Position numbers and translations under genes: made by a program. DNA of 64,000 nt from Sulfuricurvum sp. (GTDB lineage: Bacteria; Campylobacterota; Campylobacteria; Campylobacterales; Sulfurimonadaceae): the NCBI GenBank assembly GCA_030696775.1, contig JAUYRN010000005.1, forward strand, positions 186,001 through 250,000. Reading direction: 5' to 3'. The stretch's first letter is position 1; each line of letters opens with the position of its first letter. The notes beneath the pieces were generated by a model that saw only the letters and a list, made by a program, of their open reading frames with translations, was not told the DNA's origin and made no database searches. Positions 1-64,000 of the stretch are shown piece by piece.

Positions 1-686
1 TTTGCCAATGTTCCGACACGTCCGCCTAAAAAGAGGTTAAAACCATATACGCCATCTTTTTGTGCGAGAGTTAGGGCAAAATCCTGACCGAAGATATTAC
101 AGCGATTGGATAGGGAGCCATTGATTCCAATATTGAATTTACGAGGAAGTGTTGTAATCCACGCTTCATTTTTCAAAAATATTTTTTGAATTTCTTGCAT
201 GATGTGAGAAGAGGAGATGATATTGTCCATCGCCAACCCATCGAGAGGATCGATGAGAATATTACGGAAGTTATCCACACCCGTTTGGTAGCTTGTAAGA
301 CCGACGCTTTCCAGCAGACTTAGTGCTTCAGGTATATTTTCAATGGTGATGTAGCGTAATTCGATCTGCATACGTGTTGTGATGTCGATGTAGTCTTGAC
401 CAAAACGTGTTGCTACATCGGCTAGTGTCTGTGCTTGTTCTACACTTAAAGCCCCACCGGCAATACGTACCCGAATCATAAACTTTTCAGGGGTAGCCGG
501 ACGGTCAAAGACACCGAAACTTTTGAGGACGAAATCCTTGTCTTCGTCGGTGATGGAAGCATACCCTGTTTTGGAATATCCGATCAGTCGTTCCCATGCC
601 TCTGAGGCACTAAAAGCATCTTTGATAGTTTCGGTTTTGTGTCGTTTGGCACTGCGTGCTTCATTAGCCTGCATTAGCGATGTCAT
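1..686 (-). CDS. Ferredoxin-type nitrite/sulfite reductase (N-terminal part; truncated by window edge)
   Basis: Reverse-strand reading from ATG at 686 gives MTSLMQANEARSAKRHKTETIKDAF...FDRPATPEKFMIRVRIAGGALSVEQAQTLADVATRFGQDYIDITTRMQIELRYI..., typical of the nitrite/sulfite reductase half-domain. Overlaps the cobA 3' end; siroheme genes are adjacent. Confidence 0.82.
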   Translation of the reverse strand, partial: MTSLMQANEARSAKRHKTETIKDAFSASEAWERLIGYSKTGYASITDEDKDFVLKSFGVFDRPATPEKFMIRVRIAGGALSVEQAQTLADVATRFGQDYIDITTRMQIELRYITIENIPEALSLLESVGLTSYQTGVDNFRNILIDPLDGLAMDNIISSSHIMQEIQKIFLKNEAWITTLPRKFNIGINGSLSNRCNIFGQDFALTLAQKDGVYGFNLFLGGRVGTLA

Positions 687-1440
687 GTGCGGTCTCCTTG
701 ATTTCATGGATGTATTTTGGAAGTTTGGATTCGAGTGCGACGACATCACCAAAAATGATGATGGCAGGTTTGGGTGCTTTTTTGGCAGCTTTAGGCAAAT
801 CCAACAGGGTTGTGATAATCGTGCTTTGATGTTCTGTTGTGGCATTGGAAACGATAGCGACATTGAGCGCAGGGTTAATCCCTTTTTCCAGTGCTTCGGC
901 TGTGATTTGCTTTGCACGGCTCAGTCCCATCAAAACGATCGTTGTATGGTGCTTCATGTTTAGCAAGGGTATCCATTCCAAGTTCACACGATCACCTGCT
1001 AGATGAGCGGATACAACCGACATTCCAGTAGCATATCCGCGTGCAGTCGGGGCGATTCCGGCTGAGAGCGGACCGCAGAGTGCTGAAGATATCCCCGGAA
1101 TTACTTCGGTATGAATACCACATTCAGCGGCATAAATGGCTTCTTCCGTTCCTCGTCCGAAAATATAAGGATCACCGCACTTAAGACGACCGACATTCAA
1201 ACCGCTCAGGGCATATTTGGCAATGAGGATATTAATCTCCTCTTGGGTTGAGCTGTGGTGACCTTTTTCTTTTCCAACGAAGACGACTTTAGTCTGCAAC
1301 GGAATCAAATCAATAATCTCTTGGGTAAGGAGATGATCGATCAAGGCAATATCGAGTTTTTGAATGGTTTTTAGGGCTTTGAGGGTTAGTAAATCGGCAT
1401 CTCCCGGTCCGCATCCAATCAAATAAAGGTGTCCGCTCAT
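664..1440 (-). CDS. cobA: Uroporphyrinogen-III C-methyltransferase
   Basis: 258 aa; LYLIGCGPGDADLLTLKALK and VGRLKCGDPYIFGRGTEE motifs of the SUMT family. Confidence 0.93.
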   Translation of the reverse strand: MSGHLYLIGCGPGDADLLTLKALKTIQKLDIALIDHLLTQEIIDLIPLQTKVVFVGKEKGHHSSTQEEINILIAKYALSGLNVGRLKCGDPYIFGRGTEEAIYAAECGIHTEVIPGISSALCGPLSAGIAPTARGYATGMSVVSAHLAGDRVNLEWIPLLNMKHHTTIVLMGLSRAKQITAEALEKGINPALNVAIVSNATTEHQSTIITTLLDLPKAAKKAPKPAIIIFGDVVALESKLPKYIHEIKETAHDIANAG

Positions 1441-1541
1441 CGTATTTTCCTTATTAGGACTTTTTAATCTTCAAAATAATAGTGTAAAATGAGGGTTAGA
1501 AATGCAATAGATTGATTATTTTTTAAGCATAAAGGAATGTT

Positions 1542-2117
1542 ATGGCACTTTTCCCCATGTTCGTTGATTTGAAAGATCAAGATTGTCTCGTAATCGGTGC
1601 GGGTGAAGTGGCGCTTCGTAAGATTGAGCAACTGGTGAAGTTCGTACCAAACCTCACGGTCATCGCACCTGCTGTCCATGAAGAGATATATCAATTAGCA
1701 CATGATCATTCAATCGTCATTATCCAGCGTGAGTATGATTTGGAAGATTGTGAAAATCGATTTTTGGTTATTGGTGCGTTGGATGATCTACGTGAGCAGG
1801 AAAAAATTTATGCTGCTTGTATGACATTAAAGATTCCCGTCAACTGTGTCGATTCTCCGGCATTGTGCAGTTTTATTTTTCCTGCTTTGATTGTTGATGG
1901 AGATTTGTGTGTAGGGATTAATACGTCGGGGAAGGCACCTGCCGTGAGTTCAGCGTTGCGTCAGTATCTTACGGCTCTTATTCCTAAAAGAATTTCAAAA
2001 CTCATCGCCAGAGTGGATATTATTCGTCAAAATGAACCCGTAGGAAAAAAACGCCAAGAGAAGATTATCAGAATATGTCGGAAGTTTTTTAAGTTGTCTT
2101 CTGATGTTACACACTAA
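1542..2117 (+). CDS. Siroheme synthase, precorrin-2 dehydrogenase/ferrochelatase (CysG N-domain/Met8-like)
   Basis: 191 aa; MFVDLKDQDCLVIGAGEVALRKIEQL and NTSGKAPAVSSALRQYL, the NAD-binding siroheme synthase family. Confidence 0.9.
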   Translation: MALFPMFVDLKDQDCLVIGAGEVALRKIEQLVKFVPNLTVIAPAVHEEIYQLAHDHSIVIIQREYDLEDCENRFLVIGALDDLREQEKIYAACMTLKIPVNCVDSPALCSFIFPALIVDGDLCVGINTSGKAPAVSSALRQYLTALIPKRISKLIARVDIIRQNEPVGKKRQEKIIRICRKFFKLSSDVTH

Positions 2118-2176
2118 AACGAACTGGTCCGTTTTAGTGGCAGGGATATATGTCCCTTGCATCCCCCTAAAGCTAC
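2112..2176. repeat. Intergenic palindromic repeat, copy A
   Basis: CACTAAAACG...CGTTTTAGTG hairpin, then AGGGATATATGTCCCT, then CCCCTAAAGCTAC. Closely similar to 5590-5690. Confidence 0.75.
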
Positions 2177-2249
2177 TAGTATAAATACTGGAGAGTAATA
2201 AAGTTTTAGAATTGCTGGGTATGCTTGGCTAAAAAAAAGGAGCTCTTGA

Positions 2250-2693
2250 ATGTTGAACTGGAAAGAAGTATTAAGACTAGGAAAAGAAGGAAACTTAACT
2301 CCGGATAAACGTGTAGAAAAATCACCGCAAGAATGGCAAGAACTACTCAGCGATGAAGAGTTTCGTGTAACGCGTCAAGCAGGTACAGAGCGAGCCTTTA
2401 GCTCACAAATGTGTACACAGTTTGAAGCAGGTTTATATGAATGTGTATGTTGTGGCACATTGCTTTTTGATGCAACGGAAAAATTTGATTCGGGTACGGG
2501 CTGGCCGTCGTTTACTCAACCCATACAAAGCAATGCAATTGCCTACAACGCAGATCACTCTCATGGAATGACGCGTGTTGAGACGGTGTGTAATACCTGT
2601 GATGCTCACTTGGGACATGTCTTCCCCGATGGACCAAGTCCAAGTGGATTACGCTATTGCATGAATGCAGTGGCATTGAAGAAAGTGCATTAA
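2250..2693 (+). CDS. msrB: Peptide-methionine (R)-S-oxide reductase
   Basis: 147 aa; CxxC Zn pairs, GTGWPSF, HLGHVFPDGP, LRYCMNAVAL. Confidence 0.95.
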   Translation: MLNWKEVLRLGKEGNLTPDKRVEKSPQEWQELLSDEEFRVTRQAGTERAFSSQMCTQFEAGLYECVCCGTLLFDATEKFDSGTGWPSFTQPIQSNAIAYNADHSHGMTRVETVCNTCDAHLGHVFPDGPSPSGLRYCMNAVALKKVH

Positions 2694-3958
2694 AATTTAT
2701 ACGTTGCTTGTAGCCATACTTTGCTAACGTCTTTGACATATCCTGTGACATCCCCAGCTTGGTAATAAGCGGCTTTGACTAAAACACTAAGCCCTTTTAC
2801 GCCCGGGATAGCATTGGTATAAAGCATGTCCCATTCGTTTCCTAGGTCACTCTTTCCGTTCATAGCAACATCGGTTTTAAAGTCATGATAAACCACCATA
2901 GCTTTTCCAAAAGCAGGGGTTGTGTATCCAAGCGTAGCACTCGTATCACACAAACCGCCTGCTGGCGTAGCTGCTAGAAATTTATCCGCCCATCCGTTGA
3001 AAGCGTGTAATGTTCCCAATGGAGCAAAAAAAGCTGTTTTTCCATCAATGATTGTTCCTGCACTGTTGGTAGCTGCGCCGCTAAGAAACTCATATCCCAC
3101 ACCTGCAAGAATTCCGCTGATATTGGCCAGTGCATCAAGATTGTAGTATGAAGAATCATTCTCTTTTTTCACCGTTCCTACGGTTTTAAAGGTAGCATCG
3201 CCTTGTTGAGCGTATTCAGCACGGTAATTAATCTTAGCAATACTCAGAGGAACCTCACCCGTTAAGGCTAAACCAACGGTATCACTGCCATATGCTGTTT
3301 TTTCCGATGAAATCATATAATCATAAGCTGTGATTTTGAGCATATCACTTATTTTATACGAACCATTAAGGAGGACGGATTTGCTATCCCATGTTGGTTC
3401 GTCAAATACTGTTGCATAGCCGTATACATACGCACCCGTTAAAGTCAATCCAGTTATGGACGTATTGGTTAGAGTTACAGCATCCATGCTTTGCATCATC
3501 TGTCTCCAATCAACTGAACCGATAAAGCGCTGATTATCGAGATTGATAATCTGACGTCCTGCTTTGAGGGCAGTATTTCCTAATTTGTATTGGAAATAGG
3601 CTTGGGTAAAGCGAGTTTGTTCTGGATCAGCAACTACATCATAACCGGTATGCGCATCAGGCGATTTGTCATTGTAATTTTCGGCCCCGATCGTTTGAAC
3701 TGTAGTACCATCAACTTTCATTGATAATCCATCAATTCCTAGAAGATTAGTTTCTATACCAAGCGTTGCACGAAGGGTATATGCATTTGCTTGAGCTGCT
3801 GTATTGCTTTCATCATTCACATTTTCATAACGAGCACGTACTTCACCATTAAATTTAGTATTACTAAAGAGGGTAAAGCTGTCATCTGCACTTAGTGTAC
3901 TTGCAAATGTACTTGCAAGAGAGAGAACAGCCACTGCGGATAAGGTAATTTTTTTCAT
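2690..3958 (-). CDS. Outer-membrane porin (Campylobacterota major-porin/OprD-like), last gene of the nrt cluster
   Basis: Start placed at the internal Met MKKITLSAVAVLSLASTFASTLSADDSF (signal peptide). Beta-barrel-like repeats, C-terminal ...VWLQATYKF ending in F. Confidence 0.8.
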   Translation of the reverse strand: MKKITLSAVAVLSLASTFASTLSADDSFTLFSNTKFNGEVRARYENVNDESNTAAQANAYTLRATLGIETNLLGIDGLSMKVDGTTVQTIGAENYNDKSPDAHTGYDVVADPEQTRFTQAYFQYKLGNTALKAGRQIINLDNQRFIGSVDWRQMMQSMDAVTLTNTSITGLTLTGAYVYGYATVFDEPTWDSKSVLLNGSYKISDMLKITAYDYMISSEKTAYGSDTVGLALTGEVPLSIAKINYRAEYAQQGDATFKTVGTVKKENDSSYYNLDALANISGILAGVGYEFLSGAATNSAGTIIDGKTAFFAPLGTLHAFNGWADKFLAATPAGGLCDTSATLGYTTPAFGKAMVVYHDFKTDVAMNGKSDLGNEWDMLYTNAIPGVKGLSVLVKAAYYQAGDVTGYVKDVSKVWLQATYKF

Positions 3959-3986
3959 AGATAGTTCCTTTATATTTTTATATTTT

Positions 3987-4784
3987 TTAGTCTTCATGTT
4001 TGGCAAATTTGGAGTAGAGAAACTCAACAATAGCTCCACGGCATCGTAAATATTCTTCGTTATGCTGCAATTCTAAACGATTGCGCGGACGGGGAAGATT
4101 GACCTCTAATATCTCGCCGATGGTAGCCTCCGGTCCATTGGTCATCATGATGACTCGGTCGCTGAGTAAGACCGCTTCATCGACATCATGAGTGATGATG
4201 ATGACGGTATTACCGGTTTGCATCTGAATACGCATCAGATGATCTTGTAAGTTGGCACGAGTCAGTGAGTCGAGTGCTCCAAACGGCTCATCCATCAACA
4301 GCACTTTTGGCTCGATGGAGAGGGCTCGGGCGATTCCGACACGCTGCTTCATCCCTCCGCTGATTTCTGCCGGATATTTGTCTTTGGCGTGATCGAGATT
4401 GACGAGATCGATATAGCGCATCACATGGTCACGTACTTCTTTGGGGTGAAGATCATCTCTTACTTTTTTGACCGCCATCTCGATGTTTTGATACACTGTA
4501 AGCCATGGCAACAGAGAATGGTTTTGAAACACCACCGCACGCTCAGGTCCGGGGGCATTGATTTCTCGGTCTTCGAGCAAGATGACACCCTTGGTGATCG
4601 TATCCAGACCTGCGATGAGGTTGAGAATCGTTGATTTACCGCATCCGGAGTGACCGATGATAGAAACAATCTCATTTTCACGGATTTCCAGTTTCACATC
4701 CCGCAACGCGACGTACTCTTTACCTTTTCCCAAAGGAAATATTTTATCGACATGATCGATGTTTAAAAAGGGTTTTGCACTCAT
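3987..4784 (-). CDS. nrtD: Nitrate ABC transporter ATP-binding protein
   Basis: 265 aa; Walker A GHSGCGKST, signature ISGGMKQRVGIARAL, Walker B VLLMDEPFGALD; next to permease and NrtA-like SBP. Confidence 0.87.
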   Translation of the reverse strand: MSAKPFLNIDHVDKIFPLGKGKEYVALRDVKLEIRENEIVSIIGHSGCGKSTILNLIAGLDTITKGVILLEDREINAPGPERAVVFQNHSLLPWLTVYQNIEMAVKKVRDDLHPKEVRDHVMRYIDLVNLDHAKDKYPAEISGGMKQRVGIARALSIEPKVLLMDEPFGALDSLTRANLQDHLMRIQMQTGNTVIIITHDVDEAVLLSDRVIMMTNGPEATIGEILEVNLPRPRNRLELQHNEEYLRCRGAIVEFLYSKFAKHED

Positions 4785-5563
4785 ACGCGACCTCGCTTGC
4801 GATAATCAAAATGATCGGCGATAAACCCCATGATGGTGTCGAGGATATACCCGACTACACCGATGAGGATGATACCGATGATAATATGGGAATAGTTGAG
4901 ATTGTTATACTCATCCCAAATCCAAAAGCCAATACCTAATCCACCCGTAAGCATCTCAGCCGCGACGATGACCAGCCATGCGATTCCTAGTGACAAGCGC
5001 ATCCCTGTAAAGATAAAGGGTACCGCAACAGGGAGAATGATCTGAAACACTCTCTCAAATGCCGTGAGCTGAAGTACGCGTGCAACGTTGATAAAATCAT
5101 CACTCACGCTTCGGACGCCCAATGCCGTGTTGATGATAATCGGCCAGATAGAGGTGATAAAGATGACAAAAATCGCCGTCATATCCACGTCTTTGAACAC
5201 AAATAACGCCAACGGCAGCCACGCAAGCGGTGATACCGGCTTCAGAATTTGAATGTACGGATTAAAAGCGGTTTGCGCTATTTTAGACATTCCGATCAAA
5301 AGCCCTACAGGAATACCCACAGCGATAGCAAGGGCAAATCCGCCAAACACCCGCTTGAGGGAACTAAACAACTGCAATGCAATCCCTTGATCGCCTGCAC
5401 CATTGTCATACATCGGATCGGAGAGGACGATGAGTAATTCGTTCCATGTCTCTATCGGAGTCGGAAACCCAGGAATTTTAACCGCAACGGTTGACCATAC
5501 AGCAATAAGGACACCAAAAAGTAGTGTCGGTAATGCGATGGTATTGATGGTTTTTAAGAGCAT
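4781..5563 (-). CDS. nrtB: Nitrate ABC transporter permease
   Basis: 260 aa; multi-TM BPD permease (LKPVSPLAWLPLALFVF, AWLVIVAAEML); 4-nt overlap with nrtD. Confidence 0.88.
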   Translation of the reverse strand: MLLKTINTIALPTLLFGVLIAVWSTVAVKIPGFPTPIETWNELLIVLSDPMYDNGAGDQGIALQLFSSLKRVFGGFALAIAVGIPVGLLIGMSKIAQTAFNPYIQILKPVSPLAWLPLALFVFKDVDMTAIFVIFITSIWPIIINTALGVRSVSDDFINVARVLQLTAFERVFQIILPVAVPFIFTGMRLSLGIAWLVIVAAEMLTGGLGIGFWIWDEYNNLNYSHIIIGIILIGVVGYILDTIMGFIADHFDYRKRGRV

Positions 5564-5589
5564 AAATGCCTCCTTTTATTAATGTTAAA

Positions 5590-5690
5590 CACTAAAACGA
5601 ATACATTCGTTTTAGTGGCAGGGACAAATGTCCCTACGACCCCCTAGATTCTCAAAAAACATAGTTTTTTGTAGCTTTAGGGGTTTATTC
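5590..5690. repeat. Intergenic palindromic repeat, copy B (compound)
   Basis: CACTAAAACGAATACATTCGTTTTAGTG near-perfect palindrome, AGGGACAAATGTCCCT hairpin, CCCCTA...TAGGGG outer stem. GTAGCTTTAGGGG is the exact reverse complement of the distal part of copy A. Confidence 0.78.
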
Positions 5691-5703
5691 ACTTGCATAC
5701 TTT

Positions 5704-6996
5704 TTATTTTACTTTCCATTTATTCACTTTTGCCAGTGCTTCTTTGGTCACTTTTGGATGTTTGATAGGGGTGTTATAAATATAATCAATGACTTTATTG
5801 GGGTCAAACACGGAAGCGTCCATAAATTTATTGTCCGCAGCTTTTCCCTCGATTTTCCATCCCGTTGCAGGAAGTGCATAGTTAACTTCTTTAGCAGCTT
5901 TGGCAAATAAATCGGGACGGTAAACACTTTCAACCGTCTTTTTCATATCGATAGGATGATCGAGTTGTCCCCAGCGCACCATTTGAGATACTTGCCACAA
6001 ACCGTGAGTATAGTAAGGGTAAAGTGCTTGTTTTTTACCAAAGGCATTGAACTGTGGCATGGGTGTATTGACCCCGTTGGTAAACATATATGTCCCCGTC
6101 ATGGAGTTGTCGATAACGTCTTTAGGGGCATTGACATACGATTTACTGGAGAGAATTGCTGAGGCTTCTTTTCGGTTATCCCATGATGCATCCAGCCATA
6201 CTCCAGCTTCTATGACCGCTTCAATCATTTGTTTAGTGGTTTCAGGATATTTGTCTGCGAACTCTTTTTGAACCCCTAATACTTTTTCAGGGCCATTTTC
6301 CCAAATTTGATTCCCTGTGATAACCACTTTTCCGATATTGCCCATAACGGCACGTTGTCCCCACGGTTCACCGACACAAAATCCGTCGATATTTCCGGCT
6401 GTCATATTCGCAACCATCTGAGGAGGCGGAACAACTTTAAGCGCTACCTCAGTATCAGGATCTACTCCACCCGCTGCCATCCAAAAACGCAAATGGTAGT
6501 TGTGTGTTCCTGTAGGGAATGTCATTCCAAACTCAGGAACACCCATAGTTTTAGCCGTAATGACTTTTTTTAGTGCAACGGCAGACCCTTTTTTAGTTGC
6601 GACGGGATCGGCTGCCATCATTGCATCGTACATTTTATTGGATACCGTAATAGCATCCCCATTTTGTCCCAATGCCATGAGGGCAACCATGTTTTTTTGG
6701 CTACTTCCGACTCCGAGTGTGGATGCGATCGGCATTGCCGCAAGCATATGAGATGCGTCAAGCTCGCCCACCGTCATTTTGTCACGAACATTTGCCCATG
6801 ATGCTTCTTTGCTCAGTTCTACATTCAGACCGTGTTTTGCAAAAAAACCTTTTTCTTTAGCAATAACGAGTGCTGCACAATCCGTTAATGGTATAAATCC
6901 GATCTTGAGATCTTTTTTTTCAACGGCCGCCATGGCTACTGTTGCTGCTAATGACAGTAGCAAAACACTTTTTCCAAGAACATTCAAACTTTTCAT
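5704..6996 (-). CDS. nrtA: Nitrate ABC transporter substrate-binding protein
   Basis: 430 aa; signal peptide, DLKIGFIPLTDCAALVIAKEKGFFAKHGL, GTHNYHLRFWMAAGG, GFCVGEPWG. Confidence 0.9.
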   Translation of the reverse strand: MKSLNVLGKSVLLLSLAATVAMAAVEKKDLKIGFIPLTDCAALVIAKEKGFFAKHGLNVELSKEASWANVRDKMTVGELDASHMLAAMPIASTLGVGSSQKNMVALMALGQNGDAITVSNKMYDAMMAADPVATKKGSAVALKKVITAKTMGVPEFGMTFPTGTHNYHLRFWMAAGGVDPDTEVALKVVPPPQMVANMTAGNIDGFCVGEPWGQRAVMGNIGKVVITGNQIWENGPEKVLGVQKEFADKYPETTKQMIEAVIEAGVWLDASWDNRKEASAILSSKSYVNAPKDVIDNSMTGTYMFTNGVNTPMPQFNAFGKKQALYPYYTHGLWQVSQMVRWGQLDHPIDMKKTVESVYRPDLFAKAAKEVNYALPATGWKIEGKAADNKFMDASVFDPNKVIDYIYNTPIKHPKVTKEALAKVNKWKVK

Positions 6997-7066
6997 AATG
7001 AAACTCCTATTTAAGACTTAAAAATCTGAAATAATTATAAACCAAATAATAAAAAGTATATGCAAC

Positions 7067-7098
7067 TTGTTGATTAAAAAATAAACAGTTTGTTGATT
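7067..7098. promoter_or_regulatory. Candidate nitrate-assimilation regulatory region upstream of nrtA
   Basis: Two direct TTGTTGATT copies (7067-7075 and 7090-7098, 23 bp apart). 7071-7087 TGATTAAAAAATAAACA is identical to the reverse complement of 38467-38483 upstream of narK. Confidence 0.5.
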
Positions 7099-7171
7099 GA
7101 TAATAAATTTATGGAGTTTTTAGACAGGGTGCAAGGCTGGAAGATACAAAAGTTAGAGTTTAAACGAGGTT

Positions 7172-7191
7172 ATTCCCGCTTTCACGGGAAT
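7172..7191. repeat. ATTCCCG-N6-CGGGAAT inverted repeat (terminator or common intergenic hairpin)
   Basis: Perfect 7-bp arms just downstream of the cytochrome gene stop (minus strand). Confidence 0.6.
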
Positions 7192-7209
7192 GAGAGATTT
7201 AAAATTTGA

Positions 7210-9402
7210 TTACCACTTCTTATTGTGACAATCGTAACAACTTACCATTTGACCTTTTGTATACGTTTTACTTTTTCCCTCGACACTCAAGGTTCGTGTT
7301 GTCCATGTTTTAGAGAGAACACTTCCACGTAAATCTGCACCATGACATGCGGTACAGCTTGTCGTACCTCTTTCAGCCACATCTTGGTGTGCACTTACTG
7401 CTGTTTGTCCGACAGCGTGCATTCCGTGCGGTCCCCCTGTGAAGTTTGTAGGTACCGTTGTGTGACACGTTGAACATTCAGCAATTGTTCCGGTGTGCCC
7501 TTGTAAGGCGATACTTTGAACATTATCGTTCGCGTGGCTGCTTGGGTACTCCGCGTGAGTCGCACCGTGGCAGGATTCGCACTGAAGATTGCCATGTCCT
7601 TTACTGAATCGGTAAAGTGATTTACCCGTCATTGGTGTATTGGCTGTGGTTGCAAATTTCGGATCAACCGTCGCACGCAATGTTCCTGGAGAAGAAAACA
7701 CACTGTTGTAGCGGGTAAAATTACCCGAAGTTGTATTTTTATCATGACACTGCTGGCAGTTAGGCTGATCCAACCATCCCGCACGTCCTGATTTGCCCAC
7801 ATCGCTCATTGTACCGTGACAGCTTTGACAATCAATGGCGTTACTGCCATTTGCATTTTTCGCATTTCCCATCGCACCGCGAAGACATTTCGTGACAGAA
7901 CCTGGATGACATTGGTAGCACGAATCGCGATTCATACTGCTGTTCATCGTAGTACCTGTCTTAGGGTCGATAACATTGGCGTGTTTAGAGTGCAATGCTT
8001 CTGTAAGAGGTTTAATTCCTGTTTTAAGCGGCGTACCCAAAGCATTCGATTGATGACACGATGCGCATAAAATTGGTTGCCCTGCATTTGCTGTCGCCAA
8101 TAATGTTCCATTTTTATAAGTCGCGCTCATATTTGCATCAGTAATTGCATTTGGATGTTTATCGTCATGCAGTTTTAAAATATTTTTCTTCCACTCTTTT
8201 TCTTTAATCGTATCTGTTTCCCATCCTGCGCTTGGTTTCGCAGCAGCAACACTGTTTGAGGCATGACAACTGACACAGCTCATCTCATCTGAGACGGGAA
8301 GAACGACTTTTGTACTCGCCAAGATTGTCCCTGCGGCATCTTTTGCAACCACTTTGACCATCGGATAGTAATTTTTGGCACCATTGTCATCGTATGGTAT
8401 CGTCGGAATCCCCTCTGCTTCCCACCAACTGTTAACGCTGTTGTACGACATCGTTTGGGGAGTATTGCTTTGCGTCTTTTTACCGGTTAATCCTGTTTCA
8501 ATTCCTAATAAAGCAGCAGCATCCCCAAAAAGCTTCCCAATATAATCCCAAAAATTTGTTTTTGTCGAACTCTTCGTATTTATAGATCCTGTTGTATCTG
8601 CAACGGCTTCATAGGTAAGTGTTATCCCGCTACTTGTGTTCGTGATAGATTTTCCTGTAGTTGCATCTTTACTGATGAGATGAGCATGAAGATTATTGTA
8701 CGGGGGAAGGATGCTAAATACCGAGTAATCTTTTCCGTCCACACAATGCATACCTAAATCATTCCAGGCTACAAGGGTGTACTTTCCATTCCCAACTGAT
8801 GGAGGAATAATCGGAGGGGTTGTAGTCGTAGGCGGAGGAGTATATCCCTCTGCTCCATTAGACTCATCATCTGTATGATCTTCAAAATGAGTTTTTGCTT
8901 CCACCTCGCTTACAGTATAGGATTGTCCTATCGTAGCTTGAATAGCATCGTCATCATCGGTTTCACTCAAGTCGATGTGATTTTGATTTTTAAATGTTTC
9001 ACGATGCAATACATCAATAGTGATACCGTTGGATGCATTATGATCACTGTCAAGCGTTTGAAGTACTTGGAGAATGTTGATTACTTTTGGATCATCAACA
9101 GTTGTGCCAACCAAATCCAGCGGAGTTATTACTCCATTTTTAGGTTTAGCTGTTCCTAAATAAAGATTACCGATATGAAAGCTAATAGATTCGCCTTCTT
9201 TATAAATAAAGTTACCCTTTGAATCGGTAATACCATTTTTTTGTGTATCACTCTCAAATTCCAGTCCCTCTACGGGAGAATCGATAAATGTCGCTGTAGA
9301 TAGACCTGTTACTGAATTGACAGTTCCGCCGCTTCCCCCGCCGCATCCTGTAAGAACGAACGCTGCTAGCACCGATGAAACCAGTCCTATTGCCTGTCGC
9401 AT
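7210..9402 (-). CDS. Multiheme (9 CXXCH) cytochrome c lipoprotein
   Basis: 730 aa; lipobox FVLTGCGGG; CVSCH, CASCH, CYQCH, CQSCH, CQQCH, CESCH, CSTCH, CTACH, CYDCH. N-terminal domain shared with 12007-14295. Confidence 0.9.
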   Translation of the reverse strand: MRQAIGLVSSVLAAFVLTGCGGGSGGTVNSVTGLSTATFIDSPVEGLEFESDTQKNGITDSKGNFIYKEGESISFHIGNLYLGTAKPKNGVITPLDLVGTTVDDPKVINILQVLQTLDSDHNASNGITIDVLHRETFKNQNHIDLSETDDDDAIQATIGQSYTVSEVEAKTHFEDHTDDESNGAEGYTPPPTTTTPPIIPPSVGNGKYTLVAWNDLGMHCVDGKDYSVFSILPPYNNLHAHLISKDATTGKSITNTSSGITLTYEAVADTTGSINTKSSTKTNFWDYIGKLFGDAAALLGIETGLTGKKTQSNTPQTMSYNSVNSWWEAEGIPTIPYDDNGAKNYYPMVKVVAKDAAGTILASTKVVLPVSDEMSCVSCHASNSVAAAKPSAGWETDTIKEKEWKKNILKLHDDKHPNAITDANMSATYKNGTLLATANAGQPILCASCHQSNALGTPLKTGIKPLTEALHSKHANVIDPKTGTTMNSSMNRDSCYQCHPGSVTKCLRGAMGNAKNANGSNAIDCQSCHGTMSDVGKSGRAGWLDQPNCQQCHDKNTTSGNFTRYNSVFSSPGTLRATVDPKFATTANTPMTGKSLYRFSKGHGNLQCESCHGATHAEYPSSHANDNVQSIALQGHTGTIAECSTCHTTVPTNFTGGPHGMHAVGQTAVSAHQDVAERGTTSCTACHGADLRGSVLSKTWTTRTLSVEGKSKTYTKGQMVSCYDCHNKKW

Positions 9403-9476
9403 AGTGACTCCTTTATTTAAACTTTATCCGTTATGGTAAACTACCATTGTGAATTTTTGATGAACGAAGGGATTTT

Positions 9477-10139
9477 ATGCACTTATTAATTATTGATGAC
9501 AATGAAGAATTACTCTATGCCCTGCAACAGCTTTTGAGAGATGCACAGTATCATGTTGATGTCGCTACAACGATGCTGGAAGGTGCTAATAATATTGATC
9601 AAAAGAAATATGATTTGATTTTATTAGACTGGATATTGCCCGATGGCACGGGTATTGAGCTATTGACACGGCTACGTCATGAAAAGATACGCACACCGGT
9701 TTTACTTTTCTCCTCTAAAAAAGAGGTGGAAGATAAAGTCGAGGCACTTGACGGTGGTGCTGATGATTATCTCGAAAAACCTTTTTCAAATATCGAACTA
9801 TTGGCTCGCATTCGAGCACTATTACGTCGTGAGAGTAGCCAAAAACAAACACTCATGCAGTTAGGCAGCCTTACAATAGATTTTTCATCACGAAGTGTCT
9901 TAATCAATGATAAGCCAGCAAAGCTCTCGGCTAAAGAGTTTGAATTGTTAGAATTGCTCATCCTAAATGCAAATACAGTTTTAACCCGCTATCAAATATC
10001 AGAACATCTAAGCCGTGACTTTGACCATCTTAGTGCCAGTAATATCGTCGATGCTCACATTAAAAATCTGCGTAAAAAACTTAATGCTGATGAGTTGATC
10101 CAAACTGTGAGAGGTGTGGGCTATATGATTGCTCGCTAG
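9477..10139 (+). CDS. OmpR/PhoB-family response regulator
   Basis: 220 aa; receiver (IIDDNEELL, LILLDWILPDGTG) and winged-helix output (DAHIKNLRKKLNADELIQTVRGVGYMI). Confidence 0.93.
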   Translation: MHLLIIDDNEELLYALQQLLRDAQYHVDVATTMLEGANNIDQKKYDLILLDWILPDGTGIELLTRLRHEKIRTPVLLFSSKKEVEDKVEALDGGADDYLEKPFSNIELLARIRALLRRESSQKQTLMQLGSLTIDFSSRSVLINDKPAKLSAKEFELLELLILNANTVLTRYQISEHLSRDFDHLSASNIVDAHIKNLRKKLNADELIQTVRGVGYMIAR

Positions 10140-11839
10140 TTTTTGCAGGATCGAAAATGAAATAATGCAATAGTCCCTTTGCCCTCACCCTCACTACGAA
10201 GGTATAAGTCTCCGTGGAGTAATACAGCGATACGCTTACTAATAGCGAGCCCTAATCCACTCCCCTCCTGTGTATTGTGTTCTTCTGTTCGCACTTGATA
10301 AAAATCATCAAATAAGTCTGCCAAAGATTCTTGTTTTATCCCCCGGCCACTGTCTTTTACCTGCACAATAAAAAGATTTTCATAATAGTGAAGCTGCACG
10401 TCAATAAATCCATGCTCAGTAAATTTGATGGCATTGGAAAGCAAGTTGATAATGACTTGTCCAAAAAGACGCGGATCAGTTATAAAATCTCCTTCAAACG
10501 GTTCAAATTCTGTTCGAATGCGCAACCCTTTATCTTCAGCTAATGGAGAGACAAGATCCAGTGCATTTTCGATCAGGGTAACTGGATTACAGACAGTAAG
10601 ATGAGGTTCCATTTTTCCTGATTCTACTTTTGCTAAATCCAAAATATTATTAATAACTCCCAAAAGGTGATGGGCTGAATTTTCGATTTTTTCGAGAGTT
10701 TCACATACAGGGATAGGCGTACTTGGCTGTGTTATTAGATACTGAGTCAGGCTTAAAATAGAACCAAGCGGTGTCCGTAATTCGTGGGACATAGCCGATA
10801 AAAAAGAAGATTTTGCTTGTAATGCAGCCTGTGTTTTTCCCAGTAATTCCAAGCGCTTAATATTGACCATTGTCGTGAACATGAGAGCATTAAATGAATG
10901 TGCCATAATCCCTATTTCATCGAATCCTGTCGCAACAACAGTTTGAGAGTAGTCGCCTGTAGTTGAAATCTTCATCGCGGTATCAGAAAGCTCACGAAGC
11001 GGTTTAATAATGCGAAGAAGAATAATCCAAACCAAAAATGCAATGAGTGCAAGTCCAACAGCAAATAGACTTAGCAACAAGGTTTGAAAGTGATACAAAA
11101 GAGCAAGAGCCTCATTTTTTGGCATGGCATAGTGTAATGTCCACCCCTTTAATATTCCATTCAGGTCCACACTGTCATGCAAATAGGCACTTGTATCCAA
11201 TATCGGATTATTTCTTTTATAGTGAATAGACGGAATAGCGGAGGGTGGAGTTAACCAACGATAAAAGCCTTGATCAGCTTTGAGCTGGTTCGCAAAGTTT
11301 TTGAAGGGATAGGCCATTACCAGATAACCTAAAAAGTCTTTTGTATAAAATGATCCGTATATAGGGGTGAAAAAATAGAGATTTTCTCCAAAAAATAGAG
11401 TATTTCCCCCTCTTTTAATGGCATTTCTCACCATCTCTTTTTCGGGTAAAGTAGTATTAAGTAGAGTTGCTTGAGATGAAGCTGTAACAGTAAAATCAGG
11501 TGCAATCGTGTACAAAGTAATGGACTCTTCCAAGTCATCCGCTTTTTGTTCCAAAATGCTTGTGATCCGTCGATCCATATCTTGTGTTACCATATCATTC
11601 ATCACTTCAAGCCGTGACAAAAATAAAATCTCTTTTTGTAATTTGACAAGATGTGTAGAGAGATCATTCGCAACATCAATCGACTGAATATGGAGTAAAT
11701 CTTGCTCTTTTGTAAGCATTAATTCGGATTCATATCCCCACAAATACGAAAGCAAAGCGATGATAATGACGGCAATTCCCCCAAAAAGGGTGATAAAGAG
11801 CTTGTACACTATGGGTAAAGAATTCCATCGATGTTTCAT
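10136..11839 (-). CDS. Membrane sensor histidine kinase (periplasmic sensor, HAMP, HisKA, HATPase)
   Basis: 567 aa; H-box SHELRTPLGSILSL, N-box LLSNAIKFTEHG, DSGRGI, GSGLGLAISKRI. Confidence 0.93.
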   Translation of the reverse strand: MKHRWNSLPIVYKLFITLFGGIAVIIIALLSYLWGYESELMLTKEQDLLHIQSIDVANDLSTHLVKLQKEILFLSRLEVMNDMVTQDMDRRITSILEQKADDLEESITLYTIAPDFTVTASSQATLLNTTLPEKEMVRNAIKRGGNTLFFGENLYFFTPIYGSFYTKDFLGYLVMAYPFKNFANQLKADQGFYRWLTPPSAIPSIHYKRNNPILDTSAYLHDSVDLNGILKGWTLHYAMPKNEALALLYHFQTLLLSLFAVGLALIAFLVWIILLRIIKPLRELSDTAMKISTTGDYSQTVVATGFDEIGIMAHSFNALMFTTMVNIKRLELLGKTQAALQAKSSFLSAMSHELRTPLGSILSLTQYLITQPSTPIPVCETLEKIENSAHHLLGVINNILDLAKVESGKMEPHLTVCNPVTLIENALDLVSPLAEDKGLRIRTEFEPFEGDFITDPRLFGQVIINLLSNAIKFTEHGFIDVQLHYYENLFIVQVKDSGRGIKQESLADLFDDFYQVRTEEHNTQEGSGLGLAISKRIAVLLHGDLYLRSEGEGKGTIALFHFRSCKN

Positions 11840-11857
11840 CTGTTTTTAGCCTAATCC

Positions 11858-11887
11858 TATAATTGTTTCATTAGTGAAATAATTATA
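11858..11887. promoter_or_regulatory. 13-bp inverted repeat upstream of the kinase gene
   Basis: TATAATTGTTTCA-TTAG-TGAAATAATTATA (one G-T pair), 19 bp upstream of the kinase start codon. Confidence 0.5.
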
Positions 11888-11919
11888 GTCATTAAAGCAT
11901 AAATAATAACCTCAAATTA

Positions 11920-11957
11920 TTACCAATCAGTTACCCCAGCGTAATGTATTTGTAACG
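11920..11957 (+). promoter_or_regulatory. Candidate OmpR-type binding site: 11-bp phased repeats
   Basis: TTACC at 11920 and 11931, TAATG at 11942, TAACG at 11953, each 11 bp apart, upstream of 12007. Confidence 0.4.
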
Positions 11958-12006
11958 TAATGCTTCTAAGCTTTTCCTCTATCTTGAATTTTCAAAAGGG
12001 TATCTA

Positions 12007-14295
12007 ATGCGTTTACGAACTTCTTCATGGGTGGCTTTATCTGCTATCGCCGGGGCATTATTATTAGTTGGTTGTAATGAAGACACTACGTCGTCTGATA
12101 CATCCGTACAAACGGGAGCATTTGTCGACAGTGCCGTCAAAGGGCTGTATTATGTGAGTGGTGGACAAACTGGTGTGACTGATGGAAGTGGTACTTTTAA
12201 ATATGAAACAGGAAAAACGGTCAAATTTTATCTCGGTGATGCCAACGGTGCACTCATCGGTGAGACAAATGGTTCGACTCTCTTAACTCCGCTTGATCTT
12301 AGCGATGATGGAATCGACGGGAATAGAACTACCAATATTCTTCGTGTGCTTCAATCATTGGATAAAGACGGAAATACTTCGAACGGTATCGAGATTGATA
12401 CGGTTAAAGCTGCTAAAATAAAATCGTATAACTTTGCTGATGATGCAAATGTAACAGACGGATTAACCGCCACTGGTGTAACACTAAAAACAGTTGATGA
12501 AGCAAAAACGCACTTCCGAGATACATTGTCTAAGCTCGCAACAGCGGGAACAGTTCCTTCAACGGCTACTGTAGTTAGTACAGAGTTTATTGGAATGGAC
12601 ATACCAAAAACGACAGCTGAAATGACTAAAATCTATTCAGGTGCGTATGTCAAAATCAAATACAGTGATGGAACAAGTATCATTCGACCGATTGAATATA
12701 CAACATTGATGACAACAGGTGATGTCATCGGCGGTAAAACAGTAGGTGCGATTCTAGATGTAAACGGTAATCCAATCATGGATACGAGCACGGGCGGATC
12801 CATTCCGTTTGTCTCCGATACTCCAGATGGTCAAAGCGTCATGCAAATCGGAAGTACCATTCAAATGGTTTCTCAGTTTGAGTATGTTTCTCTTGATGCC
12901 AGCGGGGCAAGCCGCTATGGTGCACTTCCTGCTATGATGAATCTTAGCCAATTAACACAAGCTACTGACGGTAAGTTGAGTGTTGCGTCTTTGTCCAATA
13001 TTGATACCAAAGATGTAGGCGGTTTGTGGATTACGTGTGCCGCAAGTAAAACTCCGTGGACGAGCCATTTGGGAAGCGAAGAGTATGAACCGGATGCACG
13101 AAAGGTTGAGCTTGGAACTGCTACAGGAACTGATGCTTTGACAGGGCCAAATACTTATTTCGGCGATACAACAACAGCCAATGTCTATAACTATGGATTT
13201 ATTCATGAAACGACGGTAGATTCAGCGGGTAAAACAAAAGTGGTTAAACACTACAGTATGGGTCGCTCTTCAAAAGAGCTAGCAGAAGTGATGCCGGATA
13301 AGAAAACGGTTTATATGGGAGATGACGGCGGATACACTATGCTTTTTGCCTATGTAGCCGATACAGCGGGTGATCTCAGTGCAGGAACCTTGTACGCTGC
13401 GAAATGGACACAAACCAGTACGGCAACAGACCGCGCAGTAAAAGCAAATTTGACATGGGTAAAATTAGGGCATGCTACGGATGCTGAAATCAAAACAATG
13501 ATTACTGCGAAAACCAAGTTTAGCGATATTTTCGAAACAGCGGCTACTGCAACAACCGGATTTACTAAAATCAAAACCTACAAAGGGACTGAATATCTCA
13601 AGCTCAAACCGAATATGGAAAAAGCCGCTGCATTCTTAGAATCACGCCGATATGGTGCTCTTTTGGGTGCAACGAGTGAATTTAACAAAATGGAAGGGGT
13701 AACCGTAAACGCAAAAGACAAAAAAGTCTATGTTGCCATTTCCTACACCGATGGAGGAATGTTGACAAGTTTAACCGATCCGGTTGATGATATTAAAGTT
13801 CCAGTTGAAAAAGCGGGTGCTGTATTTGAACTCTCTCTTGCCAGCGGACAAAACGACACAGCCGGTAATCTCATTAATAGTAGCTATATCGCGAGTACGA
13901 TGAACGCTGTTACGGCTTTGACTGGTCTAACCGTGGCAAAAGATTCGTTTGGAAATACAGCGGATCAATCGAAAATCGCTAATCCTGATAACTTGAAATA
14001 CTCAGAAAAAATGCGTACTCTCTTCATCGGCGAAGACAGTGGTATGCATTTAAATAACTATGTATGGGCGTACAACGTCGATACAAAAAAACTCTCTCGT
14101 ATCCTCTCTAATACAGCCGGTGCAGAAGCAACAGGTCTGCAAGCAATAGAGAATATGGGCGGTTTCGGATACGTGATGTCTAGTATTCAACATCCTGGTG
14201 ATATGGGAAGCTTTACGCCTCCGTCAGATGTTATCAATGCTATCGATAAGAAAAAAGCAGGAATAGGGTATATGAAACTTCCAGCAATTCGCTAA
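12007..14295 (+). CDS. PhoX/DUF839-like lipoprotein with extra N-terminal domain
   Basis: 762 aa; lipobox LLLVGCNED. GGLWITCAASKTPWTSHLGSEEYEPDA, VYMGDDGG, KMEGVTVNAKDKKVYVAISY, PDNLKYSEKMRTLFIGEDSG resemble PhoX-family segments. Confidence 0.75.
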   Translation: MRLRTSSWVALSAIAGALLLVGCNEDTTSSDTSVQTGAFVDSAVKGLYYVSGGQTGVTDGSGTFKYETGKTVKFYLGDANGALIGETNGSTLLTPLDLSDDGIDGNRTTNILRVLQSLDKDGNTSNGIEIDTVKAAKIKSYNFADDANVTDGLTATGVTLKTVDEAKTHFRDTLSKLATAGTVPSTATVVSTEFIGMDIPKTTAEMTKIYSGAYVKIKYSDGTSIIRPIEYTTLMTTGDVIGGKTVGAILDVNGNPIMDTSTGGSIPFVSDTPDGQSVMQIGSTIQMVSQFEYVSLDASGASRYGALPAMMNLSQLTQATDGKLSVASLSNIDTKDVGGLWITCAASKTPWTSHLGSEEYEPDARKVELGTATGTDALTGPNTYFGDTTTANVYNYGFIHETTVDSAGKTKVVKHYSMGRSSKELAEVMPDKKTVYMGDDGGYTMLFAYVADTAGDLSAGTLYAAKWTQTSTATDRAVKANLTWVKLGHATDAEIKTMITAKTKFSDIFETAATATTGFTKIKTYKGTEYLKLKPNMEKAAAFLESRRYGALLGATSEFNKMEGVTVNAKDKKVYVAISYTDGGMLTSLTDPVDDIKVPVEKAGAVFELSLASGQNDTAGNLINSSYIASTMNAVTALTGLTVAKDSFGNTADQSKIANPDNLKYSEKMRTLFIGEDSGMHLNNYVWAYNVDTKKLSRILSNTAGAEATGLQAIENMGGFGYVMSSIQHPGDMGSFTPPSDVINAIDKKKAGIGYMKLPAIR

Positions 14296-14305
14296 TAGTA
14301 ATTGT

Positions 14306-14332
14306 CTCCTCTTCAGGGGGGAGCTCTTTTTT
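14306..14332 (+). terminator. Rho-independent terminator-like hairpin
   Basis: CTCCTC...GGGGAG stem followed by CTCTTTTTT, after the stop at 14295. Confidence 0.6.
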
Positions 14333-14379
14333 CATCAGAGATTACCTACAGATTTTTGATAAAAGCAGAGGAAATATAG

Positions 14380-15558
14380 ATGAATAAGAAATATTTTATA
14401 GCTGTCGGATTGCTCGGTACTCTTTTGCTAGGCATTATTATGGGGTGCAATAGTGGTGCAACCACACAACCTGAACCTAGTAATCAAGGAGTGGCCAAGC
14501 AAGATATCAAAATTACCGAAGCTGAAAAAATCGCTTTGGGGAAAATGATATTTTTTGATACCAATCTCTCTGAACCCTCGGGACAATCATGTGCGTCATG
14601 CCATACACCTGAAGCTGGATTTGCTAATCCAAATCATACAAATCCAACATCTGAAGGGGCTGTTACAGGGCTATTTGCTGATCGAAATGCTCCTACTATT
14701 GCCTATTCGCAGTATTCGCCCGAATTTTATTTTGACGGTATTGAATATATTGGAGGACAATTTTTAGACGGACGTGCTGCAACACTTGAGATTCAAGCGG
14801 GCGGACCACCACTCAATCCGCTCGAAATGCACAATGCTTCCAAAGAGAGTTGTATCAGCAAAATGGCAAAAGCTTCATATGCCGAAGAATTCAAACGGAT
14901 ATACGGTCAAAACATTTTTGCCGATGCCAACAAAACTTATGCAGCTATCGGTGATGCAGTCGTAACCTATGAGAGAACATCTCAGCTATCGGCATTTAGC
15001 TCAAAATTTGATGCATTTCAAAAAGGCAAAGCCACCCTCACCACACAAGAAAAATTAGGTTTGGATCTTTTTATTGATAAAGCAAAATGTTTCATTTGTC
15101 ATCCTATTGCAAATGAAGACTTGACAACGGTTCCAGCTCTATTTACCGAATTTGATTATGACAATATTGGTGTTCCGAAAAATCCAAATAATAAATTTTA
15201 TACCCTTTCAACTGTGTACAATCCTGACGGTGTGGATTTCGTTGATACAGGGCTTGCCCGTAATCCTCGCGTCATTGCTGATGGTCGTGTAGCCCAGACA
15301 AGAGGAATGTTTAAAACACCAACACTTCGTAATGTTGATAAAACAGGACCCTATATGCACAATGGTGTCTTTACGACCCTGAAACAAGTGGTCGCTTTTT
15401 ATAATACGCGTGATTCAGATCCGACAAAATGGGGGACTCCTGAAGTAGCAGAAAACGTCAATAAAGATTTTATCGGTGATTTACATCTAACCGAAGCCGA
15501 AGAAGATGCGCTAGTAGCATTTTTAAAGACGCTGAGTGATGGATATACGAAACCGTAG
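14380..15558 (+). CDS. Di-heme cytochrome c peroxidase/MauG-family lipoprotein
   Basis: 392 aa; lipobox IIMGCNSG; CASCHTPEAGF and CFICHP; FKTPTLRNVDKTGPYMHNGVF. Confidence 0.9.
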   Translation: MNKKYFIAVGLLGTLLLGIIMGCNSGATTQPEPSNQGVAKQDIKITEAEKIALGKMIFFDTNLSEPSGQSCASCHTPEAGFANPNHTNPTSEGAVTGLFADRNAPTIAYSQYSPEFYFDGIEYIGGQFLDGRAATLEIQAGGPPLNPLEMHNASKESCISKMAKASYAEEFKRIYGQNIFADANKTYAAIGDAVVTYERTSQLSAFSSKFDAFQKGKATLTTQEKLGLDLFIDKAKCFICHPIANEDLTTVPALFTEFDYDNIGVPKNPNNKFYTLSTVYNPDGVDFVDTGLARNPRVIADGRVAQTRGMFKTPTLRNVDKTGPYMHNGVFTTLKQVVAFYNTRDSDPTKWGTPEVAENVNKDFIGDLHLTEAEEDALVAFLKTLSDGYTKP

Positions 15559-15597
15559 GTATGGTACAATTGTATAAAATTGTAATTGGAGACCAGT

Positions 15598-16026
15598 ATG
15601 TTGAAAAATGCTATATTTTTACTTTTATTTTCCTGCACACTTGCTGCCAATGTCTCACAATATGAAGGTTATTTTCAAAAAGCGGGAAGTTACTATAACA
15701 TTCCCCCATTGCTTCTAAAAAAGATTGCTACTATCGAAAGTGCGGGCAATCCAAACGCGATTCGGATCAATGATAACGGGACAAAAGACTATGGTTTGAT
15801 GCAGATTAATTCAATCCATTTTAAAAGGTTGTCTGCATGGGGGATTAATGAGCGCAATATTCTCAACCCTCAAATCAATATCTTCGCGGGTAGCTGGCTT
15901 TTATCTGAGCATATCAAAGAGCGGGGATTTAATTTCCAAGCGATTGGAAATTACCACTCTAAAACGCAGGTTTATAAAGAACGCTGGCTTCGTCGGTTGA
16001 CGGTGGCATTGAAAAAATCAGCCTAA
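15598..16026 (+). CDS. Lytic transglycosylase (SLT domain) family protein
   Basis: MLKNAIFLLLFSCTLAANVS signal; PPLLLKKIATIESAGNPNAI...DYGLMQINSIHF. Confidence 0.87.
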   Translation: MLKNAIFLLLFSCTLAANVSQYEGYFQKAGSYYNIPPLLLKKIATIESAGNPNAIRINDNGTKDYGLMQINSIHFKRLSAWGINERNILNPQINIFAGSWLLSEHIKERGFNFQAIGNYHSKTQVYKERWLRRLTVALKKSA

Positions 16027-16234
16027 ATTTCCAAAAATCTCATTTTTCACCTTATTTCCTTGTTCCCAATGTCCTCTTTGGGCAGTCTGACAGATCCTTG
16101 TATACTCCCAATTTGGAGGTTATAGCGAGTGAAAATTTATATAAAAACAATAACAGTTAAAAATAATTCATAATTTAACACTATTTTAACTTTATTGTGA
16201 AATAATGGCATTAAAATATCCAAAAGGATTTCTC

Positions 16235-16738
16235 ATGAAAAAAATACTTACGGTGTTGCTGATCAGTTTTTCAGTTGCTTTCTTACTTTCAGGCTGTCGT
16301 GTTACTACGATTGAACAGGCAATTATGGCGGCAGAGTCGAACGGGAGCATTCCGAGGCTCAACCATGATAACACGATCACGGGACCCGATAAAGATAATA
16401 ACGGTATCCGTGATGACATCGATGCGTATATCGCTACGCTTCCGTATACGGAGGTGCAAAAGAAAGCGATACAGCAAAACGCACGGGCACTTAACACAAC
16501 GCTGACAGTTGATAAAACGGATAAAACTGCACTTACTGATGTAAGCACCAAACTTGTTCGTGCTGTAGTATGTATTCATGATAAATTTCAAGATGGAACT
16601 ACGACAGCATCAAAGTTAATTTCGGAAAATGAAAAAATGACCATAAATACTAAAAATAGATTTATTGAATATGAAAAATATAATTCTGCCCGCAGTGGAA
16701 GTGTTACTCGATTGCCTGATGGAGATACTTGTGAGTAA
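16235..16738 (+). CDS. Small lipoprotein with Ca-binding-like DxDxNG motif
   Basis: Start at MKKILTVLLISFSVAFLLSGCRV (lipobox LSGC); DKDNNGIRDDIDAYI resembles an EF-hand/TSP3 calcium loop. Confidence 0.7.
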   Translation: MKKILTVLLISFSVAFLLSGCRVTTIEQAIMAAESNGSIPRLNHDNTITGPDKDNNGIRDDIDAYIATLPYTEVQKKAIQQNARALNTTLTVDKTDKTALTDVSTKLVRAVVCIHDKFQDGTTTASKLISENEKMTINTKNRFIEYEKYNSARSGSVTRLPDGDTCE

Positions 16739-17951
16739 GAAGTTTTTTATAAGAATTGTCTTTGGATTATTGTTAACTTTATCTGCGAATGCCGCAACGT
16801 GTAGTAAAAGCTATACGCTTGGTTTTTTTAATGGTGTGTGGAATACGGAATATGAATCATTTGATGGAACTCAAGCCGTAAGAGGTTTAATTGGGAACAC
16901 CTACAACAACGAACCCGTAAAATACGAATCATTTTACAACCACACCGGAAGCAGTGTCGGTGCAACATCGCTACAAGACCTCGCCGAGACATTTATCCAG
17001 CGTGCCAATGAGATTGATAAATCAGGACAGATGGGAAAACGGTTTGAGTATTTTTGGGAGTTTTTGGGCTCATCCGAACCGACGTTTCTCGATAAACTTG
17101 CAGGGTTTCTCCCCAATGCTGCCAGTTTATTTGATTCGGTTTATACTGCAATCACCACTAAACTCACGTCTATTATCTCATTTTTTCTGAGTAATCCTCC
17201 GACAGAAGCCGATTATACCTCGCATAATGCTAGACTCGATGCTCTTGCTACGGATGGAGAAAAACTGATGTTGGTTGGTCATTCACAGGGGAATTTGTTT
17301 ATGAATCATGCGTATGATCATATTTTGCCGGTTGTAACCAAAGACCGTGTCGCAGCGGCTCATATCGCTCCTGCTTCTCCGACACTGCGTGGAAATTGGG
17401 TATTGGCGGATATTGATTTGGTAATCAATGCTCTGCGGATACAAGGGGTTACATCCGTCCCGAACATCAATCTTACGATCCCAGCTTCTAAAGTAGATGT
17501 ATCAGGACATACCCTTAGTGGCACTTATCTCGATCCGACGCGGGATGGGAGAGGGAGGGTTAAGACGATGATTGAGACGGGGATGGGAAAGTTAAAAAAC
17601 AGTTGTGGTCACCTTGAATATCGTATTATTATTACTGATCATGATACAATAGGTGGTGAAGTCTATCATAATATTGGTTCTTATTTAACCATTCCCTCTC
17701 GCGATGAAGTTATTACAGCTTTAGGTTATCAAGATTGGACACCTGTTGACTGGGATGCTTCATATGTTCTTCAGTATCATTATGATGCTGTTACGTCAAA
17801 ATCTGGCTATTATCTTATAACTAATTATGATGCATTGGTTTCTGCAAGTTATTTAAAAGAAAATTTACCACATGGACCATTAGATGGAAATTGGTATTTC
17901 ACAGAAATCTCAAAATTATATTATTATCGTGTAATTAGATATGTATATTAA
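16719..17951 (+). CDS. Exported alpha/beta-hydrolase (lipase-like)
   Basis: Overlaps the preceding gene; signal sequence KKFFIRIVFGLLLTLSANA; GxSxG in LMLVGHSQGNLFMNHAYDHI. Start codon uncertain (16719 ATG or 16731 GTG). Confidence 0.68.
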   Translation: MEILVSKKFFIRIVFGLLLTLSANAATCSKSYTLGFFNGVWNTEYESFDGTQAVRGLIGNTYNNEPVKYESFYNHTGSSVGATSLQDLAETFIQRANEIDKSGQMGKRFEYFWEFLGSSEPTFLDKLAGFLPNAASLFDSVYTAITTKLTSIISFFLSNPPTEADYTSHNARLDALATDGEKLMLVGHSQGNLFMNHAYDHILPVVTKDRVAAAHIAPASPTLRGNWVLADIDLVINALRIQGVTSVPNINLTIPASKVDVSGHTLSGTYLDPTRDGRGRVKTMIETGMGKLKNSCGHLEYRIIITDHDTIGGEVYHNIGSYLTIPSRDEVITALGYQDWTPVDWDASYVLQYHYDAVTSKSGYYLITNYDALVSASYLKENLPHGPLDGNWYFTEISKLYYYRVIRYVY

Positions 17952-17990
17952 TTGCGTCCAAGTAAAATAAAGATTCTGAACAATTATAAA

Positions 17991-19208
17991 TCAGCCTAAA
18001 TTTAACGAAAAAATCGGAAGCAGCATCGCGGTAACCATCACCCCGATAATACCTCCGATAATCAGCATAAGTGATGGTTCTAAAATCGAGAGGAAGAGGG
18101 TGATTTTATCTTTGTTTGTATCGATGTAAAAGGCTGAAAGGTGCTGAAGCATTGAGGAAAGTTCACTTGTTTCTTCTCCGATTGCGACCGCTTCGATAAA
18201 TGAATCATCGATTTTATATCCTGTCTCTTGTTTCAGAGCTTTTGAGAGAGAAGATCCCTCGACTACTTTTACCGAAGCTTTCTCAAAAAGTTCTTTTATG
18301 ACTTCCGATGAGAGGGTGATGCAGGAGAGTTTGATGGTGTTAACGACGGGTATTCCTGAGCGAATCAACAGAGAAGAGATGGTGCAAAAACGGGCTAAAT
18401 CACTGGTCTCGACCATTTTCCCGACAATGGGAAGTTTCAAAATAAGGGCGTGAACACTTTTTTTGAATTCATAGTTGGTTGCCATTTTATAGGAAAATAA
18501 ACCTACTAGACTCAATACGACGATCGCTATGACAAACCAATACTGCGCAAAAAAATGCGCCATTGCTACAACGATCTGTGTTAAAAGCGGGAGTGCTTGA
18601 CCGGTGGACTCGAAAATAGCGGTGATTTTTGGAACAACGACGGTGAGCATAAAGGAGATCATCAAAATCGATACGACTATGATAAAAGAGGGGTACACCA
18701 ATGCTTGCCCCAGTTGTTTTTTGATTTTTTCCTGAAGAATTAAATAGACGGAAAGCTCATTTAAAACCTCGGCAAGAATACCTCTGTCTTCCGATATTTT
18801 GAGCGTTCCGGTATAAAAAACAGGTAGGGAATAGTGCTCTTGAGATTCGAGGGCTTGGGCGAAACTTTTCCCTTCATTTATAAGGGTAATAATGGTTTCA
18901 AAAAAACGTTCAACTCGGAGAGTCTTATGGTTTTGGTGTTTGAGCAATGTGAGTGCGCGGATCAGCGGAATACCTGCATTGAGATAGACAGCGAGATCAC
19001 GACTTAACGTGGCTAATAGCGAGGTAGGAAGATTTTTTTGTTTAAAGAGTGCCAAAACACCAAAAAAAGATTGTTGGCGCGTTGAGATATCCGAATAGAG
19101 AATTCCCTGGGCTTTGAGTTTCATTTTTGCTTCGTCCATCGTAGACGCTTCAATCGTTGATTTTAAAGCATTTCCGGTGCTGTCCATCCCTTTGTAATGA
19201 AATTCCAT
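17991..19208 (-). CDS. gspF: Type II secretion inner-membrane protein GspF
   Basis: 405 aa; two T2SSF repeats (DLAVYLNAGIPLIRALTLL; DLARFCTISSLLIRSGIPVVN). Confidence 0.9.
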   Translation of the reverse strand: MEFHYKGMDSTGNALKSTIEASTMDEAKMKLKAQGILYSDISTRQQSFFGVLALFKQKNLPTSLLATLSRDLAVYLNAGIPLIRALTLLKHQNHKTLRVERFFETIITLINEGKSFAQALESQEHYSLPVFYTGTLKISEDRGILAEVLNELSVYLILQEKIKKQLGQALVYPSFIIVVSILMISFMLTVVVPKITAIFESTGQALPLLTQIVVAMAHFFAQYWFVIAIVVLSLVGLFSYKMATNYEFKKSVHALILKLPIVGKMVETSDLARFCTISSLLIRSGIPVVNTIKLSCITLSSEVIKELFEKASVKVVEGSSLSKALKQETGYKIDDSFIEAVAIGEETSELSSMLQHLSAFYIDTNKDKITLFLSILEPSLMLIIGGIIGVMVTAMLLPIFSLNLG

Positions 19209-20722
19209 TATGCCTCTTTGACTCCCACACGGATGATCTCATCGAGACCGGTCGTGCGATCGAGTAATAATGCGATGAGTTGATTGGAGAGAAATTGCAT
19301 TCCTCTGGATTTCATTATTTCTCGAATTTCAAAATCATTTTCACTGGTTTTTAGCAATGGACGCAAAGAGTCATCGACCATGAAAAATTCACCGATAGCG
19401 ACGCGCCCATAGTACCCCGTGTAATGACATTTTACGCATCCTTTTGGTTGGGCTATGATCTGTCCATGTGAAACTCCAATCTCATCTGCATCTTTATCGG
19501 ATAAGGTGGCATTTTCTTTGCATTCAGGACACAGGCATCGAACGAGCCGTTGAGCCAAGACGCCTAAAAGAGTGGACGTAATTAAAAACTTATCGATTCC
19601 CATATCGGCTAAGCGCGTAAGGGCAGCCGTTGCATTGTTGGTGTGCAGCGTTGAGAGGACGAGGTGACCTGTCATCGCCGCTTGGATGGCGATATGTGCA
19701 GTCTCTGTATCCCGAATCTCACCGATCATGATAATATCAGGGTCTTGACGTAAAATGGAGCGCAGTCCTCCCGCAAAGGTTAGTCCGGCTTTGGTATTGA
19801 CGGCGATTTGACTTACATGAGGAGCATCGTATTCCACTGGGTCTTCGATTGAAATGATGTTCTTTTCAGGGGAGGCTAACTGTTGTAAAAATGAGTGTAA
19901 GGTGGTTGATTTACCGCTTCCCGTAGGTCCCGTGACCAAGATAATGCCGTGTGAAAATTTGAGAAGTTCTTCAAACTCTGAGGTGGTTTTTTCATCAAAT
20001 CCCAACTCCCGTAAAGAGGGGATGGATGTTGCCTGCATCAAAAGTCGTAAAACTACCCGTTCACCGTGATACGTGGGGAGGACAGAAACACGAACGTCGA
20101 GGCTTTTTCCTGCTACTTTGACTTGTGTTCGTCCATCTTGAGGAAGGCGTTTTTCGGAAATATCCAAAGCAGAGATGACTTTAATACGACTGATGATGAG
20201 ATCAATGATGTTTTTGTCCAGATCGATATGTTTGATGAGTGCACCATCGATTCGAAAGCGTACTTCTCCCTTTTTTTCATGCGTTTCGATGTGAATATCA
20301 CTGGCTTTACGCTTGATTGCTTGGTAAAAAATGGTGTTGACAAATTTTATGATCGGAGCGGATTCTTCACTGGTCAGCAAATCTGCTGAATTTTTGATGA
20401 AATCGACCAAAGATAACTCTTCATCAATGAACTCATTGTTACTGGGAGCGGATTTAGAAATATTAAGATCCGTTTTAAGTTCCAAAAATTTCAAATAAAG
20501 ATTTTCATATCCGGCATGGGGAAGATGCGCGATTGGATAAGTAAGAGCGAGTTTATTGTAAAGCTGAAGTGCTGCTAAACGCTGCGATTCAGGGATAATG
20601 GCATAAAGTTTTCCTTCATACGTACAAAACAAAAGTGAGTGACGAATGCACAAGGCAACATCAATATTTTCAGGATAAGAGAACAAGATTTGTGTTTCAT
20701 CCAAAAAAGGGAACGTTATCAT
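19208..20722 (-). CDS. gspE: Type II secretion ATPase GspE
   Basis: 504 aa; GPTGSGKSTTLHSFL, Asp box, EIRDTETAHIAIQAAMTGHLVLSTLHTN, C-terminal CxxC pairs. Confidence 0.94.
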   Translation of the reverse strand: MITFPFLDETQILFSYPENIDVALCIRHSLLFCTYEGKLYAIIPESQRLAALQLYNKLALTYPIAHLPHAGYENLYLKFLELKTDLNISKSAPSNNEFIDEELSLVDFIKNSADLLTSEESAPIIKFVNTIFYQAIKRKASDIHIETHEKKGEVRFRIDGALIKHIDLDKNIIDLIISRIKVISALDISEKRLPQDGRTQVKVAGKSLDVRVSVLPTYHGERVVLRLLMQATSIPSLRELGFDEKTTSEFEELLKFSHGIILVTGPTGSGKSTTLHSFLQQLASPEKNIISIEDPVEYDAPHVSQIAVNTKAGLTFAGGLRSILRQDPDIIMIGEIRDTETAHIAIQAAMTGHLVLSTLHTNNATAALTRLADMGIDKFLITSTLLGVLAQRLVRCLCPECKENATLSDKDADEIGVSHGQIIAQPKGCVKCHYTGYYGRVAIGEFFMVDDSLRPLLKTSENDFEIREIMKSRGMQFLSNQLIALLLDRTTGLDEIIRVGVKEA

Positions 20723-22311
20723 GGTTTGGCATCTTTTTTGGTTTCGATATTTTTCGTGATATTGGTGATGTAGCGATCTTGAATCGCATCAAGTTCGGTT
20801 AATTGGGCCCGCAACGTATTTAAATCACCACTTTTTTCGATGATATAGGGAGTGAGGATAATAACCAGATTGATTTTATCACGACTGCTTTTTTTATTTT
20901 TAAAGAGATTACCTAAAATAGGTATGTCTCCTAAAAATGGGACTTTAGTATTCGTTTCATCGATTTTTTCTCGAATAAGTCCTCCTATAATGACACTTTC
21001 TCCATTATTAACGATTGCAGACGTTAAAACTTCGCGTTTGGTGGTACTGGGACGATCGGCGATTGAGTTTGGTTCAATGTCTTCCAGTTTTGCCGTCACT
21101 CCTAAAAGAACTTTATTGTCATTGGAGAGGCGTGGCTTGATTTTTAGAGTGAGTCCGATGTCTTGACGAGTGTAGTTTTGTGTTATCCCTGTTCCAATAC
21201 CTTGGGTTACTCCTGAGCTAATCGATTCTGTCTTACCCACATAGATAGAGGATTCTTGGTTGTCTATACATAAAATCGAGGGTTCCGATAAAATATTTGC
21301 CGCTCCATTAGAGTTTAATAGTGCAATATTTGCTCCCAATGCAATCCCGCTTGTTATCGTTGGGATAGTGAGATGACTCAGTAATGTTGAATCCAGTGAT
21401 ACGGCAGAGGGTAATCCCAAAGATGTATTAAAAGTAAAAAGACCATTTGATGTTGCTGAACCACCTGATAGTCCATACTTTATACCGACTTCTTGCGATT
21501 TATTGTCACTGATTTCAATAATTTTTGCTCTTACATAGACTTGCTGGCGATCTTGATCTAAGCTCAGTATCGTTGATTCCAAACTTTTAAAAAGCTCATC
21601 ACTCGTAATGACGATCAGTGAATTGGTACTGTCATCACTGGCGATACTGGGCGGTTGTTGACCGGGCATCAATGTCATTTTTCCTAAAATCGTATTGAGT
21701 GTTGTCACGAGAGATTTGGCATCGGCATTTTTAAGAGGGATGACATGAGTCGTGTTTGCGAGGGTTTCATCTTTCATGTCCAATATCTTCATCGCTTTTT
21801 GGATGGTGGCGATGTTGTCTGGAAAGTCGGTGACGATGACGGAATTGGACTCTTTAGATGCGGTTATTTTTCCATTTTTACTCGTAAAATGTTTAATCTT
21901 TGTTCCCATGTTTTCGGCAGAAGAGAAATGAAACGTAAAAATACGTGTTTGCATTTGAGCAATGTCACTTTTTTCCATAAATGGAAGATTCATTTGCGTA
22001 GCATCAACGGTTTTAACCACACTCAAATACCCTCCACCCGTATCGACCAGTGTATATCCCCGCGCATCGAGGGTGCTTTGCAGTATTCCAAAAAGATCTT
22101 TTTTGTTGATGGGTTTGTTACCGGCATAACTGATCGTTCCGGGAATCTCTTCACCGATGAAAATATTTTTATGGGTTGTAGCCGCAACCAGCTTAATCAA
22201 ATCGGTCATTCCCATTCCGTCGATTGCGAGGGAAACTTTTTCGTTAGCAGCTGCACCTAAAAGAGTTACGAGTGTCATAGAGGCGAGAAAAATTTTAGCG
22301 GGTGATTTCAT
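20719..22311 (-). CDS. gspD: Type II secretion secretin GspD
   Basis: Start at MKSPAKIFLASMTLVTLLGAAANE; N-domains and secretin core (ILSEPSILCIDNQESSIYVGKTE, VIIGGLIREK...VPFLGDIPILGNLFK). Confidence 0.93.
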   Translation of the reverse strand: MKSPAKIFLASMTLVTLLGAAANEKVSLAIDGMGMTDLIKLVAATTHKNIFIGEEIPGTISYAGNKPINKKDLFGILQSTLDARGYTLVDTGGGYLSVVKTVDATQMNLPFMEKSDIAQMQTRIFTFHFSSAENMGTKIKHFTSKNGKITASKESNSVIVTDFPDNIATIQKAMKILDMKDETLANTTHVIPLKNADAKSLVTTLNTILGKMTLMPGQQPPSIASDDSTNSLIVITSDELFKSLESTILSLDQDRQQVYVRAKIIEISDNKSQEVGIKYGLSGGSATSNGLFTFNTSLGLPSAVSLDSTLLSHLTIPTITSGIALGANIALLNSNGAANILSEPSILCIDNQESSIYVGKTESISSGVTQGIGTGITQNYTRQDIGLTLKIKPRLSNDNKVLLGVTAKLEDIEPNSIADRPSTTKREVLTSAIVNNGESVIIGGLIREKIDETNTKVPFLGDIPILGNLFKNKKSSRDKINLVIILTPYIIEKSGDLNTLRAQLTELDAIQDRYITNITKNIETKKDAKP

Positions 22312-23122
22312 AGACGAGTTCCTTTTGGAGGTTATTACGTTTAACGGTGATACGAAGACTTCGAAGGCTTGGAACTTGAGCGTAAACTGCGAGTGCGTCC
22401 GCATAAGATTCAAGTTTTTTATTATTAACTGAGAGGATAATATCTCCATTTATAATGCCAAGTTGTGCAAATATGGACTCAGGTGCAATGCTATTAACAC
22501 GAAATCCAGAAATCTTTTCTCCACTGGCAACGGCTGAAATATCAATGGCTTTTCCAATATTTTGTAAATCGCTCATCTGAATTTGAATCGTTTGGTATGC
22601 GATAGTACGCCATTCATTTTCTTGCGTCCCTGCTTGTGCGGAATCAGCTACCGACTCGGTTACCACTTCTTGACGAGCGAGCGGATCATCATGTCCTAAG
22701 CTAAGAAGATAAATTTTCCCATATCCGCGAAAGGTTGCTGTCGTATCACTCAGTGCCGTGAGACGAAACACCCCTTTATAGATTCCGCCTAAAGGGACAA
22801 TGAGCGTCGTTTTCGTATCGCTGATACTGATAAATGAGTCCGAAACGGAGCGATAAATCGCTTTGATTCTGTGTGGATCAGGGACAAGTTTAGTTGCAGT
22901 AATACTTTTGGTGTGTATCGCGCCATCGAAATGTTCGGCAATACCGAACTTTGGACCAAAATGAAAAATTTCGAAAAAAGGATCAAATCGAGAGCTGAAT
23001 CCCTCCGTCGGAGCATCTGATAAAAATGCCCCTCCCAATGTTGATAAACTCCAGAGGATTACGATCGGTGCAGCCAGTACATTAAAACGTTGAAGTAGAG
23101 ATTCGTTAAAAATTGCTTTCAT
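22295..23122 (-). CDS. GspC-like clamp protein with PDZ domain
   Basis: 275 aa; N-terminal TM; FRVNSIAPESIFAQLGIINGDIILSVNNKKLESYADA PDZ-like C-terminus; upstream of gspD. Confidence 0.78.
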   Translation of the reverse strand: MKAIFNESLLQRFNVLAAPIVILWSLSTLGGAFLSDAPTEGFSSRFDPFFEIFHFGPKFGIAEHFDGAIHTKSITATKLVPDPHRIKAIYRSVSDSFISISDTKTTLIVPLGGIYKGVFRLTALSDTTATFRGYGKIYLLSLGHDDPLARQEVVTESVADSAQAGTQENEWRTIAYQTIQIQMSDLQNIGKAIDISAVASGEKISGFRVNSIAPESIFAQLGIINGDIILSVNNKKLESYADALAVYAQVPSLRSLRITVKRNNLQKELVYEITR

Positions 23123-23618
23123 AAACTAATCCTTCCTTCTCTTGATGTAATTTATTCACAAGCAGCGGATAACGTCGAAGCTGTGATGTTGGCTCAAAAA
23201 TAACGCGAACCTTTTGATCAAGAAGATCAAAATTACCGTCACAATGACCAAAATCACCTTCTCCATCCATGCTTACACTTAAAGGATGAAGTAAAGAATA
23301 GGTGAAAACAATGGATTCGATTTTCCCGGGAAAAAAGTTTCGATACAGAGGTGAAAATGAAATATTTGAGAGGCTCAGTTGGTTGATCAAAAGCCACGGT
23401 GAAATCCGAATAGATTCTATCGAAGCAAATTCTTGATTATCCAGCAAAACGTTTCCATTGTCGATATCTAACAAGAGAAAGCGATTGGTAAATTCTTCAT
23501 TATTGATGAATAAATGATGCTGGGAGAGTATCGATTCAAACGTGAAATAAAGTTTTTCTTTCGGAATCATTACAATGATTATGAGAAGAATATAAAGAGC
23601 GTATAAAGAACGTTTCAT
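23106..23618 (-). CDS. GspN-like T2SS protein
   Basis: 170 aa; N-terminal TM; low-complexity beta protein between GspC-like and GspM-like genes; called mainly by position. Confidence 0.5.
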   Translation of the reverse strand: MKRSLYALYILLIIIVMIPKEKLYFTFESILSQHHLFINNEEFTNRFLLLDIDNGNVLLDNQEFASIESIRISPWLLINQLSLSNISFSPLYRNFFPGKIESIVFTYSLLHPLSVSMDGEGDFGHCDGNFDLLDQKVRVIFEPTSQLRRYPLLVNKLHQEKEGLVYESNF

Positions 23619-24007
23619 GATTCAATCTCCACGAGAATTACCCCTTTTGATGCATTGTTACGTCGGAGAGTTAATTTCTTTATCACGAGCATGGAGTTTA
23701 GTATTTTGTTTGAAAGACGATTAAATTCAAGCGATGAAAGATTGTCGTATTCAAAATAGACATTTCCGCCCCGTTTTTCTTGTTTGATTAGGTTGGGATG
23801 ATTTTTTAAATACTCAAGCTCGTTGAGAGATTCTTGAGCGGACCATCGTGTTTTTAAGAGATCGATTGTTTTGGCCTGCTGCATCAGAGTTGCATGTTCT
23901 TGTCGTAACTCTTCTACGGCTGAATGTTCCCATAACGCTCCCAATGCAGCAACGACAACAAGTGCCAAGGTTGTTAACAAGGAGAGGGTAAGTACTCTTG
24001 GTTTCAT
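23615..24007 (-). CDS. GspM-like T2SS protein
   Basis: 130 aa; N-terminal TM plus coiled coil; 4-nt overlaps with both neighbours; position after the GspL-like gene. Confidence 0.5.
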   Translation of the reverse strand: MKPRVLTLSLLTTLALVVVAALGALWEHSAVEELRQEHATLMQQAKTIDLLKTRWSAQESLNELEYLKNHPNLIKQEKRGGNVYFEYDNLSSLEFNRLSNKILNSMLVIKKLTLRRNNASKGVILVEIES

Positions 24008-25167
24008 TTTAATCGAACCTCTAGTTGTGTGTTATGGCTGTTGATCTGTGCATGAGTAAACTGTTTTGTAATGGCGTTTTTGAGCTTTTCAGCAGCATTT
24101 GAATCGCGTGTATCGATGGTAAGATTGATGGCATTTCCATCGTAGTTTAGCTCTTGTATTCCCTCTCCTTGAAAGGAAATTATTTCTACAGCGGCTACTG
24201 ATGATATCGCAGCTGATGCGTTATTTTCGACCAAGAGACGATTTGCTTCCCCCGGTTTTGATCCAGGTATGAGGACTATTCCCTCCACGGACGAGCTGGG
24301 AGCAGTTGAGATGACAGGCATTGAAGGAGGAGGAATGATTTTTGCCTCTACGGGAAGGTCGGCAACTTCTTTGCACACTTTTCGAACATGAAGCTGCTTG
24401 GTCTCTTTACTCTTTAATGTACCGAGAATAGCTTCCCGTTCAATCGATGTTTCGGGCAGCTTTGAGGCTTTGCGTATTTCTGTCATTTTTTCATTGAGTT
24501 TGGCAGATTCTTGATAGCTAAACAGTGTCTGTGTAACAAGATTTCCCAAGAGCAGGAGTAAAATAAAGAGTGTCGTTTTGAGGGTTTTTTGGGTGAGGGC
24601 TGAGGGGATAAATGTTTCTATAGCCACCGTTTTTAAAAAAGGTCTTGGAAGTGCCAACGCTTCATCTAGCTCTATGGAAGAGGGGACATTGATATACGAG
24701 GCATCCATCTCTATGAGTATTCCCTCACTCGTGGTTAAATATTTTCCGTTAGGGAGATGGATAGGCCGAGGCTCTTTTGCAAATACCCATTGGGCAAACG
24801 CAACTTTTTTAATCAATGAAAAGTGGGGAAGCGAAAGCAATTTTTGAGATATTTCATTGGGATTGTAAGCGATTAAAAGATAGTTGTTTTCTTCTATTTT
24901 TTGTGCTTCATAGCGATACTGATCGCTTAGATCAAACAATGCTGGTGCGTATTTTACTGCTTCTTTGACTGTCTTTGCATTCAAGTTTACGGCTAACGCC
25001 CAATAGTCGTTGGGAGAAAGGACTAAAACGGTTTCTTTAGAAATCGGTTCAAGGCTCAGGGTATCGGCATAGACCAAAGGGGCAGAATCACAAAAAAAAC
25101 GACGTAAAACTGGGTATTTAGTGCAAAGGGATTCAATGAACTCTGTCGTATTAAAGAAATTCAACAC
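24004..25167 (-). CDS. GspL-like T2SS protein
   Basis: 387 aa; cytoplasmic domain, one TM (TTLFILLLLLGNLVTQTLFSY), periplasmic ferredoxin-like tail; position after gspK. Confidence 0.55.
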   Translation of the reverse strand: MLNFFNTTEFIESLCTKYPVLRRFFCDSAPLVYADTLSLEPISKETVLVLSPNDYWALAVNLNAKTVKEAVKYAPALFDLSDQYRYEAQKIEENNYLLIAYNPNEISQKLLSLPHFSLIKKVAFAQWVFAKEPRPIHLPNGKYLTTSEGILIEMDASYINVPSSIELDEALALPRPFLKTVAIETFIPSALTQKTLKTTLFILLLLLGNLVTQTLFSYQESAKLNEKMTEIRKASKLPETSIEREAILGTLKSKETKQLHVRKVCKEVADLPVEAKIIPPPSMPVISTAPSSSVEGIVLIPGSKPGEANRLLVENNASAAISSVAAVEIISFQGEGIQELNYDGNAINLTIDTRDSNAAEKLKNAITKQFTHAQINSHNTQLEVRLK

Positions 25168-26059
25168 GTTGTACTTTCTTATCTAAAAGATTATATTGAA
25201 ATTTCATATGCTCTTCATGGCTGTTCTCAGAGAGGTGAATATCGCATACAAGATTGTAAGAAACACCTGCTTTATAAATGAAAAAGTAGTTGTCAAAAAC
25301 AGCACCAAGTGCAGGTTCTGCTGTGATGGCTTCTTCTTTTGTAACGTATGCTTTGGTGCGAAAGAGAGTAAGTGAACGGATTTTTTCAGAGGAAGTATTG
25401 GGCAAAATGAGAGAGAGAGTTTCGGCATTAATTGCATTAAAATCCATTTTTTCCCCTTCATATCCGATATATAGATTCCAGGGTATTGATAAAACCGCCG
25501 TATCTTTTGTAATCTCAATATAACGTGATAAGATGAGATTAAAATGAGATTCGTTTACAATCAAACCATTTTTAAAGTCGCTTTGCGCTTCTCTAATTTC
25601 TGTGTCTATTCCACGCGCTGCTGTATCTGTATCAATTGTATCAAAAATGAGCTTAAGAAGCATGTCCGAATCCGCAATAGGATGCAGGGCAAACACCCGC
25701 ATGAACAGTGCCAGATTCGCATCATTAACTTTTCCCTCAGGACTCATCAGCGTATTAATATTGAATCGGTTATAAGGCGATGAGAGTTGTGCTTTGAGAC
25801 CAAAGTCCTCTTTTTTATTGTCCAGTTGCAATGGCAGACGCATGGCTAAATCCAATTCCTCAGCTCCGGTAATGGGACTAAGCAGTGAGGGAAGCTGCTG
25901 TTCTAAATCATTGATGGCACGTAAAGACGCACTTTGAAAAAATGCATTATTTCCCAATCGTGACAATCGGTCACTTTGTGTAAGTACAAAAGTAACGATC
26001 CCCATCATAAGCGTTATCAATACCAAGGTCATCATTAAAACAATTCCGCGTTTTTTCAT
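25151..26059 (-). CDS. gspK: Type II secretion minor pseudopilin GspK
   Basis: 302 aa; MKKRGIVLMMTLVLITLMMGIVTFVL; FNINTLMSPEGKVND; DFNAINAETLSLILP. Confidence 0.8.
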   Translation of the reverse strand: MKKRGIVLMMTLVLITLMMGIVTFVLTQSDRLSRLGNNAFFQSASLRAINDLEQQLPSLLSPITGAEELDLAMRLPLQLDNKKEDFGLKAQLSSPYNRFNINTLMSPEGKVNDANLALFMRVFALHPIADSDMLLKLIFDTIDTDTAARGIDTEIREAQSDFKNGLIVNESHFNLILSRYIEITKDTAVLSIPWNLYIGYEGEKMDFNAINAETLSLILPNTSSEKIRSLTLFRTKAYVTKEEAITAEPALGAVFDNYFFIYKAGVSYNLVCDIHLSENSHEEHMKFQYNLLDKKVQRVEFL

Positions 26060-26105
26060 ATCAGTTAAGTTGTCTTTTGTTTAATATTTAAAGAAGAAGT
26101 ATATC

Positions 26106-26119
26106 GTTCATATATGAAC
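26106..26119. promoter_or_regulatory. Perfect 14-bp palindrome GTTCATATATGAAC in the gsp divergent promoter
   Basis: Read directly; lies between gspK (-) and gspG (+). Confidence 0.45.
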
Positions 26120-26274
26120 TTTTAATGAATAAATGATTTATAGAAGAGATTAATAGAGTTGAAATCCTTGAATTGCTTTAAATTAGTCATATGGAAGTAA
26201 CTATGTTGTTCATTAAGTTATCATTTTTTCATGTTAGAATACAATCATAATTACAAGTTAACAGGAGTTATAGA

Positions 26275-26706
26275 ATGAAAATTTCCAGTAAAAGAAAAGC
26301 GTTTACCTTAATAGAAATTATGGTCGTAATCATCATCTTAGGACTTTTAGCTGCGTTTGTTATCCCGAATATCACTGGAAAAAGCGGCGAAGCGAAACAA
26401 AAACTGGTTTGTATTCAGATGAAAAGTTTGAATGAGAGTCTTAAAATGTTCAAAATTGATAATGGATCTTATCCTACGAGTGAAGAGGGCTTAAATGCAC
26501 TTATCACCAACCCTAATGCCAGTGAATACACATCCTATGCTCCAAGTGCGTACATTGAAGGAAAAAATCTTCCTAAAGATCCGTGGAATAAGCCGTATTT
26601 GTATCTCAATCTTGATGGTTCTGTCGAGCTCATCTCTCTAGGTGCTGATGGCAAAGAGGGTGGAGAAGGTGAAGATAAGGATCAAAAACTCTCCGAGTGC
26701 CGCTAA
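26275..26706 (+). CDS. gspG: Type II secretion major pseudopilin GspG
   Basis: 143 aa; KAFTLIEIMVVIIILGLLAAFVIPNI; DNGSYPTSEEGLNALI; DPWNKPYLY. Confidence 0.94.
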   Translation: MKISSKRKAFTLIEIMVVIIILGLLAAFVIPNITGKSGEAKQKLVCIQMKSLNESLKMFKIDNGSYPTSEEGLNALITNPNASEYTSYAPSAYIEGKNLPKDPWNKPYLYLNLDGSVELISLGADGKEGGEGEDKDQKLSECR

Positions 26707-27258
26707 GTGAAAACATTTCGTGGAGGGATGACTCTTTTTGAATTATTGATCGTTATGATAATTGTTGGTATTGTCTATTCGATCGGTATTTTTACATTAA
26801 AAAAAGAGAAAGTAACCACCACTACGATGAGTATATCAACTCTAAAAACTACTCTCTTAGCACTGGGACAATCGCGTGAAATCCGAATGTTTTGTGACGT
26901 TCCAGCTCAAGAGTGCCGTGTATTTTCAATGGATAATAAATTGCTTACTACCTTGCACCTTCAATCCAATGAGACAATACAGCGTTATGGCTTTGATCGT
27001 TTTGGAGAACTGCAACGGTTGGGGAATGTTGTCGCACGTACGGAAGAAGGATTAGAGCAAGGGTGTTTTGAGATGTCACTTCGTCCTGATGGATCGGTCA
27101 CTCCGGTGATATTAAAAAGCAATAATAAATTTTATGCTTATACCCCTATTGGTGAAGATAAGCCCTATATAGCGGATAGTGAAGAAGCGTTACGAAATTT
27201 TCTCTTTAATGAATCTAACTATCCTTTGAGAGGAGATGACGTATATGGCGCACACTAG
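26707..27258 (+). CDS. GspH-like minor pseudopilin
   Basis: GGMTLFELLIVMIIVGIVYSIG prepilin N-terminus; immediately follows gspG. Confidence 0.75.
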   Translation: MKTFRGGMTLFELLIVMIIVGIVYSIGIFTLKKEKVTTTTMSISTLKTTLLALGQSREIRMFCDVPAQECRVFSMDNKLLTTLHLQSNETIQRYGFDRFGELQRLGNVVARTEEGLEQGCFEMSLRPDGSVTPVILKSNNKFYAYTPIGEDKPYIADSEEALRNFLFNESNYPLRGDDVYGAH

Positions 27259-27679
27259 AGGTTTTTCACTTATCGAAACACTGGTTGCGATTACCATTGC
27301 TTCCATCGCGACGATGGCGTTGATGAAGGTGATCTCCAACTCTTCGAACATTTCTGCAAATGCCGTTGGACGTTTTGATTCGTCGATTATGATGGGTTTA
27401 GTCGCGGGAGAAGCGACTGAGACGCTCGATGGCAGAGTTATGAGCGTGGATGAGATTTTACGTACACGTTACACCATCGATCATCCTGTAATTCGTGAAT
27501 CGCTGAAATCAACCTCGTATGAGATTGTCTTGTTACCTAAAGAGATTCTCAACCCTCTTATGACGACCAACGTAAATGGGGTAGATCCAACAAAGGCTTC
27601 GATAGCTGTTCAAAAAGTGATTCTCAAAAATCCCCAAGAGCAAAAATCTTTTTTCCATATTACATCAGGTTCACTATGA
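27236..27679 (+). CDS. GspI-like minor pseudopilin
   Basis: MAHTRGFSLIETLVAITIASIATMALMKVI prepilin N-terminus. Confidence 0.75.
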   Translation: MTYMAHTRGFSLIETLVAITIASIATMALMKVISNSSNISANAVGRFDSSIMMGLVAGEATETLDGRVMSVDEILRTRYTIDHPVIRESLKSTSYEIVLLPKEILNPLMTTNVNGVDPTKASIAVQKVILKNPQEQKSFFHITSGSL

Positions 27680-28179
27680 GACGAAATGCTTTTACCCTGA
27701 TCGAGTTGGTGGTTTCAATAGCTTTGTTTGGACTGATCACGATTTTTTTATTTGGAGCGATTGATGGGTTACGAAAGCAACAAATATTTTTTCAACAAAA
27801 AGAAGTTGTGATTGAACGAAAAAATCAAATTGTCTCATTGTTGCGAACCGACTTAGACCGCGCACAGTCAGTCACTGTGGTCGCGAGTATGAGCAAGGAT
27901 TTTGATACGGTCTCGATTACCGGTTCAAACCGCTCATTGTATGGGATCGATCGTCCCTATGTTGTATGGCTGGTACTAAAAGCAGATAATACGTTGATAC
28001 GGTTAGAATCCTCTTCGCTCATCACCATACCTATCGCACCTGAAACACTTTATTCGATACACAGTGATCGTATCGCGAAGCAGTGTGAACTGTTTCGTAT
28101 GTATGATTCTCCCAAGCATCGACTGCTCTATCTAAAATTTGAAAATCAATCGCCCTTGATCGTCGAAGCAACCAAATAA
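27676..28179 (+). CDS. GspJ-like minor pseudopilin
   Basis: MRRNAFTLIELVVSIALFGLITIFLFG prepilin N-terminus; last of the + strand gsp operon. Confidence 0.75.
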   Translation: MRRNAFTLIELVVSIALFGLITIFLFGAIDGLRKQQIFFQQKEVVIERKNQIVSLLRTDLDRAQSVTVVASMSKDFDTVSITGSNRSLYGIDRPYVVWLVLKADNTLIRLESSSLITIPIAPETLYSIHSDRIAKQCELFRMYDSPKHRLLYLKFENQSPLIVEATK

Positions 28180-28191
28180 CGAGAAAAAGTC

Positions 28192-29829
28192 TTAAAAATG
28201 TGTTGTTATTTTTGGCGAAGGTTCACCAAAATAATATCCTTGCAGATGCGTTAAAGGCAAATGTTTGACATAATTGGACACATCCTCGTTGCAGACAAAT
28301 TCAGCAATGGTTTGAATATTGAGTTGGCTTGCAAAATCAATAATTGTTTTGGTAATGATCTGGGAAGTGATATTGGTATCAATATTGCGGATAATGGAGC
28401 CGTCAATTTTTATATAATCGATATCAAGCTTGGTAATATAAACAAAATTAGAATATCCCGCGCCAAAATCATCAATAGCAATTTTAACACCGTATTTTTT
28501 CACCTCAGTGATAAATTCATTGACCCTGTCGTAATTCTCAATCCCTTCAGATTCTAAAATTTCAAAAATTATTTGATGAGCATAGGGAGAATGTTTGATT
28601 TTATCAATGATATAGGCGTTCATCGCGCTATCATTGATGTCTACAATGGAGAGGTTGATCGAACATTGAATCAAAGGGTGATTCGAAAGTTCCTCCATAA
28701 CTTTATCAATCATAATCCTTGTCAGTTGATGATAAAGGCGAACTTTTTTAGAGATTTCTAAAAACTCTATCGGAGGGATGACAGTCCCATCTTTTTCGAT
28801 GATCCGAATCAAAGCTTCATACTTCTCTGTCTTCAGTGTTTTGGCATTAACGATGGGTTGATAAAAAGGGACAACTCTGTCTTCATCAATGGCATTACGC
28901 AGGCGTTTAATCCAGGATAAATTGTTTTCATAGTCTTCTTTGATATGGAAAGAATCATTGTAATAAAGATAATTCTTTCGTGTTTTTTTTGCAAGTTTCA
29001 GTGCCATGTCCGCGTAAGCCATAACCTCTTTTTTATCGTCTATTTGAACATCATCGGACTTGCATCCGGCAATCCCGATGGTGACATTCAAGCTGATTTC
29101 TTGATCAACTGCTGTGAATATTTTTTTATTAAGATGAAGAGAGAGTTTCGTGATGCATTCGGATACTTCTGCTTGGTTGCAGGCACTTTTAATGAGAATA
29201 ACATATTCGTCAACAGGAAGTTTGTATACCGTTGATTCTTTCATCCCTTTCGCATATTCGACTAACTCGGTAGCAAAAGCGATTAAAAGTTGATCGGCAA
29301 TCTTGTGTCCGTAAAAAGTATTAACCTCTTTAAAGCTGTCAATATTGAGTAAAACAATGTTAAAAGCCGAATCCATATCATCGATATCGCTCAACAGTTT
29401 TCTTCGGTTAGGGAGGTTAGTAAGTGCATCGTGTTTGGAGTCCATAAGCTCTTTATTGAGCTGGTGCAATGCTGTCATATCACGTATGCTGACGAGAACG
29501 CTGTGAATGTTTCCTTCTTGATCGTACAGTGCCTGAACATTTTTCGAGATGTGGACGATTGTGCTGTCTTTTCGTATAAAAATTGTTTCTTGATCATTAC
29601 AATGACCTCTGGCTTGTACGTTTGCCATGCAATTACCCAAGATACTCAAATCGCCTAAATGATCAGTGATGGACGTTCCATACAGTTCTTCTTCCGGGTA
29701 GCCTAAGATTCTGCAAAATGCAGGATTGACATATTGAATCATCATATTCATATCAATCGTAAACATACCATCAGGAGAGTGCTCGAGAATTTCTTGTAAA
29801 TGAACACTTTTCAGGGTTTGTTGAGGCAT
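28192..29829 (-). CDS. PAS-GGDEF(degenerate)-EAL protein
   Basis: 545 aa; PAS; GGDEF position reads PVDEY; EAL domain with YEALIRI, EILESE, DDFGAGYSN, IKIDGS. Confidence 0.9.
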   Translation of the reverse strand: MPQQTLKSVHLQEILEHSPDGMFTIDMNMMIQYVNPAFCRILGYPEEELYGTSITDHLGDLSILGNCMANVQARGHCNDQETIFIRKDSTIVHISKNVQALYDQEGNIHSVLVSIRDMTALHQLNKELMDSKHDALTNLPNRRKLLSDIDDMDSAFNIVLLNIDSFKEVNTFYGHKIADQLLIAFATELVEYAKGMKESTVYKLPVDEYVILIKSACNQAEVSECITKLSLHLNKKIFTAVDQEISLNVTIGIAGCKSDDVQIDDKKEVMAYADMALKLAKKTRKNYLYYNDSFHIKEDYENNLSWIKRLRNAIDEDRVVPFYQPIVNAKTLKTEKYEALIRIIEKDGTVIPPIEFLEISKKVRLYHQLTRIMIDKVMEELSNHPLIQCSINLSIVDINDSAMNAYIIDKIKHSPYAHQIIFEILESEGIENYDRVNEFITEVKKYGVKIAIDDFGAGYSNFVYITKLDIDYIKIDGSIIRNIDTNITSQIITKTIIDFASQLNIQTIAEFVCNEDVSNYVKHLPLTHLQGYYFGEPSPKITTHF

Positions 29830-29933
29830 AAAAAATTCCTATACAATAGCTATTGTTATTATCATAGGTGGAATTTGTTTAAATAAAAGTAAAAAGTCTC
29901 ATTGTTATCACATTTTAGTTTTCAAGTGTGAAT

Positions 29934-30359
29934 TTAAAGACGTTTTATTTTACTGTTTGCAAAATCAGCGACCAATTCTTCGAGTCGCATGGCGGAATAC
30001 ATCGCATCGATTTCATTCCGCCAAATTTCCCACTGAGCATGAAGCGCACACGGCTTTTCAGCTTCACATTCACCAATACCCAACAAGCATGTATCAAATA
30101 ATACCGTACCATCCACAGCATGGATGATCGAGATGAGGGTTATTTCTGATGCGTTTCGAGAGAGTTTTACCCCTCCGGAAGCTCCTCGATGTGAGGTTAA
30201 AATGTCTGCATGAACGAGTTTTTGGAGTGATTTTGCTAAAAAATGGTAGGGAAGATTAAGCGCCTCACTGATGATTTGAATACGGTGATACTCATCTAGC
30301 GGTTTAGTAGCAAGCCAAACAGCCGCTCGAATGGTATCTTGGCAGGCAGAGGAGAGCAT
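29934..30359 (-). CDS. Rrf2-family regulator with C-X6-C-X5-C motif
   Basis: 141 aa; HRGASGGVKLSRNASEITLISIIHAVDG and DTCLLGIGECEAEKPCALHAQW. Confidence 0.9.
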   Translation of the reverse strand: MLSSACQDTIRAAVWLATKPLDEYHRIQIISEALNLPYHFLAKSLQKLVHADILTSHRGASGGVKLSRNASEITLISIIHAVDGTVLFDTCLLGIGECEAEKPCALHAQWEIWRNEIDAMYSAMRLEELVADFANSKIKRL

Positions 30360-31216
30360 TATTCTTTTTCCGTTTTACGAATGATGTACACAAATACGGC
30401 AAATACGAGTAATAAAAAGGCGAGCGCAGCAACCAACGTGGAAGCATAGGGTAAATCTTTGTAGTTATGAAGTGAAATTTTAAAGACCACCAAAAGTGCT
30501 TCGATGAGTAAAGCAATTATAATGGAAACCGAAAAATTTAGCAGTGTTTTAGGGTTAAAAACATCACTGACATGTTGAGTTCTTGGGAGGACTTCTTGTT
30601 CTACGATGGTTTTACCCAAATCATATACGGCAAGACCGAGAGTGAGAGCAATGATAGGTTTAAAAACTGCATCGATGGAAAGCGGAGCAACACCCACCAA
30701 ATACCCTATAAATGTATAAAACCCATACAGTACGACAAAGACACCAAAAAAGAGAAGTCCTCCACCGATAAGAGCGTAGGATGTGCGATTAAGGAATTTG
30801 AATACGTCATTTTTTTCGATGAGGTCAAATCGTTCCAAAAGTTTTCGAAGCCTAAAATCCAAGAAGAGATATCCCTCTCCCACAGCATAGACCACTGTGA
30901 TGCATAAAGCACCGGTAGCTGTTGAGATGTAAGGATCGCTGATGTAGTGTCCTTTTTGAATCTCAACTTCATTGATAAGATAGGAGCGATCCACCCCGAT
31001 ATGGTGATGTTCTTCACGATTAAGATAGATATTTGGGGAGTTTTGGACAAATCCCTCATCCGACATATAAAGAAGTTCCAAGCTTGGGAAGGTTTTGTAA
31101 AGCCGCTCGATTAAGTGAACATTGAGTGTTTTTAAACTGACATTTCCAAGGGTTGAGAGAATAAATTTTTGGATAAGCGGAGCATTCGCTGCATAGCTTC
31201 GTACTAGATCTTGCAT
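30359..31216 (-). CDS. PDC/Cache-like sensor-domain membrane protein without output domain
   Basis: 285 aa; N-terminal segment GHYISDPYISTATGALCITVVYAV, then several TM helices; 1-nt stop/start overlap with the Rrf2 gene. Confidence 0.72.
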   Translation of the reverse strand: MQDLVRSYAANAPLIQKFILSTLGNVSLKTLNVHLIERLYKTFPSLELLYMSDEGFVQNSPNIYLNREEHHHIGVDRSYLINEVEIQKGHYISDPYISTATGALCITVVYAVGEGYLFLDFRLRKLLERFDLIEKNDVFKFLNRTSYALIGGGLLFFGVFVVLYGFYTFIGYLVGVAPLSIDAVFKPIIALTLGLAVYDLGKTIVEQEVLPRTQHVSDVFNPKTLLNFSVSIIIALLIEALLVVFKISLHNYKDLPYASTLVAALAFLLLVFAVFVYIIRKTEKE

Positions 31217-31271
31217 AGAGTCTCCTTGGGTAAAATTGTTGGGAAAATTATAGTCTAAATAATAGCTATAA

Positions 31272-31289
31272 GATGATTATAAAATCATC
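31272..31289. promoter_or_regulatory. GATGATT-N4-AATCATC inverted repeat (candidate Rrf2/NsrR-type operator)
   Basis: Perfect 7-bp arms in the divergent intergenic region between 31216 (-) and 31336 (+). Confidence 0.45.
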
Positions 31290-31335
31290 AATTTTACAGA
31301 AGTCTCTTATAAGCTCGAGGCGTTAAAATACGCCA

Positions 31336-32061
31336 ATGCAAAAAATTATTATAAATCAAAAGTTTTATGGCTCGCTCGAGATTGACAACACAGAAGACGC
31401 ACGATGTGTTTTTTCCAAAGTAAAAAGTGCTTTCGGAACTCAAAAAAAGATGGAAATTGGTTTAATTTTCCCCAGTTATAAGCTCAAAGCCCTTGAAAGT
31501 TATCAAAAAGGGGGAGCACGGCAGGAGCTAGAAGACATCGAGCTTTACATCGAGCTGGGTAAAATCTTGCGATTTGATACACAAGATGCACAAAAGCTCA
31601 AAAATAGTATCGAACTGACCAACGATATTGCTCATAATCATTACAATATTTCTAAGCGCCTTACTCTTATAAATAAGCCTCATCCAACTAAAAATAGTGG
31701 TCATTATCTGTTCTGGGACATCGAAAATTTTTCCAATATTGGCTCGATGTTCAACGATGTTATCGAAAAATACAATATTCCTGATCAACATATTTATGTT
31801 GCGGCTAATCCTGATTCGTTGTATTTGTTTAGGAAAGAGTGGGAAGCTGAACTGTATGACTATAAAAAAACGCTCAATTCGTTCAACTTTACCAAATGCG
31901 ATCACGGAAAAAATGTGGCGGATGATGTTTTGTTAGCAAACTTTCAAGCGTTAATTTTGCAAAATACTAATGTCTATTTGATGACGTTTGATCGTGAGCT
32001 TAAAGAGCGGTTTACGTCGCTAATTCATTCAAGCAATAATCTTTATATTCTCGAAAAATAA
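31336..32061 (+). CDS. NYN/PIN-like ribonuclease domain protein
   Basis: 241 aa; C-terminal FWDIENFSNIG, NVADDVLLANF, VYLMTFDRE acidic motifs characteristic of NYN domains. Confidence 0.7.
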   Translation: MQKIIINQKFYGSLEIDNTEDARCVFSKVKSAFGTQKKMEIGLIFPSYKLKALESYQKGGARQELEDIELYIELGKILRFDTQDAQKLKNSIELTNDIAHNHYNISKRLTLINKPHPTKNSGHYLFWDIENFSNIGSMFNDVIEKYNIPDQHIYVAANPDSLYLFRKEWEAELYDYKKTLNSFNFTKCDHGKNVADDVLLANFQALILQNTNVYLMTFDRELKERFTSLIHSSNNLYILEK

Positions 32062-32079
32062 ATTCCTAACAGGAGCAGT

Positions 32080-34194
32080 ATGACCTTGCTAATTGATATT
32101 CTTGCCAAAAAAACAAATATTTCTAAAAACAATATTGAGTCAATTTTAAAACTTCTCGAAGAGGGGTCAACTATCCCTTTTATCGCTCGTTATCGCAAAG
32201 AGATGACGGGAGGTGCCAGTGATGAACAGCTGCGTGATTTTGAAACCATTTATGCGTATTCCAAAAAACTCTTGGAGCGTAAAGAAGAAATCCGTAGACT
32301 GATACAAGAGCGTGGCGTGTTAAGTGCTGAGCTGTCCACTCTCATCAATGCAGCACAAACGTTTCAAGTGCTCGAAGATATTTATCGTCCGTTTAAGGAA
32401 AAGAAAAATACTCGTGCCGCATCAGCGATAGCCGCAGGACTTCAGCCCTTGGCAAATATTCTTCAAAGTGGCAGATTGGAGTTGGCAGAATTCAAAAAGA
32501 AAGCACAGGAGTTTGTAAAAGGGTCGATAAAAACTGTTGATGAAGCGATGCAGGGGGCAAAAGATATCGTAGCGGAAGCGTACAGTGATGATCCGCGTGA
32601 ACGGGAGCACTGGAGGAAACAACTTCTTGACTATTCTTCTTTCGAGATAAAAGGGACAAAAACACTCAAAGAAGAGGGATTGTTTGTAAAATTGGCGGGT
32701 AAAGCTGAGCGTATTTCTTCTATTCCTTCACATCGTTATTTAGCGTTAATGAGAGGAGTATCCGAAAAAGAGCTAAGTGTTAAAATCTCGCATGATATGG
32801 AACGCGTGGAGAGTTCCATCAAACAGTTCAGACTCCCTAGAAATGCAAATGGAAGTAAAGAAATACTGCGCGAAGCGTATCTCGATGGCTTTAAACGGTT
32901 GTTATTCCCTTCGTTGGAACGGGAGATTCACAGTACGATAAAAGAACGTTCGGATATTCAAGCCATCACAACATTCGGTAAAAATCTTACACAGCTTTTG
33001 AATACTCCTCCTGTTACTAAGCGTGTGATTTTAGGAGCAGATCCAGCGTATCGTACGGGATGCAAACTAGCTGTTGTGGATGAACACGGAACCTATTTAG
33101 CCCATGCAGTAATCTATCCCACCCCTCCAGTGAGTGATTATGCGGCTTCGGCAAAAGTGATCAAAGAGCTGGCTAAAAAGTACAATATCACGGGTGTCGC
33201 CATCGGAAATGGTACGGGCTCACGCGAAACGCAGGAATTTTTTGCCCGAGTCAATCACGAAGAGGGACTTAACCTCTCGTATACGGTGGTATCGGAAGCG
33301 GGAGCGTCGGTTTATTCGGCATCCAAAATCGCGCAAGAGGAATATCCGAATCTCGATGTGACGATACGGGGAGCCATCTCGATAGCTCAGCGGTTACGTG
33401 ACCCGATGGCTGCATTGGTCAAAATCGATCCGAAATCGTTGGGTATTGGGCAATATCAGCACGACGTCGATCAAAAGCTCTTGGAAAAACAACTGGGCAG
33501 CGTAACAGAAGATTTGGTCAACCGTATTGGTGTGGATGTCAACAGCGCCTCGGTATCGCTACTATCGTATGTCGCGGGAGTAGGGGTGAAAGTAGCCCAT
33601 GCTATCGTAGAATATCGCGAAAAAAGCGGTTCTTTCAAGAGCAAGCAAGAACTTTTAAAAGTAAAAGGTCTGGGAGCAAAAGCGTATGAACAGTGTGCCG
33701 GATTTTTTCGGATACGAGAGGGTAAAAGTATCCTGGACAACACGGGTGTCCATCCTGAAAGTTATGACGTGGCGCAAAAGCTTTTAAAGCAATATAATAT
33801 TTGGTCGATCACAAAAGAGCAAATTGGTACTATGGCACAGGAATTTGGAATGGGAGAAATAACACTCAGCGACATAATAGCTGAACTCAAAAAACCCGGA
33901 TTTGACCCCCGTGAAACACTTCCTCCAATTATTTTTCGCTCCGATTTGACCGATATCAAAGAGTTGCGTGAGGGTTCTATCGTCTCAGGAGTCGTTCGAA
34001 ATATTGCTGATTTCGGAGCATTTGTCGACATTGGGCTAAAAAATGACGGTTTGATTCATATCTCTCAGATGTCCGAAAAACGGATTGCTCATCCGTTGGA
34101 AGTGTTGAGTGTCAATCAGCAATTACGTCATATCCGTGTAGTTGAAGTAGATCAGCAAAAAGGAAAAGTGTCACTTAGTTTACGTGATGTATAA
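32080..34194 (+). CDS. tex: Tex-family RNA-binding transcription accessory protein
   Basis: 704 aa; STIPFIARYRKEMTGGASDEQLRDFE; GADPAYRTGCKLAVVD; C-terminal S1 domain. Confidence 0.96.
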   Translation: MTLLIDILAKKTNISKNNIESILKLLEEGSTIPFIARYRKEMTGGASDEQLRDFETIYAYSKKLLERKEEIRRLIQERGVLSAELSTLINAAQTFQVLEDIYRPFKEKKNTRAASAIAAGLQPLANILQSGRLELAEFKKKAQEFVKGSIKTVDEAMQGAKDIVAEAYSDDPREREHWRKQLLDYSSFEIKGTKTLKEEGLFVKLAGKAERISSIPSHRYLALMRGVSEKELSVKISHDMERVESSIKQFRLPRNANGSKEILREAYLDGFKRLLFPSLEREIHSTIKERSDIQAITTFGKNLTQLLNTPPVTKRVILGADPAYRTGCKLAVVDEHGTYLAHAVIYPTPPVSDYAASAKVIKELAKKYNITGVAIGNGTGSRETQEFFARVNHEEGLNLSYTVVSEAGASVYSASKIAQEEYPNLDVTIRGAISIAQRLRDPMAALVKIDPKSLGIGQYQHDVDQKLLEKQLGSVTEDLVNRIGVDVNSASVSLLSYVAGVGVKVAHAIVEYREKSGSFKSKQELLKVKGLGAKAYEQCAGFFRIREGKSILDNTGVHPESYDVAQKLLKQYNIWSITKEQIGTMAQEFGMGEITLSDIIAELKKPGFDPRETLPPIIFRSDLTDIKELREGSIVSGVVRNIADFGAFVDIGLKNDGLIHISQMSEKRIAHPLEVLSVNQQLRHIRVVEVDQQKGKVSLSLRDV

Positions 34195-34225
34195 AAATAT
34201 CGTATCTTAATTTTTATACCTCTAA

Positions 34226-35005
34226 TTAGTAAGAATACATTACTGCAGCATTAAAAATATCGAAGTGTGATTCAGAACGAGGCTCATACCAGCCATCTGA
34301 ATGTACAGTTGAATGTTCAATATCCCATGTTTGATAGGTGTAGGCAAATTTTATAGCCCATGTCGGGGTAATCGTATGTACCCATGGAACTGAAATGCTA
34401 TATCCATCTGTACGTCCTAAATCAAAAGTGCCATACTGATTAGATTCCATCTTCGGTGAAAAAGCTCTGTGATATTCAGCTGAAATTCCAATATTGTCAT
34501 TAGGAAAAATATTCCCACTGATTCCACTAGAAATAGAGCCATAGGTCCATGAATACTGCTCATTATGACCATCAGCTAATATTCTTTCCCATAATCGATA
34601 TCCCATCCCAAGACGCACAGACCAAAGTGCTTGATCCAATTTTCTAGTTTCACTATAGCCAATACTACTGTCGGTAATGGTATTTTTAGTCGTTAGATTA
34701 TTAGCAGGTCCGGTAACATTACCTAAACTATCAAGATAAAATCCATCATATCTGGTATTTCCCTGATATCGAGAAAAATCAATGTCAAGAAAGCTATCTT
34801 CTCCATCACAAATTCGGGTAGTGTAGTTTAGGTTAAAGCCTGCTAATGCGTCTGCTTTTTCAGAATCGGCAAATGATCCATCTTGATTAAATTCTGTGTA
34901 ATCCATCGACATGGTATTCACACTGACACTGAGTTGGCTGTCATCCGCGAAGGCTGTAAGTGCTATTGATAAAATCAAAATTAGTAAATGGTACTTTTTC
35001 ATCAT
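34226..35005 (-). CDS. Predicted outer-membrane beta-barrel protein
   Basis: Start at MMKKYHLLILILSIALTAFADDS (signal peptide), alternating beta pattern, ends ...AAVMYSY. Confidence 0.6.
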   Translation of the reverse strand: MMKKYHLLILILSIALTAFADDSQLSVSVNTMSMDYTEFNQDGSFADSEKADALAGFNLNYTTRICDGEDSFLDIDFSRYQGNTRYDGFYLDSLGNVTGPANNLTTKNTITDSSIGYSETRKLDQALWSVRLGMGYRLWERILADGHNEQYSWTYGSISSGISGNIFPNDNIGISAEYHRAFSPKMESNQYGTFDLGRTDGYSISVPWVHTITPTWAIKFAYTYQTWDIEHSTVHSDGWYEPRSESHFDIFNAAVMYSY

Positions 35006-35028
35006 TAAAATTCCCTTTTTTTTTGGTT

Positions 35029-35430
35029 TCATGGTATGAGAAGATTGCTTTTTGCATCATAGTGATCACACGTGTAATTTTCAAATCCACTGACCATTCG
35101 TATGATGTTTTTGATGGATGTTGGATTACTTAATCTGCGAGCTTGGTGGTGATTGACACAATCTTCACATCGCATAATAATACATTTAACAGCGTCACTG
35201 ACAACCAATATGGCTTGTTTGGAATCATGTTCAAGTATGTATTCGGCACATTTCTGCCCCGCTTCAGTCGTATGATCGAGAATTATCAAATCATAGGTTT
35301 TTATTTGAAAAATATTTCGGACCTCTTCAGAGGTTAGCGCCACATCAATCGTACAGCTTACCGCATCTTCAATAAGCATTTTTCGAGTTTGAACTTGCAG
35401 TCCAGAATGATCTATCATTAGTATTTTCAT
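35029..35430 (-). CDS. Response-regulator receiver-like protein with Cys cluster
   Basis: 133 aa; MKILMIDHSG...YDLIILDHTT receiver core; C-terminal CIIMRCEDCVNHHQARRL. Confidence 0.7.
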   Translation of the reverse strand: MKILMIDHSGLQVQTRKMLIEDAVSCTIDVALTSEEVRNIFQIKTYDLIILDHTTEAGQKCAEYILEHDSKQAILVVSDAVKCIIMRCEDCVNHHQARRLSNPTSIKNIIRMVSGFENYTCDHYDAKSNLLIP

Positions 35431-35476
35431 AGTTTTATTATAATTTATAGGGAGTTAAAACTAAATAATAACGGAG

Positions 35477-37117
35477 CTATTTTGAAATATAAAGTACAAA
35501 TGTTAGAACTTCAAGGGTGAACATAACCAAAAAAGCAATTTTATAAAAGGTAACAGGGGAACGTTCGATCAGTGAACTCCCTTTAGAAAAATAGGGTTTT
35601 ACTTTTTCAGGTGATTTGAGCTCATAAAAAAATTCTGAGTAGTGCGAGTAACGCTCATTGGAATCGAGTGCAATGGAGTGCATAATGATGGAATCGAGCC
35701 ATCCAGGAATATTTTTGTTGAGCTTGATAGGTCGTTTGGGAGTTTTAAATGTAGGTGTTTGGAACGGCTCAATCTCACCATAAGGCATCACGCCCGTAAG
35801 TGCCCAGTACAGTGTTACTCCGATGGAAAATAGTTCACTCGATTCGTTGATAATTCCTCCTATAAAACGCTCTGGTGCTAAATAGCTTGGAGTTCCTGCA
35901 CGGGAGTTGAGAGAGAAAATTTCGACTATGGATCCAAAATCAACCATTTTAAAAGTCACGCCCGCCTCATCCACTTTTTTAGTGACGATAATATTTTCAG
36001 GCTTGATGTCACCATGAACGAGTCCTAAGTGGAGTAGATGAGCTTCGGCTTTGTGTAAAAATTTCCCCAATTCAATCGCAGTATCAATGGAAAGAGTGCG
36101 ATTTTTGAGATAGTCTCGTAGATTTATCCCTTCAATCAGTTCCATAAGGTAATAACGCATGGTACGTTCTTTTGGAACCCATGCGTGGCCAAATGCTTTG
36201 TGGGTAACCTGTTTAGCATACCATGCTTCTCGGACAAACTCATCGAGCGCTTGAGGATCATCACCGTTCATTGGAAATTTCATCACAAAAAGTTCATCGC
36301 TTTTAGAGACTTTCCAAATACGGCGGTGCTCCATCATGGGAGAGAGGAGGGTATAACCGTCGATGACTTGACCCTCAAATAGAGTTTCAGGAATAGGTAA
36401 GGGTGCATTTTTGATCGCGTGGAGCGGATCGAGTGCGTCAATTCGAAAAATTTGCAAACTCATATCATCACGATCTTTTGGGAGAGCGTTTTGAGATATG
36501 TGGGTGACGATGCTTTTGGCTCCTAACCCTTTTTGTATCAGTTCTAAAAAAGAGACATTATCGATGAGATTATAAACTCCATCACTGCAAAGAATAAGTG
36601 TATCCCCAACGGCTATGTGTGTAGAGAGAATCGGGACATCAATATTTTCGCAAAGCCCGCATGCTTGCGTAAGTACGTGAGACATATACTCATCGTCCAT
36701 GGTATGGTCGGTACTAAGCTGTTGCAGTTTCCCCTCGGATGACAAAAGATAAATACGAGAATCACCGAGATTAAGGGAATAAAGTGTTTCACCTTCGATG
36801 ACGGTAAGGCAAAGGGTGGTGAGAAGTTCGATTTTCTCGTATTGTGACATCGATTCTTTGAATAAAAGATTGTTAATATGACGGGTGAACACTTCCATTG
36901 TTTTAGGAATATCCCACGCTTTTGGACGCGTTTTAAACTGGTCGATAAAAAATTTTACGCATTGGCGCGCCGCGCTTCCGCCACGCTTCGCACTTCCGAC
37001 TCCATCGCATAAGACGCTGACAAATAAGGTATTGTCGATGATGCTAAAAGCACACGCATCATCCCCCATACAATCAGGTTTAGGTAGGATGAATTGTGAA
37101 GAATGAAGGTGTAACAT
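35477..37117 (-). CDS. Bifunctional PP2C-type phosphatase / Ser-Thr protein kinase, C-terminal TM
   Basis: 546 aa; PP2C motifs (LCDGVGSAKRGGSAAR, GDTLILCSDGVYNL) then kinase (HGDIKPENIIV, VDFGSI, GTPSYLAPERF). Confidence 0.9.
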   Translation of the reverse strand: MLHLHSSQFILPKPDCMGDDACAFSIIDNTLFVSVLCDGVGSAKRGGSAARQCVKFFIDQFKTRPKAWDIPKTMEVFTRHINNLLFKESMSQYEKIELLTTLCLTVIEGETLYSLNLGDSRIYLLSSEGKLQQLSTDHTMDDEYMSHVLTQACGLCENIDVPILSTHIAVGDTLILCSDGVYNLIDNVSFLELIQKGLGAKSIVTHISQNALPKDRDDMSLQIFRIDALDPLHAIKNAPLPIPETLFEGQVIDGYTLLSPMMEHRRIWKVSKSDELFVMKFPMNGDDPQALDEFVREAWYAKQVTHKAFGHAWVPKERTMRYYLMELIEGINLRDYLKNRTLSIDTAIELGKFLHKAEAHLLHLGLVHGDIKPENIIVTKKVDEAGVTFKMVDFGSIVEIFSLNSRAGTPSYLAPERFIGGIINESSELFSIGVTLYWALTGVMPYGEIEPFQTPTFKTPKRPIKLNKNIPGWLDSIIMHSIALDSNERYSHYSEFFYELKSPEKVKPYFSKGSSLIERSPVTFYKIAFLVMFTLEVLTFVLYISK

Positions 37118-38395
37118 TTATATTTTTGCCCCTGAAACTGCGCCCCACGTTGTTCTCCAACGCGTTTTAACCAGACTGATACCGCTCATAGCGATAAGAA
37201 CCATCACACCGAAGATCAAAAATCCGGCTGTATATCCCTCGAATGTTCCTTGAGACCATCCGAATGTTTTGATAAGAGCCGTACCGCCCAAACCGCCTGC
37301 TGCACCGATAAGTCCTGTCATGACCCCGATGTCTTTTCCAAAACGCTGCGGAACGAGTTGAAAGACTGAACCGTTTGCCATTCCCAAATTTGCCATGATA
37401 AGAAACATCACGACAATCGCTGCCCAAAACGGAAGTTTGATAAAGGCACTGATAAGTGAGAGAACGACAATCATACCAAAAAAGATATAAAGTGATTTGA
37501 TTCCCCCCATTTTATCGGCAACTGCACCGCCAACCGGACGAAGCATCGCTCCTGCAAAAATACAAAGTGCTCCGAAATATCCAGCAATAACTTTGACGTT
37601 CTCTTCGTTCATCACATCGATACCAAAGGCAGACATATCTGCTTGGTAGGTGTTCATCAAATAGACTTTCATGTAGTTGGCAAATCCTATGAATCCTCCG
37701 AAAGAGACGGCATAAAAGAGGTTAAACCACCATGTATCTTTATCTCGCATGAGTTTCATGTAATCCGCTAATTTTTTAGGATTAGGTTTGTAGATACTTA
37801 CAGGTGCGTCTTTCGCCATAAGCATATAGGCTACCAAGACAATACTTGATAAAATCCCGCCGACCAAGAAGACCGATGCCCATCCCCAAAGCTCTGCAAT
37901 TTTAGGGGCAAACAAAAAGTCAATAACAACCCCGATATTTCCAGCCCCTGCAATCCCAAGAACCGTTCCCTGAAGACGCGGTGGATACCATTGACCTGCT
38001 TGCGGGAGTGCTACGGCGAACGATGCACCTGCAAAACCAAGACCCAATGCAACAAGAAGAAGCTGATTATAGGTAATAGAATCCGCACTGATATAGGCTA
38101 AAAACAGTGTGGCAATCACGATGAGCTGAGAAACAAGCGCGGTTTTTTTCGCTCCGAATTTATCGACAAATACGCCTAATACAATACGCAGCAATGCACC
38201 CGCAAGTACCGGAACCGCGAGCAGTGTCGCTTGTTGATCATCACTCATGGTAAATCCGCGACTTGAGAGGCTTTCACCAATTTCGGTTGCCAATGGTCCC
38301 AGCATCGTCCACATCATAAAACTAAAATCAAAATACAAGAACGCAGCAAACAGTGTTGGCCAGTGCCCCTCTTTTTTTAAATCTCCAAATTTCAT
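37118..38395 (-). CDS. narK: Nitrate/nitrite transporter, MFS NarK/NasA-type
   Basis: 425 aa; 12-TM MFS; GLGFAGASFAVALPQAGQWYPPRLQGTVLGIAGAGNIG. Confidence 0.9.
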   Translation of the reverse strand: MKFGDLKKEGHWPTLFAAFLYFDFSFMMWTMLGPLATEIGESLSSRGFTMSDDQQATLLAVPVLAGALLRIVLGVFVDKFGAKKTALVSQLIVIATLFLAYISADSITYNQLLLVALGLGFAGASFAVALPQAGQWYPPRLQGTVLGIAGAGNIGVVIDFLFAPKIAELWGWASVFLVGGILSSIVLVAYMLMAKDAPVSIYKPNPKKLADYMKLMRDKDTWWFNLFYAVSFGGFIGFANYMKVYLMNTYQADMSAFGIDVMNEENVKVIAGYFGALCIFAGAMLRPVGGAVADKMGGIKSLYIFFGMIVVLSLISAFIKLPFWAAIVVMFLIMANLGMANGSVFQLVPQRFGKDIGVMTGLIGAAGGLGGTALIKTFGWSQGTFEGYTAGFLIFGVMVLIAMSGISLVKTRWRTTWGAVSGAKI

Positions 38396-38460
38396 GTATC
38401 CTCCTAATTAGGATTTTTTTATCTTAAAATTGTACACCATGACGTAATGCTTTCTATTCA

Positions 38461-38486
38461 GTTGATTGTTTATTTTTTAATCAGTT
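38461..38486. promoter_or_regulatory. Candidate nitrate-assimilation regulatory motif upstream of narK
   Basis: GTTGATTGTTTATTTTTTAATCAGTT; 38467-38483 is the exact reverse complement of 7071-7087. Confidence 0.5.
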
Positions 38487-38586
38487 AGTTTTATTTACTT
38501 TATTTAGGTTGCAAGAAAAGAGTTTTAATTTAAAAATGTGCTACTATAGTATCTTTATAGATAAATGGCTTTGTGAGGAAAATGGA

Positions 38587-39573
38587 ATGATGATTAGACG
38601 AGTAGGTGGACTGATAACTCTTGCCATTGCATTGCATGCTCAACCGTATACGTTAGGCAATGGACTGCATATTGATCCGATGTTTAATATCGGCGGTTAT
38701 TTTTCCAGCGAATTTCAGTCAAAAAATAGCGAAGAATCACTTACATTTGATGATGTAGCAGTCATGGCATACGGGGATATTAATCCGATGTTCTCGTATT
38801 TAGCAGAGTTTGAAGCAGTTGGTTTTTATCATAAAAATCTTTCAACAGGAGAAGAGAACGGAAATCAAAAGTTTCATGCAGAACGATTTTATGCGGACCT
38901 TTGGCTTGCAGATGCATACAATTTTCGACTGGGTAAGATGCTGACCCCGATTGGCTATTGGAATATGGAGCCTATTAATGTTTTGCGTGATACAACTTCC
39001 AGTCCTCTTTACAGTATGCTTCTTTTTCCTAAATTTTTGACGGGTGTTGATCTAAATGGCTATATCCCGAATGTTGATAACGTTCACTACCACCTTTTTG
39101 CGCAAAATAATCATGATCTTGATGAAGAGTATATAAATATTCCCAATACTCATTTTTATGGCTTTTCAGCTGAGAAAGAACTAACAAATGAATCCAGTTT
39201 CGGAGGAAGTGTCGGGGAATATATTACGCTAACTAATCAGCGTACCCGTTTCATTCAAGCCAATACAAAATATGACAATGAACAATGGCAAATGATGGGT
39301 GAAATGATCTTTGCCCAAAATAATTTTGCTGATAACGATCATTCGTCAACTCTTTCAGGATATGCCCAAGGGATGTATCGCTATACCCAAGAACATGCTT
39401 TTATCGGTCGATATGAATACTACAATGATCATCATACCAATTATGTCGATAATATCGCGGTTGCAGGATACAGCTATCGACCTTGGTATCCAGTATCACT
39501 TAAAGGTGAATATCAGTGGCATTCGTTGAGGGATGAGAATACTTTTTTATTCTCATTGTCGGTATTGTTCTGA
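38587..39573 (+). CDS. Outer-membrane porin-like beta-barrel protein
   Basis: Start at MMIRRVGGLITLAIALHAQPYTLG; FNIGGYFSSEFQSK, FRLGKMLTPIGYWN, C-terminal FLFSLSVLF. Confidence 0.75.
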   Translation: MMIRRVGGLITLAIALHAQPYTLGNGLHIDPMFNIGGYFSSEFQSKNSEESLTFDDVAVMAYGDINPMFSYLAEFEAVGFYHKNLSTGEENGNQKFHAERFYADLWLADAYNFRLGKMLTPIGYWNMEPINVLRDTTSSPLYSMLLFPKFLTGVDLNGYIPNVDNVHYHLFAQNNHDLDEEYINIPNTHFYGFSAEKELTNESSFGGSVGEYITLTNQRTRFIQANTKYDNEQWQMMGEMIFAQNNFADNDHSSTLSGYAQGMYRYTQEHAFIGRYEYYNDHHTNYVDNIAVAGYSYRPWYPVSLKGEYQWHSLRDENTFLFSLSVLF

Positions 39574-39974
39574 TGAAAATAATCATTTTATTTTTTGGAT
39601 TATTGATAATCGTTTCAGGGGCAAATTACAGTGTTATAGTCTCTAAAAAGCTCTCGTATTTGACGGTAAGCTCTCATGAAATTCGTGATGTTTTTTTACA
39701 AAAAAGACATACGATCGGGGATCAAAAGCTTATTCCGATTAATCTAGTTGGGCAAGATGATGCTCGAAGTACTTTTGAATCGGTTGTCTTAGGGATGGAT
39801 AGAAATCGCCTTAATTCGTACTGGATCAAGCAGCACTTTGCCGGGGTTAATCCTCCTGTGACACAGCCCTCGTATGAGTCTATTAAGTCCTTTGTCCAAA
39901 ATGTGGATGGTGCTATTGGCTACATTCCCTCAAAAATGGTGGATAACAGTGTGAAGGCAGTTTATGAGTTTTAA
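39573..39974 (+). CDS. Small PstS-like periplasmic substrate-binding protein
   Basis: 133 aa; signal peptide; LTVSSHEIRDVFLQKRHTIGDQKLIPINL, NVDGAIGYIPSKMVD. Confidence 0.72.
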   Translation: MKIIILFFGLLIIVSGANYSVIVSKKLSYLTVSSHEIRDVFLQKRHTIGDQKLIPINLVGQDDARSTFESVVLGMDRNRLNSYWIKQHFAGVNPPVTQPSYESIKSFVQNVDGAIGYIPSKMVDNSVKAVYEF

Positions 39975-41472
39975 GCTAAAAACAATTCTTTTGTTTTTAG
40001 GAATTAGTTTAATTCCATATGCTTTGACGATGTTGTTGATGGGTAATTCGTTTCGAAGTGAACAGTACAATGCTGTAACACAGGAGATGAATACTCAGTT
40101 AAGTATGAGTGTAGAACATATTAACCAACAGCTTGAAACAGTGCAAAAAGATATGGCTTTTATCGCTAAATCAGATGTGATGAATGATATGTACACGCAA
40201 GATTTAGATCACCGTATCAGCAACGCACTTTTGGCCAAAAAAAATGATCTGAAAATGAAGGGTGATTTTTACGTTATTGATCAAAAGGACAGAATTTTAG
40301 CATCAAGCGATTTCTCGTCTATTGGGTCTAATATTAAGCAAAAACCTTTTTTTAGTATACCAATAATCTCTAATTTTACCCAGCAATCTATCGGCACTAT
40401 TGTTGTTGTTTATCCTCTTGAAAATTTAAAACCTTTTTTTTTCAATACAGCTGAAAGGCACTTTTATGTTCGACATCATGATGGTAAAATTGATTTACGT
40501 CCGAGTATTTTTGAAAAACCGCTCGTAGTGTCCCAACCATTAAACATAAAACCTGATTTGACTATTGTTCTGGAAGAAGAGAAAGCCTTTGCATATCGGT
40601 TGCTATACAAATATGAGCAATGGTTTCTCTTACTTTTGATCGCTGGTGCATTATTCATCGCTACTGCGGCGTATTATGTAGCAACGGCACTTATTCGGCC
40701 CGTCATTACTCTCGCGGATGTTGCAAAAAAAGTAACAAAAACTCAAGATTATACGCAACAGGTAAAACTTGATCGTGATGATGAGATAGGACAACTCTCT
40801 GATGCGTTTAATACGATGATTGGTGGAATGGATACGGCTCTTGAAGAGATTACGGCTCTTAATAAAGAGATTGAAGATACACAGCGCGAAGTTGTTTTCA
40901 CTATGGGTGCAATCGGAGAGAGTCGTTCCAAAGAGACTGGTAATCATGTAAGAAGAGTTGCTGAGTATTCCAAACTCCTTGCACTTTATTCAGGTCTTAA
41001 TGAAAATGAAGCTGAAATGCTCAGACAAGCTTCACCAATGCATGATATAGGGAAAGTGGCTATTCCTGATGCCGTTTTAAACAAGCCAGGACGTTTCGAT
41101 GAAGAAGAACGTCGTATTATGGATACGCATGCAGCTCTTGGATACGAGATGCTCAAGCATTCTCAGCGTGAGTTACTTTTGATGGCAGCAACCGTTGCGT
41201 ATGAACACCATGAAAAGTGGGATGGCAGCGGTTATCCGAGGGGACTCGGTGGAGAAGCCATTCATATTTATGGTCGGATTACGGCATTGGCAGATGTTTT
41301 TGATGCATTGGGAAGTGATCGCGTTTATAAAAGTGCGTGGGAAGATGAACGAATTTTTAACCTTTTTCGTGAAGAGAGAGGGAAACATTTTGACCCGTCT
41401 CTTATCGATATTTTCTTTGACCATTTAGATGAATTTTTAACAATTCGTGAACATTTGCGTGATAAAATATAA
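39964..41472 (+). CDS. Sensor-HAMP-HD-GYP protein
   Basis: 502 aa; HDIGKVAIPDAVLNKPG, YEHHEKWDGSGYPRGLGGE, ADVFDAL. Confidence 0.93.
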   Translation: MSFKLKTILLFLGISLIPYALTMLLMGNSFRSEQYNAVTQEMNTQLSMSVEHINQQLETVQKDMAFIAKSDVMNDMYTQDLDHRISNALLAKKNDLKMKGDFYVIDQKDRILASSDFSSIGSNIKQKPFFSIPIISNFTQQSIGTIVVVYPLENLKPFFFNTAERHFYVRHHDGKIDLRPSIFEKPLVVSQPLNIKPDLTIVLEEEKAFAYRLLYKYEQWFLLLLIAGALFIATAAYYVATALIRPVITLADVAKKVTKTQDYTQQVKLDRDDEIGQLSDAFNTMIGGMDTALEEITALNKEIEDTQREVVFTMGAIGESRSKETGNHVRRVAEYSKLLALYSGLNENEAEMLRQASPMHDIGKVAIPDAVLNKPGRFDEEERRIMDTHAALGYEMLKHSQRELLLMAATVAYEHHEKWDGSGYPRGLGGEAIHIYGRITALADVFDALGSDRVYKSAWEDERIFNLFREERGKHFDPSLIDIFFDHLDEFLTIREHLRDKI

Positions 41473-41497
41473 CACAGTTCAAAAAAAGGGGATTTGC

Positions 41498-41935
41498 ATG
41501 TTTGCTGAATTCAAAAAATTTTTAATCGGTGGCAATGTCATTGATATGGCAGTAGGATTTATTTTTGGTGCTGCGTTTGCAACCGTTGTTAAATCATTGG
41601 TCGCTAATATCATTATGCCACCGGTTGGTTTACTCATGGGCGGAACCGATTTTTCGTCGTTATTTATCGCTTTGGACGGTAAAGAGTATGTTTCTTTAGC
41701 CGCTTTAGATGCCGCTGGGGCTCCCGCTATCAAGCTTGGATTGTTTGTAAATGACGTTATTTCATTTACGATTTTAGGGTTTGTGATGTTTATGATGGTT
41801 AAAGCCTATAATAAACTCAAAGCGCAAGAGCCTGAAGCTGCAGCAACCGCACCTACGACTAAAGTATGTCCTGAATGTGCAATGGAAATTCCATTGGCAG
41901 CACATGTTTGTCCTCATTGCCGAAGTGTGCAATAA
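41498..41935 (+). CDS. mscL: Large-conductance mechanosensitive channel MscL with C-terminal zinc ribbon
   Basis: MFAEFKKFLIGGNVIDMAVGFIFGAAFATVVKSLV; tail CPECAMEIPLAAHVCPHCRSVQ. Confidence 0.93.
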   Translation: MFAEFKKFLIGGNVIDMAVGFIFGAAFATVVKSLVANIIMPPVGLLMGGTDFSSLFIALDGKEYVSLAALDAAGAPAIKLGLFVNDVISFTILGFVMFMMVKAYNKLKAQEPEAAATAPTTKVCPECAMEIPLAAHVCPHCRSVQ

Positions 41936-41941
41936 GTTTCA

Positions 41942-44900
41942 TTAACGACTCATTCTAAATACTTCAAACGCTTCGGCGGGAAGAGGTTTAGAATAAAAAT
42001 ATCCTTGTATTTCATCGCACCCTTCTTCTTGAAGATATTCGAGCTGCTCGATCGTTTCAACTCCCTCTGCAATTGTTTGCAAGCCTAAGCGTTTTGCCAT
42101 ACTGATGATCGCACTGACGATAGCTTTATCCTCTTTATCAATGTTGATGTCCCGAATAAATGATTGATCAATCTTGAGTTTGTAGATTTTGAATTTCTTG
42201 AGGTAGCTTAAGCTTGAGTACCCTGTCCCAAAATCATCTATGGACATGTGTACCCCAAGATCGTGTAAATCATTCATTACATTGATGGCTTTTTGCGGAT
42301 CATGCATTGCTATGCTTTCAGTCAGTTCAAGTTCCAGACATTGAGGGGGTAATCCGATTTCTTCAAGTATCATGGAAACCGTGTTTAACAGCGATAGATG
42401 TCGAAATTGTACTGCTGATAGATTGACTGCAATAATAATTGGTTTACTTCCTTGGTCCATCCAAAGTTTTGCTTGAGATATAGCGGTTCGCAGTACCCAT
42501 TCCCCTACAGGCAAGATGAGACCATTCTCTTCTAAAATAGGGATAAATTCCGCAGGAGATATGCTTCCATACTCTGGGTGATTCCAGCGTAAAAGTGCTT
42601 CTGCCCCAATGATTTCGCCATCCTTAGCAGAAATTTGAGGTTGATAGTGGAGCTGAAATTGATTTTTTTCCAGTGCATGACGCAAGGCATTGCTCAATTG
42701 AAGATTTCGAGCTGAATGTTCTTGCATCTCATTCGTAAAGAAACTGTAGCCGTTACGCCCCTCTTGTTTGGCACGATACATCGCGGTATCAGCATTTTTA
42801 TAGAGAGTTTCGAAATCCGTTCCGTCATCAGGATATAAAGCAATTCCAATAGAAGCGCTGATACTAAGTTCATGATGATCGATTTGGAAAGGAGCGTTAA
42901 AGACATCTAAAAGTTTTTGAGCCACTTTTCTGGCTCCATTGATCTGTATGTTGGGGAGAAGAATGATGAATTCATCGCCTCCTAGCCGTGCTACGGTGTC
43001 TTCTTCACGCAATAATGATTGCATGCGTTGAGAAGACTGAATCAGCAGAGTATCGCCGACGCTGTGTCCTAAGGTATCATTAATTTCCTTGAATCGGTCA
43101 AGGTCAAGGAACATGACTGTAATCTCTTTATTGTTGCGTTTTGCCAAACTTAATAAATTTTTAATTTGGAGGTTGAGCTGTGTGCGATTTGGCAATCCTG
43201 TCAGAGAATCAAAATTTGCCAGATAACGGATTTGTTCTTCATTATGTTTGCGTTGGGTCGTATCTCTTGTAATGCCTAGCAGCATAGTAATATTTCCATT
43301 GGCATCACGCAAGGGTGTTGCATGTGTCTCAAGCCAGCGATGTGTCCCTTTGATTCCCTGAATTTCAAACTCTAATATACCACTTTCCCCATTCATCACA
43401 CGTTTATGCAACGCGACAAAAGGAGCTCGCCATTCAGGAAGCAAGTAGTGAGTCAAATTGTATTTTTGAGCTTCTTCAAGCGTATCTACTTCTAACATTT
43501 TTAATCCGGCAGGATTCATCTCTACAAGCTTACCGTTGGCATCTACCAATTTGACACATTCGGGTTCCGTCTCAATAATAGTAGATAGATGTTTTTGACT
43601 CTGGAACAAAGCATCTTCCATCTCTTTTCGGTGAGCGTCACGAGCAAAGCTATCCAAGGCGTAGTTGATGTCCATTACCATCTCTTCTAATAACCTTTGA
43701 GATGTTTCATCAAAAGCATTCGTTTCTTCAGCATAGAGGGTAAAAACTCCTACAGGTAAACCGTTTCGTTCAATGGGAAGAGCAGCAGAAGAACCCCATC
43801 CGTATGTTTTTCCTTTTGTATGCCAAGGTACTGTTATTGGGTCATTTTGAAAATCTTGGCACCAAATTGGGTGCTTCTCATTAAATGCACGTCCGCTAGG
43901 ACCTTGTCCTAAAGGATTATTAGAGTCTAGGGATATGGGAAGTTCAGAAAGATAATCGGTTCCTTCTCCATAATAAGCAACAGGGACGATTTGTTGTTTT
44001 TCTTGATCTATAAATCCAATCGTTGCCATCTTCATTCCGCCGAAATTGACTGCGTCACGACAAATGATGGGAAAGAGTTCTTCTTCATTTTTTGATCTTA
44101 CAATGGCTTGATTGCATTGGCTAAGAGCTGCATACAGTTGTGTTAGGCGGGCGTTACTAGCAGTGGTTTGCTCTAGTTTGATTTGTGTTTCTCTGAGCCA
44201 ACCCAGTATGCTGCTTTCCATTCCTTCATTTAAAACGATAGGATTGGTGAAATCTCCTTGACCGATTGCGGCAATATGATGATGTACGTTATCAATGGTA
44301 TCTCCCAGTATCCTGTTGATTGTTTTATAAAGTCGCCAAAGCATAAAGAAAAAATAGATTCCAATTAAAATAAAGAGTATTCGAAAATAAAAGGCAATCA
44401 TTTCAGCCTGATAAACAGCATCATTCGTCCGTTTTTTCATCATTACATAAAATTGATCAAGAGGAAGCATAATAGAAGCTTTTGCCTGGTGGTAAGTTTC
44501 ATCATGTAAAAGTTCAATTGCTTTTTCTTTTTGAAGAGCCTTCTGCGATTGGGAGCCTTGGGATTGAATCAGCTTCATTGCGGCAAATTCGGTTTGGGTT
44601 AGAGCATCGGAATTATTTTTAGCTTCTGTAAGTTTGGAAAATTCATCGTGGGTGAAGCCGGCCTTAGCCATCAACTCCATTAGTGAAATCGATTGATTGG
44701 TTGATGGACGTGGACGTTTATCATCCAGACTAACTAAATCCCAATAAATATTTTGATAATCGAGTGGACGAGATTTTTTACCATTACGAATATCGAGAAT
44801 TTCTTGATAATATTCTTTATATCTCGCATTACCTGTAGCTGCGTAGGTTCTAATCATTCGGGTTAAGTCATCAGATGAATGGCGCAGTTCATCCGCGAGT

Positions 44901-45049
44901 AAAAAAGAGGTCAGACGTGTTTCATTTATACGGTCAATTTGTTTTTCAAAATAAACATAGATATTAAATGAAATTAAAAATAGTATTAGTGCAGAAATTG
45001 TTTGCCAGAGAGTCCGTATGAAAGGAGATGAAGATTTTTTTGAAGGCAT
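41942..45049 (-). CDS. GAF-PAS-GGDEF-EAL membrane protein
   Basis: 1035 aa; N-terminal TM sensor; GAF; PAS; RLGGDEFIIL; AEALLRWNHPEYG. Confidence 0.93.
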   Translation of the reverse strand: MPSKKSSSPFIRTLWQTISALILFLISFNIYVYFEKQIDRINETRLTSFLLADELRHSSDDLTRMIRTYAATGNARYKEYYQEILDIRNGKKSRPLDYQNIYWDLVSLDDKRPRPSTNQSISLMELMAKAGFTHDEFSKLTEAKNNSDALTQTEFAAMKLIQSQGSQSQKALQKEKAIELLHDETYHQAKASIMLPLDQFYVMMKKRTNDAVYQAEMIAFYFRILFILIGIYFFFMLWRLYKTINRILGDTIDNVHHHIAAIGQGDFTNPIVLNEGMESSILGWLRETQIKLEQTTASNARLTQLYAALSQCNQAIVRSKNEEELFPIICRDAVNFGGMKMATIGFIDQEKQQIVPVAYYGEGTDYLSELPISLDSNNPLGQGPSGRAFNEKHPIWCQDFQNDPITVPWHTKGKTYGWGSSAALPIERNGLPVGVFTLYAEETNAFDETSQRLLEEMVMDINYALDSFARDAHRKEMEDALFQSQKHLSTIIETEPECVKLVDANGKLVEMNPAGLKMLEVDTLEEAQKYNLTHYLLPEWRAPFVALHKRVMNGESGILEFEIQGIKGTHRWLETHATPLRDANGNITMLLGITRDTTQRKHNEEQIRYLANFDSLTGLPNRTQLNLQIKNLLSLAKRNNKEITVMFLDLDRFKEINDTLGHSVGDTLLIQSSQRMQSLLREEDTVARLGGDEFIILLPNIQINGARKVAQKLLDVFNAPFQIDHHELSISASIGIALYPDDGTDFETLYKNADTAMYRAKQEGRNGYSFFTNEMQEHSARNLQLSNALRHALEKNQFQLHYQPQISAKDGEIIGAEALLRWNHPEYGSISPAEFIPILEENGLILPVGEWVLRTAISQAKLWMDQGSKPIIIAVNLSAVQFRHLSLLNTVSMILEEIGLPPQCLELELTESIAMHDPQKAINVMNDLHDLGVHMSIDDFGTGYSSLSYLKKFKIYKLKIDQSFIRDINIDKEDKAIVSAIISMAKRLGLQTIAEGVETIEQLEYLQEEGCDEIQGYFYSKPLPAEAFEVFRMSR

Positions 45050-45129
45050 TATTATTCCTAAAACACGACAATATATCGGATACTATCATACTTTAAAAAA
45101 AATGTAACTGACATTTTTAGTTTTAGAAT

Positions 45130-45696
45130 TTAGGCTGTGGCATTTAGAATATTTCCGCCAAGCCCAGTGATTTTCTCATCGATTTTAGCTAATGCTTTAT
45201 CAAGTGTCACATAAGAAATATCAGGTAGTTTTCCACCCCATATTTTTTCGGCTTCATTAAACCCGCGAACGATTCCTTCTCGACCAGCTTTGAGTTTATC
45301 AATATTATCGCCACCGCCGCTGAGAACAAAATCCGCAAGACGACTGGACGTTTGTGTGACTCCGAAGAATCCATCTTCGCTTACCAATGCTTTGGCTTCA
45401 TCTGGATTCATATCCGCTATGGGTTTACCAGTATAGCCTATGGCTTTAAAATCAATGGATTTTAAAATGTCTTTAACTTTATTGATATCAAAAGGTGCAC
45501 TTTGTGCTTCTAAATTACCGGAGGAGTAACTTTCAACGCTTTGGCTGTATTCAACAAGATAAGCTTGAGAGAGAGTTTTTCCTGAAATTTCACCGCTTTT
45601 AATTTTCTCTTTAAAATCGGCAGATTCTTTTTCATTTTGTCCGAGCGTATTTGCCACGTATGGATTAACTGCTGCTGTTGCTGCATTGATTTGCAT
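45130..45696 (-). CDS. Conserved-looking protein of unknown function
   Basis: 188-aa ORF with good coding character; no recognised domain. Confidence 0.55.
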   Translation of the reverse strand: MQINAATAAVNPYVANTLGQNEKESADFKEKIKSGEISGKTLSQAYLVEYSQSVESYSSGNLEAQSAPFDINKVKDILKSIDFKAIGYTGKPIADMNPDEAKALVSEDGFFGVTQTSSRLADFVLSGGGDNIDKLKAGREGIVRGFNEAEKIWGGKLPDISYVTLDKALAKIDEKITGLGGNILNATA

Positions 45697-45754
45697 AAGG
45701 ACTCCTTTTAGTATCGTATAACTCTATATCGTCCAAATCACTATTTTTTATTAA

Positions 45755-45823
45755 CGCCAAAGGAATAAAATCCCTTTAGCTACGCTTGCAGCACAAGGCA
45801 CTAAAGCTTGCCTCTTGCGAGGC
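45755..45823 (-). repeat. Intergenic palindromic repeat, copy C
   Basis: Minus-strand CGTAGCTAAAGGGATTTTATTCCTTTGGCG matches copy D in 25/30 positions; adjacent GCCTCTTGCGAGGC hairpin after macB. Confidence 0.65.
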
Positions 45824-45827
45824 AGAA

Positions 45828-47036
45828 TTACTCATGTCGCAGGGCATCGATTGGGTTAAGACGAGCTGCTTTGCGTGCCGGAAAATATCCAAAAACGATT
45901 CCGACTATTGTAGAAAATAAAAAAGCGATAACCACAATCGAAGTATTGAAAACAAAAGGGAGATCAAAAAAGAGGTTGATTCCCACACCCACACTGACTC
46001 CCAGTATCATACCGATAATTCCTCCCAGCGAAGAGAGGACAACAGCTTCAACCAAAAATTGAAGCAGTACTTCACGCTCCAGCGCACCGATAGCGAGCCG
46101 TATACCGATTTCTCGTGTTCGTTCGGTGACGGAGACGAGCATGATGTTCATAATTCCGATTCCTCCGACAAGCAGACTGATGGCTGCGACGGCTCCCAGT
46201 AGCAGAGTGAGCATTTTAGTTGTGGAAGAGAGAGTTTGGACGACTTCACGTAAATCTCTCACATTGAAGTCATCTTCATCTCCCGTACGTATATGACGAC
46301 GTTCGCGCATGAGGGATGTAGCACTGTTTTTGATCGTTTCTACCCCAGAAGCATTTTTTGCGGAAAGCATGATGGTTGAAACATCCTGATTACCGCTGAT
46401 ACGGCGTTGGAACATTCGAATGGGGACGACAATGAGATCATCTTGATCTGATCCGAACATGGATGCGCCTTTAGAATGGAGCAGTCCAACTACCTGACAT
46501 GAAAAGTTTCCCAACCGTATAGAGGCATCCAACGGATTTTGGTCACCGAAAAGTTCTTTATGGATTGTCTCTCCGATGATGCAGACGGCTTTCCCCCCTT
46601 GCAGTTCGGCAGCAGTAAAATTTCGTCCCGATTCAAACGTCCAATCTTTGACGGTAAAATAATCGTTATTGCTTCCATCGATTGACGTGGAGTAGTTCTG
46701 ATTTCCATAGACCGCTTGCATCCCTTTTGAGGAGACGGGCGCGACACCTTTGAGCCCTCCGATTTCGCGTGAAATGGCAGTAATGTCATCTTGGGTAAAA
46801 CGTTTGGCTGTAGTGTCTCCCCCTGGGCCGTGACGGTCTTGTCCGGGACGGATGATGATCATGTTACTGCCGAGCTTGGAAATACTGTTGGTAACGTATG
46901 CTGTTGTGGCATCACCCAGCATCACCATGGCAATGACGGAAGCTACTCCGATGACTATTCCCAATGTTGTCAGGACAGAACGCATCACACTGCGACGGAT
47001 TTCACGAAGAGCCAAAATAAAGGCATTCCAAATCAT
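45828..47036 (-). CDS. MacB-type ABC transporter permease
   Basis: 402 aa; LREIRRSVMRSVLTTLGIVIGVASVIAMV; C-terminal ARLNPIDALRHE. Confidence 0.92.
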   Translation of the reverse strand: MIWNAFILALREIRRSVMRSVLTTLGIVIGVASVIAMVMLGDATTAYVTNSISKLGSNMIIIRPGQDRHGPGGDTTAKRFTQDDITAISREIGGLKGVAPVSSKGMQAVYGNQNYSTSIDGSNNDYFTVKDWTFESGRNFTAAELQGGKAVCIIGETIHKELFGDQNPLDASIRLGNFSCQVVGLLHSKGASMFGSDQDDLIVVPIRMFQRRISGNQDVSTIMLSAKNASGVETIKNSATSLMRERRHIRTGDEDDFNVRDLREVVQTLSSTTKMLTLLLGAVAAISLLVGGIGIMNIMLVSVTERTREIGIRLAIGALEREVLLQFLVEAVVLSSLGGIIGMILGVSVGVGINLFFDLPFVFNTSIVVIAFLFSTIVGIVFGYFPARKAARLNPIDALRHE

Positions 47037-47740
47037 AGTGTGCCCTTAGATTCAGCAGTATCGATGACACCGTCACGAAAATGGATTGTTCTCGTTGCAT
47101 AGGCTGCCATATCACTTTCGTGAGTAACCATGATAACGGTGATTCCCTGATCACGGTTGAAAGAGCGAAGAAGTTCCATCACCTCAATACTTTTAGCGGT
47201 ATCGAGATTTCCGGTTGGCTCATCGGCGAGTAATACCAATGGATTGGTGACAATAGCCCGAGCAATAGCAACACGTTGTTGCTGTCCTCCGGAGAGTTCT
47301 CCAGGGGTATGATGCGCGACGTTTTCAAGTCCGACACTGTGAAGCGCTTTCATTGCCATTTCTCGGCGCTTATGCGCGGGAACACCCCGATAGAGAAGGG
47401 GAAGCTCGACGTTTTCGACGGCGGATGTTTTACCCAGCAGATTGAATCCCTGGAAGATAAAACCGATGTAATTACGCCGCAGCAAAGCCCTCTGGTCACG
47501 GCTGAGTCCTCCGACATCGATCCCTTCAAAGAGATATTGTCCTTCTGTGGGAGTATCGAGACATCCGATGATGTTCATTGCCGTCGATTTTCCCGATCCG
47601 CTGGGACCCATAATGGCGACGAATTCCCCTTGATGTATGGTCAAATCAACGCCGCGAAGTGCGTAAGCAGTGGCATCACCGGAACCGTAATATTTTTTAG
47701 TTCCTTTGAGCTCGATGACAGGCAGATACGGCTGAATCAT
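47033..47740 (-). CDS. MacB-type ABC transporter ATP-binding protein
   Basis: 235 aa; [44 protein letters not shown]. Confidence 0.93.
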
Positions 47741-48957
47741 TGTTGTTCTTCAACTCCGGTGATGATTAAATCTCCGATTTTTAAAGATGAGCCTTGCACG
47801 ATGCTCTTAATGCCATCAGATTGTCCGATAGTTACTTTTATTTTGGTCGGAGTTTCATTTTTTAATACCCAGACATACTTTCCTTTATCATCTTGATCTG
47901 TAGCATGCTTTTTCTTGTCAGCCTTATCAGACAGTGGAGGAGTAAAGCGCAATGCGGCATTGGGGATAACAGGAACATTTTTAAACGTACCGGTAATAAT
48001 AGAGGCATTAGCCGTCATCCCAGGACGTAAAAGGAGATCCGTGTTATGAACTTCTACAACTGCTTCATACGTGACGACCCCATTCACGATAGCGGAATTC
48101 ATCCGAAGCTGGGTGATTTTACCGTCGAACTGTCGTGCTGGATAAGCATCGACGGTAAACTGAACTTTTTGCTTCTCTTTGACTTCTCCGACATCGGCTT
48201 CATCGACGCTGACAATGACCCGCATTTTTGTTAAGTCTTCTGCTATTTTGAAAAGTATGGGAGTCTGCATCGATGCTACAACGGTTTGTCCCGGTTCGAT
48301 TTTTCGCTCCAGTACGATTCCATTGACCGGAGAGACTACAACCGCTTTACGCAGGTCGTCTTCATTGGCATTAAGCCCTGCTGTAGCTTGATCACTTTGA
48401 GCAACAGCAACTGCCAGTTGTGCTTTGGCTTTTTCAACGGCAGTTGAGGTGTTGTCCATCTCTTGTTTGGAAGGGTAATTTCCCCCCGTTGCTGTATACA
48501 TCGAGTGAACTCTTCCCCATTCGTTTTGGGCATTTTTTAATGTTGCTTTGGCTTCAGAAATAGAAGCTTTACTGCCAGCAAGGGAAGCTTTGGAACTCAC
48601 CACTTTAGAATGCAATTTGGTCGTATCTAGACGTGCCATGACTTGTCCCACAGCTACTTGATCATTATAATCGACGAGTACATCGCTGATAGTTCCGGAA
48701 ACTTCGATCCCCACATCCACTGTATTTGTAGGCTCTATATTCCCGGTTGCAGAGACAGAGGTGGTGAGTGTTTTGACCTCTAATGGAGTGGTTATATAGG
48801 TTGTTTTTTTATCATCTGCATTTTTTATCCATCCCCAAACACCTGCACCCGCTATTAATAAGAAAAGTCCTAAAAACCAAAGATATTTTTTGATAGGTCG
48901 TTTGGTAGATGTTCCCAACCCGAGTGTTTTTTCGATAGTCTGAGATGAAGAGGTCAT
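47737..48957 (-). CDS. MacA-type periplasmic adaptor
   Basis: 406 aa; VSATGNIEPTNTVDVGIEVSGTISDVLVDYNDQV; operon with MacB parts. Confidence 0.92.
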   Translation of the reverse strand: MTSSSQTIEKTLGLGTSTKRPIKKYLWFLGLFLLIAGAGVWGWIKNADDKKTTYITTPLEVKTLTTSVSATGNIEPTNTVDVGIEVSGTISDVLVDYNDQVAVGQVMARLDTTKLHSKVVSSKASLAGSKASISEAKATLKNAQNEWGRVHSMYTATGGNYPSKQEMDNTSTAVEKAKAQLAVAVAQSDQATAGLNANEDDLRKAVVVSPVNGIVLERKIEPGQTVVASMQTPILFKIAEDLTKMRVIVSVDEADVGEVKEKQKVQFTVDAYPARQFDGKITQLRMNSAIVNGVVTYEAVVEVHNTDLLLRPGMTANASIITGTFKNVPVIPNAALRFTPPLSDKADKKKHATDQDDKGKYVWVLKNETPTKIKVTIGQSDGIKSIVQGSSLKIGDLIITGVEEQQ

Positions 48958-50168
48958 AATAGTTCCTTAGAAGGTTTGAGGGAAAAATGAAGTTTGGCAA
49001 GTTCTATTTGGATATTGATTTCGTTGATTTTAATCTCTAACTCTTCAATTTGTTTGGAGTTTTTGAGTGTTTGAAGATCGTAGCCTGTTTTGGTCCCAGC
49101 ATGGACTCCTGCTTGGGTGACTTGGATAAGATCATCATAAAGGGCGAGATTATGCGTCGTGATGGTAATGTATTCACGGTAACTCTCGATTTTTTCGATG
49201 GTCTGAGTATAGGTAGATTCAAGTTCACGACGTTTATCTGCTGTAACGGCTACTTCTTGGAGATAAGACGCTTTTGCTTCTTGGATAGTGGATGATGCAT
49301 TATAAACTAGAGGGAGGTTGAGCGATACTCCCGCGCCGTAATAGTCACCACTGTAACTTCCGGCAAGCTCTTTTTGATTATAGCTTTGGTACCCGATATT
49401 TCCATTGACCGCTAGGGATGGCAGATAGTTAGTGCGGGTGACATCGTAAAGTTTTCGAAGGGTATTGCTTTGGGCATGTGCGTATTTCAGATCAAATTGA
49501 TTTTGTAAAAAATCTTCTTTTTGGATCAATTCAAAACGGGGAAGGGGGAAGGTCTCGGGGCTTATATCACTGATTTTTGTGACATCAAAGTGCTGCTGGG
49601 CAATACTGTATTTAGTGGCTGCATAGGTTTTGAGTTCACTGCTTTTGAGCATGAGTGCATTATTGAGCTCAGTTATGTCTGCTTTTCCTGCATCGTATAA
49701 ATGACGTTTGATAAAGATGGCAATTTCTTGATTATCAAGTCGAAGCTGGCTTTGGTCACGTTGAAGGAGACTTTTCTGGACATTTAGCAATGCGGTAAAT
49801 AGCTGCTCATTGAGTGACGCTATTTGCATTTGCAAGGTTATAGAATTGCTTTGCATCTTGGCATCGGCGTAGTCAATCTGATAGGTGATTCCGCCAGAGC
49901 GAAAAATGTCTTGCGAAACCGATGCACCAGCACGTTTCATATCGCTGTGAGTATCTCCTAATGCACTTTTATCATATTCGTAGGTGGCGTTCAGATTAAT
50001 GGGTGCAATCCAGTTGGTTCGCAGTTTCTCGTGTTCTGACTCATACATCTCTTGCTGTTTTTGTAAGATCGTCTGTTTTTCATTGGAGAGAAGAGCGGTA
50101 TTATCCGCTGCACTCACAGCAATGGAACAAAAAGTTAGGATAAGAATGGGTAAAGAATAATGTTTCAT
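48954..50168 (-). CDS. TolC-family outer-membrane efflux protein
   Basis: Start at MKHYSLPILILTFCSIAVSAADN; long coiled-coil repeats; overlaps the adaptor gene. Confidence 0.87.
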   Translation of the reverse strand: MKHYSLPILILTFCSIAVSAADNTALLSNEKQTILQKQQEMYESEHEKLRTNWIAPINLNATYEYDKSALGDTHSDMKRAGASVSQDIFRSGGITYQIDYADAKMQSNSITLQMQIASLNEQLFTALLNVQKSLLQRDQSQLRLDNQEIAIFIKRHLYDAGKADITELNNALMLKSSELKTYAATKYSIAQQHFDVTKISDISPETFPLPRFELIQKEDFLQNQFDLKYAHAQSNTLRKLYDVTRTNYLPSLAVNGNIGYQSYNQKELAGSYSGDYYGAGVSLNLPLVYNASSTIQEAKASYLQEVAVTADKRRELESTYTQTIEKIESYREYITITTHNLALYDDLIQVTQAGVHAGTKTGYDLQTLKNSKQIEELEIKINEINIQIELAKLHFSLKPSKELL

Positions 50169-50213
50169 CCCTCTATTGTAATACAAATTTGGTAACTTAA
50201 AAGTAACAAAATA

Positions 50214-50882
50214 TTAATGTGCGGGGAGTAATGTGTCTCTTTCGGGTCGTATTCTAAATCGTTTTGTCGAAATACATCCAATCTGATACTCGACCATCGA
50301 TAAAAAGGGTTCTAAAAAAGGTTCAAACTCTGCATCCTCTATGGTTTCTAATCCGTGTGCGTTGAGCAACTCTAAAATAGTAAGGGTTGATTCGATGGTG
50401 GAGAGACAAAAATCTTTGGGCTGTTCTTTGATTTGAAATTGGGAGCACTTGGTGTGGGTAAAACTGAGTTTTGGCAAGCGCTGAAGATTTTTGCTCAAAC
50501 GAAGCATTTTCATCGAGCAAGGCCATGTAGAATCGAGGATAAAAATCACTAACTGTTTGTTTTGCAGATCAATTTTTTGGGCATTGAGATGGAGACTGTC
50601 ACTTCCGGGGTAGAGGAGATAACAGAGATTGTTATGATTGTCTATAAGAGCATTGACCGCGGTATGATCGCTAAAATCAACATCGATAAAAATTTCTGAA
50701 TTGGGCAGTGAAAGATGGGTCATTCGACCCGTCCCATTTTTGGTCTTTTTAAACTCTTTTGGATGCATTAATATGATAAATTTTGTTGCTGTTTGAATCG
50801 GTTTGACGGAGGAGCATAAGCACTGCTTTTGAGGTCGATAGCAGTGATAACATGTTTCTCTGTTTGCTGTTTCGCTATCCAT
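50214..50882 (-). CDS. DTW-domain protein (tRNA-uridine aminocarboxypropyltransferase-like)
   Basis: CYHCYRPQKQCLCSSVKPI, LMHPKEFKKTKNGTGRM, LDSTWPCSMKML. Confidence 0.88.
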   Translation of the reverse strand: MDSETANRETCYHCYRPQKQCLCSSVKPIQTATKFIILMHPKEFKKTKNGTGRMTHLSLPNSEIFIDVDFSDHTAVNALIDNHNNLCYLLYPGSDSLHLNAQKIDLQNKQLVIFILDSTWPCSMKMLRLSKNLQRLPKLSFTHTKCSQFQIKEQPKDFCLSTIESTLTILELLNAHGLETIEDAEFEPFLEPFLSMVEYQIGCISTKRFRIRPERDTLLPAH

Positions 50883-51066
50883 AAACGTATTCTCTCAATT
50901 TTTTTCGACAGTATACAGGTAAAAAACGTCAAATTTTAGGATTAAGCCACTAATACTTCACTAATGATTAAAGATTAAAATTTTACTCAGAGAAGGGAAT
51001 GCGGGATGATTATCCGTTAGATGATTGTTTCCATTCCAGTCTTTAAACTATAACAAAGAGGTTCAC

Positions 51067-51201
51067 ATGAAAAAAGTAGCATTAGTATTCGTAATGGTTG
51101 CCGCAATGGCATCAAGTGCATTTGCACATCACATGGCAGTTTATGAAGATGCAGGTATTAACATTCCTGAGTTTTCTCCACATTTAGATATGGAATTTTA
51201 A
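51067..51201 (+). CDS. Exported 44-aa micropeptide
   Basis: Not in the ORF track. MKKVALVFVMVAAMASSAFAHHMAVYEDAGINIPEFSPHLDMEF; AGAGG SD-like sequence upstream; clear signal peptide. Confidence 0.65.
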   Translation: MKKVALVFVMVAAMASSAFAHHMAVYEDAGINIPEFSPHLDMEF

Positions 51202-51217
51202 TTTTACTCTAACATCA

Positions 51218-51244
51218 TTTTGCATACATTATGTGTGTGCAAAA
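51218..51244. terminator. 11-bp hairpin downstream of the micropeptide
   Basis: TTTTGCATACA-TTATG-TGTGTGCAAAA, one G-T pair, 17 nt after the stop codon. Confidence 0.6.
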
Positions 51245-51384
51245 CACAACTCTTTCTAATTCAAGCCCTGTATCTTCTAAAAATAAAATACTAAATTTTT
51301 TTCCTATAATGTTAAATCACTATAATTGCAAAACAAAATAAAAAATTATCATTTTAGATAGTGTTTAAAACAAAAGGAGCTAGT

Positions 51385-53451
51385 ATGAATCGTATTCCCC
51401 TTCTTCTTACTTTTACTTTGTCGCTTGCCTGCGCACAAGAGATTGTTCAGATCGAAAAAATTGAGGTTCAAGAGAATGCTTCAACCATTGAAGAGCGAAA
51501 AGAGAGTTCGATAGCCAAGCGTATCATTACAGGTTCTGAGCTAACGCAATACGGTGATATGAATGCTCTTGAAGTATTGAAGCGAACCCCAGGTGTAACA
51601 CTTTCCGATGGAAAAGGGAAAAAAGGTGCTCCGGGAAAAGGCTACACAGTTGTGTTGATTGATGGCGAGCAAACTTCCGGTTCTAAACGGGGCAATCCAT
51701 TAGAGCAAATCTCTCCCGATATGATTGAGCGTATCGAAGTCATGACGAACGGTTCAGTAGAATATACGGCGGAATCGATGGGCGGTATTGTCAATATTGT
51801 CCTCAAAAAACCAAAATCCGAAGGGCTAAGCCGAGTCAAAATTACAGCAGGGGCATATCGAGATCAGCCGATGGGGTCTTTGTTCGCACAGCAAGAGGGA
51901 AAATCGGGGGACCTTTCGTATTTGATCAATACGACCATCTCCGATAACTCTCAAGCGGATGAAGTCCTAACGCACACACATATGCCAAGTTCGTACAGTG
52001 ATGAGACGAGTGACTACGATGCCCGTTATCGTTCACTTTCATTGAATACAAAACTGATTTATTCTACGTCACCCAAAAATAAATACACTTTCGACGGTGC
52101 AGTCAATGTCAATGATTACGACAAAACAACGTTGGATACACGCACGACCAACGGTTCTATAATTCCTGATCGAATTATTAACGGTGATGACAGCGGTGAG
52201 GGTGTCATGGTATGGGCAAAATTATCGGGAAATCATAATATTTCCAGTACCGAGTTGGTCGAATGGAAGCTTAAATACCATCAAAATAATCAAACAGGTA
52301 ACCGCCGCACTGAGTCCACCACGCTGTTTGTACAAGATGACGACAATGATTACCGTGTTTTAGGGACAGAAGGGAGCTATTCGGTTGCTCTGGATAACCA
52401 TTTTATTAAAACAGGAGTTGAGCTCAAGCACTCGGCACAGCACGATGAAGTGATTAGCACAGATATCACGCAGTCGTATGTCAATACCTCTATGAGTGAG
52501 AACAAAGGTTCTGTTTATCTCCAAGATGAAATAACATTGGGTGATAACATGGTTATGACACCGGGATTACGTTACGAAACAGTGCATCGTGATTACGGCA
52601 CAACTTCAAGCATTGGGTATTTCGCTCCATCACTTCATCTTCTGTACAAGCTTACCCCCAATGATAACGTGCGAGCAAGTATCGCCAAAACCGTTAAGCT
52701 TCCTCGTTTAAATGAACTCTCATTAACTGTTGACAGTTCATTGTATCAAAATGACATCACCCATCCCGATATTATTGGAAATCCAGATTTAAAAGAAGAA
52801 GAGGCGCTAAGTTATGAGCTTCGAGGCGAGCACTTTTTTGAGGATAAAGGAGTTGTGAGTATCGGCGGATTTTATCGCAGTCTCACAGATAAGATCGAAA
52901 AAATGACAAGATGTGAAGATCAAGATGGAAATGCAGTTGCCTGTGATGTTGGTCGTTATGTTGAGCGTCCTTACAACAGCGGTAACGGCGGGCTTTGGGG
53001 TGTTGAATTGGAACTCAAAAAATCTCTTAGCCGATATGTAGAAGGATTAGGAATGTTCGCAAACGCAACCTTTCAAAACTCTTCTCTTACCAACAGCACG
53101 AACAATATGACGTATTCGATTAAAGGGACCAATGATTATGTTTATAATATTGGTTTGGATCACTCGATTCCCTCTTATCGTCTGACCTATGGAGGAGCGT
53201 ATCGTTACGTGAGCGGATACGATGATTCTAAAGATATGTATGGTTTTTCAGAATCTCAAAAAGGATACGGGACGCTTGATGTGTATGCAATTAAACGACT
53301 CAATGACACGTTCAAACTTTCCCTGAATCTTAAAAATATTACCTCGGCATCCATTGAAACACACTCGTATGACGACAACACGGGAACAACACAAATCGAT
53401 AAAGAAAAATCCGCTCCAGTAATCCTTCTTTCCATTGAAGGGAAGTGGTAA
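51385..53451 (+). CDS. TonB-dependent outer-membrane receptor
   Basis: Start at MNRIPLLLTFTLSLACAQE; plug (NALEVLKRTPGVTLSDG, VEYTAESMGGIVNIVLKKP) and barrel ending ...LLSIEGKW. Confidence 0.92.
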   Translation: MNRIPLLLTFTLSLACAQEIVQIEKIEVQENASTIEERKESSIAKRIITGSELTQYGDMNALEVLKRTPGVTLSDGKGKKGAPGKGYTVVLIDGEQTSGSKRGNPLEQISPDMIERIEVMTNGSVEYTAESMGGIVNIVLKKPKSEGLSRVKITAGAYRDQPMGSLFAQQEGKSGDLSYLINTTISDNSQADEVLTHTHMPSSYSDETSDYDARYRSLSLNTKLIYSTSPKNKYTFDGAVNVNDYDKTTLDTRTTNGSIIPDRIINGDDSGEGVMVWAKLSGNHNISSTELVEWKLKYHQNNQTGNRRTESTTLFVQDDDNDYRVLGTEGSYSVALDNHFIKTGVELKHSAQHDEVISTDITQSYVNTSMSENKGSVYLQDEITLGDNMVMTPGLRYETVHRDYGTTSSIGYFAPSLHLLYKLTPNDNVRASIAKTVKLPRLNELSLTVDSSLYQNDITHPDIIGNPDLKEEEALSYELRGEHFFEDKGVVSIGGFYRSLTDKIEKMTRCEDQDGNAVACDVGRYVERPYNSGNGGLWGVELELKKSLSRYVEGLGMFANATFQNSSLTNSTNNMTYSIKGTNDYVYNIGLDHSIPSYRLTYGGAYRYVSGYDDSKDMYGFSESQKGYGTLDVYAIKRLNDTFKLSLNLKNITSASIETHSYDDNTGTTQIDKEKSAPVILLSIEGKW

Positions 53452-53566
53452 AGTGACGTTAAAACAATCAAATAAATAAACTTAAAACGTCAAATTAAGA
53501 AAAGTTCATTAACCGTTTATAGGATAAGATGGCTAATATACACTAAATTATCCAAGGAGATACGTC

Positions 53567-53764
53567 ATGAAAGACAATGAACCAACGTTGAATTCGATCG
53601 AGGATTACAATACGCTAAAAGGGTCAAAAAAACGAGTTGTTTGGACGGTTATATTGGTTGGCTTACTCATTGGCGCCTTTTTTGTCGGTGCAAAGATTTA
53701 TTATGGTGAAGCAAATGATAGCCTGCATGTTCAAGACCCTATTGTTCAAGTACCAGTTAAATAA
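53567..53764 (+). CDS. Small single-TM protein
   Basis: 65 aa; AAGGAGA SD; VVWTVILVGLLIGAFFVGAKIYY helix. Confidence 0.6.
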   Translation: MKDNEPTLNSIEDYNTLKGSKKRVVWTVILVGLLIGAFFVGAKIYYGEANDSLHVQDPIVQVPVK

Positions 53765-53799
53765 TGATAAAATTCGACACTTCTAATATAAGGTTTTAA

Positions 53800-55044
53800 A
53801 TGATTTCATCCATTATCGTGCTCTATAGTTTGTACATCCTCATCCGTCTTTATATCAGCGTTATGCAGATTGGTTATATCAATCAGATGAAGCGTAAAGG
53901 TGCTTTACTAATGGGAGAGCAAGCATATTTGGATGCCGGTAACTATGCCGTTGCCAAAGAAAAACTTTCAATGATTGAAGCGTTTATGGAGTATGGACTC
54001 TTTTTGGCTTGGATGATGGGGATGATTTATTGGCTGGACATACAGCTAATGGCACAAAGTACAGTTGTGCAGTCGATTGCTGCAGTATTGGGAATGCTGC
54101 TGATTAATTCGTTGGTCATGCTCCCTTTTGGATGGATTGCCAAATTCAAAATCGATGCACAATATGGATTCAATCGCTCTTCTACGGCGCAATTCGTAAA
54201 AGATACGCTTATTAGCACACTACTAACGATTGTTGTCGGAAGCGTTATTGTATGGATTATTTCAATGATTATAACCTCCAGTACGTTATGGTGGCTGTGG
54301 AGTTTTTCATTTATTTTTGCGGTTGTAGTCGCCTTGAATATGTTTTTTCCGACCATTCGAGCTCTTTTCTTTGATAAAGTAACTCCGCTTGAAAATAGCG
54401 AACTAAGAGAAAAAATTGAAGAGTTGATGGCAAAAACAGGTTTTGTAAGCAGCGGTGTATTTGTGAGTGATGCAAGTAAGCGTGACGCACGTCTTAATGC
54501 CTACTTTGGCGGTTTGGGTAAAACAAAACGGGTTGTATTGTTTGATACGTTGATCGAAAAGCTTTCGCCCTCAGAATTAGTGGCTGTTCTTGGTCATGAG
54601 TTAGGACATTTTGCACACGGCGATTTGTATAAAAATATCGCGATGGTGGGGGCAATGCTGTTTGGGATGTTTGCCTTGTTCGGCAATCTTCCTGAGTCTC
54701 TTTATTTGGAGCTTGGCGTTGCTAAATCTCCGCATGTTATCATGATGTTATTTGTTCTCTTGCTGCCAATGGTTAGTTTTGTAATTATGCCGTTAATGGG
54801 AATGATGAGCCGTCACAATGAATATGAAGCAGACCGTACCGGAGCAGAACTAGGCGGAGCAGAACATTTGGTCAATGCACTCAAAAAACTGGTAACGGAG
54901 AATAAAAGCTTTCCATTATCCCATCCGATTTATCGATTTTTTCATACGACTCATCCTCCTGTTATTGATCGTCTACGAGCATTGGGTGCTGATATTCGCG
55001 TTGAGAGTTCGGAAGGTTTTTCTGATCCATGTCCAGTCCTCTAA
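53800..55044 (+). CDS. M48-family (Ste24/CAAX protease-like) membrane metallopeptidase
   Basis: 414 aa; VLGHELGHFAHGD HExxH, NEYEADRTGAELGG. Confidence 0.92.
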   Translation: MISSIIVLYSLYILIRLYISVMQIGYINQMKRKGALLMGEQAYLDAGNYAVAKEKLSMIEAFMEYGLFLAWMMGMIYWLDIQLMAQSTVVQSIAAVLGMLLINSLVMLPFGWIAKFKIDAQYGFNRSSTAQFVKDTLISTLLTIVVGSVIVWIISMIITSSTLWWLWSFSFIFAVVVALNMFFPTIRALFFDKVTPLENSELREKIEELMAKTGFVSSGVFVSDASKRDARLNAYFGGLGKTKRVVLFDTLIEKLSPSELVAVLGHELGHFAHGDLYKNIAMVGAMLFGMFALFGNLPESLYLELGVAKSPHVIMMLFVLLLPMVSFVIMPLMGMMSRHNEYEADRTGAELGGAEHLVNALKKLVTENKSFPLSHPIYRFFHTTHPPVIDRLRALGADIRVESSEGFSDPCPVL

Positions 55045-55853
55045 AAGAGCTTCATGCGGATATTACAACCGTATTAGAAGGAGTTGTTGAGTTTCCAAGA
55101 CGTGAAGCAGAGCTTCTACTAATGGCGTTTTTGGACTGCAATCAGCTCTATTTTATCACCCATCAAGATGACATAGTCGATGCTGGAAATCCAAGATTGG
55201 CAGAGTGGATCGAAAAGCGTTCTCGTAACGTTCCTCTTGAATATTTAACAAATCGTGTCAGCTTCTATAGCCGTGAATTTTACATCGATGAAGGCGCATT
55301 AATCCCTCGACCTGAAACTGAACATCTGATCGATGAGGTTCTCTCCCATGTGAATAAAGAGGAAGAGATGACGATTGTTGAAGTGGGAGTAGGCAGCGGA
55401 ATCATCTCAATACTTCTAGCCCTTCATTTTCCCAAAGCCCATTGTATTGCCGTTGATATCTCACCTCGAGCTCTAAGCGTTGCGCGCTGTAATATTCAAG
55501 CCTTTGGATTGGAAGATCGGATTGAACTGCGTGAGGGCGATTTACTTGCCTGTGTGAGCGAAAAAATCGATCTGCTTGTGTCCAATCCGCCTTACATTGC
55601 TGATGATGCCTCTTTGGAATCCAACCTGTCGTATGAACCGCAAAACGCTCTTTTTGGCGGCAGCGTGGGCGATGAAATTATTCAGAGACTTTTGGATGAA
55701 GTGTATGCACGATCCATTCCTCTATTCGTCTGTGAAATGGGCTACGATCAGCGCCTAAAAGTGCAGGAATATCTCAAATCTTTTGCGGTACAATCGTTGG
55801 AGTTTTATAAAGATTTAGCCTCGTTCGATCGAGGATTTATTTTAAAAACTTAA
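55029..55853 (+). CDS. prmC: Release factor glutamine methyltransferase
   Basis: 274 aa; EVGVGSGIISILLAL; LLVSNPPYIADD. Confidence 0.93.
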   Translation: MSSPLKELHADITTVLEGVVEFPRREAELLLMAFLDCNQLYFITHQDDIVDAGNPRLAEWIEKRSRNVPLEYLTNRVSFYSREFYIDEGALIPRPETEHLIDEVLSHVNKEEEMTIVEVGVGSGIISILLALHFPKAHCIAVDISPRALSVARCNIQAFGLEDRIELREGDLLACVSEKIDLLVSNPPYIADDASLESNLSYEPQNALFGGSVGDEIIQRLLDEVYARSIPLFVCEMGYDQRLKVQEYLKSFAVQSLEFYKDLASFDRGFILKT

Positions 55854-55863
55854 GAATTTAAAG

Positions 55864-55940
55864 AGCGCCAAATGCGCGAGGGCACTCTGCCGAAGAGAAC
55901 CTAGTGTTAACGTAGCTTAGGGGATTTTATTCCCTGAGCG
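55864..55940 (+). repeat. Intergenic palindromic repeat, copy D
   Basis: Core CGTAGCTTAGGGGATTTTATTCCCTGAGCG at 55911-55940, similar to copy C; GCGCCAAATGCGC stem upstream. Confidence 0.65.
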
Positions 55941-55955
55941 TATAAAAGGAACAAA

Positions 55956-56438
55956 ATGAGTAATAAAAAAACTTTTATCGATATTTTTTATCTTTTCACC
56001 CTTGCTATAACAGCAGGAGCCGTCTTCGTTTTAGGTGCATTGGTTGCGGCGGTTGTCTTTCACTCTGAGCTTTATTTGAGCATACCTATCCTCTCCCGTT
56101 ATGAAGAAGGAAAAATTATGGGGGAAATATTCCGCCGTTTTAGTTATTGGGCGTATTTTATGACAGCTGTTATCGCGGTTTATGAAGTCTCACGATACAA
56201 AGTAATGCAGATTGATAAAATTTCAATTTTAAGTGCGTTAGGTGCGATCAGTACTCTTTTACTTTTTGCTGCTGTGTATGTTCCTAAAATCTTAGAGTAT
56301 CAATCACGCGGTGAAAGTGCTATAGATGCATCGTTTGAGTCGCTGCATAAAGCGAGTGAAATTGATTTTAAAATCTTGCTTTTAATGTTGATTGTACTTT
56401 TTGCCCGTCGAACTTATTTAATGATGGCTAAGCGATGA
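55956..56438 (+). CDS. DUF4149-like integral membrane protein
   Basis: 160 aa, about four TM helices; GEIFRRFSYWAYFMTAVIAVYE. Confidence 0.65.
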   Translation: MSNKKTFIDIFYLFTLAITAGAVFVLGALVAAVVFHSELYLSIPILSRYEEGKIMGEIFRRFSYWAYFMTAVIAVYEVSRYKVMQIDKISILSALGAISTLLLFAAVYVPKILEYQSRGESAIDASFESLHKASEIDFKILLLMLIVLFARRTYLMMAKR

Positions 56439-57187
56439 TACGTTTTGAAAATGTCACTAAAAGCTTCGGAAAACGAGAAATTCTTCGAGGTGTCAATCTT
56501 GAAATTGAAGCGGGTAAAACAACGGTTATTTTTGGCGTTTCCGGTGGTGGAAAATCGACGATTATCAAACACATGGTGGGGCTACTCAGACCTGATAGCG
56601 GAACGATAAGCTATAAAGGGATAAATATTGATAAGGCTGATGAGACAGCATTGCGTGAAATTCGTAAAAAAATCGGATTTCTCTTTCAAAGCGGAGCGTT
56701 ATTCGACAGTATGAATATTGGCGACAACGTTGCATTTCCGATGCTTGAGCATCAAAAGTTAACTCCAAAAGAACTCAATTATAAGATTGATGAAAAACTT
56801 ACTATGGTAGGACTTGACCCTTTAATCGTTAAATCCCTCTACCCAGAAGAGCTCAGTGGCGGAATGCGTAAACGTGTAGGTTTAGCTCGTACTCTTGCAT
56901 TAGAACCTGAAGTGATTTTGTACGATGAACCAACCTCAGGACTGGATCCTGTTACCAGTGATTTTATCACTCAGATGATTTGTAGACTGCGTGATGAGAT
57001 GGGAATGACATCCGTATTGATTAGCCACGACATTGCTGAGAGTTTCAAAGCAGGGGATAACTACGCGATGCTTTTTGATGGAGTGATCGTGGATGCAGGC
57101 AATAAAGATTATTTTAAAAATTCACAAAATGCAGTCGTTCAACAATTTATAAATGCACGATCAGATGGTCCAATCGCATTTCATTAA
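56435..57187 (+). CDS. ABC transporter ATP-binding protein, MlaF-like
   Basis: 250 aa; GVSGGGKSTIIKHMVGLLRPDSG; LSGGMRKRVGLARTLALEPEVILYDEPTSGLDPVTS. Confidence 0.88.
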   Translation: MIRFENVTKSFGKREILRGVNLEIEAGKTTVIFGVSGGGKSTIIKHMVGLLRPDSGTISYKGINIDKADETALREIRKKIGFLFQSGALFDSMNIGDNVAFPMLEHQKLTPKELNYKIDEKLTMVGLDPLIVKSLYPEELSGGMRKRVGLARTLALEPEVILYDEPTSGLDPVTSDFITQMICRLRDEMGMTSVLISHDIAESFKAGDNYAMLFDGVIVDAGNKDYFKNSQNAVVQQFINARSDGPIAFH

Positions 57188-57190
57188 AAA

Positions 57191-59227
57191 CTAAATTGCT
57201 TCGGGCTTACCTGTAAAGTAACCTTGTGAATAGTCAATACCAATATTTTTTGCGATATTGTATACTGCCTCAGTACAGACAAATTCTGCGATTGTTGTCT
57301 TGCCTGCTTTTTTGGCAAACTCGACAATGGTCTCAACAATCATTCGTGCTTGAGGATTGGTGTCTATGTGTTGAATGAGACTTCCATCTATTTTAATAAT
57401 GTCAATATCCAGGGCAAGAAGATAATTAAAATTAGAGTAACCGCTACCAAAATCATCGATTGCAATATTACATCCGTACTCTTTTACCATTTGAATAAAA
57501 TTGATAACATCAGAGTGATCATGCAATGCTTCACTTTCTAAAATTTCAAATACAACTCGCTTTGCAATGTCGGGATTTTGTTCTAATATTGTTTGTATCA
57601 TCACAACGGTTTCATGACTGGTGATATCATCAATAGAAAGATTGAGTGAAAATTTATAGGGCTGTGTGCGCATCACTTCAAAACTTTTTTGAACCATAAT
57701 TCGTGTCAATGTTGGATAATACTTAGACTCTTTAATGACATCTAAATATTCAAAAATAGATTTTACTTCACCATCTTCCATAATAAGTCTGGCAAGTGCT
57801 TCATATTTTTCAATTTCTCCGGTAAGAAAAGAAACAATGGGCTGAAAATGAGGAATAAGGCGATCATTAGCAACTGCATTGTGTAATTCATGTGTCTTGA
57901 GCATATTTTCTTGAACGAATTTCTGTAAATTGAGTCCGTCATGGTAAAGTATCAACTCCTTAGAATAATCTTTTTTTATTGATTTTAGCGCCATATCTGA
58001 CGTCTCCAGTAATGGAGATTGCGTTGATATAGCCAGTGTGATCGAAAGGGAAGTTTCTATCCCTTCGATGATGATAGGTTCTTGTTTAAATTCAAGTAAA
58101 AGCTTATTAGCGAGAGCCTCAAGATCAAAGTCTTTTTCATGTTTGATTAGAATTCCAAACTCATCGCCACCAAGACGATAAAATTTAGGATTATTCCAAG
58201 ATGCACAAAGCTTATATAAGCGTTGAGTTACAATGGCAAGAATTTTATCTCCTGACGCAATTCCATAAAAGTCATTGTAGTTTTTAAATTTATTGATATT
58301 GATTAAAAAAAGTGCTGAAGGTGGTGCATTACGAATGTCACCTTCATATGCTTTTCGGCTTCCAAGTCCTGTAAGCCGATCGGTGAGAATCTCATTTTCA
58401 CTACGAATAAGAAAATAGATGATTAGCCCTAAGCTAGAGATATACAAGGCTATGAGGAAATAAGAAAAGAATTGAACGATAGAGAGTTCGATACGGTCCT
58501 CATTAAAAAAGTTTTGGCGTAACTCTAGGAGAGCTTTTTCTGTCTCTAAGTTTTCAAGCTTTTCAATTGAGTCCTTGTACTGAGGGAAAAAATTACGAAA
58601 AACTTTTATATTGCTGATCACTGCAGTTAAAATTTCTTGTTTATGGGAGTCTTTAAACTGATGAGTGGAAAGAACATCGATTCTTTGGTCAAGTTGGTCA
58701 ATCAATTGAGAATCAAGTGAATTTTTGGCCAATAGAACGATACTGCTGATTGCAGTTAGTCTTGTTAAAAAAAGGCGTTCGTCTGGATGGCTATTGTTAA
58801 AAGTGACAATGGCATTATTTTGTAAAATAGGAAGTGCCATAGTTGCATTTTTGATGGCAGAATTGGCAGTTTGAAAATCATAAATACTTTCTATTTTATA
58901 TTGCAAGGCTTGATGATATGCTTTTATTGCTTGAAGTGTTTTTGGGTGATTATTTTTAAGATGTTGATTATTTTCAAGTATTGCAATGATTTTTTCTACG
59001 GTAGCAATTTTTTGGATTATACCGTCTTGGTTGAGATAGAGAAAAAAACCGCTGCGCAATACTTCATAATCAAGTGATTTTTCGCCTGTTTCAATGGTGT
59101 TGATTTCGTACGTTACCTGTTGACGTTTATGAAAATAATTTTCAGAAAATTTATTAAAATATAGAAGGGATACAAGAGCAATAATACCGACAATTAAGGC
59201 AAGCATTATTTTGAGAGAGAGCCTCAT
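57191..59227 (-). CDS. Membrane sensor GGDEF-EAL protein
   Basis: 678 aa; helical N-terminal sensor between TMs; FYRLGGDEFGILI; YEALARLI, EILESE, DDFGSGYSN. Confidence 0.92.
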   Translation of the reverse strand: MRLSLKIMLALIVGIIALVSLLYFNKFSENYFHKRQQVTYEINTIETGEKSLDYEVLRSGFFLYLNQDGIIQKIATVEKIIAILENNQHLKNNHPKTLQAIKAYHQALQYKIESIYDFQTANSAIKNATMALPILQNNAIVTFNNSHPDERLFLTRLTAISSIVLLAKNSLDSQLIDQLDQRIDVLSTHQFKDSHKQEILTAVISNIKVFRNFFPQYKDSIEKLENLETEKALLELRQNFFNEDRIELSIVQFFSYFLIALYISSLGLIIYFLIRSENEILTDRLTGLGSRKAYEGDIRNAPPSALFLININKFKNYNDFYGIASGDKILAIVTQRLYKLCASWNNPKFYRLGGDEFGILIKHEKDFDLEALANKLLLEFKQEPIIIEGIETSLSITLAISTQSPLLETSDMALKSIKKDYSKELILYHDGLNLQKFVQENMLKTHELHNAVANDRLIPHFQPIVSFLTGEIEKYEALARLIMEDGEVKSIFEYLDVIKESKYYPTLTRIMVQKSFEVMRTQPYKFSLNLSIDDITSHETVVMIQTILEQNPDIAKRVVFEILESEALHDHSDVINFIQMVKEYGCNIAIDDFGSGYSNFNYLLALDIDIIKIDGSLIQHIDTNPQARMIVETIVEFAKKAGKTTIAEFVCTEAVYNIAKNIGIDYSQGYFTGKPEAI

Positions 59228-60141
59228 TTGATAATCATTTTGCTTGGAATTTGGCCGGTTAGTGTGTTTAAAAAAGAGGTAACATCTTGAATTTCTTTTG
59301 CAGACAGCTTTGTACCAAGATTGTGCATGGCCATAATTTTAAGAGCCCCTTGAAGTGTTTCGGCACTTCCATCATGAAAATAGGGAGCAGTTAAAGCAAT
59401 GTTTCGTAATGATGGGACTTTAAAAACATTTTTATCATTTTCACGCTTTGTGAGGGTATATCGGTCATCGGTTGTTAAGGTCCGTGTAATTGGGATAATA
59501 ACTCCAAACTTTTGAAACGAATTACCTCCCATATTGACTCCGTTATGACAACTCGCGCACCCAAGTGTCTTAAATAAAGTGTATCCACGTAATTCTTCAG
59601 TACTTAAAATGACTTCTCCACGTAAAAAACGATCAAATTTACTATTTGGAGTAATTAGTGTCTTTTCATATTCAGAAATTACACCTGCTATATCGGCAAT
59701 AGTGATGGATGATCGTCCTGTAATCTTATAAAAGGAATCACGATAGGCGGCATTGCTATTTATTCTTTTTTCAAGTTGCGCTGTTGTCATATCCATTTCG
59801 GCTGGATTATGAATAGGTCCTACAACTTGATCTGTAAGATTTTTAGCACGACCATTCCAAAATTGCTTAAAATTGAATACAGCATTAAAAACACTTGGCG
59901 ATTGCATGTTACCTTTTTTTCCGTTGACACCGATTGACATAGGACGAGGATCAGCACCACCGTGGTTGAAATCATGGCAAGAGGCACAAGCAATTGTTTG
60001 ATCACGAGAGAGAATCGTATCAAAAAACAAATTTTTACCTAAAGAAGCTTTTTCATAGTTATAGGGAATTTTTTGAGGAATAGGAGTAATTGGCTCAACG
60101 GCATTAAGAAGCAATGGAGCAAGAAATAATAAAAATCGCAT
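59224..60141 (-). CDS. Di-heme cytochrome c peroxidase
   Basis: 305 aa; signal peptide; CASCHDFNHGG, CASCHNGVNMGG; FKVPSLRNIALTAPYFHDGS. Confidence 0.93.
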   Translation of the reverse strand: MRFLLFLAPLLLNAVEPITPIPQKIPYNYEKASLGKNLFFDTILSRDQTIACASCHDFNHGGADPRPMSIGVNGKKGNMQSPSVFNAVFNFKQFWNGRAKNLTDQVVGPIHNPAEMDMTTAQLEKRINSNAAYRDSFYKITGRSSITIADIAGVISEYEKTLITPNSKFDRFLRGEVILSTEELRGYTLFKTLGCASCHNGVNMGGNSFQKFGVIIPITRTLTTDDRYTLTKRENDKNVFKVPSLRNIALTAPYFHDGSAETLQGALKIMAMHNLGTKLSAKEIQDVTSFLNTLTGQIPSKMIIK

Positions 60142-60216
60142 TTCTTTTAAGTCCTGATTACGAAAGTATTTTCATTGTATCGCTACACAGCTTAACGCAC
60201 TCTTGAATACAAATAA

Positions 60217-60507
60217 TCATCTTCCACCAAACTTCTTTGTCCACCACTCTTGAGGGGTGAGGGTTTTATTCTGTAAAAATTCTTCATCAAAATTGTATTC
60301 GTAAGTTGAACAATATTCGAGCAATATGGCATATGCTTCATTGATTTGTATGCTCATAGCGTGGGCTGTTTTTTCATCATCAGGATGCTTGTCAGGATGC
60401 CATTGTTTCATCATTGTTTTATAGCGGGTTTTGATTTCAGAGAGAGTAGCTTTGTCACTCAGACCAAGGAGCGTTTTGGCCTTTATGAGTGTGTCAAAGG
60501 AGAGCAT
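60217..60507 (-). CDS. Small J-domain (DnaJ-like) protein
   Basis: 96 aa; LLGLSDKATLSEIKTRYKTMMKQWHPDKHPDD (HPD). Confidence 0.88.
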   Translation of the reverse strand: MLSFDTLIKAKTLLGLSDKATLSEIKTRYKTMMKQWHPDKHPDDEKTAHAMSIQINEAYAILLEYCSTYEYNFDEEFLQNKTLTPQEWWTKKFGGR

Positions 60508-60519
60508 ATTTAGTAGTAT

Positions 60520-61644
60520 TTAGTCTTTTTGTTGACGCATAAACGTTGGAACGTCTAGGAAGTCTTCACTGTAATCGCCATTAGAAACCATCGCAGCTCG
60601 GACAACTACACGAGGTTTGACTGCAATGTCTTTATTCTCAAATTCGCTGTTATTGATGCCTTGAGAAGCTCTTTTTTCAAAACCTGTAGCAACAAGAGTG
60701 ATGCGAATAAAATCAATAGGAAGATCTTTATTAGTGGTTGTTCCAAAAATAACTTCGGCACTGTCATCAACACTTTTTTGCACTATTTCCATGGCTGAAC
60801 TAATTTCCATAAATGGATATTCAGGATGCATATTGAAGTGAACCAAAACACCTAATGCGCCGTTGATTGACATGTTGTCAAGCAATGGAGATTCAATAGC
60901 GTTTTTAATCGCTTCATTCGCTGCATTATCACCTGTATATTCACCGACACCCATGAGTGCCAATCCACGATGGCTCATTACGGTTTGTAAGTCTGCGAAG
61001 TCAAGATTGATATCATCTTCACCGCTTGCTAAAATCACACCAGATGTACCGCTAACGGCGCGAGCAAGAACACTGTCAACGATTTTGAAGCTCTCTTTGA
61101 TCCCCATTTTTGGATCAATGATTGAAAGAAGTTTATCATTAGGGATAACAACAATCGAATCGGATTCATTTTTGAGTTCTTCAAGACCCTCTTCGGCAAG
61201 TTTAAGACGTTTACGTCCTTCAAAAGAAAAAGGCTTAGTGACAACAGCAATCGTCAATGCTCCACACTCTTTAGCTATTTTAGCGATGATAGGAGCTGCA
61301 CCAGTACCTGTTCCACCACCTAAACCTGCAGCAACGAAAACAATGTCTGCACCATCAAGAGCACGACGAAGATCTTCATAACTTTCAAGAGCCGATTCTT
61401 TACCAACTTCAGGTTTCATCCCTGCGCCCAAACCTTTGGTTAGTTTAGCACCCAATTGAATTTTGATAGCAGCTGAGCCTTGCTCCAATACTTGGGCATC
61501 GGTGTTTGCAATAATGAGTTCAATCCCAGGAATTTGCTCTTTGAGCATAAAGCCGATCATGTTACCGCCGCCGCCGCCAACGCCGACTGCTACGATACGT
61601 GCCCCTGTTAATGATGATGATTCGTTAATTGAAAATGGTTCCAT
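60520..61644 (-). CDS. ftsZ: Cell division protein FtsZ
   Basis: 374 aa; VGVGGGGGNMIG, GGGTGTGAAPIIAKIA tubulin signature. Confidence 0.98.
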   Translation of the reverse strand: MEPFSINESSSLTGARIVAVGVGGGGGNMIGFMLKEQIPGIELIIANTDAQVLEQGSAAIKIQLGAKLTKGLGAGMKPEVGKESALESYEDLRRALDGADIVFVAAGLGGGTGTGAAPIIAKIAKECGALTIAVVTKPFSFEGRKRLKLAEEGLEELKNESDSIVVIPNDKLLSIIDPKMGIKESFKIVDSVLARAVSGTSGVILASGEDDINLDFADLQTVMSHRGLALMGVGEYTGDNAANEAIKNAIESPLLDNMSINGALGVLVHFNMHPEYPFMEISSAMEIVQKSVDDSAEVIFGTTTNKDLPIDFIRITLVATGFEKRASQGINNSEFENKDIAVKPRVVVRAAMVSNGDYSEDFLDVPTFMRQQKD

Positions 61645-61663
61645 ATTTGCTCCTTAGGTGTGA

Positions 61664-63103
61664 TTAAAATAGTTGTGTTGCCCAATTCCAAAACTTGGCG
61701 ATTGGATTTGGTTCTTCGGTTTGACGAGTTGAATTGTTTGAGATATTGACCATTTTAGATGCTTCTGCTTTTGGTTTCGTATCTACTCTTGGTGCACTTT
61801 TAGGTGGAGTTGATGAAGCAGGTTTAGACTGCGTCGATGATGAATACGAAGGTGGGATCGAATACTCAATCTCAACTTCTTCTTCAGCATGAGGTGCATC
61901 ATGATGTAATACTTCTTCACCCGAATGACGCATACGTTTATTGACATCGATCTCATATCGTGTGTATCCATCAGCTGCGTATTTGATAAGTCCTACCGCT
62001 CCTGAATAAGAAGGATCACGAAGGGTATCAAACAAACCGCCCATATCTGAAGGTTTTGCAAGGCGGACAGGCATATTGTCTAAAATAGCAACCGCAAGCT
62101 CGCGAAGCCCTTCAATTTTGGTGAATCCGCCGGTAAGGACAACACCTGCACCCAAATGTTCTTTCAATCCGCTTTTTTCTAAGGATTGCGCAATAATCAT
62201 CAACGTTTCTTCTACACGAGCATAAATAACATTGTGGACCACTTCAAGTGAAACTTCATGCGTTGCATTTTCATCACCGATTACAGGTAGTTCGATCAAA
62301 TCATTGCTCGGCGCATAAAGAGAACCGTAATTCATTTTTACATTGTCAGCAGTTTGCAATGGTGTGTGCAATGCCATAGAGAGGTCATTGGTAATATGGT
62401 TAGAACCGACACCTAAAAAGTCGTTATAACGGATGGCATGACCAGAATGGATCACTATGTTACTTGTATTTCCACCCATATCTACAACAGCAGCACCCAA
62501 CTCTTTTTCATCGTGATTAAGTACAGCGATAGCGGAAGCGTAACCGCTTAAAACTACACTTTCTACATCCACACCGGCAGCTTTGACTGCTTTGCGTAAA
62601 TTATTCAGATTGCTTTTAACGGTTGTAATAATATGCGTTTCAACTTCCAAACGGGATGCATTCATTCCAAGAGGATCTTCGATGAAATCTTGATCGTCTA
62701 CTTTGAAGTTATAAGGAAGTGCGTGAAGTACTTCAAATTCATTGGGTATGTTTGCATTGTAAAGAGAGGTGTGCATAACACGATTAATCTCTTTGAGGGT
62801 AATCTCTTTATCAGGGATATTAACAATACCGCTTGAGTTTAAACTTTTAGTGTAGGCACCCGAGATAGTTACGATTGCACTTTTTAAATCAGTTCCTGCT
62901 ACACGCTTGGCATCATTGAGAGCATTCTTAATTGATTTAGACGCTAGCTCAATATTAGTGATACTTCCTTTTCGAAGTCCCTGCGCTTTGGCTATACCTG
63001 CTCCAATAATTTGAGCACTGTTGTCATCACCAATCTCTGCGATAATGGCACAGATTTTTGTCGATCCGATATCGATGGCTAAAACCGTTCGTTTCAAAAT
63101 CAA
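61664..63103 (-). CDS. ftsA: Cell division protein FtsA
   Basis: 479 aa; VLAIDIGSTKICAIIAEIG; AAVVDMGGNTSNIVIHSG; VVLTGGFTKIEG. Confidence 0.97.
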   Translation of the reverse strand: MILKRTVLAIDIGSTKICAIIAEIGDDNSAQIIGAGIAKAQGLRKGSITNIELASKSIKNALNDAKRVAGTDLKSAIVTISGAYTKSLNSSGIVNIPDKEITLKEINRVMHTSLYNANIPNEFEVLHALPYNFKVDDQDFIEDPLGMNASRLEVETHIITTVKSNLNNLRKAVKAAGVDVESVVLSGYASAIAVLNHDEKELGAAVVDMGGNTSNIVIHSGHAIRYNDFLGVGSNHITNDLSMALHTPLQTADNVKMNYGSLYAPSNDLIELPVIGDENATHEVSLEVVHNVIYARVEETLMIIAQSLEKSGLKEHLGAGVVLTGGFTKIEGLRELAVAILDNMPVRLAKPSDMGGLFDTLRDPSYSGAVGLIKYAADGYTRYEIDVNKRMRHSGEEVLHHDAPHAEEEVEIEYSIPPSYSSSTQSKPASSTPPKSAPRVDTKPKAEASKMVNISNNSTRQTEEPNPIAKFWNWATQLF

Positions 63104-64000
63104 ATCCCCTCTGCATAGATTTCTATTGGATACTTACTCTCAAGCATTTTTAACAGCTTTTGATTGAGTAAATTTCCTTTTAGCTTCATAACGGTGTTAT
63201 CATCAGCTATTGTTGTATCTTGAAGCAACTTTTGTTCCAAAACGTTATAAAGAATCACATTTCCAGTTTCTAAAGTTAAAAACCCTTGTTTTTGTTTGGA
63301 TGCAAATAATTTGTTAACAAATTCAGTCGATTCTTGATCCGATAAACCGGCTAATTTAGAACTTTCTTTACGTGTTATGAAATCACTTACTGTTCCATGA
63401 AATGTTTTAAAACTGTTTTGCGCTAACTCTTGAAGTTTGGCTTTTTTCATCTCATAAGTGTAACCGATGTTAGCTTCAGCTTTTGCTTCTTCATAGGTTT
63501 TCGGCATAGTCGGATTGAGTTTTTCGAACTTAATGATAACGTATTCGTTATTCACTTTCCGTGGTTTCAAAAATGCTTTTTGAGTGTTGAGTGCCATAAT
63601 TTCTTTTAACAGTTCAGGTGAGAAAGTTTTACTATCAGAAGATAGATTTATCTTTTCAACTGTTACGGATGAGTTAAGTGAACCTTTTTTAAAATCAATG
63701 TAACGACGAAGAGCTTCTTTTTGAGTTGCTTCATCATTTAAGGCTGCAATAACTTGCGCTCGTGCTTGAGCTAATTCAAGCATTTTGCCGTCATTAGAAG
63801 TAAAAGAGTGCATATTTGATTGATAATAGCTATTTATGTCTGCTTCAGTTGGATTTGTACTTAGAAGCGGTTGACGAACTAAAGAGAGGTCGTACGTCGC
63901 CACTTTTTTATAATTGTTTTTATTCTTTTCCCAGTAACCTTTTAAAGCTGTTTCATCCGAAGTGATTGTGAGCATATCTGGAGTGAGAACCTTATAATCG
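63100..64000 (-). CDS. PpiD/SurA-like peptidyl-prolyl isomerase (C-terminal part, truncated by window edge)
   Basis: Frame stays open from 63975 to the window end (DYKVLTPDM...); VNNEYVIIKFEKLNPTMPKTYEEAKAEA; PPIase-ftsA-ftsZ order as in other Campylobacterota. Confidence 0.75.
   Translation of the reverse strand, partial: DYKVLTPDMLTITSDETALKGYWEKNKNNYKKVATYDLSLVRQPLLSTNPTEADINSYYQSNMHSFTSNDGKMLELAQARAQVIAALNDEATQKEALRRYIDFKKGSLNSSVTVEKINLSSDSKTFSPELLKEIMALNTQKAFLKPRKVNNEYVIIKFEKLNPTMPKTYEEAKAEANIGYTYEMKKAKLQELAQNSFKTFHGTVSDFITRKESSKLAGLSDQESTEFVNKLFASKQKQGFLTLETGNVILYNVLEQKLLQDTTIADDNTVMKLKGNLLNQKLLKMLESKYPIEIYAEGI

Follow-up and report, generated by a model that had tools for sequence, protein, structure and literature searches.

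How do two nitrate uptake genes about 31 kb apart in a Sulfuricurvum genome, nrtA and narK, come to share an identical 17-bp word upstream of their start codons, and what, if anything, binds it? Both genes lie in the window, the whole 64,000-nt stretch of DNA analyzed here. The identity, pointed out in an earlier note made from the sequence alone, is exact: TGATTAAAAAATAAACA at 7071-7087 (+) is the reverse complement of 38467-38483. The note took the word for the operator of an undescribed nitrate-assimilation regulator. Our analysis supports an operator and a regulator, with a wider scope: the regulon is a global nitrogen regulon and not one for nitrate only, taking in ammonium transport, PII, glutamine synthetase, nitrogen fixation, siroheme and molybdenum cofactor.

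Exact identity of a 17-mer is not rare and by itself proves little. Markov-simulated windows contain a mean of 0.9 inverted 17-mer pairs, and 45% of them contain at least one. The significance of the operator rests instead on genome-wide and cross-species tests. The common word is an imperfect 17-bp palindrome, TGNTTA-N5-TAANCA, so its orientation is irrelevant, which explains the inverted placement relative to nrtA and narK. The pattern TGNTTA-W5-TAANCA has exactly seven matches in the 2.55-Mb genome and the reversed control has none. All seven precede genes (nrtA, narK, cobA/cysG for siroheme, nifA, two amtB genes and a dCache-CheW sensor gene), six of them plainly nitrogen genes, and the two amtB genes with operators flank glnK. 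Frequent hits at random intergenic sites, which would have refuted the operator, were thus not seen. A third copy within the window, between cobA and cysG (1513-1529), had been missed in the earlier note. These own-genome counts come from strict patterns, not from a full matrix scan, and by strict pattern no glnA site was found in this genome. The genome also has a single copy of the variant TGTATA-N5-TATACA, located 66 bp before a gene that weakly matches the Nitro_FeMo-Co family.

The flanking repeats had also been proposed as parts of the operator. They are present, with TTGTTGATT at 7067 and 7090, 23 bp apart, and GTTGATTG at 7092 and 38461. Neither is conserved in orthologous nrtA or narK promoters, and GTTGATTG occurs eight times in the window, both strands counted. 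Direct or inverted GTTGATTG repeats were rejected as the operator on these two grounds. The signal unit is the 17-bp palindrome, without the GTTGATTG/TTGTTGATT flanks. An FNR/CRP-type site was excluded by reasoning, as such sites have even symmetry and the 17-bp palindrome is odd.

The site is widespread in relatives. The 41 genomes of the genus hold 265 sites (control, 8), and 32 further genomes of the family hold 95 (control, 19). The site precedes nrtA and narK orthologues not only within the genus but also across the family and in further families of the order; lack of such conservation would have spoken against an operator. Site contexts in other genera and families include glnA, amtB-glnK, nifA, nifU with a PII-like gene, nrtA, narK and nirA; further contexts in relatives are nasA-like molybdopterin reductases, moaC, an FNT-like transporter, urtA-like genes, porins and the same CheW sensor. 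Relatives of the Alginate_exp-type channel that closes the nrt cluster have an operator in other genomes. Two of the relatives' sites read for context (L168 and one of those in L169) lie within confident reading frames; the others are intergenic. Some (e.g. L143, L144 and L176) have no obvious nitrogen target.

The position of the site relative to the promoter is fixed (Table 1). Sites lie about 55-80 bp before nitrogen-assimilation genes. Of the 78 site-to-gene orientations examined, 53 have a hexamer resembling TATAAT, with no more than one mismatch, that begins 32-33 bp past the site. In 2000 shuffles, the mean number of promoters with that spacing was 4.3 and the maximum 12. Each of the seven own-genome sites keeps to this spacing at its target gene. 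If the transcription start lies at the usual distance from the -10 box, the site is centered near -52. A center near -52 at a fixed spacing of 31-32 bp upstream of the -10 box is activator geometry at a housekeeping-sigma promoter. A minority of promoters also carry a weak YTGNA element at positions 6-10 after the operator, which may be a -35-like or accessory contact.

Table 1. Operators, predicted promoter elements and genes in the window, and the genes for proteins A and B on other contigs
Feature	Position	Strand	Remarks
cobA, uroporphyrinogen-III C-methyltransferase	664-1440	-	target; siroheme is the cofactor of assimilatory nitrite reductase
Predicted -10 box of cobA, TATTAT	1476-1481	-	starts 32 bp after operator; orthologous spacing
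Third operator, TGCTTA-AAAAA-TAATCA	1513-1529		matrix score 22.3
cysG N-terminal-domain protein (precorrin-2 dehydrogenase type)	1542-2117	+	divergent; operator 12 bp before start codon
Alginate_exp-type outer-membrane channel	2690-4039	-	end of nrt cluster
nrtC/D, ABC transporter ATPase	3987-4784	-	
nrtB, nitrate ABC transporter permease	4781-5563	-	TIGR01183 above cut-off
nrtA, NMT1_2-type nitrate ABC transporter substrate-binding protein	5704-6996	-	target
Predicted -10 box of nrtA, TATAAT	7034-7039	-	starts 32 bp after operator
Operator, TGATTA-AAAAA-TAAACA	7071-7087		74 bp before nrtA start codon; matrix score 21.3
narK, NarK-family nitrate/nitrite MFS transporter	37118-38395	-	target
Predicted -10 box of narK, TACAAT	38429-38434	-	starts 33 bp after operator
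Operator, inverted copy	38467-38483		71 bp before narK start codon; matrix score 20.8
Gene A	C14:126314-127126		between slyD and fabD
Gene B	C21:143015-143689		own genome

Searching the genome for Fis-type domains returned NifA, an HP1021-like regulator and a protein of 220-270 aa that we call A (214-267 aa in the 51 sequences aligned). NtrC is the best NCBIfam family for the own-genome A. Aligned with full-length NtrCs by hhalign, A scores 99.7% probability (E 5e-27) with the GAFTGA segment gapped, and its AlphaFold model (pLDDT 88) matches NtrX, VpsR, ZraR and NtrC1. No receiver domain was matched, and none of the 51 aligned A sequences is long enough to hold one; the GAFTGA sigma-54 loop is likewise absent from all 51. 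Walker A is present in 48 of them and a Walker B-like motif in one; ATPase activity is not shown. At the C-terminus, a Fis-type helix-turn-helix matches HTH_8, with an NR.TL core in 51/51. This is strong evidence that A is an NtrC remnant, with a shrunken AAA+ domain and a Fis/NtrC-type helix-turn-helix, and without receiver or GAFTGA.

Gene A adjoins amtB/glnK or an operator in several families. It diverges from amtB-glnK with the operator between them in G078, lies just downstream of an operator in G079, and stands beside amtB in G087 and G089. At gene A's own promoter in both G078 and G079, only 20-21 bp separate the site from the start codon, so that autorepression is possible there. The recognition helix of A, LNRNTLRKK, is near-identical to that of E. 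coli Fis, INRGTLRKK. The operator fits the 15-bp Fis consensus GNTYAAAWTTTRANC (PMC6907758) in the outer positions, and GNTTA-W5-TAANC has the same length; such a fit is expected from the Fis-like helix. Toward the center many sites depart from the consensus, and the fit does not imply a Fis-like role. Fis, at 98 aa, is an architectural protein of general use, whereas A has a remnant AAA+ domain and only a few, nitrogen-specific sites. Comparing recognition helices with operator variants gave no clean pattern. The inference that A binds the operator is strong, in the absence of binding, expression or deletion data.

The putative partner of A is a protein of 200-260 aa, B, whose gene adjoins A in 21 order-level genomes and lies elsewhere in others, including our own. 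Its structural model shows a PAS domain joined with the catalytic fold of a histidine kinase, and a fold search with B has the NtrB CA domain (1r62) among its matches. The PAS domain has a weak PAS/NtrB sequence match as well as the PAS fold in the model. B matches NtrB weakly (pairwise E 5e-7), and a search of B against PDB sequences found nothing. The H-box with the phosphoacceptor histidine is missing from all 16 B proteins, versus present in 39/39 NtrB proteins, and the N, G1 and G2 ATP-binding boxes are each found in 0/16, with the CA fold kept. B may thus be related to NtrB, on no more than a weak sequence match and fold similarity. A and B are best described as NtrC/NtrB-related remnants that fail defining tests of both families and are not strict members, although they would do the work of a nitrogen regulator.

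Among 47 order-level genomes, the 11 that lack A are precisely the 11 that lack B (G074, G080, G082, G085, G098, G100, G102, G109, G114, G115 and G116; in G080 a weak A match covers only part of the AAA+ region). These 11 span several families, two of which (f9 and f10) also hold members with the pair, so the pair has probably been lost several times. Within the genus, one draft genome (G019) is without A and has B and nine sites. Order-level genomes with A hold 72 sites against 19 control matches, and those without A hold 6 against 10 (P = 0.0018, uncorrected for phylogeny; the co-loss counts are not phylogenetically independent). The four sites inspected in genomes lacking A are inside unrelated genes. 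Several genomes with A and B have no or few strict sites. In some of these, or in close relatives of them, the TGTATA-N5-TATACA form is found; it is a lineage variant that stands before glnA, amtB, nrtA or gene A, in most cases with the distance unchanged. Three such genomes (G086, G117 and G106) have zero to few strict sites and no TGTATA variant, and their operator may have diverged further.

The pair is also kept without sigma-54. Neither a sigma-54 DNA-binding domain nor a strong sigma-54 activator was found in six near-complete genomes with A and B, two of which have operators before narK/nirA and amtB. Together with the TATAAT spacing, these genomes led us to reject a sigma-54 promoter with an NtrC-type enhancer, and with it the need for sigma-54 and a -24/-12 promoter that marks sigma-54-dependent enhancer-binding proteins. 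An OmpR-family regulator beside nrtA (9477-10139) was a candidate by position only and was set aside, as operator presence tracks A and B instead. The region that adjoins nrtA there (7210-11839) has a multihaem cytochrome gene divergent from the OmpR-type response regulator gene, followed by a histidine kinase gene on the opposite strand; no operator copy was found in it.

Our preferred reading, which we consider highly probable, is that the 17-mer serves a global nitrogen-limitation regulon of Campylobacterota as its operator and is bound by A; the partnership with B and a signal passing by contact from GlnK through B to A are its inferred part. Within this reading, the operator and the regulon are near-certain, there is good support for the inference of activation rather than repression, and the inferred signaling from PII to B to A by contact is plausible. 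GlnK, the PII protein encoded between the two amtB genes, would be the probable nitrogen signal, and A would act with B as an obligate partner. Since both lack the phosphotransfer residues, signaling is expected to be by direct protein contact and not by phosphorylation. PII is known to dock on the catalytic domain of NtrB. In the proposed route GlnK would contact B and B would contact A, which, at -52, would recruit sigma-70 RNA polymerase under nitrogen limitation. The broader proposition, that Campylobacterota run a nitrogen regulon through a two-component pair with PII contact in place of a phosphorelay and with sigma-70 output, kept where sigma-54 is missing and lost together with its operators, we hold to be only somewhat better supported than not.

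Three other explanations were weighed. The operator may be real and bound by something else, such as an orphan HP1021-like or HsrA-like response regulator or an undetected protein, with A and B doing something different. No binding data exist to exclude this, and the genome does encode NifA and an HP1021-like protein with a Fis-type domain; HP1021 and HsrA have been described in Helicobacter and Campylobacter (PMC9449129). However, regulators that are generally present would not explain an operator excess that tracks A and B (the distribution of HP1021 and HsrA themselves was not searched), A stands beside amtB-glnK with the operator between, and NifA, which many site-bearing genomes lack, is one of the targets. 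We regard a different regulator as unlikely.

Marginally less likely again is that the bound protein is a repressor lifted under nitrogen limitation. The site close before the start codon of gene A in G078 and G079 would suit repression, but sites at target genes lie clear of the core promoter, at a fixed spacing before the -10 box, as activator sites do. That the common word arose by chance, or is merely some AT-rich promoter element of a generic kind, has the simulated windows in its favor and almost no credibility left: it does not account for the counts in this genome (7 versus 0) and in the genus (265 versus 8), the nitrogen-gene specificity across families or the fixed -10 spacing. The chance reading is refuted for the palindrome and stands only for the GTTGATTG flanks.

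Binding by A with B as partner, our preferred reading, places the system close to NtrB-NtrC of Proteobacteria. The NtrC regulon comprises glnA, amtB and glnK with taxon-specific narK, nrtABC, nasA, nirA and urt (PMC5343134), and its core genes glnA, amtB and glnK are preceded by our operators in several families. The two systems are alike in regulon content and in PAS, AAA+ and Fis-type domains, and both operators are 17-bp palindromes with TG...CA ends. Unlike NtrB-NtrC, A and B are without receiver, GAFTGA, Walker B, phosphoacceptor histidine and ATP boxes, go with -10-spaced promoters and are often encoded apart. The operator center also differs, being TTA...TAA here and CACC...GGTG in the E. 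coli NtrC operator.

The nearest precedent is NtrC of Rhodobacter capsulatus and Caulobacter, which lacks GAFTGA and acts at sigma-70 promoters but keeps its receiver and needs the receiver aspartate (PMC10274813). A resembles these proteins in the deleted sigma-54 loop, the sigma-70 promoters and NtrC-family nitrogen control; they differ from A in the retained receiver, the required aspartate and an intact NtrB kinase. Rhodobacteraceae NtrCs are among the best matches to A outside Campylobacterota in a scan by helix pattern. Degenerate enhancer-binding proteins of the TyrR and VpsR/VspR types share with A an NtrC-type AAA+ domain, a Fis-type domain and the lack of sigma-54 activation; unlike A, they carry additional sensory domains at the N-terminus and control unrelated sets of genes. 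Global nitrogen regulators outside NtrBC also serve glnA, amt and nitrate genes, namely NtcA of cyanobacteria, GlnR/TnrA and AmtR; they belong to the CRP, OmpR/MerR and TetR families, are unrelated to A and have different operators.

Nitrogen-assimilation control is a knowledge gap in free-living Campylobacterota such as Sulfurimonas, Sulfuricurvum, Sulfurovum and Sulfurospirillum, which are important chemolithotrophs and in some cases nitrogen fixers. A study of the NtrC regulon in 169 genomes omitted Epsilonproteobacteria for having no orthologues of the target regulators, NtrC included (PMC5343134). We found no paper describing the A/B/operator system in the open-access literature (subscription journals were outside the search). 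Every element of the system, from operator and promoter geometry to regulon, regulator and partner, can now be named and put to a direct test. If the signaling reading is true, a two-component pair survives as a pair after losing every phosphotransfer residue.

Several genes recur near operators. A PP2C-phosphatase/protein-kinase fusion gene (35477-37117, -) lies directly downstream of narK, and relatives of it (L057 and L160) are near operators in other genera. In several genomes (L159, L150 left gene, L052 and L115) amtB-glnK or an operator has as its neighbor the gene for a conserved protein of 280-300 aa; this protein has no Pfam match (L159 scanned) and is possibly a sensor of the regulon. 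The dCache-CheW protein (859 aa; site C14:376104 in G000; gene L180:4202-6781) has its own operator in three genomes, ours and two relatives (L153 and L162), which suggests a chemotaxis or sensing protein within the nitrogen regulon.
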